Positions 1-64,000 of a DNA stretch of 64,000 nt are shown one piece after another. Source of the stretch: Halomonas sp. (GTDB taxonomy: Bacteria; Pseudomonadota; Gammaproteobacteria; Pseudomonadales; Halomonadaceae). The stretch spans positions 1 to 64,000 of the forward strand of contig NZ_JAFWFN010000002.1 of NCBI RefSeq assembly GCF_017515565.1, written 5' to 3'. The position numbers were made by a program, and so were the translations under genes. The notes beneath the pieces are model-generated. The model worked only from the letters and a program-made list of their open reading frames with translations, searched no databases and was not told where the DNA came from. The first letter of the stretch is position 1. Each line of letters begins with the position of its first letter.

Positions 1-106
1 AATGGGCGGATAGCGCCTCCACCTCCGGAACACGTTCACGCAACACCGTTAGCAGCCGTTCATGACGGAAGGCAGAAAGGGCGGGTGCGCCTCGCAGTTC
101 GAGCAT
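1..106 (-). CDS. purL: Phosphoribosylformylglycinamidine synthase, N-terminal fragment
   Basis: Only the first 35 codons are present; the gene runs off the left edge. The translation starts MLELRGAPALSAFR and continues into a leucine/arginine-rich helix, which matches the start of large-type PurL (FGAM synthase, fourth step of purine synthesis, cytoplasmic). It is divergent from mltF, the same purL/mltF arrangement known in Pseudomonas. The AGAGG-like stretch just upstream of the ATG is a modest ribosome binding site. The identification rests on a short N-terminus plus context. Confidence 0.8.
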   Translation of the reverse strand, partial: MLELRGAPALSAFRHERLLTVLRERVPEVEALSAH

Positions 107-289
107 ATCTGGGAGCCTCTAAAGCAGGAAGAGTTCGAGCAGGAAATCACCAGGCCGCAATGCGACCCCTCTTTATGATACCAATAAGTGCCTATGATAC
201 TGGAAAGCGTCGGCCACACGAAATCAACAAGGTGACAGCCTCTTAAAGGCTGGGTATCGTGACAGCATGTTTCACGCTGAACTGACGCC

Positions 290-1753
290 ATGCTAACGCT
301 GATCTACCGACACTTTGTTACCTCCCTAAGCACCTATAGGGCGTTAGCTATCACTGTTTTACTGGTAATGATTACCCCGCCTTCCTGGGTGCCGCCAAGC
401 GAGCACTTAACCCAGATACAGGCAAAAGACTTTATTACGATTCATACCCGTAATACGCCAACGACCTATTACGAGGGCCGCCAAGGCCCTACCGGGTTTG
501 AGTACGAGCTCATGCAGCGGTTTGCTGACCACCTGGACGTCAGCTTAAATCTAAATGCCAGCCATCACCCCGAAAGCGTACTGCCAGCGGTGCGCGAGCA
601 AGGCGATTTAGGCGCGGCGGCACTGCCGTTACTGCCCGACTCACCGGGCATCCACTACACCCGACCCATTATTCAGATGCAGCCACTGGTGGTGTATCGA
701 CGCGGCCTGCACGGAATTGCCCATCCAGAGGATTTAGTTGGTATTGAACTTGGCACGCTTAGCGGCGCAGGCACCAGCCAAGCGCTGTTGGCGTTACAAA
801 GCGACCACCCGGCGCTCAGCTGGAAAGAGTCTTATGAGATAGAAGTTGCCGAACTGCTTGCCCAAGTTGAAAACGGCACGCTGGATGCGGCGCTCATTTT
901 TGACCACCAGTTCCGGCTTAACCGGCTATTTTTTCCTAATGTGGAACGGGGCTTTTTTCTTGGAGAGCCGCTGTCAATGGCATGGGCTGTGCCTAGCAAG
1001 CGCGGTTTGGGGTTGTTGGAAGCCGCCAACCAATTTCTTCAAACGCTTCAAGAGGACGGCACGCTAGAGCAACTGGTTAACCGCTATTTCGGCCACGATG
1101 ACTACCTTGAGTACGTGGGAACGCGCACTTTTTTAGCGCATTTAGACGAGCGCCTGCCCACCTACACCGAGCTTTTTAAACAGGCGGCCCAGGAAACAGG
1201 CTTTGATTGGAAACTACTGGCTGCCGTGGGCTATCAAGAGTCCCATTGGGACCCTGATGCCGTATCACCTACCGGGGTGCGCGGCTTGATGATGCTCACC
1301 AATCCAACGGCCAGCGAGATGGGTATTGCCGACCGCACGGACCCAGCACAAAGTATCGACGGTGGCGCACGCTACCTACGCAGCATTAAAGACCGCCTGC
1401 CGGAAAGCATTACCGGTGATGACCGGCTTTATATGGCCATGGCGGCTTACAACGTGGGGCTTGGGCATCTTTATGACGCCCGCAGGATCGCAGAAACCCT
1501 CGGCGGAGACCCGGATAGCTGGCAAGAGGTACGCACCGCGCTGCCGCTTCTCCAGCAGCGCGAGTGGCACAGCCAAACCCGCCACGGCTATGCCCGTGGA
1601 GGCGAGCCGGTCATCTATGTGCGCAACATACGCCGCTATTACGAAATGATTGAGTATGTTGAGCGTAGTCGGCTCCAGTTTTTCCAACTAGGGCAAACGC
1701 CTATCAACGATGAGTCGCTGCTATTGTTCGAGCTTGTGCCGCCGCTTAATTGA
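290..1753 (+). CDS. mltF: Membrane-bound lytic murein transglycosylase F
   Basis: This 487-residue protein cleaves the beta-1,4 glycosidic bond of peptidoglycan, releasing 1,6-anhydromuropeptides at the outer membrane/periplasm face. Residues 1-35 hold a hydrophobic export segment. Residues about 45-270 form a periplasmic binding protein (SBP family 3) fold, used in MltF as a regulatory module. The C-terminal part from about residue 290 is an SLT lysozyme-like domain with the catalytic glutamate in YQESHWDP (E317), followed by [12 protein letters not shown] and AAYNVG motifs. No strong Shine-Dalgarno precedes the ATG. A diguanylate cyclase follows 18 nt downstream, so the two may be co-transcribed. 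Confidence 0.93.
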
Positions 1754-1771
1754 TACGAGGAAGCAGTCTCT

Positions 1772-3724
1772 ATGCCCATTGCACGAGCGGAGCACTGGTT
1801 ATCAGTCACTGCTGCCTGCTTTGCTATTACGCTTGTTGTGATGCAACCCAGCGTTACCTCAATAGCGCTCGTGCTGTTAGCGCTAAGCTTGCTATGCGCT
1901 CAAAAAGATCGCTTACTACTTGCGAGCCTGCTCAGCGCTGGGACGATTAGCGTTTTGCTACCGGGACTTATCAGCTACCTTATACCGGAAAACTGGGTAA
2001 CAACGGCCCGCTGGCAGGCTCTGGCCGCTTGGCTGTACCCCACAAGCTTTGAGCGCTTCCGGGCACCGCTACTCATGACCCTGGCTTTACAACTGAGCGC
2101 ATTAGCACTCCTGCTACGCCATCGAGTGCGCTTAGGCGCACCTCTATTCCTGATCATGGCGGCTCTACTTATCGGTCTACAGCTCATCAACCATCACTCG
2201 ACGTTTCCACCTCTTCTTCGCTACGCGGCCCACTGGCCCAGCCTACTAACACTTAGCATAATGCTACTTGGGCAATGTCTTTCAACAACGCAGCACTGGC
2301 GCAACAAACGCTGTTTAGCGTGCGCGCTTTGGCCAGCCTGTGGATTGCTCATCGCAACATTGCTACTTTGGAAACAGCTACACCTTGAAGCTGAGCAAAA
2401 ACTGCATCTTCAGGTTGCAGAGCGAGCCCAGCAAGCAACGACACGGCTCTCCCAAGACATAGATAACCACTTAAATACAATGCGCCGTTTTGCTCGCATT
2501 TGGCAGCTGCAAACAGTGCCCCCTAACTACCAGCAGTGGACCGACTTAGCCGCCAGCTACCAGCAAGATTTTGCTTACTTAATTAATATCGCCTTTATCT
2601 CACCAGACAGCGGCATGCGCCACGTTTACCCCTTTACAGAAACCAATTTAATCAACATCGGGCTGCGTCTTTTCGATGTACAGCCAGAAGGACGTATCGC
2701 CCTTGAGCCAGCGCTAAAGGGGCTACAAGAGGGCAACACGGATATTATTGAGCTACTGCAAGGTGGCCCAGGTATCGTGCACTACTTCCCCGTATTTAAT
2801 GCAGAAAGGGTACCTTTGGGCGCAGCAGCAATGGCTGTAAGCCTTCCCTTATTTGCTGAGGAACTGTTTACGCAGTTGCCTGCAAGCCAAGGGGCAATAC
2901 AGTGGTACAACGACACTCAAGTGTTGGCAGAACATGGAGACACTACCGACCCAGGCCCTTGGGCATACCACTATCCCATTCATTTACTAGATAAATCACT
3001 GACCCTTTCTTACCAACCGCGGCACCAATACCTGATTAGCCAATTACCTCGGCTACCCTCTATCAGCCTAGTTACTGGCTTAACCCTTGCCTATCTACTC
3101 TACCTCGTGCTCTACACGTTTCAGCGCTTAGGACAGCAACATAGTGCGATGCAAAAAAGTAACACCGCGCTTCAACAAGAGATCAAAAAGCGCAGCAAGC
3201 TACAGCAAGAAATTGAGTGGCTAGCGCGCCATGATGAATTAACCGGCATTGCCAATCGTCGGTATTTTCTGGAACAGATGGAGACTGCCCAAGCGATACG
3301 CCCCACTAGCTTAGTCCTGTTTGATATCGACCATTTCAAGCGGGTTAATGATCAAATGGGACACCTCGTGGGGGATGAATACTTGTTTGCTTTCGCTAAG
3401 CTGGGCGAGGCAATTATCGAACAGCACGGCGGCGTATTTGCGCGTTACGGCGGCGAAGAGTTTGTCGCCTGGCTACCCGGCCACACCCTCTCTTCGGCTT
3501 ATAACGTAGCGGATGAACTACGCCAACGACTAGCAGCATCCAATCTCACCCATGCCGATGGCACCCCAATCACGCTCAGCGCAGGAGTTGTCACGCTGAA
3601 TCATCCCGAAACCCCAGATATGGCGCGTATGATACAAGCCGCCGACGAAGCGCTTTACAATGCTAAGCACCGCGGGCGCAATCGTATTGAGCGTGGCACG
3701 CTTAATGCTCGTGAAGATGTTTAA
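1772..3724 (+). CDS. Membrane-anchored diguanylate cyclase (GGDEF)
   Basis: A 650-residue predicted c-di-GMP synthase. The first ~200 residues are strongly hydrophobic, with six or seven likely membrane helices. A roughly 250-residue region follows that is probably a periplasmic sensor, then one more helix near residue 425-445 (LVTGLTLAYLLYLVLYTF) and a short coiled coil. The C-terminal catalytic domain has DELTGIANRRYF, DIDHFKRVND and the active-site GGEEF at residues 560-564. The RxxD product-inhibition site expected just before GGEEF is not seen; those positions read Q-H-G-G. Its stop is 3 nt from the convergent tadA stop. The sensed signal is unknown. Confidence 0.88.
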   Translation: MPIARAEHWLSVTAACFAITLVVMQPSVTSIALVLLALSLLCAQKDRLLLASLLSAGTISVLLPGLISYLIPENWVTTARWQALAAWLYPTSFERFRAPLLMTLALQLSALALLLRHRVRLGAPLFLIMAALLIGLQLINHHSTFPPLLRYAAHWPSLLTLSIMLLGQCLSTTQHWRNKRCLACALWPACGLLIATLLLWKQLHLEAEQKLHLQVAERAQQATTRLSQDIDNHLNTMRRFARIWQLQTVPPNYQQWTDLAASYQQDFAYLINIAFISPDSGMRHVYPFTETNLINIGLRLFDVQPEGRIALEPALKGLQEGNTDIIELLQGGPGIVHYFPVFNAERVPLGAAAMAVSLPLFAEELFTQLPASQGAIQWYNDTQVLAEHGDTTDPGPWAYHYPIHLLDKSLTLSYQPRHQYLISQLPRLPSISLVTGLTLAYLLYLVLYTFQRLGQQHSAMQKSNTALQQEIKKRSKLQQEIEWLARHDELTGIANRRYFLEQMETAQAIRPTSLVLFDIDHFKRVNDQMGHLVGDEYLFAFAKLGEAIIEQHGGVFARYGGEEFVAWLPGHTLSSAYNVADELRQRLAASNLTHADGTPITLSAGVVTLNHPETPDMARMIQAADEALYNAKHRGRNRIERGTLNAREDV

Positions 3725-3727
3725 CGC

Positions 3728-4234
<507 letters not shown>

Positions 4235-4309
4235 TTAATAATTCGATAGCCGCACTAGGTACGCTTTCGGTCATCGGCGGCACAACAGACAGCACCAAGG
4301 ACACTGAGC

Positions 4310-5131
4310 ATGAATGATGCGCTGAATACGCTGGTAAGTTTACTAGAGTTGGAGACCCTCGAAGAGACGCTATTCCGAGGCCAAAGCCAAGACCTGGGCT
4401 TCCCCCAGCTTTACGGCGGCCAAGTATTAGGCCAGGCACTAGCAGCGGCGGCTCGCACCGTACCCGATGAACGCCGCCCCCACTCTCAGCACGGCTACTT
4501 CCTTCGTCCAGGCGACCCCCATCGCCCGGTTGTCTACCAAGTTGATACCATTCGCGATGGCGGCAGTTTTACCACGCGTCGGGTGACGGCGATTCAAAAA
4601 GGCCGGCCTATCTTCTTCTGTAGCGCCTCGTTTCAAAACGAGGAAGAGGGCATCAGCCACCAGCGAGCAATGCCCAAGGTGCCTACTCCCGAGGCGCTGA
4701 TTGAAAGCGGTGATGTTAAGCATGCACGCTTTCCTGGCCACCCCATTGAATTTTTACACCTACCGGAAAATCCGGATAATGGCGCGCCTGCAGGCCAGTG
4801 CCTGTGGTTTCGTTTAGCAGGCGGCACTCTGCCTGACGACCCGGCACTCCACCGCCACCTGCTCTCCTATGCGTCTGATTTCAACCTACTCACCACGGGG
4901 TTAATCCCCCACGGCATTAAATACACCGACCCAAAACTGCGTATCGCCAGTCTCGACCATGCGCTATGGCTGCATGAGGATACACGGCTGGACGAATGGC
5001 TGCTTTACGTCATTGACTCTCCCTGGGCAGGCGGCGCCCGCGGCTTGGCACGCGGCCATATTTACCAGCGCGATGGCCGCTTAGTGGCCTCTACCGCCCA
5101 AGAAGGGCTGACCCGTTATCCGCAAAGCTAG
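4310..5131 (+). CDS. tesB: Acyl-CoA thioesterase II
   Basis: Hydrolyses medium- and long-chain acyl-CoA to free fatty acid and CoA. The 273-residue protein is a double hotdog of the usual TesB length. It starts with LVSLLELETLEETLFRG and has the conserved FPQLYGGQVLGQAL segment, a DGGSFTTRRVTAIQKG strand-helix, the YASDFNLLTTGLIPHG motif carrying the catalytic Asp, SLDHALWLH, and a C-terminal ASTAQEGLTR with the catalytic Gln. AAGGA lies about 9 nt before the ATG. It is divergent from tadA and followed by a shared hairpin terminator. Confidence 0.92.
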   Translation: MNDALNTLVSLLELETLEETLFRGQSQDLGFPQLYGGQVLGQALAAAARTVPDERRPHSQHGYFLRPGDPHRPVVYQVDTIRDGGSFTTRRVTAIQKGRPIFFCSASFQNEEEGISHQRAMPKVPTPEALIESGDVKHARFPGHPIEFLHLPENPDNGAPAGQCLWFRLAGGTLPDDPALHRHLLSYASDFNLLTTGLIPHGIKYTDPKLRIASLDHALWLHEDTRLDEWLLYVIDSPWAGGARGLARGHIYQRDGRLVASTAQEGLTRYPQS

Positions 5132-5177
5132 AGCTAAAAGCTTTTTACCTCTCTCCCTTTTACCTGCCCTAAAAGCA

Positions 5178-5205
5178 ACTACGCCCGCTGATTAGCGGGC
5201 GTAGT
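5178..5205. terminator. Rho-independent terminator between tesB and maeB
   Basis: A perfect 12-bp inverted repeat ACTACGCCCGCT with a GATT loop. Reading on the minus strand the stem is followed by TTGCTTTT, so it best serves maeB; for plus-strand tesB transcripts it is a strong stem with only a weak tail. Confidence 0.75.
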
Positions 5206-5238
5206 CTTAACGCATATAGTGCAGCGACTTACGGTTAC

Positions 5239-6513
5239 TTAGTTGCTGCCGTAAACATCGTTAATAGTTTTCAGCGGGTAGTGAGCCGGGTAAGGCTTAC
5301 GCGCCACGCCGGAGTCTACTGCGGCTTGAGCAACCGCTGAGGAAATACGGTCCAGCAGGCGAATATCAACCGGCGTAGGAATAATATACTCGCGACCAAA
5401 GCTCATTTCAGTGCGCTCGTAGGCATCCAGTACTTCCTGGGGTACCGGCTCGCGGGCAAGGTCTTTCAGGGCGTGCACGGCGGCCAGCGTCATAGCTTCG
5501 TTAATGCGCGTAGCGCGTACATCCAGGGCACCGCGGAAGATAAACGGGAAGCCCAGCACGTTGTTAACTTGGTTGGGGTAATCCGAACGGCCAGTGGCCA
5601 TAATCACGTCCGGGCGGGCTTCGCGGGCAACATCCGGGTGAATCTCAGGGTCGGGGTTGGTGCAAGCAAAAACAACCGGGTCGGCGGCCATTTTCTTCAC
5701 CTGATCAGCGGACAGCAGGCCAGGGCCAGAAAGACCGATAAACACGTCGGCACCGTCAATAGCATCGTCTAGTGTGCGCATATCAGTATCGAGGGCAAAC
5801 TGCGCCTTATACTCATTGATGCCGTCGCGGTGAGTGTGGATAACCCCACGACGATCAAGCATTACTAGATTTTCTTTTTTAACGCCACAAGACACCAGCA
5901 ACCGCATGCAGGCAATGGCGGCGGCACCTGCGCCCATGCAGACGATTCTCACATTATCAATAGACTTGCCCGCAATATCCAGGGCATTCAGCATGCCCGC
6001 AGCGGTAACAATCGCGGTACCGTGCTGATCATCATGGAAAACAGGAATGTTACAGCGCTCAATCAAAGCCTTTTCGATCTCAAAGCACTCAGGGGCTTTA
6101 ATATCTTCCAGGTTGATGCCACCCCAGGTATCGGCAATACGGGCAACGGTATCAATAAACGCCTGCGGGCTCTCGGCGTCCACTTCGATATCCACCGAGT
6201 TAATGCCGGCAAAGCACTTGAACAGTACGCCTTTGCCTTCCATTACCGGCTTACTCGCCAGCGGCCCTAAATTACCCAGACCCAGAATCGCGGTACCGTC
6301 AGAAATAACGGCTACGAGATTCCCTTTACCAGTATAGCGGTAAGCATTTTCCGCCTCGCGGGCAATTTCACGTACCGGCTCAGCAACACCCGGGCTGTAA
6401 GCCAGCGCCAAATCCCGCGCAGTCGCTGTGGGTTTGGTTAACTCCACTGAAAGCTTACCGGGGATCGGTTTAGCGTGATAATCCAAAGCCGCTTGCTTGT
6501 TTGCATCCGTCAT
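5239..6513 (-). CDS. maeB: NADP-type malic enzyme, single-domain form
   Basis: Oxidative decarboxylation of malate to pyruvate with NAD(P)H production; a cytoplasmic link between the TCA cycle and gluconeogenesis or lipid synthesis. The 424 residues contain the N-terminal malic-enzyme signature (AYSPGVAEPV), the catalytic FNDIKA-like stretch (LEDIKAPECFEIE), a dinucleotide fold MGAGAAAIAC, and FACTNPDPEIHPD. Many proteobacterial MaeB proteins are about 760 residues because of a C-terminal phosphotransacetylase-like regulatory domain; that domain is absent here, so acetyl-CoA control as in E. coli MaeB is unlikely. The gene appears monocistronic, with a promoter and terminator of its own. Confidence 0.92.
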   Translation of the reverse strand: MTDANKQAALDYHAKPIPGKLSVELTKPTATARDLALAYSPGVAEPVREIAREAENAYRYTGKGNLVAVISDGTAILGLGNLGPLASKPVMEGKGVLFKCFAGINSVDIEVDAESPQAFIDTVARIADTWGGINLEDIKAPECFEIEKALIERCNIPVFHDDQHGTAIVTAAGMLNALDIAGKSIDNVRIVCMGAGAAAIACMRLLVSCGVKKENLVMLDRRGVIHTHRDGINEYKAQFALDTDMRTLDDAIDGADVFIGLSGPGLLSADQVKKMAADPVVFACTNPDPEIHPDVAREARPDVIMATGRSDYPNQVNNVLGFPFIFRGALDVRATRINEAMTLAAVHALKDLAREPVPQEVLDAYERTEMSFGREYIIPTPVDIRLLDRISSAVAQAAVDSGVARKPYPAHYPLKTINDVYGSN

Positions 6514-6773
6514 GGTCAGGGTCCAATTAGCCTAAAGTAGTTAAGTCACTTCAGAATATAGAAAAAACCCAAGGGTCTCAAGCGCATAGTCAACTTGACA
6601 GAAAAACGGACGTTTTAGCGAATTTTAACTCACGTTCGTAACTTTTATCAGCCATTTGCTGCAACTTATACATCAAGCCATCAGCCATAAAGGTTTGCTT
6701 ATTGATGCAACGCAGCATTTCAAGACTGCTAACAAGACGCACCTTCACGCTATCATCATTTCGACAGCCAACA
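6514..6773. other. AT-rich intergenic region between maeB and rpmE
   Basis: This stretch between the maeB start and the rpmE terminator is more AT-rich than its surroundings. It holds the candidate maeB promoter near its left end. A minus-strand open frame (about 50 codons after a GTG, ending at 6590) lacks a ribosome binding site and is not called. Confidence 0.5.
6553..6581 (-). promoter_or_regulatory. Candidate sigma-70 promoter for maeB
   Basis: On the minus strand, a -35 box TTGAGA (6576-6581) and a -10 box TATTCT (6553-6558) are 17 nt apart. This places transcription start roughly 30 nt before the maeB ATG. Match by eye only. Confidence 0.4.
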
Positions 6774-6801
6774 AAAAACCCACGCCGAAGCGTGGGTTTT
6801 T
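6774..6801. terminator. Rho-independent terminator of rpmE
   Basis: A perfect stem AAAAACCCACGC with loop CGAA and a complementary right arm ending in a T run. It lies 45 nt past the rpmE stop on the minus strand; the A/T symmetry makes it potentially bidirectional. Confidence 0.88.
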
Positions 6802-6845
6802 GCGCAAAGCACATAACGTGCCTGCGAAGCGCAAATCCGTTAGGA

Positions 6846-7061
6846 TTAGCCGCGCTTAACAGCAGCGCCAAAGCGCTTGTTGAAGCGCTCTACACGGCCA
6901 CCGGTGGTCGCTTGCTTCTGCTTACCGGTATAGAACGGGTGGCAGTTGGAGCATACGTCCAGAGAAAAGTCCTGACCAGAGGTAGAACCAACCTGGAAGT
7001 TTGCACCGCAAGAACAAGTAGCGGTGACCGTGTTGTAATTCGGGTGAATACCTTGTTTCAT
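6846..7061 (-). CDS. rpmE: 50S ribosomal protein L31, zinc-binding form
   Basis: A 71-residue protein at the large-subunit side of an intersubunit bridge. It starts [16 protein letters not shown] and has four cysteines C16, C18, C37 and C40 in the zinc-ribbon arrangement of the C+ form, then the typical HPFYTGKQ and a basic C-terminus. A longer frame reading from 7187 is rejected because L31 proteins begin with MKxxIHP and the upstream residues are not L31-like. A C+ form implies zinc-replete expression; no zinc-independent paralogue is in this window. Confidence 0.96.
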
Positions 7062-7131
7062 CTTGAGCCTCATGAGCTGTATGCCGCCACCTGATCCGTT
7101 GCCAGGCACCGCATACGGGTGTGAAAAAACT

Positions 7132-7145
7132 ACTAACCGGTTAGT
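7132..7145. repeat. 14-bp perfect palindrome in the rpmE leader
   Basis: ACTAACCGGTTAGT is its own reverse complement. It lies in the divergent rpmE-priA region, about 70 nt before the rpmE ATG and inside its predicted transcript. It could be an operator or a short RNA hairpin; no assignment is possible from sequence alone. Confidence 0.5.
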
Positions 7146-7177
7146 CGCTCGATCTGACAGATTCGAAGCGGCCGCGC

Positions 7178-7206
7178 ATTTTAGCAAACTTAACGCCGGA
7201 GGCCAA
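7178..7206 (-). promoter_or_regulatory. Candidate rpmE promoter
   Basis: On the minus strand, -35 TTGGCC (7201-7206) and -10 TAAAAT (7178-7183) with a 17-nt spacer. It would give an rpmE leader of about 110 nt containing the palindrome at 7132. It abuts the proposed priA start on the other strand. Confidence 0.35.
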
Positions 7207-9465
7207 TTGCCCGATTCCGTTTCTTCCCAGGGAGGCTCACAAAAGCCACCTCAAGCCTCCTGCCAGGTGCTTAAAGTTGCCCTACCGTCACCGTTACGGC
7301 GTCTATTTGACTATTTACCCGCCCGCCAGACGCCTACGGAGGGCTGGCAGCCGGGGCTTAGGGTGCGCGTACCGTTTGGCCACCGGGAGGTAGTCGGCGT
7401 TGTCGTAGCGCTGGCGAACAGCAGCGAATTGCCCCACTCACAGCTGCGTGCTATTAGCGACGTGCTTGATGACGCGCCGCTGCCAAGCGACTGGCAGTGG
7501 CTGTGCCACTTTACCGCCCGTTACTACCAGCACAGCCTGGGCGACACCATGCAATTGGCTATGCCCGCCAGGCTACGCCAAGGCCACTCAATGGCCGGGC
7601 GAACGCAAACGTTGTGGCTCCCCATCGAAACGCCTGATGCATCCCCCCTGCAGCGCGCGCCTAAACAAGCCGAGCTTTATGCCTTACTTCGCCAGCACCC
7701 GCACGGCCTGGCGGCCCGTGCGATCAGCGCCCACGGCTTCACCCGCGACCAGTTATTAGCGCTGCAAAAAAAAGGTTTCACCCGCGCCGAAGAGATGATC
7801 TTAACCGCCCCCAAACCAACCAGCGGTAGCTTACTGGCTTCCCCTTCACTGCCACTTAATCGCGAACAGGCCACGGCGCTGGCCGTGCTACATGAAAAAC
7901 TCGATAGCTACCACCCTTGCCTGCTGGAGGGGGTTACCGGCAGCGGCAAAACCGAAATTTATCTACAGCTCATTGAAGCGCTGGCCGCCAAGGGGAAACA
8001 ATCCCTGGTGCTGGTGCCCGAAATCGGCCTGACGCCCCAAACCCTGGCGCGCTTTAGAAACCGTTTTCGCGTGCCCGTGGTGGCACTGCACTCCGGGCTT
8101 ACCGACCATGAGCGCCTTGACGTATGGGAAGCCGCTGCCAATGGCCGCGCGCTGGTCATCATTGGCACCCGCTCAGCGATTTTCACCCCGCTTGCTAACC
8201 CCGGGGCAATTATTGTTGATGAAGAGCATGATGGCTCTTATAAACAGCACGATGGGCTTCGCTACCACGCCCGCGACTTAGCCGTTGCAAGAGCGCACTA
8301 CCACAACATTCCGTTATTGCTGGGCAGCGCCACGCCCTCCTTTGAAAGCTTGCAGCAAGCGCTTTGCGGCACGTATCGCCATTTGCGACTGACCCAGCGC
8401 CCCAGTCGTCACCCGCCCGCCAAGCTTGAGCTTATCGACCTGCGCCACCAGCGCCGCCAGGGCGGGCTGCTGCCAGGCGCCATTAAAGCTATAAAGAGCA
8501 CCCTTAATGCGGGCAAGCAGGTATTGGTCTTTATTAACCGCCGAGGCTTTGCCCCCACGCTTGCTTGCCATAGCTGCGGCTGGATGGCCGAGTGCCATCA
8601 GTGCGACGCCCGCATGACGCTGCATCGCCAGCCACCGCTGCTGGCCTGCCACCACTGCGACAGCCGCCGCGCCCTGCCAGACGCCTGCCCAGAGTGCGGC
8701 AGCGGCGACCTGCGCGCCCTGGGCAGCGGCACCGAGCGTACCGAAGAAACCCTGCAAGGGCTGTTTCCTAAGGTTACCGTTCACCGCATTGATCGCGACA
8801 GCACGCGCAAAAAAGAGAGCTTTGAGCAGATACTTAAAGAGATTCAGCGAGGGGAGCCTTGCCTGTTAGTGGGTACTCAGATGCTCGCCAAAGGCCACCA
8901 CCTGCCCCATGTCACCCTGGTGGTCGTGGTCAATGCGGATGGCGGCCTTTACGCCGCGGATTTCCGCGCTTTGGAGCACAGCGCTCAACTATTGGAACAG
9001 GTTGCCGGTCGCGCTGGCCGCGCCTCTCACCCGGGCAGGGTGTTGGTTCAAACCCTGCACCCGGATGACCCGCACTTGGGCCAACTTGCCGAACACGGCT
9101 ACAGCACATTGGCACGCAGCCTGCTAGAAGAGCGCCGCATCGCTAAGCTGCCACCGTTCTGCTTTATGGCGCTACTGCGCTTTGAGAGCCCTAAAGAAGA
9201 GGCGGCCCTTGCCTTGGCACAGCAGGCCGCCCAGGCACTTCGCCAGTGGTTAAAGGAAGCAGAGCTGCCGGTGCGCTGTTTAGGCCCAGTGCCCGCCCCC
9301 ATGGAGCGCCGCCAAAACCGTTACCACCTTCATGTGATGCTGGCCGCAGACAAACGCAGCCAGCGGCACGCCGCTGCCAACTGGTTAGTGCAGTGGCTTG
9401 AGGCCAACCGCGAGGCGCGTAAAGTACGCTGGTCGATTGATATTGACCCGCAAACCCTCGCTTAA
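7207..9465 (+). CDS. priA: Primosomal replication restart helicase PriA
   Basis: A 3'-to-5' superfamily 2 helicase that recognises stalled forks and loads the primosome. With the TTG start at 7207 it has 752 residues. Visible parts: the N-terminal 3'-DNA-binding domain ([27 protein letters not shown]), Walker [10 protein letters not shown] near residue 243, DEEHD (DEAH-type) near 338, an eight-cysteine zinc region (CHSCGW, CHQCDA, CHHCDS, CPECGS) near 450-505, and helicase motifs [11 protein letters not shown] and [14 protein letters not shown] sits 4 nt before TTG 7207; an upstream ATG at 7063 would add 48 residues foreign to PriA. A GTG at 7267 is a second possibility. Confidence 0.93.
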
Positions 9466-9514
9466 CAGCGCCGCACCCGGTACCGTCTGCGCTACCCTAC
9501 TCAGTAATACGGCT

Positions 9515-9542
9515 TTGAAACTGCGCGCCAATTGCCGATAAT
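9515..9542 (+). promoter_or_regulatory. Candidate sigma-70 promoter for argS
   Basis: -35 TTGAAA (9515-9520) and -10 GATAAT (9537-9542), spacer 16 nt, about 65 nt before the argS ATG. A good match by eye; it could drive the argS to hslU block. Confidence 0.5.
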
Positions 9543-9608
9543 GGCCGCTTTGACGCCGCAAAACTGCGCGCATGCACACGCCGCTATCGACGACACTCGG
9601 ATATTTAC

Positions 9609-11294
9609 ATGAAAGACACGATTATTTATTTGCTCGAAGGCGCGGTGACCGCGCTTAAGCACCAAGGCGTGCTGCCCAACGATTTACAGCCAGCCATTAA
9701 GGTCGACCCCACCAAAGATAAAGCCCACGGTGACTACGCCACTAACCTAGCGCTAATGCTGGCCAAACCCGCGGGCATGAAACCCCGTGAACTGGCCGAC
9801 GTCCTGGTGGCAGCTCTCCCCGCTAGCGACGCGATTCAAAAAACTGAGATTGCAGGCCCAGGGTTTATTAACTTTTTTGCCGCCGCCGATGCCGCTGCGC
9901 AAATCGTTGCCCAAGCGCTGGACAGCGGCGACGCCTTTGGTCGCAGCCTGATTGGTAAAGGCGAAAAAGTGCAGGTGGAGTTTGTGTCTGCCAACCCCAC
10001 TGGCCCGCTGCACGTGGGCCATGGCCGAGGAGCGGCAATTGGCGACTGCTTATGCCGCCTGCTAGAAGCCACCGGCTACGATGTGACCCGGGAGTTTTAC
10101 TACAACGACGCGGGCGCCCAGATCAAAAATCTAGCGCTTTCCGTGCAGGCACGCGCGAAAGGGCTGGGGCCCGATGACCCCAGCTGGCCCGAAGACGGCT
10201 ACCGTGGCGAATACATCATCGACGCTGCCAACGACTACATGGCAGGCAAAACAGTCACTGCCGACGACCGTGAAGTCACCGCCAAAGGCGATGCTAACGA
10301 CCTGAACGCTATTCAAGACTTCGCCGTTGCCTGGCTGCGCCGGGAGCAGGATTTAGACCTTAAAGCCTTTGGCGTTGAGTTTGACGTCTACTTCCTGGAA
10401 TCATCGCTTTATGAAGATGGCAAGGTGGACGCCACCGTCGAAAAGCTGGTCGCCAACGGCCACACTTATGAAGAAGATGGCGCCCTATGGCTGCGCACCA
10501 CCGATTTCGGCGATGACAAAGACCGTGTAATGCGCAAGCGCGAAGGTGGTTACACCTATTTCCTGCCCGATGTGGCCTACCACCTCAACAAGTGGCAGCG
10601 CGGCTTTAAAACCGTGATTAACGAGCAAGGCGCGGACCACCACTCCACCGTGACCCGTGTCCGCGCTGGCCTGCAGGCTCTGGAAGTGGGTATTCCTAAA
10701 GGCTGGCCCGACTACGTGCTGCACCAAATGGTCATGGTGACCCGCTCAGGCGTTGAGGTAAAACTCTCCAAGCGCGCCGGTAGCTACGTCACCGTGCGCG
10801 ACCTGATTGATGAAGTAGGCCGCGACGCGACGCGGTTCTTCCTGGCGGCTCGCCGGGCGGATTCGCAGCTGACGTTTGATATTGATCTGGCTCGCTCCCA
10901 GTCAAACGACAACCCGGTGTACTACATTCAATATGCCCACGCCCGGGTATGCAGCATGCTGCGCAAAGCTGAGGATGCAGGCAATCCCTTTGATCATGGC
11001 CTTGCCATGGCCAACTTGGCGCTGCTGGATAGCGACCAGGAGAAAGCGGTACTTAACCGCTTGGCTCGCTACCCGGAAGTGGTTGAGAACGCCGCCAAAA
11101 ACCGCGAACCCCAGCAGGTCGCCCAATACCTGCTGGATTTAGCCGGCGACTTCCACACCTGCTACAACGCGGTCAAAGTCATGGTTGATGACGACACCCT
11201 GCGCAATACGCGCTTAGCGCTTGGCCTAGCCACGCGGCAAGTGCTGCGTAATGGGCTTAATCTCATGGGGGTTAGCGCCCCAGAGGAGATGTAA
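9609..11294 (+). CDS. argS: Arginyl-tRNA synthetase
   Basis: Class I synthetase charging tRNA-Arg. The 561-residue protein has the N-terminal Arg-S additional domain ([18 protein letters not shown]), the HIGH-type motif HVGH at about 135-138 within [14 protein letters not shown], the ArgRS segment [11 protein letters not shown], and the C-terminal anticodon-binding DALR domain with [12 protein letters not shown]. The KMSKS-like position reads KLSKRAG. It is followed after 3 nt by a SPOR-domain gene; argS next to an FtsN-like gene and hslVU is a conserved order in pseudomonads and relatives. Confidence 0.96.
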
Positions 11295-11297
11295 GCT

Positions 11298-12029
11298 ATG
11301 GCCAGCCCACGCAAAAAGCCCACCCGCCGCGGCGCCACCTCGCAGCGCAAGTCCACCAACCGCTCCGGCGGTGGGTGGCGTGCTCCCGGCTGGCTTTGGG
11401 GGCTAGCAGGGGTGGCCGTCGGTTTTTTCCTAGCACAGCACCAGCACGGCACCGCTCCTTGGCAAGAGCCAAGCACGACAACGCCCCAGGCGACCGTACT
11501 GCCGAAACCATCCAGTAGCGACGAACGCAGCGCTGCCCGCCAAACAGAGAGCGCAGCGGAACCCTCAATGCCTACCTTCGAGTTTTACACGCTGCTACCT
11601 GAAACCGAGGTCATTGCGCCCGGCGTTACGCTACCCTCTACGGTTACCCGGCCGGAAGTCGCCGAACAGCCAGCCGAAAGCTCCGCAGATAGCAGTCCTG
11701 GCGACGACCCGATTGCCCAAGTCATCGCGGCCAACATGCGCCCGGAGGAACAAATCACCGCGGCCCAACAAGCGCCCGCCAGCCCCAGCACGCCCAATCG
11801 CTACGTACTGCAGGCCGCTTCATTCCGTGAACTTAGCGACGCCGAGCAGCTGCGCAGCCGCTTGCGTAACTTGAGCCTGCTTGCACAAATCAGCGAAGTG
11901 CAGGCCGGGGGCGACACTTGGCACCGCGTTCAGGTGGGCCCCTATGAAGATACCCGGGAGCTGAACCGTGCCCAGGATCTTATGAGCACCCAAGGTATAG
12001 AGCCGCTGCTGATTCAGCTGCAAAACTAG
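11298..12029 (+). CDS. SPOR-domain protein, FtsN-like
   Basis: A 243-residue bitopic inner-membrane protein. A basic, arginine/lysine-rich cytoplasmic tail (residues 1-31) is followed by one hydrophobic helix (about 32-50, GWLWGLAGVAVGFFL), then a low-complexity Pro/Ser/Thr/Ala periplasmic linker, and a C-terminal SPOR domain (about 170-243, RYVLQAASF ... VQVGPY) that binds denuded glycan strands at division septa. The layout and the argS/hslV context match the FtsN-like protein at this locus in other gammaproteobacteria, but the linker is too divergent to prove it is the essential FtsN. Confidence 0.82.
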   Translation: MASPRKKPTRRGATSQRKSTNRSGGGWRAPGWLWGLAGVAVGFFLAQHQHGTAPWQEPSTTTPQATVLPKPSSSDERSAARQTESAAEPSMPTFEFYTLLPETEVIAPGVTLPSTVTRPEVAEQPAESSADSSPGDDPIAQVIAANMRPEEQITAAQQAPASPSTPNRYVLQAASFRELSDAEQLRSRLRNLSLLAQISEVQAGGDTWHRVQVGPYEDTRELNRAQDLMSTQGIEPLLIQLQN

Positions 12030-12083
12030 CGAGTCGATCACCTAGATACGGCCCAAACACGCTTTATCTAACGGCTTTATTGC

Positions 12084-12114
12084 GCGGGCGGTTGATTTTT
12101 TATCAGCCGCCCGC
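12084..12114 (+). terminator. Strong hairpin between the SPOR gene and hslV
   Basis: Arms GCGGGCGGTTGAT and ATCAGCCGCCCGC (13 bp with one G-U) around a TTTTT loop, followed by ATTTTGTT. Probable terminator, or a partial one, after the SPOR gene. Confidence 0.65.
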
Positions 12115-12200
12115 ATTTTGTTGGGAATCGCTTTTTTTGCGGCCGCTGTAATCGGCCCATCAGTCATCGGGAGCACGCCTCCCCCCAAGGAGTTATCTCC

Positions 12201-12734
12201 ATGACCACGATTGTTTCCGTACGCCGCGGTAACCAAGTTGCCCTTGCTGGCGACGGCCAGGTCTCACTGGGTAATACCGTGATGAAAGGCAATGCCAGTA
12301 AAGTACGTCGCCTCTACCGTGGCAAAGTGCTGGCAGGTTTTGCCGGTGGTACCGCTGATGCCTTTACCCTGTTTGAGCGTTTTGAAGCACAGTTGGAAAA
12401 GTACCAGGGGCACCTCACGAAAGCGGCGGTTGAGCTAGCCAAAGATTGGCGCACCGACCGCGCCCTGCGCCGTCTTGAAGCGCTGCTTGCGGTGGCTGAC
12501 CACAGCGCCTCGCTCATCATTACCGGCAACGGTGATGTGGTTGAACCTGAACGCGGCATTATCGCCATTGGCTCCGGTGGTAACTTTGCCCAAGCCAGTG
12601 CCCGGGCGCTGCTCGAAAATACCGAGCTTTCCGCCAGAGAAATTACCGAGAAATCCCTGCAAATCGCCGGTGACATCTGCGTATTTACCAATCACCACGT
12701 GACGCTTGAAGAGCTGAACATCAACGACCGTTGA
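12201..12734 (+). CDS. hslV: ATP-dependent protease subunit HslV
   Basis: Peptidase subunit of the two-component HslUV (ClpQY) heat-shock protease; forms two stacked hexamers. The 177 residues begin MTTIVSVRR: Met1 is removed so that Thr2 is the N-terminal nucleophile. Also seen are [35 protein letters not shown] and the [12 protein letters not shown]-like segment ([14 protein letters not shown]). AAGGAG lies 7-8 nt before the ATG. hslU follows after 10 nt, giving a two-gene unit. Confidence 0.97.
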
Positions 12735-12744
12735 GGCCAACTTT

Positions 12745-14067
12745 ATGACCCAGATGACACCCCGCGAAATTGTTCACGCCCTGGATCAATATATTATTGG
12801 CCAGCAAGACGCTAAACGCGCCGTCGCCATCGCGCTGCGTAACCGCTGGCGTCGCATGCAGCTCGATGACGATCTTCGCTCTGAAGTCACGCCAAAAAAC
12901 ATATTGATGATTGGCCCCACCGGCGTGGGTAAAACCGAAATTGCCCGCCGCTTGGCCAAACTCGCCCGTGCACCGTTTATTAAAGTTGAAGCCACCAAAT
13001 TTACCGAAGTGGGTTACGTCGGTCGCGACGTTGAGTCGATAATCCGCGACCTAATGGAAGCCGCCATTAAAATGGTGCGCGAGCACGCCAAAGAAGAAGT
13101 GGGACACCGCGCCGAAGACGCCGCGGAAGATCGCGTGCTAGACGCCCTTCTACCGCCCCCTCGTGGCCAAGAAGATAAGCCTCGCGAAGATAACGGCACT
13201 CGCCAGGTCTTCCGTAAAAAGCTGCGCGAAGGCCAACTTGACGATAAAGAGATTGATATAGAGGTCTCCTCCCAAGGCCAGGGCATCGACATCATGACTC
13301 CGCCGGGCATGGAGGAGATGACCAGTCAGTTGCAGAGCCTGTTCTCCAATATGGGTCAGCAAAAACGCGAGCAGCGCCGCGTTACCGTGAAAGAAGCGCT
13401 GGTACTGCTGCGCGATGAAGAAGCCGGCAAACTGGTCAATGAAGAAGAGATAAAAGCCCGCGCTGTTGAAGCCGTTGAGCAGCACGGCATTGTATTCCTG
13501 GATGAGATCGACAAAGTCGCTAAAGGCAGCGGCCAGTCCAGCGGTGGCGAAGTCTCCCGCGAAGGGGTGCAGCGCGACCTGCTACCGCTGATTGAAGGCT
13601 CTACCGTATCCACCAAGTACGGCATGGTTAAAACCGACCACATTCTCTTCATCGCCTCCGGCGCCTTTCACCTATCGCGCCCCTCGGACCTGATTCCTGA
13701 ACTGCAGGGCCGCCTGCCGATTCGCGTTGAGTTAGACGCCCTAACACCGGGCGACTTCCAGCGGATTCTCACCGAGCCCTCCGCCTCGCTCACCAAGCAG
13801 TATCAAGCACTGCTGGCGACTGAAGGGCTGGATATCGAGTTCACGCCAGACGGTATCGAACGTATTGCCGAAATCTCCTGGCAGGTCAACGAAGGCACCG
13901 AAAATATCGGCGCTCGCCGCCTGCACACAGTGCTAGAGCGCTTGCTGGAGGAAGCCTCGTTTAAAGGCGGTGATATGGATAGCCCCCTGGTCATTGATGC
14001 TGATTACGTCAACGCCCAACTGGGCGAACTGGCGGTGGACGAAGATCTGTCGCGCTATATTTTGTAA
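12745..14067 (+). CDS. hslU: ATP-dependent protease ATPase subunit HslU
   Basis: AAA+ unfoldase that recognises and feeds substrates to HslV. 440 residues: N-terminal [17 protein letters not shown], Walker [10 protein letters not shown] at 57-65, pore motif [15 protein letters not shown] (GYVG), the HslU-specific I domain (about 110-240) with its Glu/Arg-rich helices, Walker [10 protein letters not shown] near residue 250, sensor-2 [10 protein letters not shown], and the C-terminal LSRYIL tail that inserts between HslV subunits. Fully conserved and apparently intact. Confidence 0.97.
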
Positions 14068-14183
14068 TCCGTAACTGAGCGCGCCTAGTAGGCGTCATCA
14101 TCATCGCTGCTTGAGCAAGTGTGCGACGGCCAAGCAGCGGTGATGATATCCGCCACCGACGCCGTAAAGAGGTAATGTCATCC

Positions 14184-14567
14184 ATGAACGCTCCCACCCC
14201 CACCCGGGTTCACTATCATAAGCAGGCCCGCGAGCTGGAGCTTGGTTACGCCAACGGCGAAAGCTACCGTCTACCGGTCGAGTTTTTGCGGGTCTACTCT
14301 CCCTCTGCCGAAGTGCGCGGCCACGGCGGCGATACGGCAGTGCTTCAAGTCGGCAAAAAAGATGTTGGCCTGCAAAATATTACCCAAGCGGGTAATTACG
14401 CGTTGAAGCTACACTTTGACGATGGACATGATAGCGGCCTGTACAGCTGGAACTACCTGTTTGATCTTGCCCAGCACCAGGATGCCTACTGGCAGAACTA
14501 CCTCCAACGGTTAGCAGCAGCAGGCGCCTCGCGGGAACCAGCCAGCATTCAATTTAAACAGCTGTGA
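14184..14567 (+). CDS. DUF971 (GBBH-like N-terminal) protein
   Basis: A 127-residue protein matching the DUF971 family, the zinc-binding N-terminal domain also found fused in gamma-butyrobetaine hydroxylase. Recognisable: RELELGYANGESYRLPVEFLR, VRGHGG, and YALKLHFDDGHDSGLYSW. Function unknown; stand-alone versions commonly sit beside hslU. I place the start at ATG 14184 because AGAGG lies 11 nt upstream; the ATG at 14175 is only 2 nt from it, and the frame upstream to 14121 has no family resemblance. Probably transcribed with hslVU. Confidence 0.82.
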   Translation: MNAPTPTRVHYHKQARELELGYANGESYRLPVEFLRVYSPSAEVRGHGGDTAVLQVGKKDVGLQNITQAGNYALKLHFDDGHDSGLYSWNYLFDLAQHQDAYWQNYLQRLAAAGASREPASIQFKQL

Positions 14568-14588
14568 CGCTGCGCCCCAGGTGAAGCA

Positions 14589-14618
14589 CAGACAAATTGG
14601 GGCAGAGAAGGCTACAAT
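14589..14618 (+). promoter_or_regulatory. Candidate promoter for ubiE
   Basis: -35-like CAGACA (14589-14594) and -10 TACAAT (14613-14618) with an 18-nt spacer, 70 nt before the ubiE ATG. The -35 match is weak. Confidence 0.3.
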
Positions 14619-14689
14619 ATCTCCAACCTTTTTAATGCGACGACCTCCAGGTCGATTATTACCGCCTCGAACTCGGGAGCTACAGCCCC

Positions 14690-15445
14690 ATGAGCCCCAC
14701 GGATAAACGCACTACCCATTTCGGTTACCAAGAAGTACCCGTTGACGAGAAAGCCGCTCGGGTAGCTGATGTATTCCACTCAGTTGCTGCTCGCTACGAC
14801 GTTATGAATGACCTCATGTCCATGGGCATTCACCGCGTTTGGAAGCGGCTCACCATTGAGCGCGCTGGCGTTCGCCCTGGCCACCAGGTGTTAGACATTG
14901 CTGGCGGCACCGGTGATTTAACGCTTAAGTTTTCACGTTTGGTCGGCCCCAGTGGCAAAGTGGTGCTCGCAGACATCAACGCGTCCATGTTGAAAGTAGG
15001 CCGCGACAAGCTGATGGATAACGGCGTAGGCGGTAACGTTGAGTACGTTCAGGCTAACGCTGAGTGCCTGCCGTTTCCCGATAATAGCTTCGACTGCATC
15101 ACTATCGCCTTCGGCCTACGCAACGTCACCGATAAAGACGCCGCGCTGCGCTCTATGGCCCGGGTGCTAAAACCCGGTGGCCGGCTGTTGGTGCTTGAGT
15201 TTTCCAAGCCCAATAACCCGCTACTGTCCAAAGCCTACGACGAATACTCCTTCCGTCTGCTGCCCAAAATGGGTGAGCTAGTGGCGGGCGATGGCGAAAG
15301 CTATCGCTACCTAGCGGAGTCTATTCGTATGCACCCAGACCAAGAAACGCTGAAAGGGATGATGGAAACCGCAGGCCTTGAGCGGGTTGAATATACCAAT
15401 CTGACCGGTGGTATCGTTGCCCTTCACCGTGGCATCAAACTATGA
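14690..15445 (+). CDS. ubiE: Ubiquinone/menaquinone C-methyltransferase UbiE
   Basis: SAM-dependent C-methylation of the benzoquinol ring in ubiquinone (and demethylmenaquinone) synthesis. 251 residues with [21 protein letters not shown] at the start, [18 protein letters not shown], the SAM-binding motif [14 protein letters not shown] near residues 66-80, and the C-terminal FLPKMG-like segment ([20 protein letters not shown]). It heads the ubiE-ubiJ-ubiB cluster, whose order is as in E. coli. Confidence 0.97.
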
Positions 15446-15485
15446 AGTCACTGTAAACCATGACGTTACTGAACAAGAGGTCAGC

Positions 15486-16166
15486 ATGCTGGTAACCCCG
15501 ACCCTACTGCTGGCCGGATGTGAACGCACGTTGAACGCCCTCCTCGCCCGCGACCCGGCAGCCCCTACCCGGCTGGCTCAGCTTGCGGGCAGCCGTTTGT
15601 TGGTGAGGCTGGAAAAGCCTCATCTGCAGCTGGTGCTTCACTACCACCATGCCGGTATCGACCTGCTGCGGGGCGACGAACTCGATGAGACAGACGTAGA
15701 CGCCATTGTCGAGCTTACCCCGGAAACCTTTTCAGAGTGGCTTAGCGGCGCCTCTGTCGAGCGGCTTATGTTTGATGGCAAGCTCTCCGTGCGTGGCCGC
15801 ATTCATTTAGTAGAAGCTACCCGTGACCTGCTGCTTGACCTGGATATCGACTGGGAAGGTGAGTTAGCCCGTTGGCTAGGCGACCTACCGGCACACTCCC
15901 TGGCTGAAGGTATCCGTCGCGCCGCCCGCTGGGGGCTACGGGCCAAGGACGAGCTGCTTCAAGACGTCTCGGAATATGTATTTGAAGAAGCCCGCCTACT
16001 CCCTGGCCGCCAGCAGCGCAGCGTGCTACGCGACCATTTAACCGAACTTGAGGTGGCTACCGACCGCCTGGAGGCGCGGCTTAATCGCCTTCAGCGCCGC
16101 CTAAGCCAGCTGGCGCCAGCGCCGTCATCAAGTGCGCCCGTAAACACCGAGGAGCAGCGCCCATGA
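15486..16166 (+). CDS. ubiJ: Ubiquinone biosynthesis accessory factor UbiJ (SCP2 domain)
   Basis: UbiJ is a lipid-binding accessory factor of the soluble Ubi complex that carries hydrophobic ubiquinone intermediates. The 226-residue protein has an N-terminal sterol-carrier-like (SCP2) region (about 1-115, [31 protein letters not shown]) and a C-terminal coiled coil ([22 protein letters not shown]). Start at ATG 15486 is set by AAGAGG 5 nt upstream. The last 4 nt overlap the ubiB start, implying translational coupling. Sequence conservation in UbiJ is low, so position between ubiE and ubiB carries much of the call. Confidence 0.88.
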
Positions 16167-17785
16167 GCCTGCGGCTGTTCAAAATTGTCTGGGTAATTAC
16201 CCGCCACCGCCTAGACACCTTGATTCCTATTGAACGCCTGCCGCTTTGGCTACGCACGCTTATGTGGTTCTCCCCACTGCGTTTAGTGCCCATTGGCAAG
16301 CGCTCTAGAGGCGAACGGTTAAGGCTGGCGCTTGAAGCACTAGGGCCTATTTTCATTAAATTTGGCCAGATGCTTTCCACGCGGCGCGACCTGTTACCCG
16401 AGGACATCGCCGATGAGTTAAAGCGGCTTCAAGACCAGGTGCCCCCCTTCCCCGGTGAAAAGGCCGCGGCAAGGGTGGAGAAAGAGCTGAATATGTCGCT
16501 GACCGAAGCGTTTGCGGCATTTGATCGGGCGCCGCTGGCCTCCGCGTCGATTGCTCAAGTACACGCAGCAACGCTACACACCGGCGAAGACGTGGTGGTA
16601 AAAATTATCCGCCCTGGCATCGACCGTATTATGCGCCAGGATATGGCGCTGATGTATCAGGTCGCCAAGCTGTTCGCTAAAGTGCCCGAAGCCAAGCGCC
16701 TCCGCCCGGTGGAAGTCATCCGCGACTATGAAGCAACGCTGTTTGACGAACTTGACCTCTACAAAGAAGCCGCCAACACGTCACAGCTAAAGCGCAACTT
16801 TAAAGATTCGCCGCTGCTGTTTGTGCCCACTATTTATTGGCCCTTCACCCGTCGGCATGTCATGGTGCAAGAGCGAATTCGCGGCGTACCGGTTGCCGAC
16901 CTAGAGACGCTTAGAGCCCAAGGCACCAATCTAAAAAAACTCGCCGAACGTGGCGTAGAGCTATTTTTCACCCAGGTGTTCCGGGATAACTTTTTCCACG
17001 CTGACATGCACCCCGGCAATATTTTTGTTAACTGTGACAACCCCGAGGATCCGCAATATATCGCCATCGACTGCGGTATTGTGGGCAGCTTAACCCGAGA
17101 AGACCAAGACTACCTGGCGCGCAATCTGCTGGCGTTTTTCCACCAGGATTACTATGAAGTCGCCGCCCTGCATATTGAGTCCGGCTGGGTGGGCGAAAAC
17201 ACTCGCGCGAATGAGTTTGCTGCCGCCATTCGTACCGTTTGCGAGCCTATTCTTGAGAAGCCGCTAAAGGATATCTCGTTTGGGCAGGTACTTTTGGGGC
17301 TGTTCCAAACCGCCCGGCGTTTTAATATGGAAGTTCAACCCCAGCTGGTGCTACTGCAGAAAACGCTGCTTAACATCGAAGGCCTGGGTCGCCAGCTTTA
17401 TCCTGACCTGGATTTATGGAGCACCGCAAAGCCCTACCTTGAGCAGTGGATGAAAGACCGCGTAGGGGTAAGCGGCCTTTGGGAGTCGTTAAAGCGACAA
17501 GCGCCAGAGCTTTCTCACCAACTGCCGGAGCTGCCGGTATTAGCCCACCAAGCGCTAAGCCGTATGGAGCATGAACACCGCCAGCGTCATCAACAGGTCA
17601 GCGCCCTGAGCAACATGCGCAGCCAGTTAACGCGCCAAGGTAAACGCCAGTACCGGCTACGGGTAGGTTTAATTCTGGTGGCAATTGCCCTAGCGTGGCA
17701 ACCGCTTAGCAGCTGGGCTGCCACCCAAGAGTGGCCCGTATTAGCCGCGGCTGGCCTAGGGCTACTGCTGCTGTTATGGCAGTAA
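16163..17785 (+). CDS. ubiB: UbiB atypical kinase/ATPase of ubiquinone synthesis
   Basis: Membrane-anchored ADCK/ABC1-family protein needed for the hydroxylation stage of ubiquinone synthesis. 540 residues: N-terminal KxGQ-type motif ([16 protein letters not shown]) that occludes the active site, the Ala-rich loop [10 protein letters not shown], the catalytic HADMHPGN and the metal-binding IDCG. Two hydrophobic helices close the C-terminus (about 500-540). Start ATG overlaps the ubiJ stop by 4 nt. Length and motifs are canonical. Confidence 0.96.
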
Positions 17786-17837
17786 AACCCGCCAGCCAGC
17801 GAGACTAAAATGCCCTGCCGATTCAACAAGGAACACC

Positions 17838-18194
17838 ATGAGTACAACCGCTAACCAAACGCCCGTATTGGACGCTTTAGCCGAGGTATTGAAGCAGCGC
17901 CGCCATGCGTCAGCAGAAGATTCTTATGTTGCCTCCTTGCATCATAAGGGTTTGAACAAGATACTCGAAAAAGTTGGCGAAGAAGCGACTGAAACGCTGC
18001 TCGCAGCAAAAGATGCCGAACACGGTGGCGAGCAAGCACGTAAAGCGTTGATCGCTGAAACCGCCGACCTGTGGTTTCATAGCCTGGTGATGCTGTCGCA
18101 CTTAGACCTGGATCACCAGTGCGTACTCGATGAGCTAGCAAAGCGGTTGGGTATTTCTGGTCACGACGAAAAAGCGTCTCGCACACAACGTTAA
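17838..18194 (+). CDS. hisE: Phosphoribosyl-ATP pyrophosphatase
   Basis: Second step of histidine synthesis: PR-ATP to PR-AMP plus diphosphate. The 118-residue all-helical MazG-like protein has [19 protein letters not shown], the metal-binding KVGEEATE motif and [11 protein letters not shown]. It is the stand-alone HisE form; no hisI is adjacent. AAGGAA lies 7 nt upstream of the ATG. hisE directly before tatABC is a frequent order in pseudomonads and relatives. Confidence 0.95.
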
Positions 18195-18217
18195 CCTGCA
18201 CCGATGAGGAAATGCAT

Positions 18218-18511
18218 ATGTTAGGTGGTATCAGTATTTGGCAGCTGCTGATTGTTCTGGGCATTATTATCCTGATTTTCGGCACTAAAAAGCTGCGTAA
18301 TGTGGGCACCGACCTAGGCGGTGCAGTCAAAGGCTTCAAAAAAGCGATGCACGAAGAAGAGAAAGACGGCGATAAAAAAGACGCTGATCAGCCCCAGGCA
18401 AAGGTAAGCCATGAAGAGGCTGGCAACACTTACGATGTGCAGGCCGAAGAGAAGCGTGCGGCGGAAGCGGAAGAGAGCCGCCCTGTAGACAGCAACCAAG
18501 AGCGCAAATAA
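18218..18511 (+). CDS. tatA: Sec-independent translocase subunit TatA
   Basis: Pore-forming subunit of the twin-arginine translocase, exporting folded proteins across the inner membrane. 97 residues: one N-terminal membrane helix (about 5-21, [15 protein letters not shown]), [24 protein letters not shown] forming the hinge and amphipathic helix, then a long acidic, disordered tail. Start at ATG 18218 because GAGGA is 7 nt upstream; the ATG at 18212 is only 1 nt from it. The tail of about 55 residues is longer than in E. coli TatA. Confidence 0.95.
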
Positions 18512-18514
18512 CCC

Positions 18515-18967
18515 ATGCTGGATATCGGCTTCCTTGAACTCATGCTCATTGGCATCGTCTCGCTGCTGGTTCTTGGTCCTGAGCGCTTGCCAAAAGCGGC
18601 GCGTACTGCGGGCATGTGGATTGGCAAGATCAAGCGAACGGTATCCGGTATGCAGCGTGAAATTAGCGCCCAGCTGGAAGCAGAAGAGCTGCGCCAAAAG
18701 CTTAACGAGCAGCAAAAAAAGCTCGACGATAGCTTAAAGAAAGCTAAGCAGGACGTTGAGAGCATTGCCGACTCATCCTCGGCCAGCACCTCAACGCCCG
18801 CCGCGCAGCATGAAACTGAACAGCGAGTCGCCAGCGCCAGCGCCCGGTTAGACGACGCCCTACAAACGGTACGCGAAGATACTAATAGCAAGGATCTTCA
18901 CAACGCCGACCTTGAAAAGGCTGATCTTAAAAAGGCCGATCTTAAAAAGGATAGCAATCACCAATGA
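18515..18967 (+). CDS. tatB: Sec-independent translocase subunit TatB
   Basis: Substrate-receptor subunit, partner of TatC. 150 residues: MLDIGFLELMLIGIVSLLVLGPERLPKAARTAG gives the single membrane helix with the conserved Glu8 and the LGPERLP hinge, then an amphipathic helix and a charged coiled region. The last 25 residues contain three ADLxK-like pentapeptides. Three nucleotides separate it from tatA and its last 4 nt overlap tatC. Confidence 0.94.
   Translation: MLDIGFLELMLIGIVSLLVLGPERLPKAARTAGMWIGKIKRTVSGMQREISAQLEAEELRQKLNEQQKKLDDSLKKAKQDVESIADSSSASTSTPAAQHETEQRVASASARLDDALQTVREDTNSKDLHNADLEKADLKKADLKKDSNHQ
18905..18949 (+). repeat. Three 15-bp tandem repeats at the 3' end of tatB
   Basis: Units 18905-18919, 18920-18934 and 18935-18949 are near-identical copies of GCCGATCTTAAAAAG (two exact from the second base differences aside), encoding ADLEK-ADLKK-ADLKK. 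The unit length is a multiple of three, so copy-number change keeps the frame. Confidence 0.85.
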
Positions 18968-19743
18968 GCATGTCTGGCGATTCACAGGAGCCGCGTAACG
19001 AGCAAAGCCAAGCCCCGCTTATTGAGCACCTAATAGAGCTGCGAACGCGCCTCATAAAAGCCGTGGTCGTCATTCTGGTGATCTTCCTCGGTCTTTATGC
19101 CTTTGCTAACGATATTTATACCTTTGTTGCCGATCCATTAATGGCCCTGCTACCTGAAGGGTCACAGATGATTGCTACCGAGGTAGCCTCTCCTTTCCTT
19201 GCCCCCTTTAAGCTGACCCTCGTGGTCGCTGTGTTTATCGCTATCCCCTTTGTGCTCCACCAAGCGTGGGCGTTTGTGGCGCCGGGGCTATACGATAATG
19301 AAAAAGCGTTGGCTATTCCGATTTTGGTGTCTAGCGTTGCGCTTTTTTACGCTGGCGCGGCATTTGCTTATTACGTGGTGTTTCCGCTGCTGTTTGAGTT
19401 CTTCACCCAAACAGGCCCGGAAAACGTCGCGGTAATGACCGACATTAATCAGTACCTTAACTTTGTGCTGAAGCTATTTTTTGCGTTTGGTGTCGCTTTT
19501 GAAATCCCCATTGCCACCTTCTTGCTGATTCTTTCAGGTGCTACCACCGTCGAAAGTCTCTCCAAAAAACGCCCCTATATTGTGTTGGGCTGCTTTGTCG
19601 TGGGTATGCTATTAACGCCCCCCGATATTATTTCCCAGAGCCTTCTCGCAATCCCCATGTACCTGCTCTATGAAGTGGGGCTGCTGTTTGGCCGCCTAGT
19701 GCGCAAGCGCAAGACCGAAGCCGCCGATGAAGAGAACGAATAG
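18964..19743 (+). CDS. tatC: Sec-independent translocase subunit TatC
   Basis: Polytopic receptor that binds twin-arginine signal peptides. 259 residues with six predicted membrane helices; the N-terminal IEHLIELRTRLIKA motif carries the conserved Glu and Arg of the signal-peptide site, and FVAPGLYDNEKA and the conserved FEIP(I) loop are present. Overlaps tatB by 4 nt. The unit ends at a strong hairpin terminator. Confidence 0.96.
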   Translation: MSMSGDSQEPRNEQSQAPLIEHLIELRTRLIKAVVVILVIFLGLYAFANDIYTFVADPLMALLPEGSQMIATEVASPFLAPFKLTLVVAVFIAIPFVLHQAWAFVAPGLYDNEKALAIPILVSSVALFYAGAAFAYYVVFPLLFEFFTQTGPENVAVMTDINQYLNFVLKLFFAFGVAFEIPIATFLLILSGATTVESLSKKRPYIVLGCFVVGMLLTPPDIISQSLLAIPMYLLYEVGLLFGRLVRKRKTEAADEENE

Positions 19744-19769
19744 CGGCTAAGCACCTATATGCGCTCATT

Positions 19770-19806
19770 AAAAAACCCCTGCCATCTTAGATGGCAGGGG
19801 TTTTTT
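19770..19806. terminator. Bidirectional terminator between tatC and elbB
   Basis: A perfect 15-bp inverted repeat beginning AAAAACCCCTGCCAT with loop CTTAG and a T run on each strand. It ends both the tat transcript and the convergent elbB transcript. Confidence 0.9.
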
Positions 19807-19838
19807 GCTCTATTTACTCAACCACGGCGAGCGTTCGT

Positions 19839-20498
19839 TCACCCCATCATTTCATCAATACGATCAACCAGTTTAAAGATACCCGTGGCGGCTTCACTAA
19901 TCCGCGTGGCGAGCATATAGGCAGGCGTTGTGACGACGCGATGCTCTAAGTCCACGACAATATCCTCAACGCTACAGCTGCGGTGCAGCCCGCCCATAGC
20001 ACTGATAGCACCTGAAACGGCGGGGTCATGGCCGATAGTCACCGCAATGCCTTCACCCAGCAGGCGGGGTACCATGACCGGTGCAATACACATCAGGCCA
20101 ATGGGCTTAGCGTCTTGTTTAAAGCCCGCTAGCGCGTCTTTTAGGCTCTCCAGCACCTGCATGCTGTCGCCTTGCGTAGCAAAGTCAGACAAGTTCTTAG
20201 CGGCACCAAACCCACCGGGCACAATCACCGCGTCAAATTCATCGGCATTTAGCTCGGTGATAGGGCTTATCTCGCCTCGGGCCAGCCGGGCCGACTCTTG
20301 CAGTACGTTGCGCTGCTCCCCTTCAACAGGCGATTGGGTTAAATGATTAATCACATGGTGCTGCTCCACATCTGGCGCAAAACAGCGGTAACCAATGCCC
20401 AACTGATCCAGGCGCAGCAGGGTTAGTGTGGTTTCGTAAATTTCTGAACCATCAAAAACGCCGCAGCCTGCTAATACGATTGCTACCTGTTTGGTCAT
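19839..20498 (-). CDS. elbB: ElbB, DJ-1/PfpI-superfamily glyoxalase
   Basis: A 219-residue class-I glutamine-amidotransferase-like (DJ-1/PfpI) protein. The start AIVLAGCGVFDGSEIYETTL, the nucleophile-elbow region IGLMCIAPVM with its cysteine, and the C-terminal helix match ElbB, reported to have glyoxalase III activity and linked genetically to isoprenoid synthesis. AAGGAGAT precedes the ATG. It stands alone on the minus strand and is divergent from hemB. Confidence 0.9.
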   Translation of the reverse strand: MTKQVAIVLAGCGVFDGSEIYETTLTLLRLDQLGIGYRCFAPDVEQHHVINHLTQSPVEGEQRNVLQESARLARGEISPITELNADEFDAVIVPGGFGAAKNLSDFATQGDSMQVLESLKDALAGFKQDAKPIGLMCIAPVMVPRLLGEGIAVTIGHDPAVSGAISAMGGLHRSCSVEDIVVDLEHRVVTTPAYMLATRISEAATGIFKLVDRIDEMMG

Positions 20499-20630
20499 GC
20501 CTATCTCCTTATGGTCGCCGTTATTTTCACCACTTGCCTAGCGACTTGGCAAACGTGTCACTTTAGTCAGTCCGCCTAACCGCCACAAGGCGGCTTTCGC
20601 CGCAGGTTATGGCTGATATACTCACTGTAA

Positions 20631-21680
<1,050 letters not shown>

Positions 21681-21706
21681 CCGCCCACTTCCCTAATTGC
21701 GCTGCT

Positions 21707-21741
21707 AAGATGACAAACAGGTGACACCTGTTTGTCATCTT
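21707..21741. repeat. 35-bp perfect palindrome between hemB and ppk1
   Basis: Left arm AAGATGACAAACAGGTG, one central A, right arm its exact reverse complement (17+1+17). It lies 27 nt after the hemB stop and about 70 nt before ppk1. The following bases (CCCCCTG) are not a U-tract, so it is not a classical terminator. It may act as an operator or as an RNA stem-loop. Confidence 0.85.
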
Positions 21742-21811
21742 CCCCCTGCATACTGCCGTAAATAAGCATTAACACGCTATGCTTGGAATAGGTCATTTAC
21801 GCGGGGCAGCC

Positions 21812-24004
21812 ATGGACAACCAACTATCAGATTCAATGCCATTAACGCCTAATGAGCCGTACAGTGGCGAAGGGGAAAGCTTGCCACTGCGCATCAATCG
21901 CACGCCCACCGGTGTGCAGGCACGGGAGTCCCACTCGGAAGCCGACCTGGACGACCCGCAGCTCTATTTCAACCGCGAACTTTCACATTTGCAGTTTAAT
22001 ATTCGCGTGTTGGAACAAGCGCTAGATGATGCGCACCCGCTTCTTAACAGACTAATGTTTCTGCTGATTTTCTCATCCAATATGGATGAGTTTTTTGAAA
22101 TTCGCGTTGCGGGCCTAAAGCATCAACTGGCACTGGGCGATGATACCACCGCTGCCGACGGCCGCTTGCCAAAGGCGCTGCTGGCGGAAGTCTCTGAGAT
22201 TGCCCATCAGCAGATTGCGCGCCAGTATCAAATTTTAAATGAGGTGCTGCTGCCCGCCCTAGAGGCCCAGGGCTTACGTTTTCGGCGCCGAGATCAGTGG
22301 GATGATGCCCTAAAAGCCTGGGTACAGGCGTTTTTTGAGCGCGAAATCATGCCGGTTATTAGTCCTATCGGCCTGGACCCCTCCCACCCCTTTCCCCGCT
22401 TAGTGAATAAAAGCCTTAATTTTATTGTTGAGCTAGAGGGTAAAGACGCCTTTGGCCGTGCGGGGGGAATGGCGATACTTCCCGCACCCCGCTCGCTGCC
22501 TCGCTTAATGGCCCTGCCCAAAGAGCTGTGTGCAGAGGGTTTTTCGGAGTATGTGTTTTTATCCTCCATGATTCACGCCCACGCCGAGGAGCTGTTCCCC
22601 GGCATGCGTGTACGCGGTTGCTACCAGTTCCGGCTTACGCGGAATGCGGATATGACCGTTGACCCGGAAGAGGTCTCCGACCTTGCCTCGGCGCTGCGCG
22701 GCGAGCTGCTGGCGCGCCGCTATGGCAGTGGCGTCCGCTTAGAGGTAGCCGACAACTGCCCTGATGACCTTGCCGACTTTCTACTGCGCCAATTTGAGTT
22801 GGAAACCAATGACCTATACCGAGTACAAGGGCCCGTTAACTTAACCCGCATGATGGCGGTGCTCGGCGACGTTGATCGCCCAGAACTGCTGTATCGGCCT
22901 TTTACTCCCAGCGTGCCCAAAGTGCTCAAGGGCGGTAGCCTGTTTAGCGCTATCGCCAAAAGCGATATTTTGCTGCATCACCCGTTTCAAGCCTTTTCGC
23001 CTATTGAGGACTTACTTCGCGAAGCTGCCCGCGACCCGGACGTGCTGGCCATCAAGCAGACGCTTTACCGAACCGGCGCCGACTCTTCCATTGTGAGCGC
23101 CCTGGTAGAGGCCGCAAGCCACGGCAAGGAAGTCACCGTGGTGATAGAGCTACGGGCGCGTTTTGACGAAGCCGACAACCTGCAGCTAGCGGCTAGATTG
23201 CAGGAAGCGGGCGCCATCGTAATTTACGGCATTATGGCTTACAAAACCCACGCCAAAATGCTGCATATTGTGCGCCGGGAAAAAAACGAGCTACGCTACT
23301 ACGCCCACCTGGGAACCGGTAACTACCACGCTAAAACCGCCAAGCTTTACACCGACTACAGTCTGCTTACGTCGAATACAGCACTCTGCGCCGATGTGCA
23401 CAAAGTGTTTCAGCAGCTTTCTGGCATGGGCCGTGCGCGCAAAATCGATACCCTCCTCCATGCGCCGTTTACGCTCCACGAGCGTTTGGTAGAGATGATC
23501 GACCGTGAGGCCCAGTTAGCCCGCAAGGGCAAGCGTGGTCATATCATTATCAAATGCAATTCACTGACAGAACCCAAGCTGATTAAAGCGCTGTACCGCG
23601 CATCCCAGGCGGGGGTGGAGTGCGACCTGATTATCCGTGGAATGTGCTGCCTTAAACCAGGCATTGAAGGCGTCTCAGAGAATATTCGCGTGCGTTCTAT
23701 TATTGGCCGTTTTTTGGAGCATACCCGGGTATTCCACTTCCATAACGACGGCAAATCGGAAACCTGGTGCTCAAGCGCCGACTTTATGTCGCGCAATATG
23801 TTCCACCGAGTTGAAACCTGCTTCCCGCTGCTGGATAAGAAGCTCGCCAACCGGGTTCGTAAAGACTTAGAAACCTATCTGGTCGATAACTGCCAAAGCT
23901 GGCTACTGCAGAGCGACGGCAGCTATCAGCTACAGGACCCTGGTAACAGCGATGCGATTAGCGCTCAAGAAACGTTGCTCTACGCCTACGCTTCAAAAAG
24001 CTAA
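21812..24004 (+). CDS. ppk1: Polyphosphate kinase 1
   Basis: Reversible transfer of the ATP gamma-phosphate onto inorganic polyphosphate; membrane-associated. About 730 residues. Seen in order: N domain with [20 protein letters not shown], head domain [15 protein letters not shown], first PLD-like half with [13 protein letters not shown] (autophosphorylated His) and [18 protein letters not shown], second half with [12 protein letters not shown] and SSADFMSRN. The ATG at 21812 is preferred because GGGG lies 6 nt upstream and the ATG at 21779 has none; the first ~45 residues are poorly conserved either way. hemB next to ppk1 is a known order. Confidence 0.95.
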
Positions 24005-24014
24005 CCATACACCG

Positions 24015-24044
24015 AAAAAACCCCGCTGCTTTGTGCAGCGGGGG
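24015..24044 (-). terminator. Rho-independent terminator of metE
   Basis: Stem CCCCGCTGC, loop TTTGT, complementary arm; on the minus strand it is followed by a run of six T. Sits between the convergent ppk1 and metE. Confidence 0.85.
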
Positions 24045-24066
24045 TGATGAAGTAACGCCAATGCGT

Positions 24067-26364
24067 TTACGCGTAGCGCTGCCGGAGTATTTTGGCCGCC
24101 TCCACCATATTAGCCAAGGCGGGTTCTACTTCTGCCCAGCCTCGGGTTTTCAAGCCACAATCGGGGTTCACCCATAGCCGTTCGGCGGGGATCTTTTCCA
24201 AGGCTTTCTCCATCAAATCAACCATCCAGCTCACTTCGGGGATATTCGGGGTGTGAATATCATACACCCCCGGCCCAATTTCATTCGGGTAGGCGAAGTC
24301 CTGAAACGCATCCAGTAGCTGCATATCTGAGCGGGAGGTTTCGATGGTGATCACATCGGCGTCGAGTGCCGCAATTGCGCCGATAATGTCGTTAAACTCC
24401 GAATAGCACATGTGGGTATGAATCTGTGTGCTATCAGCAACGCCCGCGGCGCTTAGCTGAAAACTTTCTACCGCCCAGTCCAGGTAGCCTTGCCATTCGT
24501 GCTGACGCAGCGGCAGCCCTTCGCGCAGCGCTGGCTCGTCAATCTGAATCACCTGAATACCGGCTTTTTCCAGATCCACTACCTCATCGCGCAGCGCCAG
24601 GGCGATCTGTCGACAGGTAGTGGCCCGGGGCTGGTCGTCGCGGACAAACGACCACTGTAAAATGGTGACTGGCCCGGTAAGCATACCTTTCATCGGTTTT
24701 TGGGTTAGCGTTTGGGCGAACTCGCTCCAGCGCACGGTCATCGGCGTCGGACGCGTTACATCACCAAAAATAATCGGCGGCTTAACACAGCGGGTACCGT
24801 AACTTTGCACCCAGCCAAAGCGGGTAAAAGCAAAACCCTCTAGCTGCTCACCGAAATACTCCACCATGTCATTTCGCTCGGCTTCGCCGTGCACCGGCAC
24901 ATCCAGCCCTAACGCTTCCTGCCGCTCAACGGCGTAGGCGATCTCTTCACGCATACGCGCTTCGTAGTCAGCTTGGCTAAGCTCACCTGCTTTAAATGCC
25001 CGTCGCGCGGCACGAATCTCATTGGTTTGAGGGAAAGAACCAATCGTAGTAGTGGGAAACAACGGCAGCGCGAGCGACCGACGCTGAGCCACAGCGCGTG
25101 TCGCATACGAAGAACGACGCTGACTATCCTGCTCGGTAATCGCCGCTAAACGCTGGCTAACCGCCGGTTGGTGAATACGCGCGGACTCTCGGCGAGTATC
25201 TAAGGCCCGTGTTGCTTCGCTCACCCGCTGCTCGTCTACGGCGGTGGCACGATTATCGACTAGGCGAGTTAGCGTAACGACTTCATCGAGCTTTTGACGG
25301 GCGAAGGCCAGCCAACTCACTAAATCGCTATCCAGCTCGGCTTCCTGAGTAAGGTCTACCGGTACGTGTAACAGTGAGCAGCTTGGCGCTAACCATAACC
25401 GTTGTCCAAGGCGTACTTTTAGGGGCAGTAAGCGTTCACGCAGTGCCGCTAAATCCGCACGCCAAATGTTACGCCCATCCACAAAGCCAATAGAGAGCAC
25501 TTGGTGAGGGCTTAACCGGTCAATCACGTTTTCAACCTGCTGGGGCGCGCGAACCGCATCGATATGCAGCCCTGCCACGGGCAAGCGGGTAGTTAATGAG
25601 AGGTTGTCGCCTAGCGCGCCAAAATACGTGGCAACCAGCACCTTAACCGGTGCCGACTGCAGCCGGTGATAAGCACGCTCAAATGCTTGCTGCCACGCCA
25701 GGGGTAGGTCCTGCACCAGCGCTGGCTCGTCCAACTGCACCCACTCAATGCCCTGGGTAGCCAATCGAGAGAGGATGGCGCTATACACATCCAGAACGTT
25801 GTCCAACAGCGTCAAGCGGTCAAACTCGCTGCCCTTGGTTTTACCCAACCACAGCCAAGTCAGCGGGCCGGTTAGGGTTACTTTGGGGGTAAAGCCTGCC
25901 TGCAGGGCTTCGTCCACTTCGTCAAATAAGCGCTGAGAGGCCAGCGTAAACGTCTGCCCTTCGTGCAGCTCCGGCACCAGGTAGTGGTAGTTGGTATCGA
26001 AATATTTGGTCATTTCGCAGGCGGCCGCAGGTTTGCCGCTAGGCGCACGGCCACGCGCCATACGAAAGGCCGTGTCTAACGCTACGTCTCCCGCAGAGAC
26101 CTCTTGTTGAGCGCCAAAGCGTCCTGGCACGGCACCCAGCATCACTGAAACGTTAAGCACCTGGTCATAGAATGCAAAATCACCGACGCTAACAAAATCC
26201 AAGCCAGCGTTTTGCTGCGTTTGCCAATGGTGCAGACGCAGCGCCTGTCCTGCTGCCTCTAATTCTTCACGGGTTACCTCACCCTTCCAGTAAGCTTCGG
26301 TTACTTTCTTAAGTTCGCGCTGAGCGCCAATGCGGGGATAGCCGAGAATATGAGAAACTGTCAT
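24067..26364 (-). CDS. metE: Cobalamin-independent methionine synthase
   Basis: Transfers the methyl group of 5-methyltetrahydropteroyltri-L-glutamate to homocysteine; cytoplasmic zinc enzyme. 765 residues: N-terminal barrel starting [18 protein letters not shown], and catalytic C-terminal barrel with [15 protein letters not shown], the zinc ligands in HTHMCYSEF, and [14 protein letters not shown] 26364 is supported by AAGGA 6 nt upstream; the frame could extend 10 codons further but without a signal. Divergent from metR, its expected activator. Confidence 0.97.
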
Positions 26365-26463
26365 GATGAATCCTTCCAACGTGAATGATTTCACACAGTC
26401 TGACCACCGCCAAAAGGTGAATCAAACTAAAGTTTCTAATACCCAACATGAAATAAAATCACA
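26365..26463. promoter_or_regulatory. metE-metR divergent control region
   Basis: 99 nt shared by two divergent genes. It holds GTGAATGATTTCAC (26381-26394), an inverted repeat with arms GTGAA/TTCAC and a 4-nt centre, resembling but not exactly matching the MetR consensus TGAA-N5-TTCA. A second half-site GGTGAA lies at 26415-26420. MetR/homocysteine control is expected from the E. coli system; this is inference. Confidence 0.4.
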
Positions 26464-27402
26464 ATGATTGAATTACGCCATCTGCGAACGCTGCTTGCTC
26501 TGCGAGAAACAGGCTCTTTGGTGGAGGCTGCTGAGCGCGTGCACCTCACCCAGTCGGCCTTATCCCACCAGCTTAAAGACTTGGAAAGCCGAGTTGACAG
26601 CCCTTTATTCGCGCGTAAAACCCGCCCCGTTGAATTTACCCGGGCAGGGCTACGCCTGCTGGCGTTGGCCGATGAGATTCTGCCTGCGGTGCGTAAAGCC
26701 GAGCGGGATCTAGCCCGCTTAGCAGGCACCGAACAGGGGCGGCTGCATATGGCCATTGAGTGCCACAGCTGTTTTCAGTGGCTGATGCCTACGGTGGATT
26801 ATTTTCGCGATCACTGGCCAGAAGTGGAGATTGATATTCCCAGCGGCCACCACTTCGACCCTTTGCCCGCACTCGCCCGCGAGCAGTTGGACTTAGTGAT
26901 TACCGCAGACCCCCAGCCGCTAGAGGGCATTCACTATGCGCCACTATTTCGTTACGAGGGGCTGCTGGCCGTTGCACGACAGCATGATTTTGCGGGGCAG
27001 GCGTTTATCGAACCCAAAGCGCTTGCCGAGGAGACGCTGATCACCTATCCGGTAGAGCACACTAGACTGGATGTATTTAGCCAGTTTTTATCCCCCGCCA
27101 ACGTTCGGCCGAAAGAGATCCGCACCGCCGAGCTAACCATCATGATGATGCAGCTGGTGGCCAGTGGGCGGGGCGTCTGCGCGCTGCCGAACTGGGCGCT
27201 CACCGAGTATTTAGAGCGCGATTACGTGTGCGCCGTTAAATTAGGCGAAAACGGTATCTGGAGCACGCTATACGCCGCCATTCGTGAAGACAACTTAGAG
27301 GCGCCATGGATGCAGGACTTTCTACGCACCGCCCGGGAAACCTCCTTTGCCGTACTGTCGGGTATTAAGCCGGCAAGTCGCGACGAGGAATCAGCAGCGT
27401 AA
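26464..27402 (+). CDS. metR: LysR-type regulator MetR
   Basis: A 312-residue LysR-family regulator. N-terminal winged helix-turn-helix: MIELRHLRTLLALRETGSLVEAAERVHLTQSALSHQ, reading exactly like MetR, then the linker helix and a periplasmic-binding-type effector domain (ECHSCFQWLMPTVDYFRDHWPEVEIDI). MetR uses homocysteine as co-activator for metE. Divergence from metE supports the assignment. Its 3' end overlaps the convergent rstB gene by 38 nt. Confidence 0.94.
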   Translation: MIELRHLRTLLALRETGSLVEAAERVHLTQSALSHQLKDLESRVDSPLFARKTRPVEFTRAGLRLLALADEILPAVRKAERDLARLAGTEQGRLHMAIECHSCFQWLMPTVDYFRDHWPEVEIDIPSGHHFDPLPALAREQLDLVITADPQPLEGIHYAPLFRYEGLLAVARQHDFAGQAFIEPKALAEETLITYPVEHTRLDVFSQFLSPANVRPKEIRTAELTIMMMQLVASGRGVCALPNWALTEYLERDYVCAVKLGENGIWSTLYAAIREDNLEAPWMQDFLRTARETSFAVLSGIKPASRDEESAA

Positions 27403-28972
27403 AGCGGGCGCCCCCTAAGGTAGGGCTGGTATCGACGGTGACACTCCCCCTGTGACCCGCCATGATTTTCTGGACGATGGAGAGCCCCAGCCCATAGCCA
27501 CCGGAGCTACGGGCGCGGCTATCGTCTAGCCGTGCGAAAGGTTTGAAAATATCGCCACGTGCTTCAAGGGGGATACCTGGGCCATCATCTTCAACGTCAA
27601 TACGCACGAGGTTCGGCTCATCGCACAGGCGAATCACTACCTGGGATTTGCCATAGCGGCACGCGTTACCTACCAGGTTTTGCAGTGCCCGTTGCAGGTA
27701 GCGGGGTTCCGCGTACAGCTCAATGTCAGCACCAGGATCAAGGGTTAAGTTCAACCCTTTGTGCAGCGGCAACAGCGTATCAATGACGCGCTCAGCCATT
27801 GCTCGGCACTCGACCAGCGCCATCTCTAACTCAGCGCCATTAATCGTTTCGCCGCCTAAGCGGGCATAGGTGAGTATCTCATCGACGAGCTCATCAAGCT
27901 CTGCGATATCGGCATCAATTCCCTGGAGTTGGCGCCGAATAGCTGGCTGATCGGTCATATCTTCGACCATTTGTACCGCAAAGCGAATACGCGCCACGGG
28001 AGTGCGCAGTTCATGGGAAACGGCGCGGATCATCTCTTGTTGCCCACGCAGTAGGGTTTGAACTTGATTTGCCATGCCATTAAACGCCATGCCGACACGA
28101 CCTAAAAAATCACCACTCTCGACTTTAACGCGGGTTTCTAAACGCCCGCTGGCAATCCGCGTGGCCGCAAGCTCCAGGCGCGCCATACGGGCTTCAATAC
28201 TGCGCATAATTAAGTAGATAATTAGGCTGAGCACGATCATTAAGCCTACTAATAGCGGCAAGTGCAGATTCACTGGCAGCGTATCGCCACGGGAGATGGG
28301 GCCAGCCTGAACCCACTGGTTTTCGTCAGGTAGCTGATAGAGTAAGGTGATTGCCAGTTTATCGGTCGCAAGTCGCGTAAGAACCCCGCCCAGCGTTAGT
28401 TGAAACTGCTGTTCGAGCGTTAGGTCGTCAGGCAGCGAGGAGAGTAACGTGAGTGGCCAACTGCCTGCGCGTAACGACGCCATGGCGGCTGCCCGCTCAT
28501 TGGCGGGCGTCTCGGCAAGCCACTCACCCAACAGCACAAGGCTGCCCTGCCACTGCCGCTCGCTCCACGCCACCAGGGTGGCTTCCAGCATCCAACTACC
28601 CTCGTCGCTGTCCGAGGGTAGCCGCTGGCGAAGCCGCCATGGCGATTCAGCCACAACAACATTGCCCCGCTCTATGCGAGTTCGCTCAAAATAGCCAAGC
28701 TCAGCGTCTTCCAGCGAGCTTAACGATAGCTGCATTCCCAGCGCTTCAGAGAATCGGCCAAGGCGCTCTTCACGCTGCGCCACGGGTAAATCGGCAAGCT
28801 GCTGGGTCATTAGTGACATGGGCAGTGCGGCGAGCTGCTCCCGGTAATCCTCACGGCGAACCTGCTCAATAAACGAGCGCCCACCCAAAGCAATCAGGAA
28901 TACCACACATAACGCTAGCCCCAGCAGTAAATAGAACCTTAAAAAAGAGCCGTGGCTGAGCACTCGCCGCAT
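27365..28972 (-). CDS. rstB: Sensor histidine kinase RstB-like
   Basis: Inner-membrane kinase of a two-component pair. 535 residues: helix 1 about 12-30, periplasmic region about 31-240, helix 2 about 241-265, HAMP linker about 266-320, H-box AVSHELRTPVARIRF with the phospho-accepting His320, N-box LVGNACRYGK, G-boxes DDGPGIP and GGYGLGLSIV. The H-box and domain spacing resemble E. coli RstB, and the partner regulator strongly resembles RstA. GAGG lies 8 nt before the ATG, 17 nt after the rstA stop. The periplasmic region is larger than in E. coli RstB, so the signal may differ. Confidence 0.85.
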   Translation of the reverse strand: MRRVLSHGSFLRFYLLLGLALCVVFLIALGGRSFIEQVRREDYREQLAALPMSLMTQQLADLPVAQREERLGRFSEALGMQLSLSSLEDAELGYFERTRIERGNVVVAESPWRLRQRLPSDSDEGSWMLEATLVAWSERQWQGSLVLLGEWLAETPANERAAAMASLRAGSWPLTLLSSLPDDLTLEQQFQLTLGGVLTRLATDKLAITLLYQLPDENQWVQAGPISRGDTLPVNLHLPLLVGLMIVLSLIIYLIMRSIEARMARLELAATRIASGRLETRVKVESGDFLGRVGMAFNGMANQVQTLLRGQQEMIRAVSHELRTPVARIRFAVQMVEDMTDQPAIRRQLQGIDADIAELDELVDEILTYARLGGETINGAELEMALVECRAMAERVIDTLLPLHKGLNLTLDPGADIELYAEPRYLQRALQNLVGNACRYGKSQVVIRLCDEPNLVRIDVEDDGPGIPLEARGDIFKPFARLDDSRARSSGGYGLGLSIVQKIMAGHRGSVTVDTSPTLGGARFTLLIPRRDLPA

Positions 28973-28989
28973 AAGGCGAACCTCTCTAA

Positions 28990-29748
28990 TTAACTGTCTT
29001 TAACAAAAAGATAGCCCTTGCTACGCACTGTTTTAATGCGGTGAGGCTGGTTGGGATCATCGCCAATTTTGGGCCGGATACGCGAGACACGCACATCAAT
29101 TGAACGATCTTGCCCATCGTACTTGATACCACGCAGATCGCTAAAGATCTCTTCTCGGGTCAGTACCCGGCCAGCGTTACGGGCTAATAACCACAAAAGA
29201 TCAAATTCTGCGCTGGTTAGGTCAATACGCTCGCCGGATAACCACGCCTCTCGGGTCGCGTTATCTATCTCCAAATTCTCAAACTTAAGGCGCATTTCGC
29301 CATCGGCGGAGGGGCCATCAGCACGCCGCAGTAGGGCACGCATACGGGCGAGCAGCACCCGCGGCTGAACCGGCTTGGGCACATAGTCATCCGCCCCCAT
29401 CTCTAGTCCCAGCACCTGGTCTAAATCATCGGTGCGGGCGGTCAACATCATAATAGGGCCGGCAAAATTAGGCCGCACACGCCGACAAATAGCTAACCCA
29501 TCTTCCCCTGGCAACATTAAGTCGAGAATGACGAGATCAGGCTGTAGGGTTAAAATGCGATCAACACCCTTCGCGCCGTCGGACTCCAGCGTGACTTGAA
29601 AGCCGTTGGCTTCCAAGTAGTCGCGCGTGAGCTCCGCCAAGCGCTGGTCATCTTCAATAATCAGCACGTGGTCCTGATCAGGATAGTCAGGCACTGCTGG
29701 CTCTTGTGACCCAAGTGCTTGAAATTGCTGCTCCAAGTGATCTGTCAT
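28990..29748 (-). CDS. rstA: OmpR-family response regulator RstA-like
   Basis: 252 residues: receiver domain with acidic pocket EDD and phospho-acceptor D76 in LVILDLMLPGEDG, conserved Lys in YVPKPVQP, then a winged-helix output domain containing FDLLWLLARNAGRVLTRE, LRGIKYDGQDRSIDVRVSR and IKTVRSKGYLF. The segment RGxxYDGxDRSxDV is characteristic of RstA. About 25 extra residues precede the receiver. First gene of the rstA-rstB unit; in enterobacteria RstA belongs to the PhoPQ network and acid/metal responses, but targets here are unknown. Confidence 0.87.
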   Translation of the reverse strand: MTDHLEQQFQALGSQEPAVPDYPDQDHVLIIEDDQRLAELTRDYLEANGFQVTLESDGAKGVDRILTLQPDLVILDLMLPGEDGLAICRRVRPNFAGPIMMLTARTDDLDQVLGLEMGADDYVPKPVQPRVLLARMRALLRRADGPSADGEMRLKFENLEIDNATREAWLSGERIDLTSAEFDLLWLLARNAGRVLTREEIFSDLRGIKYDGQDRSIDVRVSRIRPKIGDDPNQPHRIKTVRSKGYLFVKDS

Positions 29749-29964
29749 CCTTTTTCTTCACTCCGCTTAGGTCGTATGTGTAAACACCCACTTTTTTTGC
29801 TAAAAGTAGGTTGTGATAGCGTTCAGGATACCTCAAAACCACGCCAACGCCTGCCTCTTCCTGCTTATCTTGTTGAACCGTTTAGGAGCACCTTGATTAT
29901 TCCATCGTCAAGCGCTAATGTGAATTAAGACTAACTGTCGACAATCTGACAGGAGGAGAGAGCG

Positions 29965-30102
29965 ATGGACAGTGGCAAAACTAAAAGTGTCATCAAGCGC
30001 GTTTATGTACCCACCCAAGTGCGCGACTTGCCCAATGGAGAAAAATTAAAAATCCCTGGGCATTACAAAGCGCCTCCCAGTAGCAATAGCTTGCCTGACT
30101 AG
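29965..30102 (+). CDS. Small unrecognised 45-residue protein
   Basis: ATG preceded by a perfect AGGAGG at an 8-nt spacing, and followed 56 nt after the stop by a clear terminator, so it looks like a complete small transcription unit. The product is basic and proline-containing (MDSGKTKSVIKRVYVPTQV at the start), with no membrane helix or signal peptide. I do not recognise a family. An inverted repeat CTGTC/GACAG (29936-29953) overlaps the ribosome binding site region and could modulate translation. Confidence 0.65.
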   Translation: MDSGKTKSVIKRVYVPTQVRDLPNGEKLKIPGHYKAPPSSNSLPD

Positions 30103-30157
30103 CTCACTAAGCAATCCTATCGTAACCCCATGTTTAGGTAGTGAAGAAAACACCACT

Positions 30158-30191
30158 AAAAAAGGCAGGCTCATTAGAGCCTGCCTTTTTT
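30158..30191. terminator. Bidirectional terminator
   Basis: Stem of 15 bp starting AAAAAAGGCAGGCTC, loop ATTA, T run on both strands; between the 45-residue ORF and the convergent PLDc_N gene. Confidence 0.9.
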
Positions 30192-30227
30192 ACGCTTGTT
30201 TGCCTAAACAGAGTAGCGTCCAACTCG

Positions 30228-30407
30228 CTATCCTTTGGGCCCAAGCAAGAACCAGGCGATCAAACCAACCAGTGGGAAAAACAGCAATACTAAGATCCAC
30301 AACAGCTTCGATACACCGCCAGCAGAACTTTTGGCAACCTTAACCACGGCCCAAATCACAATAATGAGCCAAATAAGACCTAATAAACCACCTACTTCAA
30401 TACCCAT
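30228..30407 (-). CDS. PLDc_N-domain small membrane protein
   Basis: A 59-residue protein with two hydrophobic helices (LLGLIWLIIVIWAVVKV and LLWILVLLFFPLVGLIAWFL) and the ending GPK, the signature of the PLDc_N (phospholipase D nuclease N-terminal) family found as stand-alone small inner-membrane proteins. AAGGAG lies 5 nt before the ATG. Function unknown. Confidence 0.82.
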   Translation of the reverse strand: MGIEVGGLLGLIWLIIVIWAVVKVAKSSAGGVSKLLWILVLLFFPLVGLIAWFLLGPKG

Positions 30408-30485
30408 AGCAACTCCTTAGCGTGTTGGCATCCATGAGTTTCCAGCTAATCACAACATGTCGCCGCTGACAAGTTTGACCCATCG

Positions 30486-30995
30486 TCACGGTAGGCTCAG
30501 CACCATTTCACCATCACGCATTTCAATCGCCAGCAAGTTTAAAAAACTCATTCCAAGCAGCACCGTATCGCGCTCCATACCTGGGCTAATCGACCCCTGA
30601 ACGTTGTTTGCGCGTATACCGCCTAAGGTCACTTCATCTAGCATGGTTAAGCTGCCTTCAACACGCCCATTCGCCGTGTTAAACCAGGCGCTGCGGCCTG
30701 GTTCTAAGCCTAGGCTGGCGGCTAAATCCCGAGGCACTGCAACGTAGGTAGCGCCGGTATCCAGCAAAAATGTAACCGGTTCGCCGTTAATCTCACCTGG
30801 TGCCTCAAAATGCCCCGCGCGCGTGCGCTTTAGGGTGACAGGGCCACCATCAGGCGTTGCGTTCATAACATGGGCGTTGGGTGTCATGATGTTGTCAAAG
30901 CCACCGTCAACCAACCAAGTGCCCGCTCCGATAAGCAACACCCAGAAAAGCAGCATCATGACGATACCACCGCGCTGCGCTGTGTATGAAGTCAT
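30486..30995 (-). CDS. Retropepsin-like aspartic protease
   Basis: A 169-residue predicted periplasmic or membrane-tethered clan AA protease. One N-terminal hydrophobic helix (about 11-28), then a single pepsin-like half domain with FLLDTGATYVAVP (catalytic DTG at 79-81), ANGRVEGSLTMLDEV and VLLGMSFLNLL (the ILG motif equivalent). Such proteins dimerise like retroviral protease. Its substrate is unknown. It begins just downstream of the MFS gene stop region's opposite side and is transcribed on the same strand as its neighbours. Confidence 0.85.
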   Translation of the reverse strand: MTSYTAQRGGIVMMLLFWVLLIGAGTWLVDGGFDNIMTPNAHVMNATPDGGPVTLKRTRAGHFEAPGEINGEPVTFLLDTGATYVAVPRDLAASLGLEPGRSAWFNTANGRVEGSLTMLDEVTLGGIRANNVQGSISPGMERDTVLLGMSFLNLLAIEMRDGEMVLSLP

Positions 30996-31020
30996 GCGCC
31001 TCCTTAGGCTTTACGCTTTT

Positions 31021-32364
31021 CTACGCGCTTTTCCATGCGAGCGCGGCTTCGCGCCCTCGCCGCTCATTAACCCTTGCACAAATCAGCATGGCGATAATAA
31101 ATAACCCCACACACAATAGAATAGACGCTTGCAGGCCAATAAGCGTTTGCAACACACCGAGCATGACAATACCCAGTACGCCTGCCAACTTGTTAGCTAA
31201 CCCCCAGAAGCCAAAAAATTCGGCTGACTTCGCCAGCGGCGAAAACAACCCGACAAGTGCCCGACTAGCGGACTGGCTAGACCCCAAACTTAGGCCCGCT
31301 AAACAGCCCACCACTAAAAACACGTGCTGCGCCTGCCACTGCCAGCCAAAGCGGCTATTTGCCCAAACAGTTAACTCTGGGGTGGCCCAAATAGCCACAA
31401 TCGCCGTTACCCATAGCGCTAGGGTCATTTGATACGTGCGTTTGGCACCCAGCTTATCCTGAAGAAACCCAAACCCAAGCGCCCCCGCCGCCGCGGTAAT
31501 TTGCACAATAATAAACATGATATTGCGGACGCTCTCATCCCAACCAATGACCTGGGCGCCATAGATAAAGGCAAAGGCAATAATGATGTAGACCCCCGCC
31601 ATCGAAAACAGCAGCGACACCAAGAAAATGCTTAAATCTTTGAAATAGCGGATTTCATGAAGTGTCGAAAGTACGCGCTGCTGAGCTATTTGACGATAGG
31701 CAACGCCGCGAGGCTGCGGCGTTCCCCGCTCCTTAAGCCATAAAAATGTAGGAATGGCAGCCAATAGGAAAAAACCAGCAGCGAAAGGCCCTACCCAGCG
31801 TATCCGCTCAAAATTCTCTAGCGTGGCCTCGCCAAGCACTGCCAGCGTAAACCCTGCAGCGAAGAGGCCACCTATGTAGCCTAATGCCCAACCAAAACCA
31901 GAAATCTTACCCAGCGCGTTCGGCGGCCCAAGCTCCGGTAAAAAAGCAGCAATAAAGGACTCTCCCATGGAGTACGCGTAGTTAGAGAGCACAATTAACA
32001 GTAACCCCACCACGACAAAACCTGGCTCCACAAAATAGAGCATCGCGGTCGTCAACACCGTGGCAAGATAACTAATGAACAAAAAGCGCTTTTTTTCAGC
32101 ACGGTAATCCATCACCGCACCGCACAGTGGGGCCGTTATTACTACCATCAAATAGCTGATGGCCAGCCCTAAGCTCCATAGAAAGTTGGCAAGCCGAAAA
32201 CCGTCTCCCCGGTCGCCCACAATCACCGTGGTAAATAGCTCACCAAAAACAACCGTAATAATAAGTAAGGTATAGGCCTGATTGGCAAAATCGAACATCG
32301 CCCAGCCAAAAATTTCGCGGCGCGATGCATAGGAAGCAACCGGTGCAGCAGTAGCAGGCAGCAT
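31021..32364 (-). CDS. MFS transporter, UMF1/Atg22-like
   Basis: 447 residues with 11-12 hydrophobic helices. The start EIFGWAMFDFANQAYTLLIITVVFGE is the hallmark of the UMF1/Atg22-like major facilitator family (W..YD.AN). An internal loop around residue 205-220 (LKERGTPQPRG) is typical. Substrate is not predictable; eukaryotic Atg22 exports amino acids from vacuoles. 25 nt separate it from the protease gene downstream, so they may be co-transcribed. Confidence 0.86.
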   Translation of the reverse strand: MLPATAAPVASYASRREIFGWAMFDFANQAYTLLIITVVFGELFTTVIVGDRGDGFRLANFLWSLGLAISYLMVVITAPLCGAVMDYRAEKKRFLFISYLATVLTTAMLYFVEPGFVVVGLLLIVLSNYAYSMGESFIAAFLPELGPPNALGKISGFGWALGYIGGLFAAGFTLAVLGEATLENFERIRWVGPFAAGFFLLAAIPTFLWLKERGTPQPRGVAYRQIAQQRVLSTLHEIRYFKDLSIFLVSLLFSMAGVYIIIAFAFIYGAQVIGWDESVRNIMFIIVQITAAAGALGFGFLQDKLGAKRTYQMTLALWVTAIVAIWATPELTVWANSRFGWQWQAQHVFLVVGCLAGLSLGSSQSASRALVGLFSPLAKSAEFFGFWGLANKLAGVLGIVMLGVLQTLIGLQASILLCVGLFIIAMLICARVNERRGREAALAWKSA

Positions 32365-32418
32365 TGATGACTCTCTCTAAAGGGGGTGACAGGCAACAGA
32401 CTGCCGTTCGAGCACAAT

Positions 32419-32457
32419 CAACGACTAACGCCCGGCGAGGCCGGGCGTTAGTCGTTG
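32419..32457. terminator. 18-bp perfect stem-loop upstream of the MFS gene
   Basis: Left arm CAACGACTAACGCCCGGC, loop GAG, exact complementary right arm. No T-tract on either strand, so a factor-independent terminator is not proven. It separates the BCCT/small-protein transcript from the MFS gene. Confidence 0.6.
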
Positions 32458-32486
32458 CGACGTTCAGTATTCACAACAGACAGCTT

Positions 32487-32633
32487 TCACAAAAGCCAGT
32501 GCGCAACAACGGCAGCTAACCCGATCACTATGGCAGTCACAACAGCTACGGTGACAACACGATCTAGCCAGCGGTCAAACGCCACGTTTTTAGACGACCG
32601 GCGCGTTGCGCCGTGACGTACTTGCCGGGCCAT
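32487..32633 (-). CDS. Small single-helix membrane protein (48 residues)
   Basis: An ATG-started frame of 48 codons between the BCCT and MFS genes on the same strand. The product has a basic N-terminus (MARQVRHGATRRSSKN) and one C-terminal membrane helix (VVTVAVVTAIVIGLAAVVA). The upstream ribosome binding site is weak. It begins 56 nt after the BCCT stop and may be an accessory subunit or an independent small protein. I do not recognise a family. Confidence 0.5.
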   Translation of the reverse strand: MARQVRHGATRRSSKNVAFDRWLDRVVTVAVVTAIVIGLAAVVAHWLL

Positions 32634-32688
32634 TAGCACGCTCGTTCCATGTGTGCGCTCTCCCACAAGTGAGGCTGGTTATTAAGGA

Positions 32689-34314
32689 CTAGCTATTGAT
32701 ACGCCGATTGATGACGTTTGGCGAGCGCCGCAAACGCTCCTCTTCACCCAACTGTTCCGCTTCAAACGCATCTGCGCCAACCGGCGTTTCACCATGGCGG
32801 CGATAGAGCTGTGTCAGCATCGCTTTACGGTCGGCCCGCAGCTCACGTATTAGTACTACTATCATCATATACAGAATAAACGTAAACGGTAGTGCCGAAA
32901 GCACTGCCGCCGACTGCAGCCCTGACAGACCCCCTGCCACAATAAGCGTGAAGCAGATGGCGGCAATTAACACCCCCCATATTAGCCGTTTATATAAGGG
33001 CGGATTGATAGAACCGTTATCCGTCATTTGCGCCACGATATAGGACGCTGAATCCGCCGAGGTTACCAAGAAAATAAAGATCAGCAGCATCGCCACGACT
33101 GATAGCACGTTTGAGTAAGGCATTAGCTCGAACATCTCAAACAAGGCAACAGTGATATTGGCTTGGGTGGCAGCGGCAAGCCCCACGTTTTCGCCATTTA
33201 GCTCCATGTGCAGCGCGGCACCGCCAAATACGCCCATCCATAGGCAGGCCAGTAGCGGTGGAACCAGTAACACGCCAAATACATACTCTTTAATAGTCCG
33301 ACCACGGGAAACGCGGGCAATAAACGTACCGACAAACGGCGACCATGCAATGACCCAGGCCCAGTAGAAAATCGTCCAGCTACTGGCCCACTCATTATCG
33401 CTGTAAGGTGAAATACGTAGGCTCATGCCGATGAAGTTTTGTAGGTAATCACCAATGCCAAGCGTAATGGTTTCAAGAATGGCAATGGTCGGCCCCGTTA
33501 CCAGCACATAAAGCATTAAGCCAATGCACAGGATCATATTTAAGTTCGACAGGCGCTTAATCCCTTTATCAAGCCCCGACCACGTAGAAAGCATATAGGC
33601 ACAGAACATCACAAAGAGAATGATAAACTGCCACAAGCCATTCTCTGGCAAGCCGAAGACCGCGTTAAGGCCGCCGTTCATTTGCAGAACACCTAACCCT
33701 AGGGAGGTAGCCACCCCCATCACGGTGGCAACGACGGCAAACACATCCAACCAAGAAGCGTAAGGGCGAACCCGGGGATGCTTTGCGGTAACCGATGAAA
33801 GCACAGAAGAGACAAGCCCAGCTTGGCCTTTACGAAACTGAAAATAGGCAATGATTAAACCCACCACGGCGAAGGCAGCCCACTGATGGATGCCCCAGTT
33901 AAAATAGCTGTACTGGATGGCATACCGCGCGGCGGCTTCGGTTTCTGCGGGCATATCCCCATAAGGCGGGCTGATATAGTGGCTCATGGGCTCTGCCATG
34001 CCGTAAAACACTAAGCCGACACCAAACCCCGCGGCCAGCAGCATGCTTATCCAGGAGAAAAACGTGTAGTTTGGGGTGCTGTCCTGGGGTCCAAGGCGCA
34101 CTTTGCCGTATTTGCTCAGCGCTAATCCGAATAAAAAGATGACAAAGCCAAATACCGAGAAGAGATAAAACCAACCGAACAGCTCAGTCACAGTGGCTAA
34201 TGCCGATTCCGCCGCATTACCAAAGCCGACAGGAAAAGCGGCCCCCGCTACAACTAAGCCGAAAATGATGATCGCTGACGCGATAAACACCGACTTTCCT
34301 CCATGACTTGCCAT
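32689..34314 (-). CDS. BCCT-family betaine/choline/carnitine transporter
   Basis: A 541-residue secondary transporter of quaternary ammonium compatible solutes, fitting a salt-adapted host. Twelve hydrophobic helices; conserved ISMLLAAGFGVGLVFYGMAEP (substrate and sodium sites), the aromatic signature region WTIFYWAWVIAWSPFVGTF with ARVSRGRTIKE, and TSADSASYIV in a late helix. AAGGAGG at 4 nt before the ATG is a very strong ribosome binding site. The C-terminal tail of about 35 residues is charged. Which solute is carried cannot be decided here. Confidence 0.93.
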   Translation of the reverse strand: MASHGGKSVFIASAIIIFGLVVAGAAFPVGFGNAAESALATVTELFGWFYLFSVFGFVIFLFGLALSKYGKVRLGPQDSTPNYTFFSWISMLLAAGFGVGLVFYGMAEPMSHYISPPYGDMPAETEAAARYAIQYSYFNWGIHQWAAFAVVGLIIAYFQFRKGQAGLVSSVLSSVTAKHPRVRPYASWLDVFAVVATVMGVATSLGLGVLQMNGGLNAVFGLPENGLWQFIILFVMFCAYMLSTWSGLDKGIKRLSNLNMILCIGLMLYVLVTGPTIAILETITLGIGDYLQNFIGMSLRISPYSDNEWASSWTIFYWAWVIAWSPFVGTFIARVSRGRTIKEYVFGVLLVPPLLACLWMGVFGGAALHMELNGENVGLAAATQANITVALFEMFELMPYSNVLSVVAMLLIFIFLVTSADSASYIVAQMTDNGSINPPLYKRLIWGVLIAAICFTLIVAGGLSGLQSAAVLSALPFTFILYMMIVVLIRELRADRKAMLTQLYRRHGETPVGADAFEAEQLGEEERLRRSPNVINRRINS

Positions 34315-34480
34315 AGAACCTCCTTGTTAGATAAGCATTATGCACATCTATCGAGTGCGTATAGGTAAATACTAACATTTGAGCATCGCAATCGCATGCG
34401 TGCTGATGGGTGGATCATCTAGCAGTGAACTTGATAGCGCCTCTATGTTCCAATGGGACAAATGAACGATGGAGGCTTTC

Positions 34481-34837
34481 ATGCCACAGATGAATCGTGA
34501 CCAACGTAACGCCGCTTGGCAGGCTGCCAATCAATGGCGTGCGAGGGCAACTCAAACGCAGCCTACAGGCTTACTGGGCAGTTTAAAGCTGCTGCTTACT
34601 TGGCTTGCGTTTGGCGCCTTGATGATTGTTGGCGTGGTGCTCGGCTTATTCTTCTTGTTGATTGGCTGGGCAATGATGCCTTTTGTTCGCCATAAGATGA
34701 AAAAGCGAATGGAGCAGATGCGTGCCGACCAAGCGCAGGATATCGGTAGTGGTTATGCTAGTTCGCGGCATCAGCCCAAACAATATGACGCGCTTGAAGG
34801 TAGTTATGAAGTTAAAGACGAAACTCACCGCCGCTAA
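34481..34837 (+). CDS. Unrecognised membrane protein (118 residues)
   Basis: Soluble basic start (MPQMNRDQRNAAWQAANQW), one long hydrophobic hairpin (about 30-60, LLLTWLAFGALMIVGVVLGLFFLLIGWAMM), then a basic stretch HKMKKRMEQMR and a hydrophilic tail. The ATG at 34481 has GGAGG 5 nt upstream; that GGAGG itself lies inside a second in-frame ATG context (34469). No family recognised; such proteins often appear as phage-shock-like or stress membrane proteins, but that is only analogy. Confidence 0.7.
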   Translation: MPQMNRDQRNAAWQAANQWRARATQTQPTGLLGSLKLLLTWLAFGALMIVGVVLGLFFLLIGWAMMPFVRHKMKKRMEQMRADQAQDIGSGYASSRHQPKQYDALEGSYEVKDETHRR

Positions 34838-34944
34838 CGTTTCACTCTCTGCGAATACCACGCTGTTTTATTAGCGCGTCTTCTGGCCTAGCGCGATTTA
34901 CTTTTTCGCCATATCCATACTTAGCGTGTTAGTACCTTGGTTTT

Positions 34945-34968
34945 AAAGCGCCGCTATTAAAGCGGCGC
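34945..34968 (-). terminator. Terminator overlapping the AEC transporter stop codon
   Basis: Stem GCGCCGCT with a 5-nt loop and complement AGCGGCGC; on the minus strand it is followed by TTTAAAA. The stem includes the last codons and stop of the carrier gene. Confidence 0.6.
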
Positions 34969-35850
34969 ATAAATCCAGGCAAACGCCGCGGCCAGCGTCA
35001 ATGGCATCACAATCAAGCTACCCAAGTTTCCAATGAGCACCAACGACGCCACTTTCTGTGGCTGCAGTTTGTACTGCTCGGCGACTAAGTAATTAAGCAC
35101 CGCGGGGGGTAGCGCTGCAAATACCAGCAATACCGCAGTTTGCAGCGGGTTAAGGGGCAATAACCACATGAGCGGTAGCGCAATAACGACGCCGGAGAGC
35201 GGGCAAAGCACCGCGCCCAGAAGCCCCGTGCGCCAGTCACTAAAGTCAATCTCCAGTAAGCGTACGCCCAGCGCAAATAGCATCAGTGGAATACACACCC
35301 CACCCAGCATATGCATCGCTTCCAGCAGCCAGCTGGGGAGCGGCACCCCACCAACGTTAACCGCTAAACCCGCTACGCTAGCTGCGACAATCGGCATGCG
35401 CAGCAGCCGCCACAGCGACGTGCACGGGTCGAGCATATAAAGCCCTACCGAAAAGTGGAGCAACATTTCGACGATAAACACCACGACCGCCGCAGGAAGC
35501 GCTTCTGGCCCAAAGGCGAGCACCAGCAGCGGCACTCCCATATTTCCCGAGTTGTTAAACATCATCGGCGGCAGAAATACTTTTAAATCCAGCGACAGCC
35601 ATTTGGCGACAGGCCACAGTAACAGCCCAGAGCCTAAAACAATGGCCGCCGCGGCGGTGGCAAGCCACGCATAGTCCGCCAGAGGCGCTTGGCGATCGGC
35701 GAGTACCGCAAAGACTAAAAGCGGTACAAAAAGCTCCATATTGAGGGTGTTGAGACTTCTAATATCCGGCGTGCGGAAGCGCCCATAAGCCGCACCACAA
35801 CCCGCAATAAGAAACACCGGCAGCAGCGTTGCAAGAATATGCCCGGTCAT
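34957..35850 (-). CDS. AEC-family (auxin efflux carrier-like) transporter
   Basis: 297 residues, about ten hydrophobic helices in two inverted halves. Typical features: LPVFLIAGCGAAYGRF at the start, LNTLNMELFVPLLVFAVLA, and MMFNNSGNMGVPLLVLAFG (the conserved NxxNxG region of AEC/malonate-malate carriers). Substrates in bacteria are usually small carboxylates, unproven here. Single gene with a terminator at its stop. Confidence 0.88.
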   Translation of the reverse strand: MTGHILATLLPVFLIAGCGAAYGRFRTPDIRSLNTLNMELFVPLLVFAVLADRQAPLADYAWLATAAAAIVLGSGLLLWPVAKWLSLDLKVFLPPMMFNNSGNMGVPLLVLAFGPEALPAAVVVFIVEMLLHFSVGLYMLDPCTSLWRLLRMPIVAASVAGLAVNVGGVPLPSWLLEAMHMLGGVCIPLMLFALGVRLLEIDFSDWRTGLLGAVLCPLSGVVIALPLMWLLPLNPLQTAVLLVFAALPPAVLNYLVAEQYKLQPQKVASLVLIGNLGSLIVMPLTLAAAFAWIYAPL

Positions 35851-35983
35851 AAATGCGTCACTTCCGGGCGAACAGTTACGTCGCGCAGTGCCAGCATCGC
35901 AGTGTTCCTTATCGTTATTCGGAATAATTTGTTATCAGGCTAACTCCCCTGCTGATGCTACTTAAAAAGTGTTAGGTCGCCAA

Positions 35984-38983
35984 TCATGTCTCTAGAAAAC
36001 GCTGCCAAAGTGCAATAACAAATTCGCGCGGGTCTTTAAACTCGCCTGCTTTCACGGTAGTTTTTTCTCCCGTCAACGCGACGCGGTGGGTGCGGCTTCG
36101 GTAAGCCAGATAGGCTTCACGTAGCTGATCAGCCTCTGCTTGAGAGATATGCCCACTCGCCGAGAGGGTTTCTAAAATTCGAATATTATCGCTGTACGTA
36201 ATTAGCGACGGGGTTTGGTGCGCCAGCGCCAGCACGGCGTACTGACAGAGAAACTCGATATCCACCATGCCGCCAGCGTCGTGTTTCAAGTCAAACTGCG
36301 CTGTCTCATCATCGCTTGCAGCACCTGCCGTCGCCTGCCCTCTTGCCCCTGGCCCTTTCGTGCCTAAATGATCGCGCATTTTATGGCGCATACTGACCAC
36401 ATCACCGCGTAAGCTTTCACGGTCTCGCTCGCGGCAAAGGATATCGCCACGTACTTTATCAAAGGCTTCTGCTAAGGCTGCGTTACCGGCGACCACTCGG
36501 GCGCGTACCAGGGCCTGATGCTCCCAGGTCCAGGCATTTTGGCGCTGATATTCGGCGAAGGCGGCAAGCGACGTTACCAGCAACCCGGCGTTGCCTGAAG
36601 GGCGTAGGCGCATGTCTACTTCGTAGAGGCTGCCTGCCGGAGTGACCGCTGTTAATAGGTGGATAATACGCTGCCCCAAGCGAGCAAAAAACACCGGCGT
36701 ATCCACCGGCCTAGGGCCATCGGTACTGCCCTTACCATCGCTGTCGTGAAGAAATACCAGGTCCAGATCAGAGCCGTAGCCAAGCTCAATCCCCCCTAGC
36801 TTGCCGTAGCCGATAATCAAAAAAGCGGGCTCTTGAGTATTAAGCCCCTCAGGGACCCCGTGTTTACGGGTAACGTGCTTCCACGCCATGGCCAGTACCG
36901 CATCTAAAATCACTTCAGCGATATAGGTTAAGTAATCACTTACTTTCATGAGATGGCGGGTTCCCGCCACATCAGAAGCGGCAACGTGCAGCATTTGCGC
37001 GTGTTTGAATACCCGCAGAGCTTCTAACTGTGCCTCATCATCGTCTTCCGGCAGCCGGTTTAGGGTTTGGCGCAGTTCATCGGCAAGGCGTTCTTTGTCC
37101 GCTGGGGTATAGAGCGTTTCTGGGGTGAGCAGCTCATCGAGCAGAATCGGGTAACGCGCCAGCTGTTCGGCAATCCAAGGGCTTGCCGAACACAGGCGCA
37201 TTAAATGCTCAAGCGCGTGGGGGTTTTCACGTAGCAGTGCCAGGTAAGCCGTGCGGCGCAATACCGACTCAATCAACGGCTGTACTCTGGCAAGCGCGGT
37301 ATCCGGCGTTTCGTTATCCGCTATGGCGTCTAGCAGCAGCGGCATCAGAGCATCCAGGCGCTCAAAGCCGATGCGCTGCATGCTTTGTACCTGACGGGAG
37401 TGATAGAGGCTGTGCAGCCGCTTGAGCGCTTTTTCAGGCTCCTTAAAGCCAGCCTTAGCAAGATGGGCAAGCGCCTCTTCCTGCTCTTGCTCACCACGCC
37501 AGATCAAGCGCCACTCACTTAAGTTGAGGCTTGCCTCGTCATTGCTTTCATCAACGTCCTCTTCAGGGTCGGCAATGACCGCGTCAAAGTGTTGGCGAAC
37601 TCGCTGGCGCACTTCATCTAACTGTGCCACCAGCCCTGGCCAGTCTTCATGGCCCATGGCGAAGGCCACGCGCTCCCGGTCGATGTCATCGGTTGGCAGC
37701 ATTTGGGTTTGGCGGTCTTCCAGTGCCTGGAGAACGTGCTCCACATCCCGCAGGAAGGCATAATCCGGCAAGAGTTCGTCGACCACGGCTTGAGGTAATA
37801 GCCCTAATGCAGGAAGGCGATTAAGCGCTGTTTTTAGCGAACTCACCTGAAGCTCGGTATCCCGGCCGCCGCGAATGAGCTGGAACGCCTGAACAACGAA
37901 CTCTACTTCACGTATGCCGCCCGGCCCCAGCTTGATATTGCTCTGCATACCCTTGCGCTTAACTTCGCGATTAATCATCGCTTTTAGCTCGCGCAGCGAC
38001 TCAATCGCACCAAAATCCAGGTAGCGGCGGTAAACAAAGGGCCGAAGGCTTGCTAGGAGCTCATCGCCCGCTTCTAAATCACCGGCAACGGGGCGCGCTT
38101 TTAGCATGGCGTAGCGCTCCCACTCCCTGCCCTGGTCTTGATAGTAGCTGGAGAGCATGGAGAAACTACCCACTAAGGGACCACCATCGCCTAAGGGGCG
38201 CAGACGCATGTCGACTCGAAAGACAAAACCGTCGGCAGTCATGGCATCCAGCGCGGCGATTAAGCGCTGCCCAAGCTTGGTGAAGTACTCCTGATGCGCT
38301 AGGGGTTTACGCCCCCCTTCGGTTTCGCCTTTTTCGGGGAATGCGAAAATCAGGTCGATATCCGAGGATAAATTCAGCTCACCGGCCCCTAGCTTCCCCA
38401 TCCCCAGCACCACCAGCCGTTGGGGGTCGCCGTCATTACGTAGGGCTGGCAGACCCCAGCGTGGCGCGTAGAAATGCTCTAGCCACGCCAACGCGGCTTC
38501 AATACAGACTTCCGCTAACCACGACACTGATTGAGCGGTATCCCACATGCTATAGCCAGCGGGGCGATTAAGGTCGCGCCAAACAATACCCAGCATTCGG
38601 GCACGACGAAAACGGCGGATAACGCCGTGCATCGCCTCTTCATCGTCAACACTTTCCAGCGCGTCTTCCAGCCAGCGCGTCTGGTCATCTTTACTCGGTG
38701 CAGCATCCAGCTCACCGGCAACGTCCAGTTCCACCAGCCAGTGGGGAAAGCGCGTTAAGGTGTCTAAGGCAAATGTCGATACGCTAAGTACCTTGGTAAG
38801 GGCTTCCCGACGTGGCTCAGAGAGCGCCTCCCAACTGCTAGAGGGCAGCGGCTGCTTGGTCATTTCAGCCACATTATCTGCTTGGCTAAGGGCCTCACTC
38901 AGCCGTTGCCACGCTTTTTGCGCAACCGGCTTAAGTGGCGACGGCAGCACTTCTCTAGGTAAAAACGCATCGTTCAATTGCAT
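35984..38983 (-). CDS. glnE: Bifunctional glutamine synthetase adenylyltransferase/deadenylase
   Basis: Controls glutamine synthetase by adding or removing AMP on its tyrosine in response to PII and glutamine. 999 residues with two nucleotidyltransferase domains: the N-terminal deadenylase with GAGELNLSSDIDLIF (near residue 197-211) and the C-terminal adenylase with GIELGYGSDLDLVFLHD (near 720). MRLRPLGDGG and MRLRPSGNAG repeat in the two halves, and GPGGIREVEFVVQ and DAGGMVDIEFLCQ mark the paired helical regions. ATG 38983 has GAGG 5 nt upstream; a GTG two codons earlier is less likely. Confidence 0.97.
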   Translation of the reverse strand: MQLNDAFLPREVLPSPLKPVAQKAWQRLSEALSQADNVAEMTKQPLPSSSWEALSEPRREALTKVLSVSTFALDTLTRFPHWLVELDVAGELDAAPSKDDQTRWLEDALESVDDEEAMHGVIRRFRRARMLGIVWRDLNRPAGYSMWDTAQSVSWLAEVCIEAALAWLEHFYAPRWGLPALRNDGDPQRLVVLGMGKLGAGELNLSSDIDLIFAFPEKGETEGGRKPLAHQEYFTKLGQRLIAALDAMTADGFVFRVDMRLRPLGDGGPLVGSFSMLSSYYQDQGREWERYAMLKARPVAGDLEAGDELLASLRPFVYRRYLDFGAIESLRELKAMINREVKRKGMQSNIKLGPGGIREVEFVVQAFQLIRGGRDTELQVSSLKTALNRLPALGLLPQAVVDELLPDYAFLRDVEHVLQALEDRQTQMLPTDDIDRERVAFAMGHEDWPGLVAQLDEVRQRVRQHFDAVIADPEEDVDESNDEASLNLSEWRLIWRGEQEQEEALAHLAKAGFKEPEKALKRLHSLYHSRQVQSMQRIGFERLDALMPLLLDAIADNETPDTALARVQPLIESVLRRTAYLALLRENPHALEHLMRLCSASPWIAEQLARYPILLDELLTPETLYTPADKERLADELRQTLNRLPEDDDEAQLEALRVFKHAQMLHVAASDVAGTRHLMKVSDYLTYIAEVILDAVLAMAWKHVTRKHGVPEGLNTQEPAFLIIGYGKLGGIELGYGSDLDLVFLHDSDGKGSTDGPRPVDTPVFFARLGQRIIHLLTAVTPAGSLYEVDMRLRPSGNAGLLVTSLAAFAEYQRQNAWTWEHQALVRARVVAGNAALAEAFDKVRGDILCRERDRESLRGDVVSMRHKMRDHLGTKGPGARGQATAGAASDDETAQFDLKHDAGGMVDIEFLCQYAVLALAHQTPSLITYSDNIRILETLSASGHISQAEADQLREAYLAYRSRTHRVALTGEKTTVKAGEFKDPREFVIALWQRFLET

Positions 38984-39033
38984 AACCACCTCGCTAACAA
39001 GCGTTTTAAATTATTATTTCAACTACCAAAACC

Positions 39034-39405
39034 TTAGCCAAAGAATTTCTGCCAGCCAAGCACGCCCCATGTCAGCCCCGCCATTATCAGCGAGAGCATC
39101 ACCGCTGCAGAGCCAATATCCTTCGCCCGCCCTGAAAGTTCATGGTGCTCGGTGCCTATGCGGTCGACAACATTTTCAACGGCGCTATTAAGCAGCTCCA
39201 CTATCAGTACCAGAAACAGGCTGCCTACCAGCAGCAGCCAACTGATTGACGTGTCTGCAATCCACCAAGCTAATGGTAGTAATACGGCAGTAATCACTAC
39301 CTCTTGACGAAAGGCGGTTTCGTTTCTAAACGCAGCTTTAAGGCCTTTCCACGAATAGCGTGTGGAATACATTAAATGGGTTAACCCGGTATGTCTTGGC
39401 TTCAT
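39034..39405 (-). CDS. dgkA: Diacylglycerol kinase
   Basis: Small trimeric inner-membrane kinase that recycles diacylglycerol from membrane-derived oligosaccharide synthesis. 123 residues: amphipathic N-terminus with STRYSWKGLKAAFRNETAFRQE, three membrane helices, and the signature ELLNSAVENVVDRIG carrying catalytic Glu/Asn. 31 nt after the dacB start region on the same strand as glnE. Confidence 0.95.
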   Translation of the reverse strand: MKPRHTGLTHLMYSTRYSWKGLKAAFRNETAFRQEVVITAVLLPLAWWIADTSISWLLLVGSLFLVLIVELLNSAVENVVDRIGTEHHELSGRAKDIGSAAVMLSLIMAGLTWGVLGWQKFFG

Positions 39406-39436
39406 GCACGCTCCCCACCCTGCAAATAATTCATCA

Positions 39437-40951
39437 TTAGTTAGCCAGTATCATTGCGTCCAGATCCAGCGACAGCGGGTCGAGCACCTCGGGCCAGCTT
39501 AGATAAGGGGTGCTACCACTGCCGTTCACTAACACGGTAAAAACGCCCCATCGCCCCTGGGCGGTACGGAAATACCCAGCAATGGCACGCACCGCAAAGG
39601 GTTGGTTCAGCGTGCCGGTTTTAACCATGACGTTGCTCTGGAAGGTCGGTGAACCTCGGCGTATAAAACGCATTACCCCGTTGGCCGGGGACTGGAAAGA
39701 CGCCACAAAGCTTGGGAACAGGGCACTATGGCGAAACATATCCTCCAACATCACGTTCACGCCTTGGGCGGAGGTGCGGTTGTCGGTGGTTAAACCACTG
39801 CCGCTGGAAAACGTCAGTGGGCCGTGTCCTGGCAAGCTCTGGGCGTAAACCTCAATAGCTTGGCCCGCTTGGCGCAGCTGTGCCTGAGGTGTTTCCACTA
39901 AGTTAAGCGCCAGCACATCGGCCATATAGTTATTGGAGTAGTTCATGGTGCGCAGCAGCAGTTCCTGTAGCGGCATGCTGTCCACTGCCGCTAAACGCTG
40001 CGCGCCGGCGGGGCGCGTACTGCTGACCCGCCATGGGTCGCGTACCGTAATCCCCGCCTGGTTTAGCATGCTCAGCAGTACTTGAGCGGTTTTTTCTGCA
40101 GCATCCCCTGCACCACGGTAGACATCCCTGGCAGCAGCATTGGTCGAGATTTGCCCCGTCAGGCGCATCACATCGCCGCGCTCATCGGTAATACGTTCAG
40201 CACTAATTTCGGTGCCGCTATTGGCTGGCCGAGTCACCACTTGATTATCGATCGCAATCAGCGGTTGCGGGCTGTCACACAGCCCCACACGGGCGGGCTC
40301 TCCTGCGCTATTAGCGGGCGCCACGTTGACACACCAAGTGCCAAAGTTAACCCCCGCAGAGGTAAGCGGGGCACTGTAAGCATTCGCTACCCGGGTACGC
40401 GCGTTACAGCGGTCAGTGGTAAGACACTCCACCGGGCCAAAGCGCCACTGACTAATCACCAGAGCGCCGTCAACTTCGCGCACCCCGGAAAGCTGAAGGC
40501 GCTGCACAAGGCGCCATAAATCTTCTGTGGTCAGGCCCGGGTCACCGCCGCCTTCAAACACAAGGTCGCCGCGCAGCACGCCGCTATCAACAGCGCCCAC
40601 GCTCACCAGCTGGCTGGTAAAGCGGTGCTGAGGGCCATAGCGATTAAGCGCCGCTGCCGCCAGATACGCTTTAGTAACCGACGCGGGAGAGAGTTGCCGC
40701 TCGGGGTTAAGGCTGCCCAACAGGGCATTACTGCCGGCATCCGCATCCAGTAAGCGTGCTTCAGCACTGATCGAAAAGCCTTTGTTTTGCAGCTGGCCTA
40801 GGCGGCTGAAGTCGGCAAAAAGCGCGGTACTAACGCCAAAGGTAGCGGTGGCGACGCTGGCCACAATCATCCCCCGCAGCCAACTCACAGGAGAAGTACG
40901 CGAGCGTTTAGCTCGGCTATTAACACGGTATTTACCCATACAGTACGTCAC
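39437..40951 (-). CDS. dacB: D-alanyl-D-alanine carboxypeptidase/endopeptidase (PBP4 family)
   Basis: Periplasmic class C penicillin-binding protein trimming or opening peptidoglycan cross-links. 504 residues: basic N-terminus plus signal helix (about 26-46, GMIVASVATATFGVSTALFA), SxxK motif S91-V-T-K94, SNN motif in MNYSNNYMAD, and KTG in VMVKTGTLN. The long insert between SxxK and SxN (domains II and III) is present. GTG 40951 is favoured by GAGG 9 nt upstream; the ATG four codons later has none. Confidence 0.93.
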   Translation of the reverse strand: MTYCMGKYRVNSRAKRSRTSPVSWLRGMIVASVATATFGVSTALFADFSRLGQLQNKGFSISAEARLLDADAGSNALLGSLNPERQLSPASVTKAYLAAAALNRYGPQHRFTSQLVSVGAVDSGVLRGDLVFEGGGDPGLTTEDLWRLVQRLQLSGVREVDGALVISQWRFGPVECLTTDRCNARTRVANAYSAPLTSAGVNFGTWCVNVAPANSAGEPARVGLCDSPQPLIAIDNQVVTRPANSGTEISAERITDERGDVMRLTGQISTNAAARDVYRGAGDAAEKTAQVLLSMLNQAGITVRDPWRVSSTRPAGAQRLAAVDSMPLQELLLRTMNYSNNYMADVLALNLVETPQAQLRQAGQAIEVYAQSLPGHGPLTFSSGSGLTTDNRTSAQGVNVMLEDMFRHSALFPSFVASFQSPANGVMRFIRRGSPTFQSNVMVKTGTLNQPFAVRAIAGYFRTAQGRWGVFTVLVNGSGSTPYLSWPEVLDPLSLDLDAMILAN

Positions 40952-40962
40952 GTTCAGCTACC

Positions 40963-41292
40963 TCAATGCACGTTCATTTTGGAGAAAACTTGCAGCGTGA
41001 CCACACCGGCCACAATCAGACTAATGCCAATGACTGCAGGTAAATCAGGTTTTTCACCGAAGGCCACTATGCCTACCAGGGTAACTAGCACAATCCCCAG
41101 GCCCGCCCAGATGGCGTAGGCAATACCTACCGGCAGTGTTCGTAGTACTAAACTCAGCAGATAAAACGCTACGCCGTAGCCTACCACTACTAGCAGGCTA
41201 GGGAGGGGGCGTGTAAACCCCATTGAGGCTTTTAGCGCGCTGGTCGCCATCACCTCTGCCATAATCGCCAGCGTTAGAAACACAAAGGTCAT
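40963..41292 (-). CDS. SMR-family efflux protein
   Basis: A 109-residue four-helix small multidrug resistance protein. Conserved AEVMATSALKAS with the essential membrane-embedded Glu13, and the AYAIWAGLG(IV) motif of EmrE/Qac-like proteins. Its ATG overlaps the stop of the upstream methyltransferase by 4 nt, implying translational coupling. Whether it pumps cationic drugs or metabolites (guanidinium, polyamines) is not decidable; the sequence looks more EmrE-like than SugE/Gdx-like. Confidence 0.9.
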   Translation of the reverse strand: MTFVFLTLAIMAEVMATSALKASMGFTRPLPSLLVVVGYGVAFYLLSLVLRTLPVGIAYAIWAGLGIVLVTLVGIVAFGEKPDLPAVIGISLIVAGVVTLQVFSKMNVH

Positions 41293-41954
41293 GTTCGCTC
41301 CAGTTCAATGCATAAACGCCATAGCGTTTGGCCACTTTGATCGTACTTAGCTTCAAAAGGGGTCAAATAGTCACCGTTGGGGGAAAACACACTAACCGCT
41401 GCTTGTCGTCCCGTCACTTGAGCCACCGCCAGGGCGAACTCTTCTACATAAAGCGGCCAGTTAGAACGCACTTCCAACGCGCCGCCTAGCGCCAACAAAG
41501 TAGGTAACACGGGGTGCCCGTGCCAGCGCATTTTTAAGTGTGCCGCTTTCGGATAAGGATTGGGATAAAGCAGGTAGTGGCGCTCAGGCGCCCAGCCTGC
41601 CTGCTCGGCCAAGCGCCAAAAGTCGACTAAATCCGCCCGCACCAGCCGCGCATTCGCGGGCAAGTCACCGTGGTCACGCCCTAAGCGATCCTCGCTACGG
41701 TCAACACCAATAACAGCATGCTGAGGAAAACGTTCAGCCAAACGGCGGGTGGATAACCCAACACCGCAACCTGCATCTAAAATCAGCGGCGCTTGACGCT
41801 GTTGATACCAGGCTTGAACCTCTTCAAACGCTTGCTGGGTATGAGCCGCAATGGGTTTACGCAGCGGGTTCGCCAGCGCTCGGGCCACTCGACGTGCCAA
41901 ATCGTGATGCGGGCCTGGCTGATTGGAAATTACCGGTCGCGAATTATGCTGCAT
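41289..41954 (-). CDS. TrmB-like SAM-dependent methyltransferase
   Basis: 221 residues with a Rossmann methyltransferase core: LILDAGCGVGLSTRRLAERFP (SAM motif I), VIGVDRSEDRL (motif II), RLVRADLVDFWRL, then YLLYPNPYPKAAHLKMRW. This aligns with the FPDPWPKxRHxKRR motif of tRNA (m7G46) methyltransferase TrmB, but it is altered (Asn for Asp, Tyr for Trp, fewer basic residues). It is probably a TrmB paralogue of unknown target. ATG 41954 has AGGGGG a few nt upstream; ATG 42008 has none. Confidence 0.7.
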   Translation of the reverse strand: MQHNSRPVISNQPGPHHDLARRVARALANPLRKPIAAHTQQAFEEVQAWYQQRQAPLILDAGCGVGLSTRRLAERFPQHAVIGVDRSEDRLGRDHGDLPANARLVRADLVDFWRLAEQAGWAPERHYLLYPNPYPKAAHLKMRWHGHPVLPTLLALGGALEVRSNWPLYVEEFALAVAQVTGRQAAVSVFSPNGDYLTPFEAKYDQSGQTLWRLCIELERT

Positions 41955-42134
41955 GCCACCCCCTGCTGGAAAAGGCGTGATTCTAGCAGTCTCCGGCGCG
42001 TGCGGCATGACGCCGTTGCACGCCCGGTGCTATGATCACTCTCGAGTTACTTATTAAGTGTGAATGAACAGCTTTTCGGTTGTGCATTTGCCAATAATCG
42101 TTACTAACAACCACCGCACCACGAGGAACCCGGC

Positions 42135-44536
<2,402 letters not shown>

Positions 44537-44559
44537 CTATCGACATTGTTGAGTAAAAC

Positions 44560-44583
44560 ACTCGGGTATTGGCCTACCCGAGT
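44560..44583 (+). terminator. Hairpin between coaD and the ferredoxin gene
   Basis: Arms ACTCGGGTA and TACCCGAGT with loop TTGGCC. No T-tract follows, so termination is uncertain; it may stabilise or attenuate the coaD transcript. Confidence 0.4.
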
Positions 44584-44599
44584 AGCCAGCCATTCGTGA

Positions 44600-44857
<258 letters not shown>

Positions 44858-44866
44858 CGCCACCTC

Positions 44867-46168
44867 GTGCGTATTTGGACCCTCGCCTGGCCAATCATCC
44901 TCTCTAATATCACCGTTCCTCTACTGGGGCTGGTAGATACCGCCGTGGTTGGGCACCTGCCCGACTCGCGCTACCTCGCCGGGGTCACCCTCGGCGCTAC
45001 GCTGTTTAGCTTCCTCTATTGGGGCTTTGGCTTTTTACGCATGGGCACAACGGGGCTGGTCGCCCAGGCCATAGGCCGCGAAAACGACAGCGATGTGCGC
45101 AACCTGCTAGGCCAATCGCTGATCATGGCGGGTGTTATTGGCGCACTGCTCATCGTGCTGGGTTCGCCGCTTATTTCTTTGGGACTTTGGCTGTTAGACG
45201 GCAGCGAAGCAGCAACACCGCTGGCCCGGGAGTATGCTGAAATCCGCCTATGGTCGGCGCCAGCAGTGCTGGCTAACTACGCGATTCTGGGCTGGTTTTT
45301 AGGCCAGCAGAACTCTCGGGTCACGCTGATGATTTTGTTGCTCACCAACAGTGTCAATATCGTGCTCGACCTATGGTTTGTGATCGGGCTAGGCATGACC
45401 AGCAACGGCGTAGCGTTGGCCAGTGTGATTGCTGATTATAGCGCCCTCGCTTTTGGCGGCTTTTTAGTACTGCGCCAGCTGGGGCATTTAGAAGGCACCT
45501 TTCAGCGCCAGCGGCTGCTCGTGCTATCGGCTTACTCGGCGCTGTTCAACGTCAACGCCAACCTCTTTGTGCGTACCCTAGGTCTTTTGTTTGCCATGGC
45601 TTTTTTTACCGCCCAGGGGGCTCGCCAAGGCGACACGGTGCTCGCCGCCAACGCCGTACTGCTGCAGTTTATTATGCTCACCAGCTACGCGCTGGATGGC
45701 TTTGCCCACGCAGCAGAGTCCTTGGTGGGCCGCGACTACGGGCGGCGCAACTGGCAGGCGTTTGCCAACACGGTGCGTGCTACCGCCCGATTCTCTTTCT
45801 GGACCGCCGCCGCAGCAACGCTGGCCTTCGCCGTAGGCGGTAACGCCCTTATTGCACTGCTCACAGGGCTCGACGAGGTTCGTGCCACTGCGGCTATTTA
45901 CTTACCCTGGATGGTCGCCATGCCCCTACTGGCCGTATGGAGTTACCTGCTTGACGGGGTATTTATCGGCTCCTCTGCCGTGCGTGAAATGCGCAACAGC
46001 ATTTTCATCGGCCTGGCTATTTACCTGCCTACCTGGTGGTTGACCCAGGGCCTAGGCAACCACGGCCTTTGGCTCGCCTTCACCCTCTTTACCTTGGCGC
46101 GCTCTGCCGTGCTTATCGGCTACTATCGTCACTATCGTCAGACCCGCTGGCGCGCGGAATACCCTTAA
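44867..46168 (+). CDS. MATE-family efflux transporter, DinF-like
   Basis: 433 residues, twelve hydrophobic helices. The N-terminal RIWTLAWPIILSNITVPLLGLVDTAVVGHL and FGFLRMGTTGLVAQAIG are the DinF-subfamily pattern of MATE exporters. The GTG start at 44867 gives the normal beginning but only a weak ribosome binding site; it lies 9 nt after the ferredoxin stop, so translation may be coupled. Substrate unknown. Confidence 0.9.
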   Translation: MRIWTLAWPIILSNITVPLLGLVDTAVVGHLPDSRYLAGVTLGATLFSFLYWGFGFLRMGTTGLVAQAIGRENDSDVRNLLGQSLIMAGVIGALLIVLGSPLISLGLWLLDGSEAATPLAREYAEIRLWSAPAVLANYAILGWFLGQQNSRVTLMILLLTNSVNIVLDLWFVIGLGMTSNGVALASVIADYSALAFGGFLVLRQLGHLEGTFQRQRLLVLSAYSALFNVNANLFVRTLGLLFAMAFFTAQGARQGDTVLAANAVLLQFIMLTSYALDGFAHAAESLVGRDYGRRNWQAFANTVRATARFSFWTAAAATLAFAVGGNALIALLTGLDEVRATAAIYLPWMVAMPLLAVWSYLLDGVFIGSSAVREMRNSIFIGLAIYLPTWWLTQGLGNHGLWLAFTLFTLARSAVLIGYYRHYRQTRWRAEYP

Positions 46169-46324
46169 TTAACCGACCGTTGAAGCCTGCAACGCTCGCT
46201 CGGCTCTGACTACGCTAACGTACTTTTAGGCGCCGGTGTATGCTGCCCAACGAGAGATGAAAAATACGGCACGCCCCCGTATATTAGCGTCGCACTTCCT
46301 AATAACGATTATAGCGAGCATCCC

Positions 46325-47635
46325 ATGCTAAAATTCATATCCAAGCCAGCAGTTAAACTGGTCGAGCGCTATTTGCCTGACCCCTATATTTTTGTACTGA
46401 TATTAACGCTGATCGCAGCGGTTGCAGCCATTGCCGTAGAGCGCCAGACCCCCCTGGCCGTTCTGCGCATGTGGGGCGACGGCTTCTGGGGCCTACTCAC
46501 CTTCTCCATGCAGATGCTGCTGGTGTTAGTGACTGGCTTTATGTTGGCCAGCTCCCCCCCTATCAAACGCTTCCTGCAAAAAATTGCCAGCACCGCAAAA
46601 AGCCCTGGCGGCGCCATTATCTTAGTCACCCTGGTATCGCTTGCTGCCAGCTGGATTAACTGGGGTTTTGGGCTAGTGGTCGGCGCCCTGTTTGCGAAAG
46701 AGTTGGCCCGTGTGATTCGCGTCGACTACCGCTTACTGGTCGCCAGTGCGTATTCGGGTTTTGTGGTATGGCACGGGGGTCTAGCAGGTTCAGTGCCGCT
46801 CACTATCGCGACCGAGGGCCACTTCTCCGCTGACCAGATCGGGGTGATCAGCACTAGCTCCACCATTTTTGCCTTTTTTAACTTAGCCATTGTGCTTTGC
46901 TTGTTTATTGCGGTTCCGCTGGTCAACCGCATGATGCTGCCAGATGAAAAAGACAGCGTTTATATCGATGCCAAGCTGCTCGACGATGAACCAGAAACGC
47001 AAGGCCGTATTACCCGTCCCGCAGAAAAGCTCGAAAACAGCATCCCGCTAGCCCTGTTGGTAGGCGTACCAGGACTGCTGTTCCTGCTTGACCACTTCTT
47101 ACTACGTGACGGCGGCTTAAACCTAAACATCGTTAACTTCTTGTTTCTATTCTTAGCAATTGTGCTGCACCGTACGCCGCGAAACCTGCTTAACAGCTTA
47201 AATGAAGCGATTAAAGGCGGGGCGGGTATCGTGATTCAGTTTCCATTCTACGCTGGCATTATGGCGATTATGGTGCAGTCGGGTTTGGCACAAAGCATGT
47301 CAGAGTGGCTGGTCTCTTTTGCTACCGCCACTTCGCTGCCGTTCTGGTCGTTCCTTAGCGCAGGGATTGTTAACCTGTTTGTACCTTCCGGTGGTGGCCA
47401 GTGGGCGGTACAAGCACCCGTTATGCTACCGGCAGCGGAAGCGTTAGGGGCCGATATTTCCCGTATTGCCATGGCCGTTGCCTGGGGTGATGCCTGGACC
47501 AACCTGCTGCAGCCATTCTGGGCACTACCGGTACTGGCAATTGCGGGCTTAAAAGCCAAAGACATTATGGGCTTCTGCCTGATTCAGCTGTTTATTACCG
47601 GCATCATTATTTCCGTTGGCTTAGTCTGGTTCTAG
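46325..47635 (+). CDS. Short-chain fatty acid transporter, AtoE family
   Basis: 436 residues, about 12 hydrophobic helices. Recognisable AtoE/SCFA_trans features: VERYLPDPYIFVLILTL, ASWINWGFGLVVGALFAKELAR, VVWHGGLAGSVPLTIAT, and NLFVPSGGGQWAVQAPVMLPAA. In E. coli AtoE imports short-chain fatty acids such as butyrate and acetoacetate. Here no ato degradation genes are adjacent, though an acyl-CoA thioesterase follows after a hairpin. Confidence 0.9.
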   Translation: MLKFISKPAVKLVERYLPDPYIFVLILTLIAAVAAIAVERQTPLAVLRMWGDGFWGLLTFSMQMLLVLVTGFMLASSPPIKRFLQKIASTAKSPGGAIILVTLVSLAASWINWGFGLVVGALFAKELARVIRVDYRLLVASAYSGFVVWHGGLAGSVPLTIATEGHFSADQIGVISTSSTIFAFFNLAIVLCLFIAVPLVNRMMLPDEKDSVYIDAKLLDDEPETQGRITRPAEKLENSIPLALLVGVPGLLFLLDHFLLRDGGLNLNIVNFLFLFLAIVLHRTPRNLLNSLNEAIKGGAGIVIQFPFYAGIMAIMVQSGLAQSMSEWLVSFATATSLPFWSFLSAGIVNLFVPSGGGQWAVQAPVMLPAAEALGADISRIAMAVAWGDAWTNLLQPFWALPVLAIAGLKAKDIMGFCLIQLFITGIIISVGLVWF

Positions 47636-47735
47636 GTTCTTGCTGTCAGCTATTGCGATCAGCTCTAAAGTTTAAGCACGACGTGCTAACACCTATGGTT
47701 AACGCTTAGCCAAAAAAGGCTTGCCCACATCCATC

Positions 47736-47755
47736 GCCCGCCCAACTGGGCGGGC
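47736..47755 (+). terminator. Hairpin between the AtoE gene and the thioesterase gene
   Basis: Perfect stem GCCCGCCC/GGGCGGGC with loop AACT, followed by ATCTTC. GC-rich, with a poor T-tract; probable terminator for the AtoE gene or a 5' structure of the next one. Confidence 0.5.
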
Positions 47756-47779
47756 ATCTTCAGCCCGTAAGGTTTTTCT

Positions 47780-48304
47780 ATGTCTGAAACGCCCAACCTT
47801 GAACACAGCGCCCTGCCCGGCCAGCATGAACTCTCCATGACCGTACTAATGACACCGGATATGGCTAATTTCAGTGGCAAAGTGCATGGCGGTGCTATTC
47901 TTAAAAAGCTTGATGAAGTGGCCTACGCCTGCGCCAGCCGCTATTCAGGTCACTATGTGGTCACACTTTCCGTCGACCAAGTACTGTTTAAACAGCCCAT
48001 CCATGTGGGCGAACTGGTGACCTTTTTAGCCAGCGTCAACCATGTAGGCCGCTCCTCCATGGAAGTGGGGGTTAAAGTCGTGGCAGAGGACATTCGCCAT
48101 AAGCTAATTCGCCACACCAATAGCTGCTATCTCACCATGGTGGCGGTAAATGCCGACGGTAAGCCCGCCAAAGTACCGCCTTTAGCGCTGGAAACATCAC
48201 TGCAAAAGCTGCGCTATGACAAAGCAGCCCTGCGCAAAAAGCTGCGCAAACAGGCCGAAAAGGAAGAGCTGTTAACGCAACAGCATCATCAGCAAAACCA
48301 CTAG
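47780..48304 (+). CDS. Hotdog-fold acyl-CoA thioesterase (YciA/BACH-like)
   Basis: 174 residues with one hotdog domain. MTPDMANFSGKVHGGAILKKLDEVAYACASRYSG carries the conserved Asn/His/Gly and the catalytic Asp/Glu of the YciA-BACH group, and SVDQVLFKQPIHVGELVTF is the typical second half. A basic, His/Gln-rich C-terminal tail (QHHQQNH) follows. Hydrolyses acyl-CoA esters; chain length not predictable. Confidence 0.9.
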   Translation: MSETPNLEHSALPGQHELSMTVLMTPDMANFSGKVHGGAILKKLDEVAYACASRYSGHYVVTLSVDQVLFKQPIHVGELVTFLASVNHVGRSSMEVGVKVVAEDIRHKLIRHTNSCYLTMVAVNADGKPAKVPPLALETSLQKLRYDKAALRKKLRKQAEKEELLTQQHHQQNH

Positions 48305-48343
48305 CCTACTTTTACCTCATTAATGCGATGACAAGGAGTCTTC

Positions 48344-49348
48344 ATGCCCGCCAGGGAGCGCTACCCACACCTGCCTAAAGCCGTTGAGTATGCGCATATC
48401 GGCTGGGATTTTTTAATTCTTGCGGCGGTTATTATTAACCTGAGCCTGCTGCTGTTTGATTCACTGTTCCTAATTGACACGATCAACCAAGCGGTCGCGT
48501 CCATTGCACCCGGTTTTCACGATTTCTACGACACAACGATCCACAGCCGCTTTACGGTTATTGATCTCTATTTTGTAGCTTTTTTTGTGGCCGACGTACT
48601 GCTGGGCTGGGCGGTAGCGATTGCCGAACGACGCTATCACCGCTGGTTTTTCTACCCCTTTGTTCATTGGTACGACGTGCTTGGCTGTATCCCGCTGAGC
48701 GGCTTCCGCTGGCTGCGTGTCCTGCGGGTGGTGTCGCTACTGAATAGATTGCACCGACTGCGGTTAATCGACGTCACTCGCTGGAAGAGCTATCAGTTTG
48801 CCGCCAAATACTACGATATTCTGTTAGAAGAACTCTCCGATCGGATTGCCCTGCGCCTGTTAGGCAATGTGCAACAGCAGATTGTGGCCAGTGACTCACT
48901 CACAGAGCAAGTCATTGACCGGGTTATCATGCCCCGTAAAGACCAGCTCATTCACGAAATTGCCCAACGGCTAGAAGGCACGGTCGGCCAAGCCTATCAG
49001 CAGAATCGCACCGCCATTATGAAGGCCATTGATGACTTGGTAAGCCGCACCCTGCGGGAAAGCCCTGAAATCCAAAAGCTGCACCGTCTGCCCATGGGGC
49101 AAACGGCATCCAGCGCCATGCAGGCATCGCTAAGCGGGGTGGCCCAGCGTCTGGTAGATGAGCTGGCACTGGGCATTCACTCGACAGAATTCCGCCAGCT
49201 CGTTGAAAAGACAGCGGAAAGCGGCTTTGAAAGCTGGCTAACCGTCGATGAAGGCAGCGCCCACGTCACCGAGCAGGTGCTCTACGACATTATCGAGATG
49301 CTCAAGGAGCAGGTGCGTCGCCAGCGCTGGAAGGGGCGTTATGAGTAA
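48344..49348 (+). CDS. Membrane protein with voltage-sensor-like domain, function unknown
   Basis: 334 residues. Residues about 19-105 hold two or three membrane helices (DFLILAAVIINLSLLLFDSLF, VIDLYFVAFFVADVLLGW). Next comes FRWLRVLRVVSLLNRLHRLRL (about 121-141), in which Arg repeats every third position as in the S4 helix of voltage-gated channels. No pore helix or selectivity filter follows; instead about 190 residues of soluble, mostly helical sequence. AAGGAG is 8 nt before the ATG. Its stop overlaps the LysE-family gene by 8 nt, suggesting coupling. No named family is recognised; ion-channel-related by shape only. Confidence 0.75.
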   Translation: MPARERYPHLPKAVEYAHIGWDFLILAAVIINLSLLLFDSLFLIDTINQAVASIAPGFHDFYDTTIHSRFTVIDLYFVAFFVADVLLGWAVAIAERRYHRWFFYPFVHWYDVLGCIPLSGFRWLRVLRVVSLLNRLHRLRLIDVTRWKSYQFAAKYYDILLEELSDRIALRLLGNVQQQIVASDSLTEQVIDRVIMPRKDQLIHEIAQRLEGTVGQAYQQNRTAIMKAIDDLVSRTLRESPEIQKLHRLPMGQTASSAMQASLSGVAQRLVDELALGIHSTEFRQLVEKTAESGFESWLTVDEGSAHVTEQVLYDIIEMLKEQVRRQRWKGRYE

Positions 49349-49949
49349 CGAATGGTTAATTCTTGGCCCTGCTGCGCTTTTTATGATGTCGATGACGCTA
49401 ACCCCTGGGCCTAACAATATTATGCTAACCGCTTCGGGGGCTAACTTTGGCTTTCGGCGCACTATGCCGCATATGTGGGGTATTTTAGGCGGCTGCTTTT
49501 TGTTATTTGCCACCAGTATTGCGCTAGGGCTCGGGGTGGTATTTGAGCGTTTCCCGCTGGTGCAAACCACCTTGCGCTGGGTGGGGAGCGCCTACTTGCT
49601 CTATCTCGCGTGGAAAATAGCCACCGCGCCGCCGCCTAATCTTGAAGGGGATCTGCAGGGCGTACCGTTAACGTTTTGGCAGGCGGCAATGTTTCAGTTT
49701 GCTAACCCAAAGGCCTGGGTAATGGGGCTGGCGCTAATGGCAGGCTTTTTACCCGAAAGCGGCCAGCCGGTTATCAATGCCTTGGTACTAGCCGGTTTTG
49801 CGGAGATGGTGGCGCTACCCTGTATTGCTCTCTGGGCAGCTTTTGGCACGGCGATTGGTCAGTGGATCAAAAGCGACGGGGCATGGCGCGCGTTCAATAT
49901 CGCCATGGGGCTACTCACCGCCGCTTGTGTCGTACTAATTCTGCGTTAA
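49341..49949 (+). CDS. LysE/RhtB-family exporter
   Basis: 202 residues with six hydrophobic helices. The N-terminal FMMSMTLTPGPNNIMLTASGANFGFRRT with the TPGPN motif, and ANPKAWVM later, are typical of the LysE/RhtB amino-acid exporter family. ATG 49341 lies inside the last codons of the preceding gene; upstream in-frame extension is not family-like. Its stop codon shares TTAA with the convergent I78 inhibitor gene. Confidence 0.9.
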   Translation: MSNEWLILGPAALFMMSMTLTPGPNNIMLTASGANFGFRRTMPHMWGILGGCFLLFATSIALGLGVVFERFPLVQTTLRWVGSAYLLYLAWKIATAPPPNLEGDLQGVPLTFWQAAMFQFANPKAWVMGLALMAGFLPESGQPVINALVLAGFAEMVALPCIALWAAFGTAIGQWIKSDGAWRAFNIAMGLLTAACVVLILR

Positions 49950-50308
49950 CCGCAGCGCAGCGCTTCAATGGTATCGTCGCTATCTAAATGAATATTCAGG
50001 CGATCTTCCCGGTAGTCCATGGTGGCAACGCTGTCGGGGCGCAGCACCCGCACTTGGCGAGCACCGCTCTCGCTTTGTAGCTGAGGGACAGTGGCGTCGT
50101 TAAATAGCTCGCCTATGGCGTGCTGCACGGCGTCACTATCGCAGCTAGCTCCATTGGTAGTTACTTCACTCTGGCCAACGGTGGGCGGAGCCGGCGCACG
50201 AACAGGCTCAGGCCCGCTGGCACAGGCGGTCAGTAATGAGGCCGCTAGCAGCACGGCAAAGCTGCTTCCAAAACGTCTTTTCGTTGAGCCGCTAAATACG
50301 TTAACCAT
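49946..50308 (-). CDS. I78-family peptidase inhibitor lipoprotein
   Basis: 120 residues. A lipoprotein signal with lipobox LLTAC near residue 28, a Pro-rich linker, then a compact domain ending VRVLRPDSVATMDYREDRLNIHLDSDDTIEALRCG; the DYRxDRLNIxLD pattern identifies the I78 inhibitor family (aspergillus elastase inhibitor-like). Two cysteines (near CDSD and the C-terminal CG) probably form a disulfide. Start ATG 50308 fits AAGGAAGAG upstream and begins the signal peptide correctly. Likely protects the envelope from external serine proteases. Confidence 0.85.
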   Translation of the reverse strand: MVNVFSGSTKRRFGSSFAVLLAASLLTACASGPEPVRAPAPPTVGQSEVTTNGASCDSDAVQHAIGELFNDATVPQLQSESGARQVRVLRPDSVATMDYREDRLNIHLDSDDTIEALRCG

Positions 50309-50344
50309 ACATTCTCTTCCTTGTTGAACCGTGGTGACCCCACC

Positions 50345-50379
50345 ACAAAACGGGCTAGGCAATAATGCCCAGCCCGCTT
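50345..50379 (-). terminator. Terminator of the entericidin gene
   Basis: Imperfect stem CGGGCTAGGCA/TGCCCAGCCCG with an ATAA loop and one A-C mismatch; on the minus strand followed by TTTTGTGG. It lies between entericidin and the I78 gene. Confidence 0.65.
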
Positions 50380-50417
50380 TTATACCCTTACCCTACCTAA
50401 TACCGCTATCTAGAGCA

Positions 50418-50549
50418 TTAACTCGCTGCATCCTGAACGGCTCGTCCGCCTTCCTGTACATCCTGTCCTGCGCCTGCCATCGTATTACAGCCCGCCAACG
50501 CACCTGCGGTGATGAGCAAAATAAAGCTGGTAGCGATGAGTTTTTTCAT
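50418..50549 (-). CDS. Entericidin-family small lipoprotein
   Basis: 43 residues: MKKLIATSFILLITAGALAGC gives a lipoprotein signal with lipobox LAGC (Cys21), followed by NTMAGAGQDVQEGGRAVQDAAS, the amphipathic helix of entericidin A/B. AAGGAG is 7 nt before the ATG. In E. coli, ecnAB form an antidote/bacteriolysis pair; here a single member is seen. An inverted repeat AGTTGAC-N5-GTCAACT lies about 25 nt upstream. Confidence 0.88.
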   Translation of the reverse strand: MKKLIATSFILLITAGALAGCNTMAGAGQDVQEGGRAVQDAAS

Positions 50550-50574
50550 GGGTGTTCTCCTTAACAAGTCAGTC

Positions 50575-50593
50575 AGTTGACCTACCGTCAACT
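50575..50593. promoter_or_regulatory. Operator-like inverted repeat upstream of entericidin
   Basis: AGTTGAC and GTCAACT flank CTACC; 7-bp perfect arms with a 5-nt centre, 26 nt upstream of the entericidin ATG. On the minus strand it includes a TTGACG that could serve as a -35 box. Confidence 0.35.
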
Positions 50594-50748
50594 TAGCGAA
50601 GCTCCATAGGCAGCGTTACCGCGTAGGAGTACTCTTAGCGTAACAGCGTTTTGCCTGTTGCGCCTAGTTTGCAGCCCTGTCTTGTCGCGGCGCCATGCGC
50701 AGCTGCTATGATGCTAATCATCACTTGGCTGCCTGGAGCACTTCGCCT

Positions 50749-51180
50749 TTGGATACCTTTGATCTCGATTCACGCTTAGCTGAAGACACCCTGCCCCTCG
50801 CCGACTTGCCTTTGTGTCGTGCCGTATTAATGAACGACGCCCGCTACCCCTGGGTAGTTTTGATACCGAGAGTCCCATCAGTCAGCGAAGTATTTGAACT
50901 ATCTAACCAAGACCAAGCGCAGCTTTGGCGTGAGGCAACAGCGCTTGGGGAGGCAATGAAAGGCGCGTTTCACGGCGACAAGCTCAACATAGCCACGCTG
51001 GGCAATGTCGTCAGCCAGCTGCACCTTCATTTGGTAGTGCGTTACCAGAATGATGCAAGCTGGCCTGCCCCCGTCTGGGGCAACGGCACGCCTGAGCCTT
51101 ATAGCTTAGCCTTACAGGGCCAGCGCCGTGAGCAGCTACTCGCTCAAATTGATGGGCTCAACACAGCGCTAAGCCAATAG
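50749..51180 (+). CDS. HIT-domain nucleotide-binding protein
   Basis: 143 residues. Contains PLCRAVLMNDARYPWVVLIPR and LNIATLGNVVSQLHLHLVVR. The HIT triad HxHxH reads Q-L-H-L-H, so the first His is Gln while the catalytic central histidine is kept; this is common in the Pseudomonas-type HIT group. TTG 50749 gives the expected beginning DTFDLDSRLAEDTL, with GGAG about 10 nt upstream; ATG 50695 adds 18 unlike residues. Confidence 0.85.
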   Translation: MDTFDLDSRLAEDTLPLADLPLCRAVLMNDARYPWVVLIPRVPSVSEVFELSNQDQAQLWREATALGEAMKGAFHGDKLNIATLGNVVSQLHLHLVVRYQNDASWPAPVWGNGTPEPYSLALQGQRREQLLAQIDGLNTALSQ

Positions 51181-51219
51181 GCGTGTAGTGGTTTGTATTT
51201 CTCCACTACAACACTAATC

Positions 51220-52239
51220 TTAGCGGCCTAATAGCGAAGGACCCTGCCGCGGGGCAGGGTCGTTTAACAGCGGCCCGCTGGCTGGCTGGGCGGCCCCTGC
51301 GAGAGAAAGCGACACGCCTAGCGCAATGATAAGAGCACCGCCCGTGAGCGCTACCCAGCCAGCTACTTTCTCGGCCATCTGCTGGCTACGCTGTTTTTGC
51401 AGGCGCTTAGCAGCCCAGCCCCTGGCCACAATGCTGGCAATCGCCAGAAAGGAAACCGTGATTCCTGTTCCCAGGGACATAGCAATGACCGAAGCAACGC
51501 CTACATAGAACTGCCCTAGCAGGCTTGCCGCCCCCAGCATAAGTACTGCCCCCGTACAGGGACGCATACCAATGGCCCCTACGGTCATCAGTGCAGTGCG
51601 CCAATCAAGCGCTTGCTGTGGCTCTATATGGTGAGCACCGCCACAGCAGTGCGCATGGTCATGGCTGTGGCTGTGGCTGTGGCTGTAGCTGTGGCTGTGG
51701 CTGTGTTCAACAGCATCATGATGACTACCTGCGTAGGCACGGCGCAGTTGCTTAATGGCTCGCCAGCATAGCCAAGCGCCTAACATTGCCACCAATATAA
51801 AGCTCGCTTGCTCTACCCATACCACGCTGCCCATGGCTTGGCGGGTAACCCAGCCCAGCCCATGCACCAGCACCGCCACCATGGCAATCGCCGTTACCCC
51901 CTGCAGTAGCGATGCAGCAAAGGAGAGCCCCAATGCCCGCCGGGTGGCACCTCCGTGAGAGGCTAAATAGGTTGCCAATACTGCTTTACCATGCCCCGGC
52001 CCAGCAGCGTGAAAGACGCCGTAAGCGAAGCTAACCCCCAGCAACGACAGCCAGGTAGCCGTAGTAGGTGTGCGGGAAAGCTCAGTAATCGCCAGCGTCA
52101 AGCTACGGTGTAAATCCCGCTGCCAAGACAGCAGTTGGAAGCTTGCGCCCTGCAGGTTGGCCTGCACAACAAATACAATGAGCGCTGCGCCGACTAAGGC
52201 AAGCGCCCCCCAGACAAGTTGATGCCGCGTTAGAGGCAT
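51220..52239 (-). CDS. NicO/RcnA-family nickel-cobalt transporter
   Basis: 339 residues with six to seven membrane helices. Conserved FAYGVFHAAGPGHGKAVLATYL and MRPCTGAVLMLGAAS are typical of the NicO family. A cytoplasmic His/Ser-rich loop (about 177-205) reading HSHSHSYSHSHSHSHDHAHCC is a likely metal-binding tract. GGAGGGG lies 3 nt before the ATG. Last gene of a probable four-gene unit after DUF1007. Metal and direction (uptake or efflux) are not certain. Confidence 0.88.
   Translation of the reverse strand: MPLTRHQLVWGALALVGAALIVFVVQANLQGASFQLLSWQRDLHRSLTLAITELSRTPTTATWLSLLGVSFAYGVFHAAGPGHGKAVLATYLASHGGATRRALGLSFAASLLQGVTAIAMVAVLVHGLGWVTRQAMGSVVWVEQASFILVAMLGAWLCWRAIKQLRRAYAGSHHDAVEHSHSHSYSHSHSHSHDHAHCCGGAHHIEPQQALDWRTALMTVGAIGMRPCTGAVLMLGAASLLGQFYVGVASVIAMSLGTGITVSFLAIASIVARGWAAKRLQKQRSQQMAEKVAGWVALTGGALIIALGVSLSLAGAAQPASGPLLNDPAPRQGPSLLGR
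51663..51704 (-). repeat. Hexanucleotide repeat tract in the NicO gene
   Basis: Seven consecutive GGCTGT-type units (one reads AGCTGT), encoding Ser-His pairs on the minus strand. Unit length of six keeps the frame if copies are gained or lost, so the His-loop length could vary among strains. Confidence 0.85.
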
Positions 52240-52258
52240 TCTCCCCTCCGAAAAAAGT

Positions 52259-52277
52259 TATAAAGTAACACTTTATA
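52259..52277. promoter_or_regulatory. Inverted repeat, Zur-box-like, upstream of the NicO gene
   Basis: Perfect arms TATAAAGT and ACTTTATA separated by AAC. The overlapping stretch GTTATAAAGTAAC (52257-52269) resembles the GTTATA-ATAAC core of gammaproteobacterial Zur sites. It lies between the DUF1007 stop and NicO start. Resemblance is by eye. Confidence 0.35.
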
Positions 52278-52298
52278 CACGACTACCTCTGCAAACAG

Positions 52299-52994
52299 CT
52301 AGAGGCAGACGACGCGCCCTGTTTCGGCGAAGTGTCTTCCTAAGCCAGGCTCACCCTGTTCATCAACATCCAGTAACGCCGCCTGCATGACCAGCTCAGG
52401 GTCAGGGTTCGCTGGCAAAATAGTTAGTTCGCAACTTGGCTCTCCATTCAGAATGAGCGCCTGCTCAGAAGGAGAGCCGTCCTCCTCATCGTGCACCACT
52501 TCAAGGTAGTAGGTAGGGTCAAACACTTGGTACTCAAGCGTATGGCCCGCTAGCGGCTGAGGCGATGACAGCGGCAAGATGAACATGAAGGTTAAGCGGC
52601 CATCGCGCTCCAGCGCTGTATATTCAGTTACCTCGCCTAGAGACTGGCGCTTGCCATCAATGCGCACCTCAGTGAAGTAGTGTTGTTGAGCCAAGTTATT
52701 GCGGATCTCACTGCCTAGCTGGTCAAGGCCCTGTGTAAGATCCGCTCCCGGCACCTGCTGAAGCTCTTCAAATACCACCAAACTGTAGAAAGGATCCATT
52801 TGCCACGTTTGATGCAGGGCACTCACTACTCCCTGATCATCGGTGACCACCCGCACATTTAGATCTATCCAGCCGTGAGGGTGGGCTAACACGCTTGGGC
52901 TTATAAAGAGGCCAGCAAGGCCAATGGCTAACGCGCCACTCCAGGCGCGCGCCTTACTTTTTAGACCGGTAAGCCTGGGTGTTACTGCTGTCAC
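52299..52994 (-). CDS. DUF1007 periplasmic protein
   Basis: 231 residues with a signal peptide (about 18-36, ALAIGLAGLFISPSVLA) and the DUF1007 start HPHGWIDLNVRVV, whose His-Pro-His suggests metal binding. YSLVVFEELQQ and FDPTYYLEV are typical. DUF1007 proteins are usually paired with NicO transporters and are assumed to be the periplasmic partner. Start codon overlaps the preceding lipoprotein stop by 4 nt; NicO follows 60 nt later. Confidence 0.88.
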   Translation of the reverse strand: MTAVTPRLTGLKSKARAWSGALAIGLAGLFISPSVLAHPHGWIDLNVRVVTDDQGVVSALHQTWQMDPFYSLVVFEELQQVPGADLTQGLDQLGSEIRNNLAQQHYFTEVRIDGKRQSLGEVTEYTALERDGRLTFMFILPLSSPQPLAGHTLEYQVFDPTYYLEVVHDEEDGSPSEQALILNGEPSCELTILPANPDPELVMQAALLDVDEQGEPGLGRHFAETGRVVCL

Positions 52995-53353
52995 GGTGCT
53001 TCTCCCAATTTATTCTGTAGCTCGACTAGCCATGGATCCAACAAGTAGGGCGGCAGCGGTTGATTTCCCCGCAGGGCTGAGACGCGTACCCGGCTGCCGC
53101 TGCCCTCTTCGCTAACCTGGAGCTGTAACCGGTACTCCGGCCAGCGGGCAAGGGAGGCTTCCGCACGCCCTAAGGCTAAATCCGCATGCCTTACCACATA
53201 CCCTTGGGCCATCATCAGCTCTACGGCCTGACGAAAGGTCTGCTCTGTTGACGCAGCGTAACGAAGCTCGCGGGTTTCAGCCGGTTGTTGGGTAGCGCAG
53301 CCAGCCAGCACCAACAGGGCACTGACGATTAACATACAGCGAAGTCTCTTCAT
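52991..53353 (-). CDS. Small lipoprotein, BamC-like repeat, function unknown
   Basis: 120 residues. Lipobox LAGC near residue 18 (MLIVSALLVLAGC). The mature part FRQAVELMMAQGYVVRHADLALGRAEASLARW resembles the F..A...L...GY.V...D..LG...A pattern seen in the neighbouring lipoprotein and in BamC/DUF-type lipoproteins. Overlaps both its neighbours by 4 nt. Not a recognised named family. Confidence 0.72.
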   Translation of the reverse strand: MKRLRCMLIVSALLVLAGCATQQPAETRELRYAASTEQTFRQAVELMMAQGYVVRHADLALGRAEASLARWPEYRLQLQVSEEGSGSRVRVSALRGNQPLPPYLLDPWLVELQNKLGEAP

Positions 53354-53958
53354 GGCGCGCTCTCAATGCTGGAGGATTGCGGTAGCGCTGCCTGGAAGCG
53401 CTGACAAAAATCATCGTTACTAGCGCTATAGGACTCGCGAAGATCACTCAAGTGATCATAACGGCGAATATCCCGCGAGATGCGCACGTAGCCGTCATTT
53501 ATTAACAGCGAAACTCGCTCGACCTCAACCGGCCGCTGGCCGACGCCACCCCCGAACCCTGTCCCAATCCCTAAACCGATGCTGGAACCGCCACGCCCGC
53601 CCAATCCGATACCTCCAAATACCCGCATACCATGCCCGTACCCATAAGCGTTATCGTAAGGATCGTAATAACCAATCAGATCCCGCTGGCGACTAGCACT
53701 TACTAGCCCCAAGTGGGTATCCGTAGAAACAAGCTCAAAGCCCCACGCTTCCAACACAGCAACACTTTGGGCCAGCACTTCTTGCGCCAACGCCTCTTGA
53801 TCTTGCCCGCCCCCTGTTACCTGTGGCACTGCTGCCGAGCCTATAGGAAAGTAACACGATGCCGCCGGGGCAGGATCGGCTTGGGGCAGCCGATCAGGTA
53901 CGGTCTGACAGCCCACCAACAGCAGCAGACAACTCATACCCAGAGTGATTATCTTCAT
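53350..53958 (-). CDS. Glycine-rich lipoprotein, function unknown
   Basis: 202 residues. Lipobox LVGC near residue 17 (MKIITLGMSCLLLLVGC). The mature protein has VLAQSVAVLEAWGFELVSTDTHLGLVSASRQ, a Gly/Arg-rich middle (GGIGLGGRGGSSIGLGIGTGFGGG split over about 25 residues), then VEVERVSLLINDGYVRISRDIR. ATG 53958 has AGAGGAA at 7 nt; an upstream in-frame start at 54030 would bury the signal peptide. First gene of the lipoprotein-lipoprotein-DUF1007-NicO unit. Confidence 0.75.
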   Translation of the reverse strand: MKIITLGMSCLLLLVGCQTVPDRLPQADPAPAASCYFPIGSAAVPQVTGGGQDQEALAQEVLAQSVAVLEAWGFELVSTDTHLGLVSASRQRDLIGYYDPYDNAYGYGHGMRVFGGIGLGGRGGSSIGLGIGTGFGGGVGQRPVEVERVSLLINDGYVRISRDIRRYDHLSDLRESYSASNDDFCQRFQAALPQSSSIESAP

Positions 53959-54069
53959 GTTAGTTCCTCTAACTGTCGTCATGGCTGGTGTGGCATCGGG
54001 TAGCACGCTAAGCTCGCCAGCAGCGATCACTATATAGCAGCAAACTGGGACAATAGTTTAAATAGCGTA

Positions 54070-54180
54070 TTTTAAAGACTGTGTTTCAAAGACTGTATTT
54101 CAAAGACAGTGTTTCAAAGATTGCGCTTCAGAGACTGTTTTTCACAGACGTTTTTCAAAGACGGCGTTTTAGAGACAATC
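54070..54180 (+). repeat. Eight tandem 14-bp repeats upstream of glycerate kinase
   Basis: Units start at 54070, 54084, 54098, 54112, 54126, 54140, 54153 and 54167, consensus TTTCAAAGACTGTG, seven of 14 nt and one of 13. Units 2 and 3 differ from the consensus by one or two bases; units 5, 6 and 8 are more degenerate. The array ends 18 nt before the glycerate kinase ATG, so it occupies its promoter/leader and lies in the divergent gap to the lipoprotein gene. Confidence 0.92.
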
Positions 54181-54198
54181 ATTAACGGAGGTTGTGCG

Positions 54199-55338
54199 AT
54201 GAATGTACTGCTTTGCCCCGATAGCTTTAAAGATGCCTTAAGCGCCGAACAGGCGGCTCAGGCAATGGCCAGAGGTGTTAAGCGCGCAACGCCTGCCGCC
54301 ACCCTTACGGTTTGCCCACTGGCCGATGGCGGCGAAGGCAGTCTTGAAGCACTGATTGCCGCCACCGGCGCCGAACGTCGCGAGCTAACCGTACAAGACG
54401 CCTTGGGGCGACCCCGCCTAGCTTCCTGGGGCTGGCTCAGCCAACAGCGTACCGCGTTTATCGAACTGGCAGAAGCCAGCGGGTTACAACATCTGTCTGC
54501 TCAAGAGCGCAATGCCCTTCACACTTCTACTTATGGCGTAGGCGAACTATTTACAGCTGCCTTAGATGCGGGTGCCGAAAAGGCCCTTCTGCTGCTCGGC
54601 GGTAGCGCCACTAACGATGCAGGGGCAGGTATGCTGCAAGCATTAGGTGCTCAATTGCTGGATCAGCATAGTTCCCCACTCCCCCCTGGTGGAGCAGCGC
54701 TCCAGCAACTGGCTACCCTGGATCTTGCAGCGCTGGACCCCCGCCTTGCCACGCTCAAGGTTGAGGCGGCGGTGGATGTGGACAACCCGCTACTCGGCGA
54801 GCGGGGAGCAAGCGCCGTGTTTGGCCCACAAAAAGGCGCTTCTCATGACGACGTCGCGCAGCTGGATCGTGCCCTTAATCACTTCGCCGATATATGCGCA
54901 GACGCGCTTGGCCGCGATGACCGAGAGCTTGCTGGGGCAGGGGCTGCCGGCGGCATGGGCTTTGCAGCGCACACGTTTTTAAACGCCACGCTCACGCCGG
55001 GTATTGAAATGATTATGCAGCAAGCCAAGCTTTCTGAGTTGCTCGCCCAGGCTGATTTGGTCATCACCGGTGAAGGCCGCTTGGATGGCCAAAGCCTTGC
55101 TGGAAAAACGCCAATTGGCGTTGCCCGCGCAGCACACCGGCAGGGTAAACCCGTGATTATTTTAGCCGGTAGCTTAGGCGATGGCTGGCAGGCCTGCTTT
55201 GAAGAAGGCGTTACTGCTGCCTTTGCCCTGGCAGATGGCCCCATAAGTCTTGAGCAAGCCCTGCCGCGCACAGCAGAGTTATTAGCAGCGCGCTGTGAGA
55301 GCATTGCTCGCTTATGGATAGCGCGAGATAGGCCGTAG
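54199..55338 (+). CDS. Glycerate kinase (GarK/GlxK type)
   Basis: Phosphorylates D-glycerate to 2-phosphoglycerate in glyoxylate/glycerate or galactarate use. 379 residues of the class I fold: VLLCPDSFKDALSA at the start, CPLADGGEGSLEAL, LLGGSATNDAGAGMLQALGA, VFGPQKGAS, GAAGGMGFAA and TGEGRLDGQSLAGKTP. ATG 54199 has GGAGG 7 nt upstream; reading in from 54109 would translate the repeat array. No neighbouring glycerate pathway genes are present, so it is isolated. Confidence 0.94.
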   Translation: MNVLLCPDSFKDALSAEQAAQAMARGVKRATPAATLTVCPLADGGEGSLEALIAATGAERRELTVQDALGRPRLASWGWLSQQRTAFIELAEASGLQHLSAQERNALHTSTYGVGELFTAALDAGAEKALLLLGGSATNDAGAGMLQALGAQLLDQHSSPLPPGGAALQQLATLDLAALDPRLATLKVEAAVDVDNPLLGERGASAVFGPQKGASHDDVAQLDRALNHFADICADALGRDDRELAGAGAAGGMGFAAHTFLNATLTPGIEMIMQQAKLSELLAQADLVITGEGRLDGQSLAGKTPIGVARAAHRQGKPVIILAGSLGDGWQACFEEGVTAAFALADGPISLEQALPRTAELLAARCESIARLWIARDRP

Positions 55339-55507
55339 ATGAATAGATATATCTTAGCTTAGTGCTAACCCTTGAAAAGCCGGGCTAGCGCCTGCATCTC
55401 TAAGTGAGACGTAAGCTGTATCAGCTTGCTGCCAGTATTATGTTATGGCGCTATTGCCGCGATGCAAAAAACCTGTTTTGCAGCTTAAGGTAAGCGTCTT
55501 AAGCTAA

Positions 55508-55522
55508 ATCAAATGATTTGAT
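55508..55522. promoter_or_regulatory. Palindrome upstream of dps
   Basis: ATCAAATGATTTGAT is a perfect 15-nt palindrome (7+1+7), 45 nt before the dps ATG. It is a plausible operator; it does not match the OxyR or Fur consensus well enough to assign. Confidence 0.4.
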
Positions 55523-55566
55523 GGCCGTTAAACATTAACGCGGCTCCAACCATGGAGGAGCATCAC

Positions 55567-56043
55567 ATGACCGACACCAACAGCATTGGCTTGCACGAAG
55601 GCAGCGCCAGTCAACTGGCCGAAAAACTCAACCATCTGCTGGCCAACTACCAAATTTTTTATATGAACGTCCGTGGCTATCACTGGAACGTAAAAGGCAG
55701 CGACTTTTTTGAGCTGCACGCTAAATTCGAAGAGCTCTACACCGACCTGCTCACCAAGGTAGACGAAGTAGCCGAGCGTATCCTTACGTTAGGCCATAAG
55801 CCGGTGCACGCGTATAGCGACTACATAACGCTATCGCACATCCAGGAAGATAAAGACGTGCACGACGGCAAGACCTGCGTGAAAGGGGTGCTGACCGGTT
55901 ACCAAACGCTGATTGAGCTGCAGCGCGAACTGCTGTCGCTCGCCTCGGATGCTGACGACGAAGGCACTGCTGCCCAAGCAGGCGACTACATCCGTGAGCA
56001 GGAAAAAACGGTGTGGATGCTGAATGCTTATTTAGGCAAGTAA
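55567..56043 (+). CDS. dps: Dps-family DNA-protection ferritin
   Basis: 158 residues of the Dps/MrgA type: forms dodecamers that oxidise and store iron with peroxide and shield DNA. Key region VRGYHWNVKGSDFFELHAKFEELY contains the His/Asp/Glu ligands of the inter-subunit ferroxidase centre, followed by VDEVAERILTLGHKP. The DNA-binding lysine-rich tail of E. coli Dps is missing at the N-terminus, as in many members. ATG 55567 has GGAGGAG 6 nt upstream; the ATG at 55552 overlaps that site. Confidence 0.93.
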   Translation: MTDTNSIGLHEGSASQLAEKLNHLLANYQIFYMNVRGYHWNVKGSDFFELHAKFEELYTDLLTKVDEVAERILTLGHKPVHAYSDYITLSHIQEDKDVHDGKTCVKGVLTGYQTLIELQRELLSLASDADDEGTAAQAGDYIREQEKTVWMLNAYLGK

Positions 56044-56067
56044 GCGTTAATAGATACGCTAAACACG

Positions 56068-56099
56068 AAAAAACGGCACCTACGCGGTGCCGTTTTTTT
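56068..56099. terminator. Bidirectional terminator between dps and pepD
   Basis: Stem AAAAAACGGCACC/GGTGCCGTTTTTT with loop TACGC and a seven-T tail; A-tract on the other side makes it work for pepD as well. Confidence 0.92.
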
Positions 56100-56119
56100 G
56101 GGGCGGACTAACGAAGCCG

Positions 56120-57583
56120 TTAACGCACAGTCGCTAATTGCTCAATCAGCGCACGCAGCATATCCCAAAACTCCGCCACTGAATCCAGCTCCACTCGCTC
56201 ATCTGGGGAGTGAGCACCGCGAATCAGCGGGCCGAACGAAATCATATCCAGATGCGGATATTTACTGCCTAAAATACCGCACTCAAGCCCCGCATGAATC
56301 ACCTTCACCTCAGGCTGGCGGCCAAGAAGCTCAGCGTGGCGCTGTTTAAACGTCGCTAACAGCTCACTTTCCGGGTTAGGCGCCCAGCCAGGATAGCCGT
56401 TTTCCACCTTCACCCGCGCGCCCATCAGCCCAAACAGCGCTTGAAAGCGGTCGGCCATCGCATCCGTCGCACTATCGTGCAGCGAGCGTACTAGCGCGCA
56501 TAGATGAAAACGCCCGGCCTCCAAACTCAGGACACCCAGATTATTCGAGGTTTCCACCACGCCCGGCACGTCGGCACTCATACGCTCAACACCACAGGGG
56601 GCCGCATGCAGGGTGGCGAGCAGCATAGCGCTGGTATCTCGGGTGAGCGGCTCTGTCTCAGGAGGCGCTATACGCTGGGCGGTTAGCGTTAGGCCGCTAT
56701 CACCGCTCCCAAGCTCTGCTTTTAAGGTACGCTCTAAGCTTGCCACTGTGGCTAGCGCCGCTTCTACATCGTCGGCAGGCAGGGCCACCTGGGCAAATGC
56801 CTCCCGGGGAATCGCATTGCGTAAGGTGCCGCCTTGATAGCTGATGAGCCGTACATCAAAGGTTTCCAGCGCACGTAGTACCCGCACCAGCAAGCGGTTG
56901 GCATTGCCCAGCGGCTTATGAATATCCATACCCGAGTGACCGCCCTTCAAGCCGGTCAGCGCTAGCGATAACACTTGCTCGTCTTCATGCAGCTTGGCGC
57001 TGGGTAGCTGAGCATCCACCACTACATCGGCGCCCCCTGCACAGCCGATATAGACTTGGCCGCGGTCTTCGCTGTCCAAGTTGAGCAGCAGAGAACCCTC
57101 CAACCAATTTTCGGCTAGGTTTAACGCGCCTCCCATGGAGGTTTCTTCTTCTAAGGTAAACAGCGCCTCAAGCGGCCCATGGGTAAGCGCAGGGTCTTCC
57201 AGTACGGCAAGAATTGCCGCCACACCCAGCCCATTGTCAGCCCCCAGGGTGGTGCCCTCGGCATGTAGCCAGCCCTCTTTAACGTAGGTGCTGATCGGGT
57301 CACGGGTAAAGTCGTGATCCTTACCCGCATTTGCCTGGGCCACCATATCCAAATGCCCCTGCAATACCACCCCCGGCGCCTGCTCGCACCCCGGCGAGGC
57401 CGGCTTGCGAAGCCGCAAATTCCCAAAGGCATCACGGTCGTGGGCAAGCCCTTGGGCATCGGCCCAGGCTTCAAGGGTAGCTACCAGCGCGGCTTCATGA
57501 CCAGAGGGGCGCGGCGTGTTGCATAGCGTACGGAAATGGCGCCAAACAAGGTTTGGTGCGAGCGCTTCTAAATGTGCGTTCAT
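56120..57583 (-). CDS. pepD: Aminoacyl-histidine dipeptidase (PepD)
   Basis: Zinc-dependent M20 peptidase hydrolysing Xaa-His and other dipeptides in the cytoplasm. 487 residues: GHLDMVAQANAGKDHDF (metal His-Asp), TLGADNGLGVAAILAVLED (bridging Asp), EEETSMGGAL (catalytic Glu-Glu), the lid domain with LTGLKGGHSGMDIH, and HAGLECGILGSKYP near the end. Length matches E. coli PepD (485). ATG context has a moderate AAGAGC-like site. Confidence 0.93.
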   Translation of the reverse strand: MNAHLEALAPNLVWRHFRTLCNTPRPSGHEAALVATLEAWADAQGLAHDRDAFGNLRLRKPASPGCEQAPGVVLQGHLDMVAQANAGKDHDFTRDPISTYVKEGWLHAEGTTLGADNGLGVAAILAVLEDPALTHGPLEALFTLEEETSMGGALNLAENWLEGSLLLNLDSEDRGQVYIGCAGGADVVVDAQLPSAKLHEDEQVLSLALTGLKGGHSGMDIHKPLGNANRLLVRVLRALETFDVRLISYQGGTLRNAIPREAFAQVALPADDVEAALATVASLERTLKAELGSGDSGLTLTAQRIAPPETEPLTRDTSAMLLATLHAAPCGVERMSADVPGVVETSNNLGVLSLEAGRFHLCALVRSLHDSATDAMADRFQALFGLMGARVKVENGYPGWAPNPESELLATFKQRHAELLGRQPEVKVIHAGLECGILGSKYPHLDMISFGPLIRGAHSPDERVELDSVAEFWDMLRALIEQLATVR

Positions 57584-57702
57584 GGGAGCTCTTATTTATC
57601 GATAACTGATCTATCCTAACGCTCTGAACCACGTCAGGAAAGCGTGTGCTTTCTATCTATTCATCTACATATCTATCTGCCTGCCTCCCCCGCCTCTGCT
57701 AT
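57584..57702. other. Pyrimidine-rich tetranucleotide-like stretch between pepD and tmcA
   Basis: 119 nt. The segment from about 57650 to 57722 is CTAT/CTGC-like low complexity (degenerate CTAT and CTAC units) and is almost free of G. No gene or clear terminator is seen. Confidence 0.5.
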
Positions 57703-59850
57703 CTACTTACCTATTCCTCTTTCTTGACTGAGTATGCACTGTACAGCCTGACGCAGTCGGCTAACCGCCTCGCCGTGAGCTTTCGCCAAGGGCTGGTTTT
57801 GAAACGCCCAGGCGGCCAGCTGCTGATGGACTAAGCTTGCCTGCTCATCCAGCGACCAGCGGCTTGCTTCCCGGGCCAGAGCTTGGAGCGCCGCCCGGGC
57901 AAGCGCGGGGTCGCGGTGAGCATGCGCAACGTCGTCAACTGCCTGCCTATCTACCTGGTTAAGTGGCTCGCCCTGGAGCGAAGGTAATAAAAGCACCAGC
58001 ACAGCGGCAGGCAGCGCGGCCAATTCAAACGCCAATAGGCTCGGTAATGAAGCAGCAAATTGACGCTGCAGCGCCTTAAGCACCGCTTCGCCTTCGGCAT
58101 TTAATGCCTGCGCCACCATTACTGCATACTCTCCGGTGGCTATTTCGCGGGTAACGCCCAGGCGCACCGGTACAAACCCTAACGCCAGCCAAAAACGTAG
58201 CAGTGACGCCTCGGCGCCAAAGGTGGCGCCATATAGCGCGATCCCTTGCTGGGCGGCGTCAGCGGTATCCTCTTTTAAAAGCCGCCGCGCGAGCCCTTCC
58301 CGTCGTCGCTCAGGGTGAGTCGCAATTCGTGATACCCGACGCCAGCGGGCGGTCAACGCTTCCCGGCTGCCACTGTGCGCTGCCAGTGACTGGGCAAGCA
58401 GATGCCCCTGGGGGCGGCGCTCGCCACGCGCCACCTGCTCTGCAAGCTCCGCTGCAAAATCGCCCTCCTCGCGGGTAACTAGCACCGCCTGGGGTTCATC
58501 TTCATGGGTAATGATACGCAGCCCCGTGCCAGGGCCATCCAATAGCTGGCGTACATCGCTAGGGGTGGTGCGGTAGTGTGACTGCACCAAGAGGCCAAAT
58601 AGCTTTTCTAGCAGTGGTTCTTGCTGAGCGAGTTCGGCTTGAACCAAAAGAACACTTCTTCCTGCGCCTTGCTTGGCGTGTGGCAGCGGCGCCTTTAACA
58701 GCAGCAGTTGCTGAATCGCCGCCTCGAGAGGGTCTGATGACGACCAGCGGACAGGCTCTGTGAGTTCAATTGCTCGCCACTGAGGTGCTTGGTGATTGAG
58801 CACCTCACGAAAGCGCAAAGCGAAACCTCGCCCTGAGCCCTCGTAACCATGCACCGTGGTCGCAAAGGCAATACGCGGAAACGCAGCCAGCCACTGCCCT
58901 AGTAGCGCCGCAGGAATGGCAGCGGCTTCATCAACCAGCAAGTAACTGCCGTCACCGCCAAGGCGCTGGTCGTTAACGTACTCAGTGAGCAGGTCTGGCG
59001 GTACAAAATCCACTGCGGCACCGCTTGGCATCACAAAGCGTCCTGGCGCTTCCCGCTGACCTTCGGGGCAGAGCGCTGCTAAACGCGCAAAAAAGCTTTC
59101 CAGGGAGCTTAACCGAGGAGCTGTCACCACAACCTGTGCTACGCCTTTGGCCAGCAGCCGAGCGCCGGCAATCCCCAGCGCTGCACTTTTACCGCGCCCC
59201 CGGTCAGCGGTAATCACCAGTGGTCGGCGCCGTTTAAGCCCCACCAACCCGGCAACGGCCCTGGCTTGATCTAGCGTTAGGCAGTCGGCGTCATCGGCAT
59301 AAGCAATACGCTGGGCGCTTGCAGGTAGCTTAGGTAGCGTCAACCCTCCATCAGCTGACCAGCGAATAATGCCGGGAGCTGACAGCAAACGCGCCATACG
59401 CGCTAAGTAGTGCGCAGTGAGGGACTTCCAGTGCCAGGGGTGATCAGCAAAACGGGCGTAATCAGGGTCAGGATGACGACCAAAGCACGCGGGCGTGATC
59501 ACAACGCACAACCCACCTGCCGTCACGGTGCCTGCTAATGCGCCCAAGGCATCCGGGTCTAGCCCCTGGGCACCGCTGGCATCAATCACCATTAGTTGAT
59601 GCTCGGCACCTAGCCGGGTACGCGCCTTGCGTGCCGTTACGCAGGGGGAAACCGGCGCTTCCTCTGCATCACCTACCCAAAGCGGCGACTGCCAAGGTGC
59701 TGCTTGCCAAAGCTGCAGGGCCTGCTTACGGCACTCGTTTGGCGGCCCAGATAACCACACTAGCTGTCGCCAGCGGCGGCGCTGCAAGCGCGCTGCGTGA
59801 CAAGCCAGTGCGTAAACGTGACGGGGACGCGTAGTACTCAATGAGGTCAT
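57703..59850 (-). CDS. tmcA: tRNA(Met) cytidine acetyltransferase
   Basis: Forms N4-acetylcytidine at wobble position 34 of elongator tRNA-Met using acetyl-CoA and ATP. 715 residues: N-terminal DUF1726-like domain, RNA helicase-like module with Walker A ITADRGRGKSAALGIAG near residue 215, LLVDEAAAIP (Walker B), then the GNAT acetyltransferase part with RRVSRIATHPERRREGLARRLL, and a C-terminal tRNA-binding tail. ATG 59850 is backed by GGAAG 5 nt upstream; a TTG four codons earlier is less likely. Confidence 0.92.
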   Translation of the reverse strand: MTSLSTTRPRHVYALACHAARLQRRRWRQLVWLSGPPNECRKQALQLWQAAPWQSPLWVGDAEEAPVSPCVTARKARTRLGAEHQLMVIDASGAQGLDPDALGALAGTVTAGGLCVVITPACFGRHPDPDYARFADHPWHWKSLTAHYLARMARLLSAPGIIRWSADGGLTLPKLPASAQRIAYADDADCLTLDQARAVAGLVGLKRRRPLVITADRGRGKSAALGIAGARLLAKGVAQVVVTAPRLSSLESFFARLAALCPEGQREAPGRFVMPSGAAVDFVPPDLLTEYVNDQRLGGDGSYLLVDEAAAIPAALLGQWLAAFPRIAFATTVHGYEGSGRGFALRFREVLNHQAPQWRAIELTEPVRWSSSDPLEAAIQQLLLLKAPLPHAKQGAGRSVLLVQAELAQQEPLLEKLFGLLVQSHYRTTPSDVRQLLDGPGTGLRIITHEDEPQAVLVTREEGDFAAELAEQVARGERRPQGHLLAQSLAAHSGSREALTARWRRVSRIATHPERRREGLARRLLKEDTADAAQQGIALYGATFGAEASLLRFWLALGFVPVRLGVTREIATGEYAVMVAQALNAEGEAVLKALQRQFAASLPSLLAFELAALPAAVLVLLLPSLQGEPLNQVDRQAVDDVAHAHRDPALARAALQALAREASRWSLDEQASLVHQQLAAWAFQNQPLAKAHGEAVSRLRQAVQCILSQERGIGK

Positions 59851-60166
59851 ATCAGCTTCCAAACGGGCGTTATGCTTACAACTTTGGTATTGAAAACACT
59901 GCTTTTCAACGCTGAAACTCTTCTTCTTACTGCCATACAGATGTCATAAATGCTTGTTAAGTTTAGTAATTACAACCAAGTAACCGATAAGCATGGCGTT
60001 AGTTCTATTAAACACTGATATTGCGCCGCAGCGGGTAGGTTGTGATAGCTTAGGTTTGCAGCGGGACGGACTCAGCGCTTTACGTAAACGTAACCTCTCG
60101 CTCATTAATTTCCTGTCTCCAGGTAACAAACACTAATAAATCCGTACGCCAAACCAGGAAAACATC
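59851..60166. promoter_or_regulatory. Divergent tmcA-dctP intergenic region
   Basis: 316 nt with no gene. Contains TTTACGTAAA (60079-60088), a 10-bp palindrome with a central CG, and an overlapping inverted repeat TTACGT-AA-ACGTAA (60080-60093), about 75 nt before dctP. A CG-centred palindrome is typical of LacI-family operators, and a LacI-type gene lies beyond dctM; it is a candidate operator. Promoter boxes could not be assigned with confidence. Confidence 0.4.
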
Positions 60167-61270
60167 ATGAAAAAAATGACAAAATTCGCCCTAACAGGCC
60201 TTGCGGCTGGCGTTGCCTTCGCCGCACTCACCACTACCGCTCAGGCACAAGAACAGTGAACAATGACCTCCACTTGGCCCGACAACTTAGACCTAATTAA
60301 AATCGATCAGCACTGGGCTGAGCTAGTTAACCAGCTTGCCGGTGATGAGCTACAAATCAATTTCCGCGCGGGCGGCACGTTAATGCCTGGTACTGAGGTA
60401 TTTGATGCCACTGAAACCGGCAGTATCGAAGCCGCGGGCGACTGGCCAGGCTATTGGGCTGGCACAAACCCAGCTTTCTCGCCACTAGCCACCACTACCA
60501 GTTTGTTTAACGCCGTTGACTATATTAACTGGATTCAGCGGTGGGGCGGCCGTGAGCTCTACGAAGAGATCTACGGTCAGTACGACATGATGTACCTGCC
60601 TTATGCAGCGCTAAATAATGAGTCTGGCTTTATGGGGCGCACCCCCATTGAGAGCCTCGCTGACTTGGAAGGTAAGCGACTGCGCCTCTCTGGCCGCGAC
60701 CAGGGCCGTGTACTTGAAGAGCTAGGCGGCTCTCAGGTCACACTCGCTGGTGGCGAAGTGTACCAAGCCATTGAGCGTGGCGTTATCGATGCTGGCGAGT
60801 TCTCAACCCCCGGCGTTGACTACAACGCAGGCTTTGCAGAAGTAGCTGATTACTGGGCCACCCCCGGCTGGCACCAGTCTGCTAGCGTCTTCGGGGTAAT
60901 GATTAACATGGACGCGTGGAATGCTCTCACCGAAGAGACCCAGCAGAAGCTAAGAATCGCTGCGGACGCCACCATGGCTTGGTCGCTGGCGTGGTCTGAG
61001 CGTGAATCTACCGATGCAACCCAGAAGTTTATTGACGCGGGCGTCACCATCAACCAGTTCTCAGAAGAGGATCTGGAGCGCATTCAGCAAATCACCAACG
61101 AAGTGATCGTACGCGGCGCGTGTGAGAACACTGATCACGCGAAAGTCTATCACTCCATGGTTAGCTACCTGGAAGACTACGCTAAATGGCGCGACATCTC
61201 TGCGCCATTCAATATGAGCCGCACCATGGACAACCTGCCCTCATTGGAAGAGATCGAAGCCTGCCTATAA
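60167..61270 (+). pseudogene. dctP: TRAP transporter substrate-binding protein DctP, interrupted by an in-frame TGA
   Basis: The reading frame starts at ATG 60167 (AGGA about 7 nt upstream) with a typical signal peptide: MKKMTKFALTGLAAGVAFAA ... TAQAQEQ, then TGA at 60257-60259, then TMTSTWPDNLDL without a frame change to the stop at 61270. Homologous proteins have Trp at this spot (EQW-TMTSTWP), so a TGG-to-TGA change fits. The 336-residue mature part has the DctP fold (LEGKRLRLSG, AIERGVIDAGEF) and looks intact. Without read-through, the product would be a 30-residue signal peptide fragment; restart at ATG 60263 would give a cytosolic protein. Sequencing error is possible. Confidence 0.85.
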
Positions 61271-61282
61271 GGCGCTTCTGCG

Positions 61283-61311
61283 CCGCCCCGGTTCGCCGGG
61301 GCGGTTTTTTT
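61283..61311 (+). terminator. Hairpin with T-tract between dctP and dctQ
   Basis: Stem CCGCCCCGG, TTCG tetraloop, complementary arm and seven T: a textbook rho-independent terminator inside the operon, 23 nt before dctQ. It likely attenuates, making binding protein in excess of membrane subunits. Confidence 0.88.
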
Positions 61312-61333
61312 GTGCTGACCGCGGAGATCTTCC

Positions 61334-61837
61334 ATGAATGCGATTGCCAAGGCGATCGATGCGATTAACGAGTTATTCGGGCGAATCGTTGCTCCGTTAA
61401 TTGCCATCATTACCCTCATTGTTCTTTTTGACATTGCGTCACGCTTTTTCTTTGGGCGTCCCAGCGACTGGGCGTTCGATGTGACCAAAATGCTCTTTGG
61501 CGCCCATTTTATGCTGATGGCTGCCTATGGGTTACGCCACCACGCCCATGTTGAAGTAGACGTCATCAAGCGGTTGCTGTCCCGTAAGCGCCAAGCATTA
61601 GTTGAGGTAATCGGTTATCTGGTTTTCTTTGTTCCCTTTATCTGGATGCTGCTGACCTTCGGCTGGCGCTTCTTTGAACGCTCCTTTAGCCGTGGTGAAA
61701 CCACCTATGGCATGGTGTCGATCCCGGTTTACCCCGTTAAGGGCGTCATTGTAGTGGCCGCGGCACTTCTGTTGCTGCAGGCAATTGCCATTGTACTGCG
61801 GGCCATTATGCAAATGCGCGAGGAGAAATCAGTATGA
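61334..61837 (+). CDS. dctQ: TRAP transporter small membrane subunit DctQ
   Basis: 167 residues with four membrane helices. The start IDAINELFGRIVAPLIAIITLIVLFDIASRFFFGRPSDWAFDVTKMLFG has the DctQ pattern (conserved R-x-x-F..G, W..E/D). Links binding protein to the DctM channel. Its stop overlaps dctM by 4 nt. Confidence 0.93.
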   Translation: MNAIAKAIDAINELFGRIVAPLIAIITLIVLFDIASRFFFGRPSDWAFDVTKMLFGAHFMLMAAYGLRHHAHVEVDVIKRLLSRKRQALVEVIGYLVFFVPFIWMLLTFGWRFFERSFSRGETTYGMVSIPVYPVKGVIVVAAALLLLQAIAIVLRAIMQMREEKSV

Positions 61838-63165
61838 ATCTGAGTCCTGAACTACTTGCGCTAGTGATGTTTGGCGGGCTGCTCATCGGCCTTTTTATGG
61901 GTCATCCGCTGGCCTTTGTACTCGGCGGCGTGGCCGTAATCGGCGCGTTTTTAGGCCCGGGTGAGCGCGTACTAGGCACACTGATTAACAACATTTTTGG
62001 TAATGCCATGGACAACTATGTCCTGGTGGCTATTCCCCTATTCGTATTAATGGCGAGGTTTCTTAACGACTCAGGCGTCACGGAGAAGATGTTTGATGCC
62101 ATGCGCCTGCTGCTTGCCAATCTACGGGGTGGCTTGGCGCTCACGGTCGTTATTGTATCGGTGCTGTTGGCAGCGACTACCGGCATTGTTGGGGCATCCA
62201 TTGCAGTGATGGGCATGATCGCCTTAGTGCCGATGCTTAAGTATGGCTACAACAAAGAGCTAAGTGCTGGCGTCATTATGGCCAGCGGCTGCTTAGGCAT
62301 TCTTATTCCCCCCAGCATCATGCTGATTTTAATGGCTAGCTACTCGCCTGTATCTGTCGGTGCGCTGTTTGCTGGCGCAATGATCCCGGGTTTAATGCTC
62401 GGCGTTATGTACGCACTGTACGTGCTGCTGATCTGCCATTTTAAACCTTCTTACGGCCCGCCAGTGCCCAAGGAGGAGCGTGCGGAAGTGAGCACCAAGC
62501 AGCTGCTTATTATGCTGGGTAAATATGTTGTTCCACCCATGTCGTTAATCTTAGGCGTACTTGGCGCGCTGTTCACCGGCATCGCTACTGCCACCGAAGC
62601 CTCTGCCATTGGGGTGTTTATCGCCTTTATTCTGTTTATGATTTTTGGCGATCGGAAGATCAAAACCTGCTACAACACGCTGATTGAAGCAGGCAAGACC
62701 ACCACCATGGTAATGCTGGTACTGGTAGGGGCCACTGCGTTTACCGGGGTGTTCTCGCGCGGCGGCGGTATGCAGGTAATTCAAGATTTGCTGCTAGCCA
62801 TGCCGGGTGGCACCACCGGCGCGCTGATTATGATGCTGTTCTTAGTGTTTATTCTGGGTATGTTCCTAGACTGGACAGGCATTGTGCTACTCAGCTTCCC
62901 GATTATGCTGCCCATCGTCCAGCAGATGGGTGTTGACCCGCTCTGGTTCGTGGTAATGGTGGCCGTGGTTCTTCAAACCTCGTTCCTCACCCCGCCGTTT
63001 GGCTATGCGCTGTTCTACTTAAAAGGGGTGGCACCGCCAGGGGTAGAGATCGTCGATCTTTACAAAGCGGTTATCCCCTTTGTAGCGCTGGTTCTACTAG
63101 CTTGCTTGTTGATGTCGTTCTTCCCGTGGCTGGTAACCGGGCTACCTAAAATATTGCTAGGGTAA
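61834..63165 (+). CDS. dctM: TRAP transporter large permease DctM
   Basis: 443 residues, about 12 membrane helices; sodium-coupled transport subunit. Seen: LIGLFMGHPLAFVLGGVA, VAIPLFVLMARFL, the repeated GIVGASIAVMGMIALVPM and SGCLGILIPPSIMLI motifs, and FLTPPFGYALFYLKG. Intact. Likely substrates in the related family are C4-dicarboxylates, 2-oxo acids or similar acidic solutes. Confidence 0.95.
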   Translation: MNLSPELLALVMFGGLLIGLFMGHPLAFVLGGVAVIGAFLGPGERVLGTLINNIFGNAMDNYVLVAIPLFVLMARFLNDSGVTEKMFDAMRLLLANLRGGLALTVVIVSVLLAATTGIVGASIAVMGMIALVPMLKYGYNKELSAGVIMASGCLGILIPPSIMLILMASYSPVSVGALFAGAMIPGLMLGVMYALYVLLICHFKPSYGPPVPKEERAEVSTKQLLIMLGKYVVPPMSLILGVLGALFTGIATATEASAIGVFIAFILFMIFGDRKIKTCYNTLIEAGKTTTMVMLVLVGATAFTGVFSRGGGMQVIQDLLLAMPGGTTGALIMMLFLVFILGMFLDWTGIVLLSFPIMLPIVQQMGVDPLWFVVMVAVVLQTSFLTPPFGYALFYLKGVAPPGVEIVDLYKAVIPFVALVLLACLLMSFFPWLVTGLPKILLG

Positions 63166-63184
63166 TAATTCAACAACCCAAAAA

Positions 63185-63208
63185 GCCGCCTCGCTAATGC
63201 GAGGCGGC
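63185..63208 (-). terminator. Terminator of the LacI-type gene
   Basis: Stem GCCGCCTCGC, loop TAAT, complement; on the minus strand followed by TTTTTGGG. It separates dctM from the convergent regulator. Confidence 0.8.
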
Positions 63209-63260
63209 GTACTTTCAAACCCAGCTTTTATATCTTTAAAGGTCTTGGGGCTTTCGCCTT

Positions 63261-64000
63261 TTAACGGCGCACGCTGGCCCTGACAATGGGCGTCACTGGC
63301 AGCACCTTATGCTCACCCGCCACATGGCCGCTGGCAATTTGGGCTAACAGTAATGATGTAGCTTCATCCACCATTGCTTCTATAGGTTGCTGCACCGTGG
63401 TTAGCTGATAGCTTGGCCACGCCGCTACCGGGATATTATCAAACCCCACCACCGCCACATCCTCGGGCACCCGCAAGTCCATTTCCGCTTTTAACGTGTC
63501 GATCACGGCTATTGCCATATGATCATTCGCGGCAAACACCGCATCCGGGTAGACATCGGCCGTGAACAGCTCACGCGTTACTGCTTGAGCGGTGGCGAAC
63601 TGATAGTCACCTCGCGCCTCCGCCCAGCATGCTCTTCCATGGGCCGCCAGAGCATCCAGAAACCCTTGCCGACGCTGGCTACTAGTAGACGATTCGGCTA
63701 ACCCGGCTATAAAGGCAATCCGCTCGCAGCCACGCTCAATCAAAAACTCACCAACCCAGTAGCCGCCGTGGTAGTTGTCGCTGGCGACTTGACTGACGCC
63801 TTCAAACGCAACGGTACGATTGATCATCACAACCGGAATACTCCGCGCCACACACTCGCCGGCAAAAGACGAAGAGAGCGTCGCAGACAGCATCAAAATA
63901 CCATCCGCCTGGCTTTGTAAAATTTCAGCCATGACGCTGGCTGACTCTTGCTCATCGCTACTCATAAACAGAAGCAGGTGATAGCCATGCTGCTGAAAAC
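63261..64000 (-). CDS. LacI-family transcriptional regulator, C-terminal part
   Basis: The frame is open to the right edge, so the N-terminal DNA-binding domain is outside the window. About 246 residues of periplasmic-binding-type effector domain are present: ILQSQADGILMLSATL, IPVVMINRTV, VASDNYHGGYWVGEFLIERG, AFIAGLAESSTSSQRRQGFLDAL, VFAANDHMAIAVIDTLK, VPEDVAVVGFDNIP, LTTVQQP. Located past dctM on the opposite strand; a likely local regulator of the dctPQM genes. Its ligand is unknown. Confidence 0.9.
   Translation of the reverse strand, partial: FQQHGYHLLLFMSSDEQESASVMAEILQSQADGILMLSATLSSSFAGECVARSIPVVMINRTVAFEGVSQVASDNYHGGYWVGEFLIERGCERIAFIAGLAESSTSSQRRQGFLDALAAHGRACWAEARGDYQFATAQAVTRELFTADVYPDAVFAANDHMAIAVIDTLKAEMDLRVPEDVAVVGFDNIPVAAWPSYQLTTVQQPIEAMVDEATSLLLAQIASGHVAGEHKVLPVTPIVRASVRR

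Follow-up and report, generated by a model that had tools for sequence, protein, structure and literature searches.

What does a lone in-frame TGA mean when it stands at a tryptophan position of an otherwise well-kept receptor gene? In the stretch of Halomonas sp. DNA analysed here (64,000 nucleotides, called the window throughout), such a codon interrupts dctP, the gene for the binding protein of a TRAP transporter. It may be a mutation, an error in the assembled sequence, or a codon that the cell reads. A single in-frame stop in a draft genome is, by itself, of little consequence; before recoding is claimed from it, sequencing reads are needed, and TGA, TAA and TAG must all be counted inside the genes of that genome. 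If the stop is real and efficiently read, the gene would provide a natural test of how leaky UGA is in species other than E. coli, a property reported in one study to differ more than hundredfold between species (PMC9481147).

The operon and its interrupted frame

The locus is an ordinary TRAP transporter operon, dctP-dctQ-dctM, in a genome of the Vreelandella/Halomonas group: a binding protein with the PF03480 domain is adjoined by a small and a large membrane subunit. Its features are as follows.

60167..60256, forward strand: signal-peptide part of dctP before the stop, 30 codons; start region the same in orthologues, cleavage place by motif only
60257..60259, forward strand: in-frame TGA, a Trp (TGG) position in 80 of 80 orthologous loci; from the sequence and the orthologue alignment
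60263..61270, forward strand: remainder of dctP up to the TAA, an open frame with the complete domain of a TRAP binding protein; from the ORF and a profile match
61282..61305, forward strand: terminator-like hairpin between dctP and dctQ; consensus match only
61334..61837, forward strand: dctQ, small membrane subunit, open frame; PF04290, E 5e-25
61834..63165, forward strand: dctM, large membrane subunit, open frame; PF06808, E 7.2e-81

The dctP frame starts at ATG 60167, with AGGA upstream, and encodes a signal-peptide-like N-terminus ending in TTTAQA/QEQ. TGA interrupts it at 60257-60259, so no uninterrupted frame leads from signal peptide to mature receptor. Thereafter the frame is open as far as the TAA at 61268-61270, and this post-stop part, an ORF of 335 aa at 60263-61270, matches the Pfam DctP profile PF03480 over positions 16-279 of 286 (E 3.3e-38). 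An earlier note, made from the letters of the window, had described the same arrangement, with a signal-peptide start at 60167, the TGA, and the same frame running to 61270 through a complete DctP domain; it had also called dctQ and dctM intact. Both descriptions agree with the profile matches and the open frames.

The hairpin in the gap between dctP and dctQ has 10 pairs and a T run. Two such terminator-like hairpins were found, against a mean of 1.4 in shuffles, and this one could raise the amount of receptor above that of the membrane subunits. Beyond dctM, convergent with the operon on the minus strand, lies part of a LacI-type regulator (Peripla_BP_3, 63261-63998) that is cut by the window end and possibly regulates the TRAP operon.

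The tryptophan codon and the history of the allele

The orthologue set comprised the best 80 of 115 relatives, and at every one of these 80 loci the codon aligned to the TGA is TGG. In 79 of them this tryptophan takes the fourth place behind the last [AV]xA motif. Of 275 genomes of the family, this one included, 160 matched in a pattern scan, and TGG stands in every foreign match among the matches listed. Furthermore, the window and the sister genome (G001) differ along 60203-60286 (84 bases) by a single base, which falls in the TGA codon. The earlier note had given a tryptophan just after the cleavage site as the family's usual residue and had proposed comparing close strains at this codon; the orthologues bear the residue out. 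In dctP a conserved sense codon is thus replaced by a premature stop in frame, the mark of a nonsense pseudogene. The place of the TGA alone carries little information, since it is one of 127 single-base nonsense changes possible in the frame.

Over 60287-61400 dctP is 82.5% identical to that of the sister, whereas the nearby flanks reach about 91-96%. Per kilobase of the window, identity to the sister is mostly 92-97%, falling to about 80-87% in dctP from about 60.29 to 61.4 kb, where two genomes that are otherwise more distant come about as close as she does. In the dctM tree this genome pairs with its sister (support 1.0). In contrast, in the dctP tree it pairs with L011 (0.987), and the sister groups with L016 and L017 (0.795). 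The drop in identity and the conflict between the two trees together indicate that homologous recombination exchanged the dctP allele in at least one lineage. The exchange more likely occurred in the lineage of this genome, because the sister's dctP groups nearer that of L014, which follows as the next relative of the two genomes in the tree of dctM. The left breakpoint lies inside the 84-base tract in which the TGA also stands.

The remainder of the gene, past the TGA, shows no decay. The dN/dS ratio of the post-stop part is 0.020-0.051 against 12 relatives, and among eight pairs of relatives it is 0.013-0.057. Of the columns that do not vary among 34 relatives (239) or among all 80 (153), DctP deviates at none. 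A recent duplicate that might relax selection was not found among the 13 matches in the genome, the next paralogues being 30% and 29% identical. With no decay behind it, the stop must be very young, not real, or not effective. The earlier note had read the undamaged frame as a sign of a recent lesion or a sequencing error, and both measures are in line with that.

Stops inside other genes

Is dctP alone in this genome? A filtered dicodon scan sought stops with coding sequence on both sides (its unfiltered version was swamped by antisense frames) and covered 1,445,352 of 3,755,276 bases, on 14 of 86 contigs, some incomplete. It yielded 44 candidate stops (TAA 26, TGA 12, TAG 6), and 675,000 bases of the sister genome yielded 19 (TAA 13, TAG 4, TGA 2). 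Judged by eye rather than by a calibrated test, seven of the 44 are internal to a gene (TGA 2, TAA 3, TAG 2) versus none of the 19. Most of the others were taken as junctions of neighbouring genes, and several of the 44, for example those at C32 108837 and C25 11625, were left unclassed as internal or junction. By our own arithmetic, seven against zero has a probability of about 0.07 under equal rates in both genomes. The seven are listed below; for the six besides dctP, the two pieces were searched separately against profiles, with the result given.

dctP, window 60257-60259, forward strand: TGA
AcrB-family gene, contig C61: TGA; pieces match PF00873 513-702 and 718-983
ABC exporter, contig C17: TAA; pieces match PF00005 2-33 and 37-137
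P-type cation ATPase, contig C73: TAA; pieces match different domains in the usual order
tgt, contig C46: TAG; pieces match PF01702 2-120 and 123-355
Solute-binding protein, contig C25: TAG; looser, PF01547 9-70 (below the curated cut-off) and 98-307
GGDEF-EAL protein, contig C25: TAA; pieces match PF00563 6-96 and 100-181

The case of the P-type ATPase rests on conserved sequence around the stop that we take to be unbroken. For two of the seven, the TGAs in dctP and the AcrB-family gene, the original codon was determined, and both are Trp in the sister. If UGA were read as Trp throughout a genome, TGA alone would be expected inside genes. Here all three stop kinds occur there, which fits scattered single-base changes or base errors rather than UGA read as Trp. 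That both TGAs replace Trp speaks for read-through, though weakly, there being two cases.

Open reading frames were also compared with those of the sister. Sister ORFs were matched at 80% or more in 280 of 848 cases within the examined sequence of this genome, and seven stops lay deep in the alignment. Two of these were counted as lesions, those in dctP and the AcrB-family gene; four, in three ORFs, are close to likely start sites (residues 27-41); the last, in a 164-aa ORF on C25, belongs to neither group. The dctP stop is also early (residue 31), but the part upstream of it is a signal peptide common to the orthologues. With a shorter ORF limit 116 were matched, and five ORFs on C61 had stops, in addition to frame splits; only the AcrB-family case was deep inside a gene. 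Over the contig to which the window belongs, the window included, an in-frame stop was found in one of 60 matched sister ORFs (dctP), and two more were split or shortened. The reverse comparison matched 279 of 1153 ORFs and placed four stops deep in sister genes, one of these in the gene for a 650-aa GGDEF protein; this gene is open here (window 1772-3721), but in the sister it is broken by a stop and by a deletion.

Mutation, error or read-through

The TGA is, with high confidence, an ordinary nonsense lesion, real or apparent, a single-base change at the conserved Trp codon of dctP. To a real, recent mutation we give slightly more than an even chance, and to a base-call or consensus error, which would leave dctP intact in the cell, somewhat less than an even one. 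In a relative-rate test on 45 genes (16,903 codons), this genome has 64 private amino-acid changes versus 105 in the sister, of which 4 and 14 are radical, and 318 private synonymous changes versus 357. Thus no excess of private amino-acid changes was found here, and the result does not favour an error, with low power because seven nonsense codons imply only few extra missense changes. If the mutation is real, translation would end after 30 codons, leaving the transporter without its periplasmic receptor. We infer that dctP has lost its function, that the change is recent and that translation ends at this UGA in the ordinary way. Without read-through no periplasmic receptor is likely to be made, since the in-frame ATG at 60263 lies past the signal peptide, and the earlier note's expectation that the transporter would lose its periplasmic component follows by the same reasoning. 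Against an ordinary lesion, the lack of decay is equally expected of a gene that is still translated, and Trp is the residue replaced at each of the two TGAs in the set of seven, a set that was chosen by eye.

The next alternative is a leaky UGA, misread by the normal tRNA-Trp often enough for part of the DctP to be made in full length and exported, which would make the allele tolerable. We consider it improbable. The position is Trp, the gene is undecayed, and misreading of UGA in E. coli is described as inserting mostly Trp (PMC11126739). Read-through of UGA was measured at 12% in E. coli, as against 0.08% and 0.04% in two Pseudomonas species (PMC9481147). The decoding machinery of this genome has an ordinary look. 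Its tRNA-Trp has the anticodon CCA, the only such form among 23 scanned loci of 54 tRNA matches, and the sequence has a single match in this genome; in 81 other genomes of the genus it is 100% identical in 65 and 97% in 13, with weak matches only in 3. RF2 is present with a full open frame (501 bits), and its residue preceding SGAGGQ is Ser, at the place where the weak E. coli K-12 variant differs. That native K-12 RF2 is reported to have reduced function, and with the more active B variant E. coli terminates rapidly at UGAA (PMC5373646). In dctP, too, the base after the TGA is A.

In addition, TAA and TAG also interrupt genes here, so an in-gene stop need not be read. A functional level of read-through at the dctP UGA is not to be expected, some leakiness aside, and the read-through that the earlier note had kept as an option finds no recoding machinery to lean on and has TAA and TAG stops inside other genes against it. 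There is, by our estimate, a small chance that the TGA is real, fixed in the strain and read as Trp by the ordinary tRNA-Trp at a rate that sustains a functional, exported DctP, as a tolerated leaky allele in a halophile with a lower dose of receptor; such an allele possibly arrived together with the recombined part of dctP, which has its left edge at this codon.

Less probable still is that translation terminates at the TGA and starts anew at ATG 60263, which would give a binding protein without signal peptide and with a cytoplasmic role. The ATG lies one codon past the stop, and the ORF that it opens covers nearly the full domain. Against this, the Met at 60263 is the family's ordinary conserved Met of a WTMT motif and no new start, no clear ribosome-binding site precedes it by eye, and a TRAP binding protein that is not exported cannot serve its transporter.

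UGA as Trp throughout the genome, or selenocysteine at dctP, is close to refuted: the second in-frame TGA, in the AcrB-family gene with Trp in the sister, speaks for the former, but TGA makes up only two of seven internal stops, the sole tRNA-Trp is unchanged with CCA, RF2 is intact, neither tRNA-Sec nor SelB has a match above cut-off in this genome (weaker SelB matches are present), and the RNA surrounding and following the stop has no more structure than shuffled sequences (z 0.43). A selenoprotein or a UGA-recoding organism was rejected on this ground.

Among known systems, the solved structure nearest to DctP in sequence is TakP (PDB 2hzk/2hzl, E 9.7e-38), a TRAP receptor for alpha-keto acids. 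By the numbering of cation-site residues given for it (PMC1839085), the Glu aligned to TakP Glu214 is kept in DctP, whereas in the same alignment Phe stands at Trp215 and Gln at Glu240. Since two of these residues differ, no substrate is named for DctP and it is not filed as a TakP-type alpha-keto acid receptor.

The leaky UGA of E. coli, as described in PMC9481147 and PMC11126739, resembles the present case in having UGA at a Trp position and an ordinary tRNA-Trp. It differs in that UGA may be read far less by species that lack the weak RF2 of K-12, and in that DctP is known from sequence. Bacterial nonsense pseudogenes, in the terms of one review (PMC11078800), share with dctP a premature stop in a gene that is otherwise well conserved; dctP differs from them in its single stop and its lack of decay, and is on that account either a very young pseudogene or only an apparent one.
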